Assembly: GCA_019247075.1 (NCBI GenBank)
Contig: JAFAPR010000211.1
Location: 1-34,560, forward strand
Source: Solirubrobacterales bacterium
GTDB taxonomy: Bacteria; Actinomycetota; Thermoleophilia; Solirubrobacterales; Solirubrobacteraceae
Length of the DNA stretch: 34,560 nt
Direction of reading: 5' to 3'
Shown here piece by piece: positions 1 through 34,560 of the stretch; position 1 is the stretch's first letter, and each line of letters opens with the position of its first letter. Made by a program: the position numbers and the translations under genes. Below the pieces are notes generated by a model that saw only the letters and a program-made list of their open reading frames with translations, made no database searches and was not told the origin of the DNA.

Positions 1-57
1 CGGCTCGCCATGGCCGGCGCGGTAGAGCGCGGGGGAGATCTCGGGCCTGTGGTCCAC
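1..57 (-). CDS. Possible alpha/beta hydrolase, N-terminal fragment
   Basis: Reading leftward from a GTG at 57, 19 codons stay open to the window edge and give VDHRPEISPALYRAGHGEP. A short stretch ending in RAGxGEP is common just before the LVLLHG strand of alpha/beta hydrolases, but the diagnostic part lies outside the window. An in-frame TAG sits directly upstream of the GTG, so the protein cannot start earlier. It would be divergent from gatC, with only 16 bases between the two starts. The family call is an inference from very few residues; the fragment could also be noncoding. Confidence 0.35.
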   Translation of the reverse strand, partial: MDHRPEISPALYRAGHGEP

Positions 58-58
58 C

Positions 59-64
59 TAGAAT
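59..64 (+). promoter_or_regulatory. -10 box of gatC (TAGAAT)
   Basis: TAGAAT matches the TANNNT -10 pattern and lies 9 bases before the gatC ATG, so transcription would begin within a few bases of the start codon (leaderless-type). No Shine-Dalgarno sequence is visible and no convincing -35 box was found. Confidence 0.5.
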
Positions 65-73
65 CGGCCCCCG

Positions 74-367
74 ATGCTAGATCGCGACCAAGTCCTCCAC
101 GTCGCCCGGCTCGCGCGGTTGGAGCTCTCGGGTGAGGAGCTCGAGCGAATGGCGAGCGAGCTCTCACACGTCCTGGATCACATCGAGAAGATTTCAGAGC
201 TCGACCTCTCGGACGTGCCGCCTACCTCCCACGTCGTCGACGCGGCCACGCCGCTGCGACGCGACGAGCCAGAGCCATGTCTGCCGCGTGAGGTGGTGCT
301 CGCCGGCGCGCCGGAGCCGGTGGGCGATGGTTTCGGCGTGCCGAGCCCCGGCGCAGCGCCGGCATGA
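74..367 (+). CDS. gatC: Asp-tRNA(Asn)/Glu-tRNA(Gln) amidotransferase subunit C
   Basis: GatC is the small scaffold of the GatCAB complex, which amidates mischarged Glu-tRNA(Gln) and Asp-tRNA(Asn) in the cytoplasm. The 97-residue product has the family's usual length and opening: a helix with [14 protein letters not shown] near residues 9-23, then a linker containing the conserved VPPTSHV segment near residues 48-54 that wraps around GatA. It is the first gene of gatCAB and its TGA overlaps the gatA start (ATGA). The ATG has no Shine-Dalgarno sequence but follows a -10 box, so a leaderless message is likely. The call rests on length, motif and operon. Confidence 0.95.
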
Positions 368-1797
368 CGGCCGCGCTGGTGCAGCTGACCGCCGCCCAGG
401 CGGGCGCACGGGTGCGGGCGCGCGAGCTCGATCCGCGCGAGCTGTTCGAGGCCTACAGGCAGCGCGCCGCCACCGATGAGCTGAACGCCTTCACATGGGT
501 GGCGGAGGCCCCCGCGGCCGCGGGTCCCTCGCCGGCCGACGCCCCTCTCGGTGGCGTGCCGGTCGCGGTCAAGGACCTGTTCTGCACCGAAGGCGTGCCG
601 AGTCAAGCCGGCTCGCGCATTCTCGAGGGCTACCGGCCGCCTTACAGCGCGACGGTCGTGGAGCGGCTAACGCGGGCGGGAGCGCCGCTGCTCGGCAAGA
701 CAAACCAGGACGAGTTCGCGATGGGCTCATCGACGGAGAACTCGGGCTTCGGCCCCGCGCGCAACCCCTGGGACCGCGCCCGCGTGCCCGGCGGCTCTTC
801 CGGCGGCAGCGCCGCCGCCGTGGCCGCGGGGCTGGCGCCCTGGGCGATCGGCACCGACACCGGCGGCTCGATCCGCCAGCCGGCGGCCTTGTGCGGGGTC
901 GTCGGATTCAAGCCCACGTATGGGGCCTGCTCGCGCTACGGCATGATCGCCTTCGCCTCGTCGCTCGACCAGGCCGGCCCGCTCACCCGCGACGTCACCG
1001 ACGCGGCCCTGCTGTTCGGACAGATGGTGGGCCGCGACCCGCGGGACTCGACCTCGCTCAAGTTCCCCGAGCCGGTCCGGCTGCCCCACGCGGACAGCCT
1101 GCGCGGCTTCCGGCTGGGGATACCCGAGGAGCTGACCGGGACCGAGGGCGGCGTGGAGCCCGGCGTGCGCGACGCCTTCGATCGCTCGCTCGAACTGGCG
1201 GAGAAGCTGGGGGCCGCGATCGAGCCCTGCCGGCTGCCGCACGCCCCCCACGCGCTGTCCGCCTACTACCTGATCGCGCCCGCGGAGGCATCGGCAAACC
1301 TGGCCCGGTTCGACGGGGTCCGCTACGGGCTGCGCGTCGACGGGGAGGCCGACCTGCTCACGATGTACTCGCGCACGCGCGCGGCGGGATTCGGCCTGGA
1401 GGTCAAGCGCCGCATCATGCTCGGGACGTACGCGCTGTCGAGCGGGTACTACGAGGCCTACTACGGGACCGCGCAGAAGGTGCGGACCAGGATCGCGCAG
1501 GACCTGCACGCCGTCTTCGAACGCTTCGACCTGATCGCCACGCCGACCAGCCCGTGGACGGCGTTCGAGCTCGGCGCAAAGCTCGGCGATCCGCTGCAGA
1601 TGTACCTCAACGACTTCTGCACGGTGCCGATGTCGCTCGCTGGCATACCAGCGATCTCGATTCCCTGCGGTCTGAGCGACGGTCTGCCCGTGGGCTTCCA
1701 GCTGGCGGGACCGGCGTTCTCCGAGAACCGCCTATTCGAGGCCGCGTTCGCGCTGGAGCGGGCGATTGGATATGACGGAAGCCCGGCCCGTGGTTGA
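364..1797 (+). CDS. gatA: Asp-tRNA(Asn)/Glu-tRNA(Gln) amidotransferase subunit A
   Basis: GatA is the glutaminase subunit: it releases ammonia from glutamine for transfer to the tRNA-bound acidic residue. The 477-residue product is an amidase-signature enzyme of normal length. The Ser-cisSer-Lys triad is visible: Lys70 in VAVKD, the glycine/serine-rich GGSSGGS at residues 143-149, and the nucleophile Ser169 in GTDTGGSIR. The start overlaps the gatC stop by 4 bases, and the 3' end overlaps gatB by about 30 bases, consistent with coupled translation of equal subunits. No defect is seen. Confidence 0.97.
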
Positions 1798-3256
1798 GGG
1801 CGCGAACCATACGGTGGCAGCGGCGGACGGCTATGAGCCCGTGATCGGGCTCGAAATCCACGTACAGCTCTCGACGCGCACGAAGATGTTCTGTGGCTGC
1901 GAGATTCGGTTCGGCGAGCGCCCCAACACCCACACCTGCCCCGTATGCCTCGGCTTGCCGGGCGCCCTGCCGGTGGTCAACGAGCGCGCCGTCATCTTCG
2001 CGGCCATGATCGGGCTCGCCTTCGGCTCGGACGTCGCGCGCCGCTCGCTCTTTCACCGCAAGAACTACTTCTATCCCGACAGCCCGAAGGGCTACCAGAT
2101 CTCTCAGTACGACGAGCCGCTGTGTCGCGGCGGCCGGCTTGGCGACGTCCGCATCCACCGGGTGCACCTGGAGGAGGATGCCGCCAAGCTCGAGCACATC
2201 TCGGCAAGCGGGCGCATCCACGGCTCCGAGCGCTCCGTGGTCGATTTCAACCGCTGCGGCACGCCCCTAGTCGAGATCGTGACCGAACCCGACCTGCGCA
2301 CCCCGGAGCAGGCGCGCGAGTGGCTGACGCTGCTCCGCGCGACTCTGCGGGCGCTCGGCGTCTCGGATGTCGACATGTCGCAGGGGTCGCTGCGAGTCGA
2401 TGCCAACGTGTCAGTGCGGCGGGCGGGCTCACGCGAGCTCGGGACCAAGACCGAGCTCAAGAACATGAACTCCTTCAGGTTCCTGGAGCGCGGGCTGCGG
2501 GCGGAGATCGACCGCCAGCTCGGAGTTGTCCGCGCCGGCCTGACGGTGGAGCAGGAGACGCTTCACTTCGACCCCGCGAGCGGCCGCCTGACGACGCTTC
2601 GCTCGAAGGAGGAAGCCCACGACTACCGCTATTTCCCCGAGCCCGACCTGATGCCGCTGGAGGTCGGCGACGAGCTACTGCAAGCTGCACGGTCCGCCAT
2701 CCCGGAGTTGCCCGCGCAGCGAGCGGCGAGGTTCGAGCACGACCTGGGCCTGAGCGCTGGTCGTGCCCGGGAGCTGGCTTTCCGCGGCGAGCTCGGCGAT
2801 TACTTCGAACGGGTGGTCGCGGCGGCAGACGCCGCGCCCGCGCCGGAGCTCGCGAACTGGATCCCGCTGCTCGTCGAGCGAATCGGCTCGGATACCGACC
2901 CAGCTGGCTCGCGCGTCGCTCCCGAGGGCCTCGCCGCCCTTGCCGCGATGGTGTCCAGACGCGAGCTCAGTCGCGACGCCGCTCGTACCGTGTTGAGCCG
3001 CATGGTGGAGATCGGGGGAGATCCGAGCTCGCTCGCCGAGCGCGAGGGACTGCTCGCGCTGCCGGGTGGCGACGGTCAGCTCGCCGAGCTCGTCGAGCGG
3101 GCGATCGCGCAGGACCCGGGCGCCGCCGAGCAGGTTCGCGCCAACAACATGAAGGCGATCGGCCCGCTCGTCGGATATGTGATGCGCGAGACCAAGGGGC
3201 GAGCCGACGGGGGAGAGGTCAGGCGACTGATCTTGGAGCGGCTGGCGCCGCACTAG
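1766..3256 (+). CDS. gatB: Asp-tRNA(Asn)/Glu-tRNA(Gln) amidotransferase subunit B
   Basis: GatB binds the mischarged tRNA, activates its side-chain carboxylate with ATP and receives ammonia from GatA. The product has the hallmark GLEIHVQL near residue 28 and a cysteine set (CGC, then [12 protein letters not shown]) typical of the zinc-binding GatB cradle. A tail/YqeY-like domain ends with the conserved [11 protein letters not shown] region. Two starts are possible, TTG at 1766 and ATG at 1772, differing by two residues; the ATG may be the real one. It overlaps gatA and converges with the nucleotidyltransferase gene, with one base between the two stop codons. Confidence 0.97.
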
Positions 3257-3257
3257 G

Positions 3258-3770
3258 TCAGATCGTTGCCAATCCTCGCCGGAGGCGCTGGATCGCCGCG
3301 AGCTCCTCTGCGGCGGCGAGGTCCTTGGTGCGGCCGGCCGCAAGCTTCATCGCGACGAGGTCGTCGATCGACGCCACCAGCACCGAGTATCCGCCCAGAT
3401 CGAAGCGCTCGGCGCTGCGCCGCAGAGACTCGTAGCCAGGGCTGCCGGCGGGGCGCGCCAGAACATCCAGCTCACCGAGGTCGGTGCTCAGGGTGAGCAT
3501 CTCGACGCGGCGCAGGGTCTGAGCGTCGGCCGCGAACGGCACCTCGTCTTGGACGTCTTTGAGCCGTGCGCGCAGCTCGAGGAGCACCTCGGCCAGGGCT
3601 TCGATGTTGCTCCGGTCCGTGGCGTAACAGATGTCGAGGTCAAAGGTCATCTGGGCCGAACCGTGCAGGACAGCCGCGATGCCCCCGACAACTATGAAGT
3701 CCACGCCGCGCGCGGTCAGCCTGCGCAGGATCTCCTGCGCGTCGAGCTCGGAGCGCAGCGGGTCACTCAC
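3258..3770 (-). CDS. Nucleotidyltransferase of a putative toxin-antitoxin pair
   Basis: The 170-residue product carries a minimal nucleotidyltransferase core: VVGGIAAVLHGSAQMTFDLD at residues 27-46, with the GG pair (29-30) and the metal-binding Asp44/Asp46 of a DxD motif, and a third acidic strand in GELDVLA. The C-terminal DDLVAMKLAAGRTKDLAA segment is usual in AbiEii-like and related nucleotidyltransferases. The GTG at 3770 is chosen because an earlier start would run through the upstream regulator gene; it overlaps that gene's stop by 8 bases. Proteins of this class often act as toxins on tRNA or protein targets when paired with an HTH protein. That role is inferred here, and a housekeeping nucleotidyltransferase cannot be excluded. 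Confidence 0.75.
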   Translation of the reverse strand: MSDPLRSELDAQEILRRLTARGVDFIVVGGIAAVLHGSAQMTFDLDICYATDRSNIEALAEVLLELRARLKDVQDEVPFAADAQTLRRVEMLTLSTDLGELDVLARPAGSPGYESLRRSAERFDLGGYSVLVASIDDLVAMKLAAGRTKDLAAAEELAAIQRLRRGLATI

Positions 3771-4089
3771 CGGAGGTTCGCCGCGCCGTGGCCTGCATCT
3801 GCAGGAGATTGCGCTGCGAGCGCGCGAATGCCCGCAACCGCTGCGCTGGGGTGAGCGCAAGCCGCTCGCGAAGTTGACCGACGTCGAGCTGGGCAGGCCG
3901 GCGAGGAACCAGCTTCAGGTCGTGGCCGGTCACTCGCAACGCCTCCATCAGTGTGTTCCAAGTGGGATTCGCGTCGGCGCGCTCGAGCCGAGCGACGCTC
4001 GGCTGGGCGCTTCCCAGCCTGTTGGCCAACTCGGCCTGCGTCATGCCGGCGGATGCACGGGCGCTTCGAAGGAGGGCTGCCGCGGTCAT
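3763..4089 (-). CDS. XRE-family HTH regulator, putative antitoxin
   Basis: The 108-residue protein opens with a Cro/C1-type helix-turn-helix: ASAGMTQAELANRLGSAQPS near residues 12-31, followed by RLERADANPTWNTLMEAL. It is a probable DNA-binding repressor, located first in a two-gene operon with the nucleotidyltransferase, whose start it overlaps by 8 bases. That arrangement suggests an antitoxin that represses its own promoter. The ATG at 4089 is preferred over an in-frame ATG at 4167 because the HTH begins immediately after it and a TATACT -10 box ends 6 bases upstream. The last 40 or so residues have no motif I recognise. Confidence 0.8.
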   Translation of the reverse strand: MTAAALLRSARASAGMTQAELANRLGSAQPSVARLERADANPTWNTLMEALRVTGHDLKLVPRRPAQLDVGQLRERLALTPAQRLRAFARSQRNLLQMQATARRTSGE

Positions 4090-4095
4090 GGTCGG

Positions 4096-4101
4096 AGTAT
4101 A
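4096..4101 (-). promoter_or_regulatory. -10 box of the XRE/nucleotidyltransferase operon (TATACT)
   Basis: On the minus strand TATACT ends 6 bases before the ATG at 4089, implying an almost leaderless transcript. It lies in an AT-rich 92-bp divergent region (4090-4181). That region also contains GTAT...ATAC at 4111-4125, a weak dyad that could be an operator, and TACATT at 4123-4128, a possible -10 box for the rightward small-protein genes. The operator reading is inference. Confidence 0.5.
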
Positions 4102-4181
4102 ACGAAGACGGTATATAGCGCATACATTATGAGCAAGTCGGGCGTAGCATTCCAGATGAACATCCACAGGAGGTCTCGCCT

Positions 4182-4406
4182 ATGTCTCGCCTCATTCGCA
4201 TGGACCAGACCGGGCACACAACGCTCGCCGAGTGGACGGCCGAGGATTCCGACGCGATCGACGCTGCAGTGGCCGCTTTCAGAGCCGAGCTCGAGCAGGG
4301 CTACTACGCGGTCGTCTCCGACGGCGACGGCCGGGCCTCGCACGTGCGCGAGCTGCCCGTCGACGCATCGCTGGTCATCCTCAGGCGCCCCATCGCCGGC
4401 GGCTAG
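4182..4406 (+). CDS. Conserved-looking small protein of unknown function
   Basis: This 74-residue protein is not one I can assign to a family. It looks genuinely coding: a strong Shine-Dalgarno CAGGAGGT (4167-4174) precedes the ATG, the protein is compact and mixed alpha/beta in character (an acidic helix around residues 19-40, then YYAVVSDGDG and a terminal LVILRRPIAGG), and the next gene begins two bases after its stop. It is divergent from the XRE/nucleotidyltransferase pair. It has no signal peptide, membrane segment or cysteine. Unlike many operon-first genes here it has a classical ribosome binding site and an untranslated leader. Confidence 0.65.
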   Translation: MSRLIRMDQTGHTTLAEWTAEDSDAIDAAVAAFRAELEQGYYAVVSDGDGRASHVRELPVDASLVILRRPIAGG

Positions 4407-4408
4407 CG

Positions 4409-5128
4409 ATGGCGACCGGGGCAGTGCAAGCCGCCGTCGCCGGCTCGGCCCGATCGGCACCGCTTCCCGAGCTGGCCGGCGTGCGGTGGCGACCCCGGGC
4501 CAGCGAGAGCTCGCTGCGCCGCACCGAGCGACTGTGGCTGGCCTGCACCGTCGCGCACACGGCGCCATTCCTCGCGGTCGCGGCGCTGCTCCCGGCGCTC
4601 AAGCTGCTCCTCATACCGATGGCGCTGCTGGCAGTCGCACAGGCCTGGATCATCGCCGAGCTGTACGCGGCGCGGGGGGCCGCGGTGGTCCGACCGCGGA
4701 GGCTTCCGCATGGGCGCGCCGGCGAGTGCGAGGCCGCCGAGCGTACCGCGCTGGGGTTGCTGGGCGATCTGCTCGACCACCACAGCCGGGCCCTTCATGC
4801 CCGTACCGGACTGGTGCTGGAGGGTGGCGAGCTGGGAGCCTGGCTGCTGGGAGAGTCGGGGGCGGTGCTGGTCAGACCCGGGGGCCACCGCGTCCACTGC
4901 TACTGCGTCAAGGCCACCGAGGCGGCCCTGCCCGCAGCCGACCGCATCGCACACCTGTTGCTCGCCCTGCGCGCCGACGAGACAGGATTTGCCACGGTCG
5001 CAAACGTGGCCTTCTGCGGGGCTCGCTGGCGGCTGCGACGCCGAGTTGACCGACGCAGCCGTCTCGCGCTCGACGCGGTCGAGAACGCGAGGCCGCTGCG
5101 CTACGCTTCGGGTCGTGCAAACAACTGA
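4409..5128 (+). CDS. Membrane-anchored protein of unknown function
   Basis: The 239-residue product has a basic N-terminus and two closely spaced hydrophobic segments near residues 43-61 and 63-86, predicting a membrane hairpin. A soluble domain of about 150 residues follows, containing the pair HCYCVK and ending in an Arg-rich stretch. I do not recognise the domain. The start is the ATG two bases after the preceding gene's stop, so the two are probably cotranscribed; its 3' end overlaps the next small gene by 14 bases. The context (small membrane proteins on both sides) hints at a shared envelope role, but nothing defines it. Confidence 0.65.
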   Translation: MATGAVQAAVAGSARSAPLPELAGVRWRPRASESSLRRTERLWLACTVAHTAPFLAVAALLPALKLLLIPMALLAVAQAWIIAELYAARGAAVVRPRRLPHGRAGECEAAERTALGLLGDLLDHHSRALHARTGLVLEGGELGAWLLGESGAVLVRPGGHRVHCYCVKATEAALPAADRIAHLLLALRADETGFATVANVAFCGARWRLRRRVDRRSRLALDAVENARPLRYASGRANN

Positions 5129-5312
5129 TCTTGAGCAAGCCCCCAAGAGGACGCCAATCCTGCACCGCGCAGTGGCCGGACTGGTGCTGATCGCCGCAGC
5201 CGCACTGGTCATCCACTTCATCGCCGGGCTGCTGTTGACGATCTTCTACGTGGCTCTCGCCGTGGCAGTCGTGATCGCCGTAATCTGGGCGCTCAGGACG
5301 ATCCGCGCGTAG
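5115..5312 (+). CDS. Small two-helix membrane protein of unknown function
   Basis: The frame from a GTG at 5115 encodes 65 residues. A charged N-terminus of about 17 residues is followed by two hydrophobic segments (VAGLVLIAAAALVIHFIAG and LLLTIFYVALAVAVVIAVIW) and a short basic tail. The strong hydrophobicity and the 14-base overlap with the upstream gene support a real small membrane protein rather than a chance frame. The GTG start is inferred. It has no catalytic motif; anchoring or modulating a membrane partner is possible but unproven. Confidence 0.55.
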   Translation: MQTTDLEQAPKRTPILHRAVAGLVLIAAAALVIHFIAGLLLTIFYVALAVAVVIAVIWALRTIRA

Positions 5313-5350
5313 AGGCTCCCATTCAGAGCCTCAGCTACGTCTCGATCGCG

Positions 5351-5623
5351 GTGCTGTTCGGCATCGCCGGCGGACTGGTCGGTAGAGCGAAGGGCTCATC
5401 GTTCGTGCTGTGGTTCATGATCTCGGCGCTGGTGCCGTTCTTCGGCCTGCTCACGGCGATCTTCTACCGCTCAGAGAACCGCGAGCTGCGCCGCCAGTGT
5501 CCTTCCTGCGGGCGGGTCGTCAAGCTCTACGACGCCCTATGCACCAACTGCGGGGCGGAGCTGGCGTTTCCGGAGCGAGCGATCGCGTCTGAGTCGCAGA
5601 TGCGCAGGCGCATGAGCGCCTAG
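5351..5623 (+). CDS. Small membrane protein with a zinc-ribbon domain
   Basis: The 90-residue protein has a hydrophobic segment (roughly residues 17-38, through SALVPFFGLLTAIFY). A treble-clef or zinc-ribbon module follows, with two CxxC knuckles, CPSCGR and CTNCGAE, spaced as in rubredoxin-like zinc ribbons. It is probably membrane-associated with the zinc module in the cytoplasm. The GTG at 5351 is the first conventional start, but the frame stays open upstream to a possible ATT at 5321 with more hydrophobic residues, so the N-terminus is uncertain. It follows the previous small gene by 38 bases and precedes ilvB. Function unknown. Confidence 0.6.
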   Translation: MLFGIAGGLVGRAKGSSFVLWFMISALVPFFGLLTAIFYRSENRELRRQCPSCGRVVKLYDALCTNCGAELAFPERAIASESQMRRRMSA

Positions 5624-5630
5624 CCGGCAC

Positions 5631-5636
5631 TACACT
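5631..5636 (+). promoter_or_regulatory. -10 box of ilvB (TACACT)
   Basis: TACACT lies 10 bases before the ilvB ATG. There is no Shine-Dalgarno sequence and no room for a leader peptide, so the ilvBN message seems to start at or next to the ATG. No clear -35 box was found. Confidence 0.45.
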
Positions 5637-5646
5637 GCTCGGTTTC

Positions 5647-7323
5647 ATGCGCGCCGTCGATGCTCTGATGGAATGCCTCAAGGCGGAGGGGGCCGAGGTC
5701 GTCTTCGGGCTGCCCGGAGGCGCCAACCTGCCCACCTACGACGCGTTCTGTGACGCGGGTATCCGCCACATCCTCGTCCGCCACGAGGCCGGGGGCGGAC
5801 ACGCCGCCGAAGGCTATGCCAAGGCCACCGGAAGAGTCGGCGTCGCGCTCGCGACGAGCGGACCTGGCGCCACCAACCTCGTCACGCCGATCTGCGACGC
5901 CATGATGGATTCGGTCCCCGTGGTGTTCATCACGGGACAGGTGCGCACGGAACTGCTGGGCACCGATGGTTTCCAGGAGGCGGACACGATCGGGATCACG
6001 ATGCCGATCGCCAAGCACAGCTTCCTGATCCAGCAGCCGCTCGAGCTTCCGCGTTCGATCCACGAGGCGTTCCACATCGCGCGCACCGGCCGTCCCGGCC
6101 CGGTGGTGGTCGACATCCCACAAGACCTCAGCCGTGCCGCGATCACCTACGAGCCGGTCTCAGACGTCCGCCTGCCGGGCTACCAGCCGACCACGGAGGG
6201 CAACCAGAAGCAGATCCGGCTGGCGGCGAAGGCCCTGGCCAACTCGCGCCGGCCGGTCATCTACGCGGGCGGCGGCGTCGTCTGCGGCGAAGCCGGGACA
6301 GAGCTGATCGAGTTCGCCACGGCCGACCGTTTCCCCGTGACGTGCACGGTGATGGGGCTGGGCGCCTTTCCCGCGCCCCACGAGCAGTGGCTCGGGATGC
6401 TCGGCATGCACGGCACGCGCTCGGCCAACTACGCGATCGACGAGGCCGACCTGATCTGCGCGATCGGCGCCCGCTTCGACGACCGCGTGACCGGCCAGCT
6501 GACCGAGTTCGCCCCGCGGGCGAAGTTCATCCACATCGATATCGACCCCGCCGAGATCTCCAAGAACGTACCCGCCCACATTCCGATCGTCGGAGACGCG
6601 CGCAACATCCTCCCGCGCCTGACCGCGGCCTACCGGGCGCTGGCGCCGGACCCGGCCCGGCTCGAGGGGTGGTGGTCGCGGATCCGGGCCTGGCAGCAGC
6701 GCCATCCGCTGCGCTACGACGACTCGGCGGACTCGGAGATCAAGCCCCAGTTCATGATCGAGGCGCTGTACGAGGCCACTGCAGGCGAGGCCATCGTCAC
6801 GAGCGACGTTGGCCAGCATCAGATGTGGACCGCGCAGTACTTCCACTTCTCCCGGCCGCGGCAGTGGATCAACTCCGGAGGCCTGGGGACGATGGGGTTC
6901 GGGCTGCCCGCCGCCATGGGAGCGAAGGTCGGCCGTCCTGACCAGACCGTGGTCTGCATCGCCGGCGACGGCTCCGTGCAGATGAACGCGCAGGAGCTCG
7001 CGACCTGCGTCCAGGAAGGGATCGCGATCAAGGTGTTCGTGATGAACAATGGCTATCTGGGCATGGTTCGGCAGTGGCAGGAGCTCTTCTGGGATGGGCG
7101 CTACAGCCACGTGGAGACGGGGCCTTGGCCGGACTTGGTCAAGCTGGCGCAGGCACACGGCGCGACCGGGATGCGGTGCGCCGACAAGCGCACGCTCGTG
7201 ACCGACTTCAAGGAAGCGCTGGCGATCGACGGCCCGGTACTCGTCGATGTTCGCGTGACGCGCGAGGAAAACACCTTTCCCATGATTCCGGCCGGCAAGC
7301 CCGCGCGGGACATGGTGGGATAG
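5647..7323 (+). CDS. ilvB: Acetolactate synthase, large (catalytic) subunit
   Basis: This ThDP enzyme condenses two pyruvates to acetolactate (valine/leucine) or pyruvate with 2-oxobutyrate to acetohydroxybutyrate (isoleucine). The 558-residue protein shows the three expected parts. An N-terminal pyrimidine-binding domain carries the catalytic Glu47 in VRHEAGGGHAAEGYA. A central FAD-type domain follows. The C-terminal ThDP domain has the GDGSVQMN...MNN cofactor motif. GATNLVTPICDAMMDSVP is typical of the family. The regulatory subunit ilvN follows 17 bases after its stop. No attenuator or leader ORF is visible upstream. Confidence 0.96.
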   Translation: MRAVDALMECLKAEGAEVVFGLPGGANLPTYDAFCDAGIRHILVRHEAGGGHAAEGYAKATGRVGVALATSGPGATNLVTPICDAMMDSVPVVFITGQVRTELLGTDGFQEADTIGITMPIAKHSFLIQQPLELPRSIHEAFHIARTGRPGPVVVDIPQDLSRAAITYEPVSDVRLPGYQPTTEGNQKQIRLAAKALANSRRPVIYAGGGVVCGEAGTELIEFATADRFPVTCTVMGLGAFPAPHEQWLGMLGMHGTRSANYAIDEADLICAIGARFDDRVTGQLTEFAPRAKFIHIDIDPAEISKNVPAHIPIVGDARNILPRLTAAYRALAPDPARLEGWWSRIRAWQQRHPLRYDDSADSEIKPQFMIEALYEATAGEAIVTSDVGQHQMWTAQYFHFSRPRQWINSGGLGTMGFGLPAAMGAKVGRPDQTVVCIAGDGSVQMNAQELATCVQEGIAIKVFVMNNGYLGMVRQWQELFWDGRYSHVETGPWPDLVKLAQAHGATGMRCADKRTLVTDFKEALAIDGPVLVDVRVTREENTFPMIPAGKPARDMVG

Positions 7324-7340
7324 AGGCTTCGGATAAAGCC

Positions 7341-7898
7341 ATGGGTGAGCCGGCGACGAAGGACGTGCTCTCGCTCGACGAGCTCGAGGTTGCCGGTCAG
7401 CTGCGAACCGGCCGCAAGCACATCCTCTCGATCCTGGTCGAGAACAAGCCTGGCGTGCTGACCCGGATCGCGGGGCTGTTCGCGCGACGCGGCTTCAACA
7501 TCGACACGCTCGCCGTCGGCCCCACCGCCGACGAGAAAATCTCGCGCATCACCCTGACGCTTGACGGCGCCAAGCACCCGATCGACCAGGTCACCAAGCA
7601 GCTGCACAAGCTCGTCAACGTGATCAAGATCCGTGACCTCGAGCCGCAGGACACGCTCTCGCGCGAGCTGGCGCTGTTCAAGATCTCAGCCGATGACTCG
7701 GGCCGCGCGGAGGTGATGCAGATCTGCGAGATCTTCCGGGCGAAGATCGTCGATGTGTCCAGGCGGTCGGTCGTGGTCGAGGTGACCGGGACGTGTGACA
7801 AGGTCGATGCCTTCGAGCGGCTGGTGCGGCCGTTCGGGCTCGTGGAGATGGGCCGCACCGGCGAGATTGCGATCGCGCGCGGCCGAGGGGAGACCTAA
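7341..7898 (+). CDS. ilvN: Acetolactate synthase, small (regulatory) subunit
   Basis: IlvN binds the catalytic subunit and gives valine feedback control. The 185-residue product has an ACT domain near residues 25-100 (HILSILVENKPGVLTRIAGL, then RGFNIDTLAVGP) followed by the usual C-terminal ALS domain with RDLEPQD near its start and FGLVEMGRTGEIAIARG near the end. The frame is open further upstream, but that part overlaps ilvB; the ATG at 7341 gives the normal N-terminus with a family-typical 20-30 residue lead. It is cotranscribed with ilvB. Confidence 0.95.
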   Translation: MGEPATKDVLSLDELEVAGQLRTGRKHILSILVENKPGVLTRIAGLFARRGFNIDTLAVGPTADEKISRITLTLDGAKHPIDQVTKQLHKLVNVIKIRDLEPQDTLSRELALFKISADDSGRAEVMQICEIFRAKIVDVSRRSVVVEVTGTCDKVDAFERLVRPFGLVEMGRTGEIAIARGRGET

Positions 7899-7922
7899 GG
7901 AGCAGCACCTCTCGCCTTTCCG

Positions 7923-7928
7923 TACGCT
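7923..7928 (+). promoter_or_regulatory. -10 box of menF (TACGCT)
   Basis: TACGCT ends 6 bases before the menF ATG, in the 36-bp gap after ilvN. This suggests menF has its own leaderless-type promoter rather than depending only on ilvBN read-through. Confidence 0.4.
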
Positions 7929-7934
7929 CGCGGC

Positions 7935-9377
7935 ATGGGCGAGCTTCGGATCGGTACGCCGCCGCCCCGGTGGCTGGAGCGAGAGGACCACGCCCGCTTG
8001 GAACGCCACGTGCAGGGCGCGCTCCGACGCGCACGTGCGTCGGGCACGTGGGTGATCGCGAGCGTCACCGCGGCGCTATCCCCAGCGGTTGATCCCTCCG
8101 CCGTGGTGGCCGCCTCCCGGGCAGGCGCCGACGCGTGGTTCTGCCTCGAGCAGCCGCAGCGCGATCGGTACGCGATTGCCGCGCTCGGCTCGGTGTGCAC
8201 ACTCCAGGCCCGAGGTGGCGGTCGCTTCGCAGCGGTCGATCGGCGCTGGCGCGCGCTCGCCGCAAGCGCTGCCGCCGACGACCTCGGCGGACCACCGGGG
8301 TCCGGTCTCGTGGCCGTGGGCGGCTTCGCGTTCGCGCCCGAGGGCGCGGGCGTGCCCGCCTGGGCGGGGTTCACCCCCGCGTCGCTGGCCGTGCCAGAGG
8401 TCTCGCTCTGCCGGCTCCGGGACGATGTGAGGTTGACGGTAAATGCGGCCGTGCAGCCGGATGACACGGCCGCCGATGCCCTGGCGCGGGCGCACCGGTC
8501 GCTTGCGAGGTTGCGCTCCGCCCCGTTGCCGCTGCTCGATCCCGCGCCCACTGGGAACTACCAGGTGCTGAGCACGCTGCCCCCCAGCCACTACGAGGAC
8601 GCGGTCGCGCGCGCGGTGGAGCGGATCGGGGCCGGGCGGCTCGAGAAGGTCATGCTGGCGCGGGAGGTCGAAGTCCATGCGCCCGGCCACCATGATCCGG
8701 CGGCGGTCCTAGGGGCGTTGCGGGAGGGCTTCGGCTCCTGCTACGTGTTTGCGGTCGGGCGCGGGGACGCCACGTTCGTCGCGGCGAGCCCTGAGCTGCT
8801 GGTGCGCCGCGAGGGACAGCGGGCGAGCACGGTAGCTCTTGCCGGCTCCGCTCGCCGCAGCGCGGACCCGGCGGTCGACGATCACATCGGCGAGCAGCTC
8901 CTGCGCAGTGACAAGGAGCGGGAGGAGAATGCGATCGTCGCGCGCAGGATCGCGCGGGCGCTCGCGCCGCGGTCGGTGTGGGTGACGGCGGCCCCGGAGC
9001 CCGTGCTCGTGCGCGTCGCCAACATCCAGCACCTGGCGCGCCCGATCCGTGCCCAGCTCGCCGAGCCCATGGGCGCGATCGCGCTGGCCGGCCTGCTGCA
9101 CCCCACGCCGGCTGTGGGTGGCGAGCCCTCCGCGATCGCCTGCGAACTGATCCCAGCGCTCGAGGGCCTCGACCGCGGCTGGTACGCGGGCCCCGTGGGC
9201 TGGACCGATATCGCGGGCGACGGCGAGTTCTGCGTGGCGCTTCGATGCGCGCTTCTGCGTGGCCAGATCGGCCGTTGTTACGCTGGCTGCGGGATCGTCG
9301 CCGACTCGGACCCGGTCGCAGAGCTGGCCGAGTCAGAGGTCAAACTCGAGGTGCTGCTGCCGCTGCTCGCGGCATAG
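7935..9377 (+). CDS. menF: Isochorismate synthase (menaquinone)
   Basis: MenF converts chorismate to isochorismate, the entry step of menaquinone synthesis. The 480-residue protein has a variable N-terminal half and the C-terminal chorismate-binding domain. Signature stretches are ASPELLVRREG, the LAGSARR segment, NAIVARRIA, the HPTPAVGGEP loop, DRGWYAGPVGW and GEFCVALRCALL. Related anthranilate, aminodeoxychorismate and siderophore isochorismate enzymes share this fold; the surrounding menDHCABE genes decide the menaquinone assignment. It converges with menD, leaving 17 bases between the stops. Confidence 0.92.
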   Translation: MGELRIGTPPPRWLEREDHARLERHVQGALRRARASGTWVIASVTAALSPAVDPSAVVAASRAGADAWFCLEQPQRDRYAIAALGSVCTLQARGGGRFAAVDRRWRALAASAAADDLGGPPGSGLVAVGGFAFAPEGAGVPAWAGFTPASLAVPEVSLCRLRDDVRLTVNAAVQPDDTAADALARAHRSLARLRSAPLPLLDPAPTGNYQVLSTLPPSHYEDAVARAVERIGAGRLEKVMLAREVEVHAPGHHDPAAVLGALREGFGSCYVFAVGRGDATFVAASPELLVRREGQRASTVALAGSARRSADPAVDDHIGEQLLRSDKEREENAIVARRIARALAPRSVWVTAAPEPVLVRVANIQHLARPIRAQLAEPMGAIALAGLLHPTPAVGGEPSAIACELIPALEGLDRGWYAGPVGWTDIAGDGEFCVALRCALLRGQIGRCYAGCGIVADSDPVAELAESEVKLEVLLPLLAA

Positions 9378-9394
9378 GGCGACCGCCAGCGGGC

Positions 9395-11089
9395 TCAGCC
9401 GAGCCTCGCCCGCACGGCCTCGGCCACGCGCCGATGGAGGGCGATGTTCTGTTCTCGGTCGGTGCGCACCTCGATGATGGTCGTCGAGTCTGCGGCCACC
9501 GAGCTCTGCACCGCGGCCCGCAGCTCGGCCGTCGTCGCGGGGCGCTCGTACTCGCACCCGTAGAGCGCGGCTGCCCGCGAAAAATCAAGCCCATGGGGGG
9601 TGGCGACGTGCTCCTCGAAGACGTCTCGCTCGCCTGCCACTTCAAGGAAGTGGAAGATTCCGCCGCCGTCGTTGTTGAGCAGCACGATCGTGAGCGCGAG
9701 CCCCAGCCGCCGCGCCGCCAGCAGCCCGCCGACGTCATGCGCCACCGCGACGTCGCCGACCAGCAGCACCACGGGACCGTCGGCGGCCGCCGCAGCTCCG
9801 AAGGCACAGGACACCGTCCCGTCGATGCCGTTCGCGCCCCGGTTGGAAAGCACGCGCGGCGCCGATTCCTCCAAGCCGAAGAAGAGCTCCACATCGCGGA
9901 CGGGCATCGACGAGGCCACGAACAGGGTCGTCTCGGGTTCGAGCCACTCGCTCAGATGTGCCGCAACGAGCGGTTCCGACAGCTCGTCGCCCAGAGCCTG
10001 CGCGATCGCGGCGCTCGCGGCGTCGTCGGCAGCCCGCCACCGCGCGAGCCACCCGGGGTCCGCCGGGGTGCGCGGCGCGCCGCTCGAGAGGGCTCCCAGC
10101 GGCAAGTCCTGCATGGCCGTGATCACCCCCTTGGGGTCCTGCCAGCTCGAGGCTGACCCCCATGCGATCTGCTCCGTGTCATGCAGCGACGCCAGCCACG
10201 TCCGGAGCGGCTTGGACGTCGGTAGGTCGCCCACGCGCAGAACCAGCTCCGGGCGCACGGTCGCGGTGAAGCGCCCATCGCGCAACAGTAGGTCGTAGCG
10301 GGCGACCGCGGCCGGGCCATGGCGGGCGCCCGAGAGGGGGTCGGCGAGCAGCGGGTAGCCGGCGCGCTGCGCAAAGGCGGCGAGCTCGCGGCCCAGCGCG
10401 GGGTGTCGCTCCTGGCGGCCGGCCACGATCACCCCGCGGGCGGCAGGGGCAGGCAGCTTGCCAGGCGCTCCCGTTGGTGCCCGAGCCGAACGCGTCACCC
10501 ACGGCCGCTCCGCGGGCCGCCCGGGAACAGGGTCCGGGGCGTGGCGCTCGTCCACCACCAGCGGCTCGCGCAGCGGGAAGTTGAGGTGGACCGGGCCCGG
10601 TCGCTGGTCGAGGGCGGTCCAGCACGCGCGGCACGCCAGCGCCCGGATCCACCGGACAGTCTCGGGCTCGGCGTCGTCGACCCCCACCTCGAAGAACCAC
10701 TTGACCGCGCCGCCATAAAGCTTGAGCTGGTCGATCGTCTGCCCGGCGCCGACCTCGCGCAGCTCGGGTGGCCGATCCGCCGTCAGCACGATCAACGGCA
10801 CGCCGGCCTGGTGAGCTTCCACCACCGCCGGGGCCAGGTTGACGGCGGCGGTTCCAGAGGTGCAGGTCACGGCGACCGGCGTGCCGGATGATTTGGCCGC
10901 GCCGAGCGCGAAGAATCCCGCACAGCGCTCGTCGATGTGAGAGAAGCACCGGATCCTGGGCTCGCGCACGAGCGACAGCACGATCGGCGTGCAACGCGAA
11001 CCCGGAGACGTGCACGCGTAGCGCACGCCGCAACGACCGAGCTCGTCGCAGAACGCCCGCAGCAACAGGTAGGAGTCGGCGCCGGTCAC
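9395..11089 (-). CDS. menD: SEPHCHC synthase (2-oxoglutarate decarboxylase, ThDP-dependent)
   Basis: MenD adds the succinyl semialdehyde unit from 2-oxoglutarate to isochorismate. The 564-residue product has the family's TSPGSR...PIVLSL N-terminal motif, the conserved CTSGTAAVNLAPAVVEA stretch, and the C-terminal ThDP motif VGDVAVAHD...NNDGGGIFHFL, which is characteristic of MenD. The GTG at 11089 (VTGADSYLLLRAF) is preferred. An in-frame start at 11155 would overlap the divergent menH by 35 bases and add residues that look like shadow translation. The menD-menH gap is only 31 bases and no clear promoter or ribosome binding site was found. Confidence 0.94.
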   Translation of the reverse strand: MTGADSYLLLRAFCDELGRCGVRYACTSPGSRCTPIVLSLVREPRIRCFSHIDERCAGFFALGAAKSSGTPVAVTCTSGTAAVNLAPAVVEAHQAGVPLIVLTADRPPELREVGAGQTIDQLKLYGGAVKWFFEVGVDDAEPETVRWIRALACRACWTALDQRPGPVHLNFPLREPLVVDERHAPDPVPGRPAERPWVTRSARAPTGAPGKLPAPAARGVIVAGRQERHPALGRELAAFAQRAGYPLLADPLSGARHGPAAVARYDLLLRDGRFTATVRPELVLRVGDLPTSKPLRTWLASLHDTEQIAWGSASSWQDPKGVITAMQDLPLGALSSGAPRTPADPGWLARWRAADDAASAAIAQALGDELSEPLVAAHLSEWLEPETTLFVASSMPVRDVELFFGLEESAPRVLSNRGANGIDGTVSCAFGAAAAADGPVVLLVGDVAVAHDVGGLLAARRLGLALTIVLLNNDGGGIFHFLEVAGERDVFEEHVATPHGLDFSRAAALYGCEYERPATTAELRAAVQSSVAADSTTIIEVRTDREQNIALHRRVAEAVRARLG

Positions 11090-11120
11090 GTGCGGTTGCA
11101 GGGGGTCATGATCTGGATCC

Positions 11121-11840
11121 GTGGCGCCGACGCTCGTCCTCCTCCACGGCTTCACCCATACCGGGCGAAGCTGGGATGCCGTGGTCGCGGCGTTGGGCGA
11201 ACGCTACCGGCCCCTCACACCCGATCTGCGTGGCCACGGTTCCGCGAGCGACGCCACCCCGGCCACCTTGACCGCCGTCCTCTCAGACCTCGACGCACTC
11301 GCTGAAGGCCGGTTCGCGCTCGTCGGCTACTCGATGGGTGGTCGGCTGGCGTTGCACTACGCGCTCGCGCGACCGGAGCGGGTTGCGCGACTGGTGCTGA
11401 TCGGCTCAAGCCCTGGGATCGCCGACGGCCGTGAACGGGTCGCGCGCCTGGAGGCCGACGAGCGCCTGGCGCAGGAGATCGAGCGTTTGCCGGTGGCGGA
11501 ATTTGCCGACCGCTGGGCACTGACGCCGACCCTGGCCGGCCAGCCCCCAGAAGTCGCGGCCCGAGCCCGCGCCGACAGGCTGCGAAACACCCCGCGGGGC
11601 CTTGCGCGAGCATTGCGCGGCCTCGGCACCGGCGCGCTGGAGCCGCTCTGGCACCGGCTTTCAGGGGTGCAGGCGCCGGTGATGCTGATCGTCGGCGAGC
11701 GCGACCGAAAATTCGCCCAGATCGCCCGGCGGATGGAAAAAGCACTTCCCCACGGCCGGGTCGAGGTGGTTCCGGGCGCCGGCCACGCAGTGCACCTGGA
11801 GCGTCCCGGCACGGTCGCCGCGTTGATCGAGGGCGGATGA
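11121..11840 (+). CDS. menH: SHCHC synthase (alpha/beta hydrolase)
   Basis: MenH eliminates pyruvate from SEPHCHC to give SHCHC. The 239-residue alpha/beta hydrolase begins TLVLLHGFTHTGRSWD, has the nucleophile Ser in GYSMGGRLALHYAL near residue 74, an LTPDLRGHG oxyanion-side motif, and the catalytic His in GAGHAVHLE near the C-terminus. MenH-type enzymes use this Ser-His-Asp arrangement for an elimination rather than a hydrolysis. The specific assignment depends on the position between menD and menC; on its own the sequence would only say alpha/beta hydrolase. The start is a GTG. Its stop is two bases from the end of menC. Confidence 0.88.
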   Translation: MAPTLVLLHGFTHTGRSWDAVVAALGERYRPLTPDLRGHGSASDATPATLTAVLSDLDALAEGRFALVGYSMGGRLALHYALARPERVARLVLIGSSPGIADGRERVARLEADERLAQEIERLPVAEFADRWALTPTLAGQPPEVAARARADRLRNTPRGLARALRGLGTGALEPLWHRLSGVQAPVMLIVGERDRKFAQIARRMEKALPHGRVEVVPGAGHAVHLERPGTVAALIEGG

Positions 11841-11842
11841 GG

Positions 11843-12877
11843 TCAGTGGTACCAGCGCACCAGGGCATCACCCAACCCGGGTCCTGGGGCGGGGCTCATC
11901 CGCCCTGATCGCGGCACCAAGACCTCGGGGCGGTCGGCGAACGCGCCCAGGGTGGCGAGGCCGCAGGGAAGCTCCGGCGCCACTAGCGCCGCGGCGTGGA
12001 GCGCGGCGGCGATACCCAGCGGGCCGTCCAGCGTCGAGGCCAGATACACCCTGTAGCCGACCGAGCGCGCCGCGGCCGCGGCCGCGAGCACCCCCGAGAC
12101 CCCCCCGCAGCGCGCCACCTTCAGGCACACGGCGTCGCACACCCGGCGCTCGAAGACGCCCGGGGCGCCGGCGGTCTCGTCGACCGCGATCGACACGGCG
12201 CTGCACGGGGCCACGCGCGCCACCGCCTCGACGCCGTGCACCGGCTCCTCGCACAACTCGAGTCCGAACCGCTGCAGTGTCCCCAGCGCTTCGACGGCCT
12301 GCTCGACCGACCAGCCACCGTTGGCGTCGACGCGGATCGCCATCTCATCCCCGCCGGTCGCCCGGACCGCGGCCAGTCGGGCGGCGTCGTCGCCGACGGC
12401 AACCTTCACCTTCGCGCAGGCAAATCCAGCCGCGCGCGCGCTACCAACCTGTGCCGCGGCCTCGGTGGGCTCTTCTGCGGATACGGTCGCATTGACTACC
12501 ACCTCCGGCGCGGCAGGCGCGCCCAGCAGCTTCCACAGCGGTTGCCGCCGTCGCCGACCCTCCAGGTCCCAGAGTGCGAGGTCGATGGCGGCGAGCGACT
12601 CGGCAAGGCCGGACTCCGCGGCGCAAGCGGCCAGCAGGTCCGCGCGGGCGCCGTCAACCGCGGGGGCCAGGACGCCGCGGTAGCGCTCCAACGCTTCGCG
12701 GACGTCCTCGACGCCGGCGCCGTCGTAGGCTGGCAGCGGCGCCGCCTCGCCGAAGCCGACGTTGCCCTCGCTGTCCTCCAGGGACACCAGCAGCAGCTCG
12801 CGCTCGTCGACCGTCCCCCACGCCGCGGCAAACGGCGCGCTCAGCCGCGCGCGTACCGACTGCACCGAGAGCCTCAC
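11843..12877 (-). CDS. menC: o-Succinylbenzoate synthase
   Basis: MenC dehydrates SHCHC to o-succinylbenzoate and belongs to the enolase superfamily. The 344-residue protein has the muconate-lactonizing barrel motifs: the KVKV lysine pair, the metal ligands in RVDANGGW, CEEPV and VDET, and the second-half lysine in CLKVARCGG. The GTG at 12877 overlaps the menA stop in GTGA, giving a 4-base overlap; an upstream extension to 13063 would be inside menA and is rejected. It is the last gene of the leftward menB-menA-menC string. Confidence 0.93.
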   Translation of the reverse strand: MRLSVQSVRARLSAPFAAAWGTVDERELLLVSLEDSEGNVGFGEAAPLPAYDGAGVEDVREALERYRGVLAPAVDGARADLLAACAAESGLAESLAAIDLALWDLEGRRRRQPLWKLLGAPAAPEVVVNATVSAEEPTEAAAQVGSARAAGFACAKVKVAVGDDAARLAAVRATGGDEMAIRVDANGGWSVEQAVEALGTLQRFGLELCEEPVHGVEAVARVAPCSAVSIAVDETAGAPGVFERRVCDAVCLKVARCGGVSGVLAAAAAARSVGYRVYLASTLDGPLGIAAALHAAALVAPELPCGLATLGAFADRPEVLVPRSGRMSPAPGPGLGDALVRWYH

Positions 12878-13842
12878 CTGCTCAGCAAGATCCCGCTGGC
12901 GAGCAGCATGCAGAAAGCCAGCTGCAGCAGGCCGGTTTGGGCAAGGGCCCGGTTCAGCGAAAGGCCGTCGACGCGGTTGCGGACCTCGCGCACGACCGCC
13001 GCCGCCACGGGCAGGGTCAACCAGGGCAGCATTACCCACGCGGTCAGGGGCCCCACACCCCACGGCACCAACAACAGCAGGTACGCGCCGTAGATGATCG
13101 TCGCGAACAGCGCGCGGGTGCGCGCCCGGCCGAGCCGAACCGCGAGCGTGCGCTTGCCCGCACGCCGGTCGGTCTCGATGTCGCGCACGTTGTTGACGAC
13201 CAGGATGCCCGCCGCCACCAGGCCGACCGGGACCGCAAATGCGAAGGCCTCCCAGTCCAGGTGCTTCACCTGGACGAAGAAGGAGCCGGCGACCGCGACG
13301 ATTCCAAAGAAGAGGAAGACGAACACCTCGCCGAGCCCCTCGTAACCGTATGGGCGCGGGCCGCCCGTGTAGAGCACGCCCGCGAGAATCGAAGCGGCCC
13401 CCACGATCAGCAACTGCCAGCCGGCGACCGCGATCAGGTAGGCGCCGGCGGCGACGGCGATGCCGAACGAGATATACGTCGCCAGCAGCACCTGGCGCGG
13501 CGGAACCAGCCCGCCGGCGGTGATGCGGACGGGCCCCAGCCGGTCCTCGGCGTCGGCGCCGCGGCGCGCGTCCGAGTAGTCATTTGAGAGGTTGGTCCCG
13601 ACCTGGATGAAGACTGCGCCGATCAGGGCGGCGACGAACCGCAGCGGGTAAAAGACGCCCAAGTAGCCACCCAGGGCGGTGCCCACCAGCACAGGCCCGA
13701 TGGCGGCGGGCAGCGTGCGGACGCGCGCTGCCATCAGCCAGATGCGGACGGAGCTGGGCCGTGCGCCCGGGAGCCGGTCGCGGGCGCGGCGGGGTCGCGA
13801 GGCGGTGCTTGACAAGGGCGCTTCGGTTCTGGTCATGGCCAC
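12874..13842 (-). CDS. menA: 1,4-Dihydroxy-2-naphthoate polyprenyltransferase
   Basis: MenA is an integral membrane UbiA-family prenyltransferase that joins DHNA to a polyprenyl diphosphate, yielding demethylmenaquinone. The 322-residue protein has the two Asp-rich motifs expected, [11 protein letters not shown] near residues 87-97 and [13 protein letters not shown] near 194-206, set among about eight or nine hydrophobic helices. The start could be the ATG at 13842 or the in-frame ATG at 13836, two codons later. It follows menB by 15 bases; a small GC hairpin (GCCACC-GCC-GGTGGC) sits in that gap. Confidence 0.94.
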
Positions 13843-13857
13843 CGCCGGTGGCGGCCA

Positions 13858-14721
13858 CTAGGGCCTTCGGGGGAAGCTTGAGAAGTCGGCTTTGCGCCTC
13901 TGGACGTACGCGTTGCGGCCTTCCTGCGCCTCCTCGGACATGTAGAACAGGAGATTGGTGTCGTGGGCGAGCTGCTGGATGCCCGCCAGCCCATCTTCAT
14001 CGGCGTTGAAGCTGGCCTTCAGCAGCCTGAGCGCGAATGGCGACATCTGGAGCATCTCGCGGCACCACCTTACGGTCTCTTGCTCGAGTTGCTCGAGCGG
14101 CACCACGGCGTTAACGAGCCCCATCTGCAGCGCCTCCTGGGCCGAGTACTGACGGCACAGAAACCAGATCTCCTTGGCCTTCTTGGGACCGACCAGGCGC
14201 GAGAGGACTGTCGCTCCAAAGCCCCCGTCGAAAGAGCCGACGCGGGGACCGGCCTGACCGAAACGGGCGTTGTCGGCCGCGATCGTGAGATCGCACACCA
14301 CGTGCAGGACGTGGCCGCCGCCGACCGCGTAGCCGGCGACCATCGCGACCACGGGCTTGGGAAGGCGCCGGATCTGGAGGTGTAGATCGGTGACATGAAA
14401 GCGACCCACCGCGGTCTGCTTGCCGGCCTCGGTGGGGTCGGCGCCCGTCACATAGCCGCCACCCGCACCGCTGCGCACGCGCTGATCGCCACCCGAGCTG
14501 AAGGCGTTCGGGCCCTCGCCTGTCAGGATGACCACTCCGACTTCGAGGTCTTCGCGGGCCTTCTCGAACGCGTCGGAGAGCTCGATCACGGTCTCCGGCC
14601 GAAAGGCGTTGTGGACCTCGGGCCGGTTGATCGTGACCTTGGCGATGCCGGCGTCCTCGCCCGAGGACTTCTCGTAGCGGATGTCGGTGTATTGCGCGGC
14701 GGGCTGCCAGGTGGTCGGCAA
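13858..14721 (-). CDS. menB: 1,4-Dihydroxy-2-naphthoyl-CoA synthase
   Basis: MenB is a crotonase-fold enzyme that closes the second ring of the naphthoquinone from o-succinylbenzoyl-CoA. The 287-residue product has the crotonase oxyanion-hole segments [12 protein letters not shown] near residue 80 and [21 protein letters not shown] near 128-148, and the MenB-typical [10 protein letters not shown]. The start is a TTG at 14721 preceded by a good GGAGGA ribosome binding site. It heads the leftward menB-menA-menC unit and is divergent from menE. Confidence 0.95.
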
Positions 14722-14779
14722 CGACGTCCTCCTCGGTGGCTCGCTGATCCGCGGCCCGCAGCGGGCGAGCTGCCCGCTC

Positions 14780-14809
14780 TGGACGGACCCGGCGGCCTCA
14801 GACTACCGT
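14780..14809. promoter_or_regulatory. Divergent menB/menE promoter region with overlapping -10 boxes
   Basis: On the plus strand TACCGT (14804-14809) with TGGACG (14780-14785), 18 bases apart, would serve menE. On the minus strand TAGTCT (14805-14800) would serve menB with a leader of roughly 70 bases ending in the GGAGGA site. The two -10 boxes share two bases, so the polymerases would compete. This is read from sequence only. Confidence 0.4.
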
Positions 14810-14816
14810 GTCGGGA

Positions 14817-16094
14817 GTGGTCCCCTGGCTGATCCGTGCGGCCGCGATGCGGCCACAACGCCTGGCGCTTATCAGCTCCGGCGAGCGCCTCACCTACGCG
14901 GAGCTCGAGGCGCGCGCGCGGCGGGCCGCCGGGGCCCTGGTGCAGCGCGGCATCGGCCCGGGCGACCGCGTCGCGCTGGCCCTACCCGCGGGGTCGTCGT
15001 TCTGCGCCGCGCTTCACGGATGCGCGCTGGTGGGCGCCGTTGCAGTGCCCATCGACCCGCGGCTGGCGCGGGCGGAGCGCCAGGACCGCCTCCGGGGAGT
15101 GAGCCTGGTGGTGCAAGCCGCGCTCGATGGGCCGCCGCTGCGGCGAGTGCGGGATGCCCACGCGGACGAGGTCGCGACGCTGATGTACACCTCGGGAACC
15201 ACCGCTTCGCCCAAGCCGGTTCCGCTCTCCTACAGGAACTGGCTGGCCAGCGCGCTCGGCTCGGCGGCCGCGCTCGGACTCGATCCAGACGAGCGCTGGT
15301 TGTGCCCGCTGCCGCTCGCGCACGTAGGCGGGCTCTCCGTCTTGATGCGCAGCGCGGTCTACGGCACGACCGCGGTTCTGCACGAACGGTTCGACGCGGC
15401 AGCCGCGGCCGCGGTCCTCAGCGACCCCCGCGACCGGATCACGTTGGTGTCGGTGGTGGCGACCATGCTCGAGCGCTTGCTCGTCGCCGGTCTGCGGCGG
15501 CCTCCGACGCTTCGGTGGGCGCTGCTCGGTGGTGGCCCCATCCCTGAGGGGTTGGTGGCGCGCGCCCGCGATGCCGGCGTGCCGATCGCACCGACGTACG
15601 GCATGACCGAGGCCTGTTCCCAGATCGCCACCTTCGGCTGGCCGCTGCCCGAGGCCGAGGTGGCGATCTCCCCCGCGGGAGAGGTCCTGGTCCGCGGCCC
15701 GACCGTCTCGCGAGCGGCGCTGGCCGCCGACGGCTGGCTTCACACCGGGGACCTGGGCGCGCTCGACGAGCGCGGCAAGCTGACGCTCACGGGTCGGGTG
15801 TCGGAGCTCATCGTCTCGGGCGGGGAGAACGTCGCTCCAGTCGAGGTGGAGGAGGTGCTGCGGTCTCACCCGAAGGTGGCCGACGCGGCGGTCTTTGGCA
15901 GACCTGACAGCGAGTGGGGCGAGGTGGTGGTGGCGGCCATTGTTCCCCGAGACGGAGTCGCCGTCGACGCCGAGGAGTTGGGGTGCCACTGCGGCAAGCG
16001 GCTGGCCCGATTCAAGATTCCGAAGAAGTTCGAGCTCGTAGAGACCCTGCCGCGCACCGCGTCCGGAAAGCTTGCTCGCCGCAGTCTGCGGTGA
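14817..16094 (+). CDS. menE: o-Succinylbenzoate-CoA ligase
   Basis: MenE activates o-succinylbenzoate with ATP and CoA. The protein of about 425 residues is a short ANL-superfamily ligase: P-loop YTSGTTASPKPVPLS near residue 122, APTYGMTEACSQ, DGWLHTGDLGALDERG, the hinge GRVSELIVSGGENVAPVEVE, and the C-terminal lysine in PRTASGKLARR. A GTG at 14808 would add three residues but overlaps the proposed -10 box, so the GTG at 14817 fits better with a leaderless transcript. The assignment to MenE rather than another acyl-CoA ligase depends on the men cluster. Confidence 0.9.
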   Translation: MVPWLIRAAAMRPQRLALISSGERLTYAELEARARRAAGALVQRGIGPGDRVALALPAGSSFCAALHGCALVGAVAVPIDPRLARAERQDRLRGVSLVVQAALDGPPLRRVRDAHADEVATLMYTSGTTASPKPVPLSYRNWLASALGSAAALGLDPDERWLCPLPLAHVGGLSVLMRSAVYGTTAVLHERFDAAAAAAVLSDPRDRITLVSVVATMLERLLVAGLRRPPTLRWALLGGGPIPEGLVARARDAGVPIAPTYGMTEACSQIATFGWPLPEAEVAISPAGEVLVRGPTVSRAALAADGWLHTGDLGALDERGKLTLTGRVSELIVSGGENVAPVEVEEVLRSHPKVADAAVFGRPDSEWGEVVVAAIVPRDGVAVDAEELGCHCGKRLARFKIPKKFELVETLPRTASGKLARRSLR

Positions 16095-16128
16095 GCGGCG
16101 GGAGGCGCCGCTCATGCAGGCAGGCCAG

Positions 16129-16150
16129 TGTCACATCGGCTGACGTGACA
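16129..16150. promoter_or_regulatory. Inverted repeat upstream of the MerR-type regulator
   Basis: TGTCAC at 16129-16134 and GTGACA at 16145-16150 form perfect 6-base arms separated by 10 bases. They overlap the expected -35 region of the next gene, so an autoregulatory operator is plausible. Confidence 0.4.
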
Positions 16151-16161
16151 TTGAATGCAGT

Positions 16162-16167
16162 TATTCT
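16162..16167 (+). promoter_or_regulatory. -10 box of the MerR-type regulator (TATTCT)
   Basis: TATTCT ends 6 bases before the GTG start at 16174. CTGACG at 16140-16145, 16 bases upstream, is a possible -35 element and overlaps the inverted repeat. Confidence 0.4.
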
Positions 16168-16173
16168 TCGGGA

Positions 16174-16995
16174 GTGGAAAGACGCCGGGGCGACGGCCGC
16201 AGCGAGACGAATCACTCGCCCAACCGGCTCACGATCGAGCAGCTTGCGGCCGAATCGGGAATGTCTGTGCGCAACATCCGCGCGCACCAGGCCCGCGGGC
16301 TCCTTGCCCCGCCCGAGGTTCGGCTTCGGGTCGGGTATTACGGCCCCGACCATCTCGCGCAGTTGCGAATGATCCATGATCTCCAGACGGAGGGGTTCAA
16401 CCTCGCCGGCATAAAGCGGCTCCTGGATGACGCGGAAGGAACGGCGCAGCGGCTCGCCAGGTTCCGTCAGGCGCTCACCGAAGCACACCGCGAGCCCGCC
16501 GAGACGCTCACGAGCTCAGAGCTCTCCCGCCGCTTCCGGGTGGGCGGGCGACAGGGCGCGCGCGTGCTCGCGCGCGCCGAGCGGCTCGGGCTGCTGCGCT
16601 CGGTGGGCGGCGACACCTACGAAGCGCCGAGCCCATCGCTGCTCGCCGTAGCGGAGGAGGTGGTCGCGCGCGGGATCGCGCTCGACGCTGCTCTCGCCGT
16701 GTTCGAGGAGATCGAGCGTCACTGCGACGGCGTCGCGCAGGCGTTCGTGAGACTGTTCGTCAACGAGGTCTGGCGACCGTTTCAGCGGGCAGGGATGCCA
16801 CCGGAGCGCTGGCCCGAGATCGATCGCGCGATCGAGCGGCTGCGGCCGCTCTCCTCCGAGGCCGTGCTGGCGATCTTCGGACAGCGGATGAGCGCTCGGA
16901 TCAACGCCGTTTTCGGAGACACCGCCGCGCGCCTGCAGCAGCGCGAGCAGTACGTCAGCCCCGGTCAGGGTTCGGGGCCCGCGACAGGGCGGTAA
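16174..16995 (+). CDS. MerR-like transcriptional regulator
   Basis: The 273-residue protein has an N-terminal winged helix-turn-helix of MerR type (LTIEQLAAESGMSVRNIRAH near residues 19-38, then the wing with YYGPDHLAQLRMIHDLQTEG). A helical C-terminal region of about 190 residues follows, which I do not recognise as a known ligand domain. It has no cysteine cluster for metal binding. The GTG start follows a -10 box by 6 bases. The gene ends two bases before the methyltransferase start, so the two are probably one transcript. Ligand and targets are unknown; the inverted repeat upstream suggests it controls its own promoter. Confidence 0.8.
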   Translation: MERRRGDGRSETNHSPNRLTIEQLAAESGMSVRNIRAHQARGLLAPPEVRLRVGYYGPDHLAQLRMIHDLQTEGFNLAGIKRLLDDAEGTAQRLARFRQALTEAHREPAETLTSSELSRRFRVGGRQGARVLARAERLGLLRSVGGDTYEAPSPSLLAVAEEVVARGIALDAALAVFEEIERHCDGVAQAFVRLFVNEVWRPFQRAGMPPERWPEIDRAIERLRPLSSEAVLAIFGQRMSARINAVFGDTAARLQQREQYVSPGQGSGPATGR

Positions 16996-16997
16996 CG

Positions 16998-17840
16998 GTG
17001 GAGGCCGAGGAGCTCCGCGCGGAGCAGCTCGAGCGGTGGGCGCGAGCTGCGGCGGGGTGGGCAAGACGTGCCGAGCGCCTGCGGGAGACATCGCTGCCGG
17101 TCTCCCGGTGGATGGTGCAGCGGCTCGAGCTGGAGCCGGGTCAGCGGGTGCTCGAGTTGGCGGCGGGCCCTGGCGACACCGGGTTTCTGGCGGCGCGCTC
17201 GATCGTTCCCGGGACGCTGATCTCAAGCGACGCGAGCGAGGCGATGTTGGAGCTCGCGCGTAGCCGCGCGCGCGAGCAGGGGGTCGAGAACGTGGAGTTT
17301 GCTGCGCTCCAGCTCGAGTGGATCGATCTGCCCGCGGCGAGCGTGGACGCCGTGCTGTGCCGATGGGGTTTGATGCTGGTGGTCGACCCGGGAGCGGCCG
17401 CGTCCGAGATGCGCCGGGTACTGCGGCCCAACGGTCGACTTGCGGTCGCCGTATGGGACGTCGCCGAACGCAACCCGTGGGCGACGATCCCGGGGCGAGC
17501 ACTGGTCGAGCTCGGGCACGCCGATCCGCCAGATCCCAGCCGGCCGGGAATGTTCGCGCTCGCCCCGGAGCAGCGGCTGCGCGAGCTGCTCGAGCGCGCT
17601 GGCTTTCTCGACGTGGCTCTGGACGGAATCGAGCTCGACCGCGCCTACCGCACGGCAGAGGATTATGTGGCCGAGACAGTCGATCTCTCGGCCGTGTTCG
17701 CGGAGGTGTGGGAGCGACTCGACGAGCGAGCACGCGCGGAGGTCAGGGAGCGGATCGATGCGCTCACGGCTCCGTACGCCAATGCGGGCGGGTCCTTGCG
17801 GCTGCCCGGGCGGTCGCTCGTCGCTGCCGCCAGCGCGTAG
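16998..17840 (+). CDS. Class I SAM-dependent methyltransferase, substrate unknown
   Basis: The 280-residue product has a Rossmann-type SAM-binding core: motif I VLELAAGPGDTGFLA near residues 51-65, an acidic second strand ending ISSDASEAML, NVEFAALQLEWIDLP, and the LMLVVDPGAAASEMRRVLRP segment seen in UbiE-like enzymes. Its position after the men block invites a MenG (demethylmenaquinone methyltransferase) assignment. However, motif I is LELAAGPGDTG rather than the usual D-x-x-x-GTGD form, and it pairs with a MerR-like regulator, so I leave the substrate open. The GTG start is two bases after the regulator's stop. Confidence 0.8.
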   Translation: MEAEELRAEQLERWARAAAGWARRAERLRETSLPVSRWMVQRLELEPGQRVLELAAGPGDTGFLAARSIVPGTLISSDASEAMLELARSRAREQGVENVEFAALQLEWIDLPAASVDAVLCRWGLMLVVDPGAAASEMRRVLRPNGRLAVAVWDVAERNPWATIPGRALVELGHADPPDPSRPGMFALAPEQRLRELLERAGFLDVALDGIELDRAYRTAEDYVAETVDLSAVFAEVWERLDERARAEVRERIDALTAPYANAGGSLRLPGRSLVAAASA

Positions 17841-17924
17841 GCCGGTCGTGAAAACACCCTTGCATTCTGGGAGCGGCCTTGCAGCGGTTCATCTCGCGCC
17901 CCGTCTGAGAAACACTGCGCCCCC

Positions 17925-19094
17925 ATGCGACTGCTCAGGATTCTCCCGCTGGTGGCTTGCGCGATGCTGGTCGCCCCCGCAGCCGCCGAGGCCGACTTCA
18001 TGCACACGGTCATGCCCGGCGAGTCGTTGACCTCGATCGCGGCCGTCGACGGGCTGACTGTCGCGCAGCTCGCCGCGGCCAATGGCATCTCGCCCTTCAC
18101 CCGGTTGGTCGCCGGCTCGACACTGGCGATCCCGCCGCAGGGCGGGTCGGCCTCCACCACCGCTCAGAGCAGCTTCATGCACACGGTCATGCCAGGCGAG
18201 TCGTTGACGTCGATCGCGGCCGCGGACGGGCTGACGGTCGCGCAGCTCGCCGCTGCGAATGGCATCTCGCCCTTCACCCGGTTGATCGCCGGCTCCACGC
18301 TTGCGATCCCGCACCGGGGCGCTCCTGCCTCGACCGCGAGGGCACCGACCCGCTCGACCTCGACCTGCGACGGCGACGCAGACGCCGATGACGTCGGCTG
18401 CTCGAACGCGGCTGCTGCGCCCACCTCCTCAGGCGGCTCCTACCTGGTCCGTCGCGGGGACACACTGACCGGGATCGCCGGTCGCGCGGGCACCACGGTT
18501 TCCGCGCTCGCGGCGCTCAATGGCCTGAACCCCAAGAAGTACCTGCTCTACGGCACCGTGCTGCGGCTCCCGGCCGGGAGCACGACCCCGGCGAGCTCGA
18601 TGGCAATTGCAGCAAGCGCGGTGGCGAGCACCGAGCCCGTGGGCCCCGCGGCGGTCGGGTCACTGAAGGCGCCTCCCTACCCGACGCCGCAGCGTGTGAC
18701 CGCCGGCCAGGTCGGCTCGATCGCGGCTGCCAATGGCGTGCCGCCACCGTTCGCGGCGGCGATCGGTTGGCAGGAGAGCGGATTCCAGAACGGCGTCGTC
18801 TCACCGGTCGGCGCTCGCGGCGTGATGCAGATCCTGCCGGGGACCTGGAACTGGATCGGCCAGGACCTCAATCGCGGCGGCACGCCGCTGGCGCCCGCGT
18901 CGGCGCTCGACAACGTGCGCGGGGGAGTAATCATGCTCCACGCGCTGCTTGGAGCGACAGGCGGCAATGAGGCCGAGACGGCCGCCGGCTACTACCAGGG
19001 CCTCTCGTCTGTCCAGCAGCACGGGATGTTCTCATCCACCAAGCAGTACGTCAGAGACGTGATGGCGCTGACCCAACGCTTCGGTGGGGGTTAG
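17925..19094 (+). CDS. Secreted LysM-repeat lytic transglycosylase
   Basis: The 389-residue protein begins with a signal peptide (MRLLRILPLVACAMLVAPAA, cleavage probably near residue 23). Three LysM peptidoglycan-binding repeats follow: two nearly identical ones at about residues 25-70 and 84-129 and a divergent third near 173-217. An Ala/Ser/Thr-rich linker leads to a C-terminal SLT (goose-lysozyme-like) domain, with the catalytic Glu284 in GWQESGF and the GVMQILPGTW motif. It should act outside the membrane, cleaving peptidoglycan during growth or division. A -10-like AACACT lies 8 bases before the ATG. It is unrelated to its biosynthetic neighbours. Confidence 0.88.
   Translation: MRLLRILPLVACAMLVAPAAAEADFMHTVMPGESLTSIAAVDGLTVAQLAAANGISPFTRLVAGSTLAIPPQGGSASTTAQSSFMHTVMPGESLTSIAAADGLTVAQLAAANGISPFTRLIAGSTLAIPHRGAPASTARAPTRSTSTCDGDADADDVGCSNAAAAPTSSGGSYLVRRGDTLTGIAGRAGTTVSALAALNGLNPKKYLLYGTVLRLPAGSTTPASSMAIAASAVASTEPVGPAAVGSLKAPPYPTPQRVTAGQVGSIAAANGVPPPFAAAIGWQESGFQNGVVSPVGARGVMQILPGTWNWIGQDLNRGGTPLAPASALDNVRGGVIMLHALLGATGGNEAETAAGYYQGLSSVQQHGMFSSTKQYVRDVMALTQRFGGG
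17997..18311 (+). repeat. Tandem duplicated LysM coding repeat
   Basis: Bases 17997-18134 and 18174-18311 encode two 46-residue LysM units that differ at only a few positions. The DNA is nearly identical at offset 177, including many silent positions, which points to a recent internal duplication. Confidence 0.85.
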
Positions 19095-19175
19095 AGCGGC
19101 CCGCCCGCGCGACTGAGGTCGCAGAGCCGCACCTCGCCGCAGCGAGCGCCGGCACTTGGAGGAGGGCGGCCCGCT
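19095..19175. other. Imperfect inverted repeat between the LysM gene and ilvC
   Basis: The 12-base arms 19095-19106 (AGCGGCCCGCCC) and 19164-19175 (GGGCGGCCCGCT) are complementary at 11 positions. A smaller GCGAC-TGAG-GTCGC hairpin lies inside, at about 19109-19122. It lies directly after the LysM stop and touches the ilvC -10 box. It could act as a terminator or 5' structure, but no U-tract follows. Confidence 0.3.
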
Positions 19176-19180
19176 AGCCT
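19175..19180 (+). promoter_or_regulatory. -10 box of ilvC (TAGCCT)
   Basis: TAGCCT lies 9 bases before the ilvC ATG. GGAGG at 19158-19162 is too far from the ATG (27 bases) to serve as its ribosome binding site, so a leaderless start is the simpler reading. Confidence 0.4.
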
Positions 19181-19189
19181 GCGCGGCCC

Positions 19190-22999
<3,810 letters not shown>

Positions 23000-23005
23000 T
23001 ACTCT
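23000..23005 (+). promoter_or_regulatory. -10 box of the leuA leader transcript (TACTCT)
   Basis: TACTCT starts one base after the serA stop and ends 8 bases before the leader-peptide ATG. It would give leuA its own promoter, with the leader peptide translated from a nearly leaderless 5' end. Confidence 0.5.
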
Positions 23006-23013
23006 AAGACGCG

Positions 23014-23067
23014 ATGTCGCTCCTTCTCGACCCGCGACTTCTTCTCCTCCCCCTGCGGGGGGAATAG
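23014..23067 (+). CDS. leuL: Leucine-rich leader peptide upstream of leuA
   Basis: The ATG at 23014 opens a 17-codon ORF reading MSLLLDPRLLLLPLRGE, with eight leucine codons in runs of three, four and one, and a TAG at 23065-23067. Three of the leucine codons are CTT, which looks unusual next to the CTG/CTC-dominated genes around it. It lies 68 bases before leuA. Leucine-codon-rich leader peptides are the classic sensor of leu attenuators: ribosome stalling when charged tRNA-Leu is scarce changes the folding of the downstream RNA. The ORF is seen directly; its translation and role are inferred. Confidence 0.75.
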   Translation: MSLLLDPRLLLLPLRGE

Positions 23068-23131
23068 CACGCCGGCGGCCGGGCCACGGCCGCACACCAC
23101 CGCGAGAAGAGCACCGTCGAGATTAAAGGAG
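23020..23131 (+). promoter_or_regulatory. Candidate leucine-responsive attenuator of leuA
   Basis: Three elements fit an attenuator. First, a TCCCCC/GGGGGA stem with a TGCG loop (23048-23063) lies at the end of the leader ORF. Second, a perfect 7-bp stem (23075-23081 with 23087-23093, 5-base loop) follows the leader stop. Third, leader bases 23020-23031 (CTCCTTCTCGAC) can pair with GTCGAGA and AGGAG at 23116-23122 and 23127-23131, 12 pairs with a TTAA bulge, burying the leuA Shine-Dalgarno. A ribosome stalled on the leucine codons would block that pairing and expose the site. No U-tract follows either hairpin, so control of translation initiation is more likely than transcription termination. 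Confidence 0.55.
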
Positions 23132-23135
23132 TGAC

Positions 23136-24725
23136 ATGAAGGCTATCCCGGATCAAAATCGAGTACTGATCTTCGATACCACGCTGCGCGACGGCGAGCA
23201 GTCTCCGGGCATCTCGCTGAACGCGCAGGAGAAGCTCGAGATCGCCCAACAGCTCGCGCGGCTTGCAGTCGACGTGCTCGAGGCTGGCTTTCCCATCACC
23301 TCGCCCGGCGACTTCGAGGCGGTGCGGGAGATCGCCCGCAACGTCGAGGGGCCGGTGATCTGCGCGCTCGCGCGCACGGCCGCCGGCGATATCGATCGTG
23401 CCTGGCAAGCGGTCAGCGACGCGGCCAGGCCCCGCATCCATACGTTCATCGCCACCAGCGACATCCACATCCGCCACAAGCTGAGGACCACGCGCGAGAG
23501 CGTGTTGGGCCAGGCCCGCGCGGCGGTGGCGCACGCCCGCAGCTACACCGACGACGTCGAGTTCTCACCCGAGGACGGCTTCCGCTCCGACCGCGAGTTT
23601 CTGGCTGAGGTGATCGCCGCCGCGATCGAGGAGGGGGCCACGACCATCAACGTCCCCGACACTGTCGGGTACGCCACGCCGGAGGAGTACGGCGCGATGT
23701 TCACGGAGCTGTATGAGCTGGTGCCGGCTCTACGCGAGGTGACCGTGTCAGTGCACTGTCACGACGATCTCGGTCTCGCCGTCGCCAACTCGCTGGCCGG
23801 CCTGCGCGCGGGCTGCCGCCAGGTGGAATGCGCGGTCAACGGCATTGGGGAGCGGGCAGGCAACGCCTCGCTCGAGGAGATCGTGATGGTCTTGCGCACG
23901 CGCGCGCCCTACCTCGGCCTCGCCACAGACGTTGATACGGCCGAGATTGCGCGCACCAGCCGGCTGGTGTCAAGGCTGACCGGCTACGCGGTCCAGCCCA
24001 ACAAGGCGATCGTGGGCCGCAACGCCTTCGCGCACGAGTCTGGGATCCACCAGGACGGCGTGCTCAAAGAGCGCGGGACCTACGAGATCATGGACGCGAC
24101 GACGGTCGGTCTGGAGGCCAACTCGATCGTCCTGGGCAAACACTCGGGCCGCCACGCGCTTGCACGGGCGCTGGCAGAGCTCGGCTTCGAGGTCAAGGGC
24201 GAGACCCTCAACGCCGCCTTCCGGCGCTTTAAGGAGATCGCGGACAAGAAGCGGCACGTGACAGCGCTCGATCTCGAGGCGCTGATGACCGATGAGCTGC
24301 GCGAAGCGGCGTCCGGGTACCAGCTCGAGTGGTTCGAAGTCGAGGCCTCCTCGCGGCGGCCGCCTCATGCCACCGTCGGCATCCTTAGGCCGGATGGCGC
24401 GATCGTGAAGGGTTCCTTCACCGGCGACGGCCCCGTCGACGCGATCTTCCGCGCAATCAACGCGGCCACGGGCCGCGACGCGCGGCTGCGCGAGTTCCGG
24501 GTCGATGCCGTCACCGGCGGCCAGGACGCGCTGGGAGAGACCTCGGTGGTGCTCGAGCTCGGGGGTTCTGACCGTGTCTCGGGCTCCGGTCAAGGCGTCT
24601 CCACCGACATTCTCGAGGCGGCGGGGCGAGCCTACGTGCGCGCCTTGTCGAACGCGCTGCGCCGGCGCGAGATGGTCGGCGGGAAGCCCGTGGCCGACAG
24701 GGAGCCCGAGGCGGTCGGTTCCTGA
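23136..24725 (+). CDS. leuA: 2-Isopropylmalate synthase
   Basis: LeuA condenses acetyl-CoA with 2-oxoisovalerate, the committed step to leucine. The 529-residue protein has an N-terminal TIM barrel with the metal-binding Asp in FDTTLRDGEQSPG, VSVHCHDDLGLAVANSLAG and the CAVNGIGERAGNASLEE signature, then FAHESGIHQDGVLK. A C-terminal LeuA dimer/regulatory domain (KGSFTGDGPVDAIFRAIN) binds leucine for feedback inhibition. AAAGGAG at 23125-23131 precedes the ATG by 4 bases and is the site predicted to be masked by the leader. It converges with the patatin gene. Confidence 0.97.
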   Translation: MKAIPDQNRVLIFDTTLRDGEQSPGISLNAQEKLEIAQQLARLAVDVLEAGFPITSPGDFEAVREIARNVEGPVICALARTAAGDIDRAWQAVSDAARPRIHTFIATSDIHIRHKLRTTRESVLGQARAAVAHARSYTDDVEFSPEDGFRSDREFLAEVIAAAIEEGATTINVPDTVGYATPEEYGAMFTELYELVPALREVTVSVHCHDDLGLAVANSLAGLRAGCRQVECAVNGIGERAGNASLEEIVMVLRTRAPYLGLATDVDTAEIARTSRLVSRLTGYAVQPNKAIVGRNAFAHESGIHQDGVLKERGTYEIMDATTVGLEANSIVLGKHSGRHALARALAELGFEVKGETLNAAFRRFKEIADKKRHVTALDLEALMTDELREAASGYQLEWFEVEASSRRPPHATVGILRPDGAIVKGSFTGDGPVDAIFRAINAATGRDARLREFRVDAVTGGQDALGETSVVLELGGSDRVSGSGQGVSTDILEAAGRAYVRALSNALRRREMVGGKPVADREPEAVGS

Positions 24726-24755
24726 GTCGCCCTCAGTGCAGCCGGGACCGGGGCG

Positions 24756-25712
24756 TCACGCCCAGCCGATCTCCGATCCCACTCTGCGTCCCTGCGCGTA
24801 GCCCGCGGCGAGCACCCGCGGCCGCGGCTCTGAATCCATGAAGTCGCCGCCCATCGCGGCGGCCGCCTCGGTGTCGGGGGCAACCGTGCGCACAATTGCC
24901 CCTCGCCGACGCAGCGCAAGGGCCTCGACCGAGACCGCGGAGCGCGCCAACCGCCTTGCCACGCCGACGAGCGTGTGGTGGCCGGTGATGCCCGCGGTGG
25001 GGTTGAGACAGAGGACGTGGGTATCGAGGCCAACGGGGGCGGCGTCGAGGTTCGTGGAGCTCCATACGCCCCCGTCCACGTATTCCCGGCCCGAGATCGT
25101 CACCGGCGCGAACAGCCACGGAACCGCGCACGAGGCCGCGACCGCTTCGCCGACGGTCGCGGGCGGAGCCCCCGGGGCGCCGAAGATGACGCGCTGTCCG
25201 TTGGCGCGGTCGACGCACGCCACCCGCAGCCGTCCGTCGAAGCCAGCGCCGTACTGCTGCACGCGCGCGTTGAGATCGTCCAGCGTGCGATCCGGCGCGT
25301 GGATACGGGAGAGGACGCCGGCTCGCAGCAGCGTGCCGGCCGGCCGCGCCACGCCCAATGCAATGGGCGCGAGCGGCGACCCGACGGCGAGCGTCCACTC
25401 GCCGGCCCGGCGGGCTCCATGGAGCACAGTCGCGCCTACCCCGGGCGCCTCCTCGAGGTCCTCCTCCTCCGGCAGCTCTGCCTCGACGCTCGGGAGATCG
25501 AGCTGCTGGCGGTCCCCGTCGGGCCGGCGCGGGCGCCGTCCTCCGACCAGCCGCGCCGCGAGGATCGACCCGGCCGAGGTGCCGATCAGGTACTCGCATT
25601 CGCGCAGATCGAAGCCGGCTATGTCCTCGATCCCGCCGAGGAGGCCCATCATCCATTCGAGTCCGAGCACTCCGCCGCCCCCGAGTACGAGCACGTCAGG
25701 ACGCGAGCGCAT
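24756..25712 (-). CDS. Patatin-like phospholipase family protein
   Basis: The 318-residue product has the patatin layout. An oxyanion glycine-rich loop LVLGGGGVLGLEW starts near residue 8. The nucleophile Ser lies in the GTSAGS elbow near residue 46. The dyad Asp lies in YVDGGVWSSTN near residue 212. Patatins hydrolyse lipid acyl esters with a Ser-Asp dyad; the actual substrate is unknown. A long low-complexity acidic insertion (ELPEEEDLEEAP) follows the elbow. It has no signal peptide, so it probably acts on the inner face of the membrane or in the cytoplasm. It reads against leuA and is divergent from the XRE-cupin gene. Confidence 0.85.
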   Translation of the reverse strand: MRSRPDVLVLGGGGVLGLEWMMGLLGGIEDIAGFDLRECEYLIGTSAGSILAARLVGGRRPRRPDGDRQQLDLPSVEAELPEEEDLEEAPGVGATVLHGARRAGEWTLAVGSPLAPIALGVARPAGTLLRAGVLSRIHAPDRTLDDLNARVQQYGAGFDGRLRVACVDRANGQRVIFGAPGAPPATVGEAVAASCAVPWLFAPVTISGREYVDGGVWSSTNLDAAPVGLDTHVLCLNPTAGITGHHTLVGVARRLARSAVSVEALALRRRGAIVRTVAPDTEAAAAMGGDFMDSEPRPRVLAAGYAQGRRVGSEIGWA

Positions 25713-25719
25713 GTACAGG

Positions 25720-25725
25720 AGGCTA
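25720..25725 (-). promoter_or_regulatory. -10 box of the patatin-like gene (TAGCCT)
   Basis: On the minus strand TAGCCT ends 7 bases before the ATG at 25712. The same hexamer serves as the proposed ilvC -10 box. Confidence 0.4.
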
Positions 25726-25738
25726 GCGGCGGTAGTCG

Positions 25739-25769
25739 TTGACAGACGTTCGTACGTGATAACGTACGA
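25739..25769. promoter_or_regulatory. Promoter and palindromic operator of the XRE-cupin/leuCD unit
   Basis: TTGACA at 25739-25744 is the best -35 match in the window, with TAACGT (25760-25765) as a possible -10 after a short 15-base spacer, 10 bases before the ATG at 25776. TCGTACGT-GATA-ACGTACGA (25750-25769) is a perfect 8-base palindrome with a 4-base centre covering the promoter. This suggests binding by the dimeric regulator encoded just downstream. Confidence 0.55.
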
Positions 25770-25775
25770 GCGGCG

Positions 25776-26438
25776 ATGGGGAAAGTAAACGTTGGGCGGG
25801 CCCTCTCAGCGGACCACGCAGCTTCACTGACGCGCGCGAGAAACGTGACGCTCGGTGAAATGCGCGACATTCCGAGCGCCTTGGGGCCCCGCATCCGCGC
25901 ACTGCGCGAAGCGATGGACCTCTCATTGCGCGATCTGGCCGGGCGCTCGGGGGTCAGTGCCCCAATGCTCTCGCAGGTCGAGCGCGGGGAGACCAGCCCG
26001 ACGCTCCAGGTGGCCAGTCGCATCGCGAGCGGCTTGGACCTGCGCCTCTCACAGCTGCTGCGGCTCGACGAGGACGGCGCCGTGACGGTGATACGGCGCT
26101 CGGCGCGGCGCAAGGGACCGGCCACCGGCAGCGGGCACCGGTACGAGGTCCTCACTCCGCCGCTGCCCGGCCAGCGAGCGGAGGTCTCGCTGCACACGCT
26201 CGCGCCCGGCGCCAGCACGGGCGGTCGCGCTGACCCGCCGATCCACGAGCCGGGCAGCCGGGAGACAGCGCTCGTCCAGGCGGGCAAGGTCCTCTTCCAC
26301 TGCGACGGCCAGCGCTACGAGTTGAACCTTGGCGACTGCGTCACCTTCGACGCCGACCTTCCTCACGGCTTCGAGAACAGCGGCGATCGCGAGGCCGTGC
26401 TGCTCGCGGTCGTCAGCGCGGGCTTGAGGAGGAGCTGA
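25776..26438 (+). CDS. XRE-cupin transcriptional regulator
   Basis: The 220-residue protein joins an N-terminal helix-turn-helix ([20 protein letters not shown] near residues 44-63, then [20 protein letters not shown]) to a C-terminal cupin barrel ([20 protein letters not shown] and [16 protein letters not shown], carrying possible ligand or metal residues). Such regulators sense small molecules through the cupin. The stop overlaps the leuC ATG in TGATG, so it is translationally coupled to leuCD, which suggests a role in leucine or related metabolite control. The ligand is unknown. The ATG at 25776 matches the promoter, but ATG at 25860, just before the HTH, is possible. Confidence 0.87.
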
Positions 26439-27805
26439 TGGGCGCGGCCCATCCCAAAACCCTGCTCGACAAGATCTGGGAAGCGCACGAGATTGCGCCG
26501 GGACTGCTGTACATCGATCTCCATCTCGTCCACGAGGTGACCAGTCCACAGGCGTTCGAGGAGCTTCGACTCGGCGGGCGGCGGGTGCGGCGTCCGGACC
26601 GGACGCTGGCCACCGCCGACCACAACGTCCCCACCGATGGCACCCCTTTGGCCAAGCGCATCCGGGATGAGCTCTCTCGCGAGCAGGTCGAGATGCTCGA
26701 GCGCAACTGCCGCGAGTTCGGCATCCCCCTCTATTCGCTGGGATCGGAGCATCAGGGCATCGTGCACGTGATCGGGCCCGAGCGGGGGGTGACGCAACCG
26801 GGCATGACGATCGTGTGCGGCGATTCCCACACCGCGACGCATGGCGCGTTCGGAGCGCTCGCGTTCGGCGTCGGCACGAGCGAGGTGGCCCACGTTCTGG
26901 CGACCCAGTGCCTGGTGCAGACCAAGCCGCGCTCAATGCGCATCCGCTACGAGGGCGAGCTTGGTTTTGGCGTCACCGCCAAGGACCTCATCCTCGCGAC
27001 CATCGGCAAGATGGGGGTGGCCGGCGCCGCGGGTCACGTCGTGGAGTACGCGGGTCGGGCGATCGACGCGCTGTCCATGGAGGGCCGCATGACGATCTGC
27101 AACATGACGATCGAGGGTGGCGGGCGAGCGGGGATGATCGCGCCCGACGAGACGACCTTCGCCTGGCTCGATGGCAGGGCCGCAGCGCCATCCGTGATCC
27201 CCGAGGAGTGGTCGCTCAGGAGCGAGCCCGACGCGCGGTTCGATCGTGAGCTGGTGATCGATGCTCACGCTGTCAGCCCGATGGTGACATGGGGCACCAC
27301 GCCGGCGATGGTTGTGCCGGTGACGGCTTCCGTGCCACAGCCCAAGAGCTCGCAGGAGGAGCGCGCGCTCACCTACATGGATCTCGAGCCGGGAACCCCG
27401 GTGCAGGAGATAGCGCTCGATCGGGTGTTCATCGGCTCTTGCACGAACTCGCGCATCGGCGACCTGCGCGCCGCGGCGCGGATGCTCGACGGGCGCAGGG
27501 TGGCCGACGGTGTATACGCGATGGTTGTGCCCGGGTCGCAGTCCGTGAAGGCTCAGGCCGAGCGCGAAGGGCTCGACGAGATCTTCAAGCGGGCCGGATT
27601 TGACTGGCGCAGCGCCGGGTGCTCGATGTGCCTGGGCATGAATCCAGACGTTGCCTCCCCGGGGGAGCGCGTAGCCTCGACCTCGAACCGCAACTTCGAA
27701 GGCCGTCAGGGACGCGGCGCGCGTTCGCATCTCGTCTCGCCCGAGATGGCGGCGGCGGCGGCGATCGCCGGCCACTTTGTCGACATCCGGCAGCGGGACA
27801 CGTGA
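26438..27805 (+). CDS. leuC: 3-Isopropylmalate dehydratase, large subunit
   Basis: LeuC carries the 4Fe-4S aconitase-type core that, with LeuD, isomerises 2- to 3-isopropylmalate; the same pair can act on citramalate. The 455-residue protein has [19 protein letters not shown] near residue 126 and three iron-sulfur cysteines: one in [14 protein letters not shown] and two in [12 protein letters not shown]. The start overlaps the regulator's stop by one base, and its stop overlaps the leuD GTG, so three proteins are coupled in one message. Confidence 0.97.
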
Positions 27806-28362
27806 AAGCGCTCAAGATCGTCGCCGGCCGGGTAAGCGTGCTCGACCGCGACGACGTCGACACCGACCAGATCATCCCCAAACAGTTCCTCAAGCGGATC
27901 GAGCGCACCGGCTTCGGGCAATTCCTGTTCTTTGACTGGGCGCGCGAGCCCGGCTGGGAGCTTGCGCAGAACCCGATCCTCGTCGCGGGACGCAATTTTG
28001 GGTGTGGCTCGAGCCGCGAGCACGCTGCCTGGGCGCTGCAGGACTATGGCTTTGAGGCCATCATCGCGCCCAGCTTCGCGGACATCTTCCGCTCGAACTG
28101 CACAAAGATCGGGATCCTTCCCGTGGTCTTGGACGAAGCGCAGTGCCGCGCGGTGGCGCAGGCTGGCGAGGCCGAGGTCGATCTGGACGGCCAGGTGGTC
28201 CGCTGGCCCGGGGGGGCCGCTCGGTTCGAGATCGATCCCGACGTAAAGCACCGCCTGATCCATGGCCTCGACGACATCGCACTGACCCTCTCGCATGAGG
28301 ATGCGATCGCCGCGTACGAACGCGACCGGGAGCGGCGTGGACCGGTGACGACCGCCCTGTGA
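27802..28362 (+). CDS. leuD: 3-Isopropylmalate dehydratase, small subunit
   Basis: LeuD is the mobile swivel subunit that completes the active site of LeuC. The 186-residue protein has [20 protein letters not shown] near residue 14 and the substrate-binding [14 protein letters not shown] near residues 66-79. The GTG at 27802 overlaps the leuC stop (GTGA, 4 bases). The frame is open upstream, but only inside leuC, and the chosen start gives a normal length. The stop codon falls in the first unit of a 14-bp tandem repeat. Confidence 0.96.
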
Positions 28363-28400
28363 GGGCCGCCCCGTGAGGGCCGCCCTGTGAGGGCCGCCCA
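28359..28400 (+). repeat. Three tandem 14-bp repeats at the end of leuD
   Basis: GTGAGGGCCGCCC followed by C, T or A occurs at 28359-28372, 28373-28386 and 28387-28400. The first unit holds the leuD stop; the third supplies the GTG start of the following methyltransferase gene. The pattern looks like replication-slippage expansion. Confidence 0.85.
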
Positions 28401-29171
28401 CGGCAATGCGGGCCGTCTGACGTCACGTGACTGGGACGCGGCCACTTACGACCGCGTCTCCGATCTGCAGTTCCAGTGGGCGCTGGAGCAGCTGCACCGA
28501 AGCGCATTTCGTGGCGACGAAGTCGTGCTCGACGCGGGCTGCGGTACCGGCCGCGTCACGGCCGAGCTCGTGCGTCGCGTTCCGGAGGGACGCGTCTACG
28601 GCGTCGACGTCGCGCCCTCCATGGTCGCCCACGCGCGCGAGCGTCTCGGCGAAGGCGCGACGATCCTCTGCCAGGACCTCGTCGAACTGAGGCTTCCGGG
28701 AGCGGGTCGACTTCGTCTTCTCCAACGCGACCTTCCACTGGATCGAGGACCACGACGCGCTCTTCGCCACCCTTTTCCGCACGCTGAAACCACAAGGGCG
28801 CCTGATCGCTCAGTGCGGGGGAGCGGGAAACGTCGCCTCGTTTTTGAGCGCGGCCGACTCCGCGGTCAAGGAGGAGCCATTTGCGCCTTACTTCGAAGGG
28901 TGGCGTTGGCCGGGCCGTTTCGCTACCGCACAAGACACGGCTGCCCGGCTGCGCAATGCGGGTTTCACCGACGTCTCCTGCTGGCTTGCGCCGCGGCCGG
29001 TCACGCCGGCCGAGCCCAAGCCGTTCGTGCAGACGGTGTGTCTCGTGCGCCACCTCGACCAACTGCCGGAGGGGCTCAGAGCCGCGTTTTGCGATCGCGT
29101 GCTGGAGCGACTGGGATCTCCGGTGACCCTCGATTACGTGCGGGCTCAACATGACCGCCAGCCGCCCATAG
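28387..29171 (+). pseudogene. SAM-dependent methyltransferase gene with two single-base frameshifts
   Basis: The first frame, from GTG 28387, has a clear SAM motif (VVLDAGCGTGRVTAELV) and then degenerates after codon CCG at 28696-28698. Skipping one G in the GGG at 28698-28700 restores a typical trans-aconitate methyltransferase-like sequence (ERVDFVFSNATFHWIEDHDA...LKPQGRLIAQCGGAG). Skipping a second G in the GGG at 29142-29144 gives DYVRLNMTASRP and a stop at 29169-29171, 12 bases before the converging aminotransferase end. Both lesions are +1 G in a G-run: either a recent pseudogene or consensus errors in the assembly. Without the second correction the frame would run to 29320, antisense to the neighbour. 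The substrate is unknown. Confidence 0.75.
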
Positions 29172-29183
29172 ACAGACAGGCGT

Positions 29184-30587
29184 TCAGGCCACCCGCGAGA
29201 AGGTCCGCCGTCCGAGCCCGAAGCCGACGCTCGCATAGCGCCGGAACATGTGTGCCTCGACTTCGGCGAGGACCTCGCGCAGCGCCGCGGCGAAGCGGTG
29301 AAGCTCATCGTCCTCGATGATCAATGGAGGGAGCGCCTTGATCACGTTCATGTGGTGGCCGGCGACCTGGGTCAGGATGTGATGCTCGTGGAACAGCGGC
29401 ACCGTCACCATCTGGGCGAAGAGTCCCGGCTGGCGGCGCTCGACCGCCTCCCAGAGGTGCCGAGCCGCTCGCCCCGCCGGCGGGCCAAGTTCGATCGCCC
29501 ACATGAGCCCCAGGCAGCGAACCTCGCGCACGATTTCGAACTCGCCGACCAGCGGCAGGGTCAGCTCGCGCAGCAGGTCCCCGAGCTTGCGCGCTCGCGC
29601 GACGAGCTGCTCACGGTCGATCACTGCGAGCGTCGACAGCGCCGCGGCCGCCGCCATGTCCCCGCCGCCGAAGGTCGATCCGTGGACGACGCTTCGCTCC
29701 ATCGAGTCGAACGTGGCGTCGAACACCTGCCTGCTCGCAAGAAGCGCCCCCGCCGGGACAAAGCCGCCCGACAGGGCCTTGGCCAGCGTGACCATGTCCG
29801 GCTGCAACCCCCAGTGGTCCAGGGCCAGAAACTCCCCCGTGCGCGCGAGGCCGGTCTGAACCTCGTCGATTATGAGCAGCGTCCCCGTGCGCTTGCAGAG
29901 TGACTGGGCCTCGGCGAGGTAGCCTTCCGGCGCGACAAATACCCCCTTGCCCTGGACGGGCTCGACGATGAAGGCAGCGACGTCGCGGGGTGCGAGCTCG
30001 CGTTGCAGAGCGGCAAGGTCGCCGAAGGGCACCGCGTCGCAGGCCTCAAGCAGGGAGCCGAACCGCTCCCGGAACTCCGTGTTGCCATTCACCGACAACG
30101 AGCCGATCGTCAGCCCATGAAAGCCGCGGTCGCAGTACACGATGCGCGGCCGACCGGTGGCGGCGCGCGCGAGCTTGAGCCCCGCCTCGACCGATTCCGT
30201 TCCCGAGCTCGTGAGCACGACCGCGGACAGCGAAGACGGAGAGCGCGCGATCAGCTGCTCGGCGAGCACGCCAGGGAGAGTCGATACGCCGAGCTGCGGG
30301 AGGTTTGGAGTATTGGCTGCCAGCACCCGAGCGAGCTGGTCCTTGACGTACGGGTGGTTGCGGCCCAGGGAGAACATCCCGTACCCGGACAGCAGATCAA
30401 GGTAGGCATTGCCCCGGCGGTCGATCAGGTGGGCGCCTTGCGCTCGGGCCCAATCGACGTCGAAGCCGAGCGTCCGCAGCACGCTCCCCAGCTTGGGGTT
30501 GAGGTGGCGCTGGTTTAGCGCCAGCGCTTCGCCGGCGCGCGCTTCCAGCAGGTCGGCGATATCGGGAAGCTGGGGGTATGAGGGCAT
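29184..30587 (-). CDS. Class III PLP-dependent aminotransferase
   Basis: The 467-residue protein is a fold-type I, class III (ornithine/acetylornithine/putrescine-like) aminotransferase. It has LTSSGTESVEAGLKLARAAT for the PLP phosphate, the PLP ring aspartate in LLIIDEVQTGLARTG, the Schiff-base Lys in VTLAKALSGGFVPAGA, and SVVHGSTFGGGDMAAAAAL. The N-terminus has the unusual SGYGMFSLGRNHPYV where many relatives have a different entrance loop. The ATG at 30587 is chosen because further upstream the frame is antisense to leuB. It lies between leuD and leuB on the opposite strand, so a direct role in leucine synthesis is doubtful. The amino donor and acceptor cannot be read from the sequence. 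Confidence 0.88.
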   Translation of the reverse strand: MPSYPQLPDIADLLEARAGEALALNQRHLNPKLGSVLRTLGFDVDWARAQGAHLIDRRGNAYLDLLSGYGMFSLGRNHPYVKDQLARVLAANTPNLPQLGVSTLPGVLAEQLIARSPSSLSAVVLTSSGTESVEAGLKLARAATGRPRIVYCDRGFHGLTIGSLSVNGNTEFRERFGSLLEACDAVPFGDLAALQRELAPRDVAAFIVEPVQGKGVFVAPEGYLAEAQSLCKRTGTLLIIDEVQTGLARTGEFLALDHWGLQPDMVTLAKALSGGFVPAGALLASRQVFDATFDSMERSVVHGSTFGGGDMAAAAALSTLAVIDREQLVARARKLGDLLRELTLPLVGEFEIVREVRCLGLMWAIELGPPAGRAARHLWEAVERRQPGLFAQMVTVPLFHEHHILTQVAGHHMNVIKALPPLIIEDDELHRFAAALREVLAEVEAHMFRRYASVGFGLGRRTFSRVA

Positions 30588-30631
30588 GGATGCTTGACCC
30601 GGATTCTGCCGCAGCATCTCGGCGGAGCGGC

Positions 30632-30637
30632 TACCTT
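30632..30637 (+). promoter_or_regulatory. -10 box of leuB (TACCTT)
   Basis: TACCTT lies 8 bases before the leuB ATG in the 58-bp divergent gap (30588-30645). No Shine-Dalgarno sequence is seen. TTGACC at 30594-30599 is too far upstream to be its -35 box. Confidence 0.4.
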
Positions 30638-30645
30638 GCGCCCTC

Positions 30646-31677
30646 ATGGCATACAAGATTGTCTTGCTAGGAGGCGATGGCATCGGGCCGGAGATAATCC
30701 CGGCCGCGGTCGAGGTCCTGGATGCAGTCGCTCCGGGCCAGTTGGAATACGAGGAGCATCTGTTCGGGGGGGCCGCGATCGACGCCCATGGAACCCCGCT
30801 CACCGACGCGACCCTTGCGGCGTGCCGCCACGCCGACGCCGTGCTGCTTGCGGCGGCTGGCGGGCCCAAGTGGGACACCACCGAGCCGGGGCTGCCGCGG
30901 CCCGAACAGGGACTGCTCTCGCTGCGCAAGGAGCTCGGTCTGTTCGCCAACCTGCGCCCGGTCCGACCGCTGCCCGCGCTGTATGAGGCCAGCCCGCTCA
31001 AGCGCGAGCTGATCGAGCACACCGACCTGTTGGTGGTGCGCGAGCTCACCGGGGGCATCTACTTTGGCGAGAAGACCCGTACCGACTCCCGCGCATCCGA
31101 CGCGTGCGTCTACACCAGGGCCGAGATCGAGCGCATCGCGCGCGTGGCCTTCGCGGCCGCGCGCTCCCGGGTCACAAGCGTCGACAAGGCCAACATCCTC
31201 GAGACCTCGCGCTTGTGGCGAGAGGTCGTGCGCGAGGTGCACGGGAACGAGTTTCCCAACATCGAGGTCGAGCACGTGCTAGTCGATACCGCCGCGATGC
31301 GCCTGGTGGCCGCGCCCCGGCACTTCGAGGTGATCCTCACCGACAACATGTTCGGAGACATCCTCTCCGACGAAGCGGCCATGCTGACCGGTTCGATCGG
31401 ATTGCTGCCAAGCGCCTCGCTCGGGGAGACGCCACCCGGCCTGTTCGAGCCTGTCCATGGTTCGGCCCCCGACATCGCAGGCACCGGCACCGCCAATCCG
31501 TTGGCCATGATCCTCTCCGCGGCGCTGATGCTGCGCCGGGGCCTGCGCCTTGAGCCCCAGGCCCTGGCGATAGAATCGGCAGTCGACAAGGCGCTAGCGG
31601 AAGGGCTGCGTACGCCCGACCTCGGGGGCGATGCCACCACCGCGCAAGCCACCCGCGCCGTCCTGGAACATCTGTAA
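30646..31677 (+). CDS. leuB: 3-Isopropylmalate dehydrogenase
   Basis: LeuB oxidatively decarboxylates 3-isopropylmalate using NAD+; the homologous step on erythro-methylmalate yields 2-oxobutyrate in the citramalate route. The 343-residue protein begins YKIVLLGGDGIGPEI and has the VVRELTGGIYFG loop, the catalytic Lys in SVDKANIL, the metal-binding DNMFGDILSDEAAML and the NAD-binding VHGSAPDIAGTGTANP. It heads a leuB-ilvE-cimA string; its TAA stop is part of the ilvE ribosome binding site (TAAGGAG). Confidence 0.97.
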   Translation: MAYKIVLLGGDGIGPEIIPAAVEVLDAVAPGQLEYEEHLFGGAAIDAHGTPLTDATLAACRHADAVLLAAAGGPKWDTTEPGLPRPEQGLLSLRKELGLFANLRPVRPLPALYEASPLKRELIEHTDLLVVRELTGGIYFGEKTRTDSRASDACVYTRAEIERIARVAFAAARSRVTSVDKANILETSRLWREVVREVHGNEFPNIEVEHVLVDTAAMRLVAAPRHFEVILTDNMFGDILSDEAAMLTGSIGLLPSASLGETPPGLFEPVHGSAPDIAGTGTANPLAMILSAALMLRRGLRLEPQALAIESAVDKALAEGLRTPDLGGDATTAQATRAVLEHL

Positions 31678-31686
31678 GGAGCCCTC

Positions 31687-32625
31687 GTGGAACAAGCGGA
31701 TCTGATCTGGCACAACGGGGAGCTGATCGATTGGGAGGACGCCAAGATCCACGTGCTCACGCACGGTCTCCACTACGGCACGGGCGTCTTCGAGGGCGAG
31801 CGGGCCTACGACACCCAGCTCGGGACCGCGATCTTCCGCCACCGCGACCACCTCGAGCGGCTGCTCAAATCGGCGGAGCTCTACTACATGCCCGTTCCAT
31901 ACAGCCTCGACGAGCTGCGTCGGGCCACACACGAGCTGATCGCCGCCAACGGCTTGCGCGAGTGCTACGTCCGCCCGATCGTCTATCGCGGCTACGGCCA
32001 GATGGGGCTGTACCCGCTCGATGCACCCGTCGACGTGGCGATCGCGGTCTGGAGCTGGGGCGCATACCTCGGGGAGGAGAGCAAGCTCCACGGCGTGCGC
32101 GCGAAGATCTCGAGCTGGCGACGGATCCCGCACGACGCATTGATCCCTCACGCCAAGGCCTGCGGCCAGTATCTGAACAGCGTGCTGGCCAAGATCGAGG
32201 CTTCCAAGGCGGGCTACGAGGAGGCGATTCTGCTCGACGCGCAGGGCTTCGTCTCCGAGGGTACGGGCGAGAACATCTACGCCCTTCGCGACGGCGCGAT
32301 CGTCACCCCGCCGCAGACGGCGGGAATCCTAGACGGGATCTCGCGCCGCTCCGTGATCCAAATCGCGCGCGACCTCGGCTACGAGGTGGTCGAGCGCGAC
32401 CTCGCGCGAGCCGAGCTGTACCTGGCCGATGAGGTGTTCCTGTCTGGAACCGCGGCGGAGCTAGTCCCCGTGCGCGAGATCGACGACCACCCGATCGGGG
32501 GCGGTCAGCCGGGCCCGGTCACCAAGGAGATCCAACGGGTCTTCGACGACGCGCTGCACGGCCGGGATCCGCGCTACGGAGAATGGCTCGACGTCGTAGC
32601 GGTTCGCTCGAGTCAGGCCGCCTGA
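31687..32625 (+). CDS. ilvE: Branched-chain amino acid aminotransferase
   Basis: IlvE performs the last step of valine, leucine and isoleucine synthesis with glutamate as amino donor. The 312-residue fold-type IV PLP enzyme has LHYGTGVFEGERAY near residues 32-45, RPIVYRGYG, the PLP lysine in IPHAKACGQYLNS near residue 157, and EGTGENIYALRDG near residues 194-206. The GTG at 31687 follows AAGGAG with a suitable spacing. cimA starts 20 bases after its stop. Confidence 0.96.
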   Translation: MEQADLIWHNGELIDWEDAKIHVLTHGLHYGTGVFEGERAYDTQLGTAIFRHRDHLERLLKSAELYYMPVPYSLDELRRATHELIAANGLRECYVRPIVYRGYGQMGLYPLDAPVDVAIAVWSWGAYLGEESKLHGVRAKISSWRRIPHDALIPHAKACGQYLNSVLAKIEASKAGYEEAILLDAQGFVSEGTGENIYALRDGAIVTPPQTAGILDGISRRSVIQIARDLGYEVVERDLARAELYLADEVFLSGTAAELVPVREIDDHPIGGGQPGPVTKEIQRVFDDALHGRDPRYGEWLDVVAVRSSQAA

Positions 32626-32645
32626 GCCCACCGCGCAGACCGGCC

Positions 32646-34255
<1,610 letters not shown>

Positions 34256-34259
<4 letters not shown>

Positions 34260-34560
34260 GCGCGTCCGATCGGAACCGGTTCGCCGACTCCTCGGAGCCG
34301 ATTCCCCTGGCTCGCCCGGTCATCGGCAAACGCGAGGAGCAGCGCATTCTTGAGGTGCTGCGTTCCGGCCGTCTCTCGCTCGGACCCCTGGTCGATCGCT
34401 TCGAGCACGCCTTCGCCGCCCGCGTACAAGCGCGGTTCGCGAGCGCGGTCTCGAGCGGCACGGCCGGGCTTCACCTTGCCCTGCGGGCGGTCGGCGTCGG
34501 CGACGGGGACGAGGTGATCACGAGCCCCTTCTCGTTTGTCGCGAGCGCCAACGCGGCCCT
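34256..34560 (+). CDS. DegT/DnrJ/EryC1/StrS-type aminotransferase, partial
   Basis: From a GTG overlapping the cimA stop (GTGA), 101 codons stay open to the window end. The fragment has the family's usual opening: PLARPVIGKREEQRILEVLR, then SGRLSLGPLVDRFEHAFAAR, the SSGTAGLHLALRAVGVGDGD PLP-phosphate region, and DEVITSPFSFVASANA. These PLP enzymes mostly aminate keto-sugars for polysaccharide or natural-product synthesis. The catalytic lysine lies beyond the window. The coupling to cimA may just be a tight operon. Confidence 0.88.

Follow-up and report, generated by a model that had tools for sequence, protein, structure and literature searches.

A conserved leucine-rich leader ORF before leuA in Solirubrobacterales, and a covarying helix joining its start to the leuA start, suggest a leucine-responsive translation attenuator

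The window, meaning the whole stretch of DNA that was analysed, is one entire contig of 34,560 bases; the assembly it comes from totals 3.88 Mb, is split into 367 contigs and is 87% complete. Solirubrobacterales records hold the closest named relatives of its leuA. Pfam and NCBIfam matches identify ilvC, a class-V aminotransferase gene whose position suggests serC, serA and leuA in this neighbourhood, together with a patatin gene on the opposite strand, an HTH-cupin gene, an aconitase-family gene that by position would be leuC, and a citramalate synthase gene. The HTH-cupin gene, regulator-like in its Pfam domains, lies between leuA and the aconitase-family gene (25776-26435) and is a candidate local regulator. 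The gene that we propose to be regulated is leuA itself, which encodes 2-isopropylmalate synthase on the plus strand at 23136-24725 (Pfam; NCBIfam TIGR00973 and NF002086, both above cut-off).

In the gap between the serA stop at 22999 and the leuA ATG at 23136 lies a short plus-strand ORF (23014-23067), which encodes MSLLLDPRLLLLPLRGE and then a stop and reads ATG TCG CTC CTT CTC GAC CCG CGA CTT CTT CTC CTC CCC CTG CGG GGG GAA TAG. Eight of its 17 codons specify leucine, in runs of three, four and one, and three of the eight are CTT. The ORF ends 68 nt before leuA (23068-23135) and is preceded on the same strand by a predicted promoter -10 box, TACTCT (23000-23005), that ends 8 nt before its ATG. 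The initial annotation had picked out this ORF, its leucine runs, its distance from leuA and the TACTCT box, all of them correctly, and had proposed looking for the leucine-rich ORF in relatives, where it is indeed conserved, as set out below.

To sample relatives we drew on 130 leuA loci (L003-L132), of which 127 gave usable upstream regions, 101 of them distinct; L014 has no anchor, and L090 and L106 were too short. On the basis of leuA identity of at least 66% and record titles, without a tree, 82 of the 101 were assigned to Solirubrobacterales, an order of soil bacteria, and the other 19, at 55-59% leuA identity, come from other classes or phyla. Three records titled Bifidobacterium breve or Chlamydiae (L081, L107 and L097) carry leuA loci 67-71% identical to that of the window with the same leader, and their titles are probably wrong. 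A short ORF with a leucine run stands upstream of leuA in all 82 distinct Solirubrobacterales regions and in seven of the 19 distinct loci outside the order, the remaining 12 being without one. Its reading frame was examined in a non-circular manner: a DNA motif served to place the run and a -10 TAnnnT box to place the start, which made 78 of the 82 regions scorable (two have no motif and two no box plus start). Start and run proved to be in frame, with the frame open, in 78 of 78, where frame alone would give about 26; start-to-run distances are also whole codons in the 82 ORFs, a regularity that is partly by construction. Among the 45 leaders of 17 codons, leucine codons outside the main run recur at position 5 (39 of 45) and position 7 (35 of 45). 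One leader, that of L008, has 45 codons instead of the usual 17; it keeps the frame into the leucine run, and an internal ATG offers a shorter alternative. These sequence data show a conserved leader ORF, probably a short gene missed by gene callers, that probably senses leucine supply.

The promoter box recurs with the ORF. TAnnnT lies 6-12 nt upstream of the leader start in 78 of 82 regions, against an upstream background expectation of about 0.2, a count that is biased because the choice of start had favoured starts with a box; the unbiased figure comes from loci with one candidate start and is 30 of 30, at a gap of 6-13 nt. A consensus promoter scan did not list the TACTCT box at 23000-23005, and the -35 region is weak, the best TTGACA match reaching only two to four of six positions in 68 of 78. 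Shine-Dalgarno-like bases precede the leader start in only four of 82 leaders; that they precede leuA in 82 of 82 is by construction, because such bases guided the choice of leuA start. The accessible part of PMC8079986 puts the mean distance from -10 box to transcription start in Streptomyces lividans at 6.3 nt (range 4-9), and by this spacing the leader transcript should therefore begin 0-5 nt before the ATG. The promoter is thus predicted to lie where its transcript would be leaderless or almost so, which is the part of the initial interpretation, together with the conserved leucine-rich leader, that stands.

The 125-nt RNA that spans both ATGs, that of the leader and that of leuA, has a predicted folding energy of -64.4 kcal/mol (z -5.2), which none of 200 shuffles equalled. 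In this plus-strand structure, a helix that we term P1 pairs the leader start codon and codons 2-6 (23014-23031) with a segment at 23116-23137 that covers the leuA Shine-Dalgarno sequence (AGGAG, 23127-23131) and the AU of the leuA AUG, such that the first leucine run (codons 3-5) lies opposite the Shine-Dalgarno sequence. A second helix, P2, joins part of the four-leucine run (23040-23046) to an anti-Leu segment, GAGAAGA (23104-23110). P1 and P2 are both backed by fold and covariation, and two local hairpins are backed by fold and alignment: hairpin B, formed by a C-run and a G-run around the ORF end (23048-23063), and hairpin C (23075-23093). Of the 82 sequences folded, 74 have six or more of their final 17 nt paired to the leader ORF, and 59 have the leader's start codon paired with the start of leuA. 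L040 carries an additional inverted-repeat sequence between hairpin C and the leuA Shine-Dalgarno sequence and retains the start-to-start pairing in its fold. A terminator-type attenuator is not supported here, since no terminator-like site occurs on the plus strand between 22700 and 23400. Rfam gave no match at gathering score, its only match being antisense at E 6.9 and far below its gathering score.

Because the spacing between the helices varies, covariation was assessed by an alignment-free duplex test in which the energy of each genome's own two segments was compared with that of segments taken from different genomes, in the full set of 82 and in 57 representatives under 80% identity. 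For P1, own segments average -13.86 and cross combinations -10.82, with z -10.0 in the full set and -8.6 among representatives and with 0 of 10,000 permutations as good in either set; relatedness among the genomes means that the effective number is below 82. When both ATGs are left out, P1 still gives z -7.3 (all) and -6.0 (representatives). P2 gives -4.0 and -3.2, and a control pair -1.1 and 0.2. Pairing of the main leucine run with the leuA start and Shine-Dalgarno sequence, also considered across the order, was unsupported (z -1.1 for all, -0.5 for representatives) and was rejected as an order-wide feature. In an alignment of 79 of the 82 sequences (A1; L008, L035 and L040 left out), six ungapped start-to-start pairs together with hairpins B and C show 92.1% paired cells versus 40.6-70.0% for slid partners, and 42 cells with both sides changed versus 15.9 in shuffles; the start-to-start helix on its own shows 80.0% paired cells. 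At least seven ungapped start-to-start pairs are formed by 39 of 82 own combinations versus 19.1% of cross combinations, and the window has 12. RNAalifold on the full alignment recovered only hairpins B and C, with 10 pairs. Taken together, sequence variation among the genomes argues for both P1 and P2.

The start-to-start helix is not universal, and this counts against the translation-attenuation reading set out below: it appears in 59 of 82 folds and is unsupported in family f3, in other families of the class and in loci with a type-2 leuA. P1 is supported within f1 (n=30; z -4.3) and within f2 (n=9; z -3.3); P2 gives z -3.8 within f1 and -0.2, no support, within f2. In f3 (n=10, including L100, L102 and L123, which were added by resemblance), P1 has z -0.4 and pairing of the leucine run with the leuA start has z -2.2; f4, with three loci, was left out of separate testing. 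Elsewhere in the class, 17 loci of other families, in which leader starts were picked by eye, give z -5.4 for leucine-run pairing with the leuA start and z 0.8 for P1; these 17 were what remained of 29 after removal of three without an anchor, four without a leucine-run ORF, four repeat fetches of the same genome and L208, whose start is unclear. P1 likewise has z 0.8 in 15 type-2 leuA loci, whose leaders include MRFGLLLLSCRGEGL and of which 14 lie outside the class (15 of 17 loci; L233 and L236 have no leucine-run ORF by the rule applied). The start-to-start helix was thus discarded as a general actinobacterial feature. The family-wise z scores indicate instead that a base stem made by the leucine run, like the published one, occurs in the wider class and that the families of the window pair the Shine-Dalgarno sequence with the leader start region. 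Inspected by eye, the stretch that separates leader and type-2 leuA in L231, L232 and L234 shows a G+C-rich hairpin with a T-run behind it, and this family possibly has a terminator-type leucine attenuator. In L203, also judged by eye, the interval from a 41-codon leucine-run ORF to leuA looks terminator-like as well, with an inverted repeat and then a T-run.

We also searched for the element elsewhere with a core model (R1) built from 57 sequences and applied under stricter filters to 396 genomes of the phylum. R1 matched 21 of them, 18 before leuA, one before leuS (L174, genome G159) and two before neither (L189 and L190), the last two of which look like chance. It gave no match in G212, one genome of the family of the window; further matches in the window's own genome were weak (E 0.116 and 0.559), and the plasmid records searched gave none. 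In G159, the leader (MTPLLALALLLLPPRGE and a stop), P1, P2 and the hairpins stand before leuS, at about 1501-1575 of the locus, and in the fold P1 is intact, pairing GUGACGC with GCGUCAU. The start under P1 belongs to an ORF of 15 codons, and the TGA of this ORF overlaps the leuS ATG. The leuS assignment rests on TIGR00396 (604.3 bits for a 475-residue part, cut-off 548.4). No type-1 leuA was found in this genome at E 1e-100, and a type-2 leuA lies about 2.6 kb further on along the same strand. A leucine element before a leucyl-tRNA synthetase gene would fit a leucine or tRNA-Leu signal.

CTT accounts for 18 of 362 leucine codons in nine genes of the window versus 191 of 561 in the 82 leaders, and CTC and CTT together make up 475 of those 561. 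The genome gave 40 tRNA matches, and the eight long ones, which were typed, comprise four tRNA-Leu and four tRNA-Ser. The tRNA-Leu genes found read CAA, UAA, UAG and GAG, with no CAG tRNA-Leu among the eight in this roughly 87% complete genome; by this set, CTT and CTC would therefore share tRNA-Leu(GAG). The suggestion that CTT, being scarce, sharpens sensitivity to tRNA-Leu charging was thus right about its scarcity in neighbouring genes but is not supported as to the sharpening: as CTT and CTC draw on one tRNA-Leu(GAG), we rejected CTT as a rare-tRNA sensor, and pairing also constrains the codons. A single-isoacceptor sensor and a pairing rule both explain the CTC and CTT excess. Taken to its extreme, the pairing rule would make the ORF a by-product in which C/U-rich strands that pair with purine-rich segments chance to read as leucine codons, and the CTC and CTT share is what an anti-Shine-Dalgarno strand would give. 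We regard this as highly improbable, given that start and run stay in frame in every scorable region, that the start keeps a fixed distance from the promoter box and, with the reservation made above about construction, that start-to-run distances are whole codons.

Based on these data, we propose that the leader is probably part of a translation attenuator that responds to leucine and is related to the LEU element of actinobacteria. We count in its favour the ubiquity of the ORF and its frame, the promoter box, the stability of the fold, the covariation of P1 and P2, the copy before leuS, the absence of a terminator and the ribosome-masking model described below. Under this proposal, transcription would start at the leader ATG or a few bases upstream, and ribosomes would therefore begin at the 5' end itself, on a start codon that no Shine-Dalgarno sequence precedes. 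When charged tRNA-Leu is plentiful, the ribosome would reach the leader stop codon and leave, after which the leader start region would zip onto the leuA Shine-Dalgarno sequence and AUG to form P1; with this helix stacked on P2 and the two hairpins, leuA would not be translated. When leucine is scarce, the ribosome would pause at the early leucine codons and cover its strand of P1, and the leuA start would stay open. Because P1 also covers the leader start, an mRNA that has folded would admit no new ribosomes to the leader either.

The masking model is an equilibrium model with an assumed ribosome footprint. In the 45 leaders of 17 codons, leuA positions -11 to +3 have a mean unpaired probability of 0.61-0.69 as long as the P site is on one of codons 1-7; it is 0.54 at codon 8, 0.46 at codon 9 and 0.39-0.42 from codon 10 on, the value without a ribosome being 0.40. 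In the window itself, the unpaired probability of the leuA start goes from 0.92 to 0.22. The leucines at positions 5 and 7 fall within the open range, and stalls at the last leucine codons of the run do not open leuA in the model. Relative to a ribosome at the stop, one whose A site is at the first leucine of the run makes leuA more open, by over 0.1, in 49 of 81, and less open in one. A more specific version of the proposal, which we hold tentatively, is a start-to-start lock: a leaderless leader start and the leuA Shine-Dalgarno sequence and AUG would share one covarying helix that closes both starts, the first ribosomes would commit each mRNA, and the device would be portable, as before leuS in one genome, with related families pairing the leucine run with the leuA start instead.

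Two other readings keep the leader and place control elsewhere. In Rho-dependent transcription attenuation, leader translation would decide whether Rho loads on the leader or on the untranslated leuA start, and transcript length would be controlled instead of, or besides, translation. The plus strand has no intrinsic terminator, and the accessible part of PMC1262725 raises Rho for terminator-less actinobacterial leaders; P1, however, covers exactly the leuA Shine-Dalgarno sequence and AUG and covaries, and a pure Rho mechanism needs neither, so that we judge it unlikely. Alternatively, the RNA may be the binding site of a regulatory protein with the leader peptide secondary, as PMC1262725, in the part accessible, proposed for the LEU element. 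The structure is compact with conserved hairpins B and C, and the same text reports leuA leader mutations of Streptomyces coelicolor that are inconsistent with classical attenuation; these mutations, and its conclusion that mutations of the leucine codons do not influence regulation, count against an attenuator reading. By contrast, a frame kept in every scorable region and leucines recurring at positions 5 and 7 outside the main run speak against a secondary role for the peptide, and protein binding as the main mode seems to us quite improbable. Translation attenuation thus remains our preferred reading, with leaderless translation, stalling, the direction of control and action on translation as its presumed components.

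A classical leu attenuator couples a terminator to a leader peptide in which the product amino acid is abundant; the leader of the window shares the product-rich peptide and differs in having no intrinsic terminator. In mycobacteria, Canestrari and colleagues reportedly described polycysteine leaderless short ORFs in 2020, which concern a different amino acid and operon. The accessible part of PMC13236596, which describes an attenuator with a terminator in general terms for ilvB1, cites translation attenuation for mycobacterial cysteine genes, and these polycysteine ORFs, leaderless, short, product-rich and said there to act by translation attenuation, resemble our leader in those respects. 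A leuA leader with four leucine codons is described for Corynebacterium glutamicum (accessible part of PMC4046766). Closer in organisation is LeuL1 of S. lividans, the peptide MRFGLLLLSCRGEGL, which lies before leuA on a leaderless transcript without a typical Rho-independent terminator and shares a similar LLLL..RGE ending, being shorter than the leader of the window (PMC8079986, part accessible); two of the 15 type-2 leuA loci in which the start-to-start helix is unsupported carry exactly this peptide. Since leaderless leucine leaders before leuA are thus already known in Actinobacteria from what could be consulted of PMC8079986 and PMC1262725, leaderlessness, which the initial annotation had thought distinctive, is not new. 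The closest relative is the LEU element that Seliverstov et al. (2005, PMC1262725) described before leuA in actinobacteria, with which, as far as its accessible text goes, our element shares the position, a leader ORF with a leucine run, pairing over the leuA Shine-Dalgarno sequence and no obvious terminator. The LEU element is also credited with a base stem, leucine run with leuA Shine-Dalgarno sequence, and with a conserved pseudoknot or alternative hairpin. As to the base stem, the window's first leucine run lies in P1 opposite the Shine-Dalgarno sequence, and pairing of the main leucine run with the leuA start is unsupported across the order and supported in the f3 and class loci. In this comparison of base stems, the families of the window differ in pairing the Shine-Dalgarno sequence with the leader start region, and the main leucine run has a partner of its own, P2. 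Literature on Thermoleophilia and leader peptides gave no match, and we recognised no description of a start-to-start helix among titles and abstract beginnings, a coverage that most subscription papers fall outside. Our analysis adds one short gene, which each of the 82 regions examined from the order contains, and natural variants (the Shine-Dalgarno sequence paired by the leader start or by the leucine run, leuS replacing leuA) that make the mechanism directly testable. Compared with known leucine leaders, the predicted pairing of the leader start with the leuA start looks new, and this covariation-supported structure ties the leader to the leuA ribosome-binding site, where PMC1262725, in its accessible part, had not settled how the leuA leaders of actinobacteria regulate.
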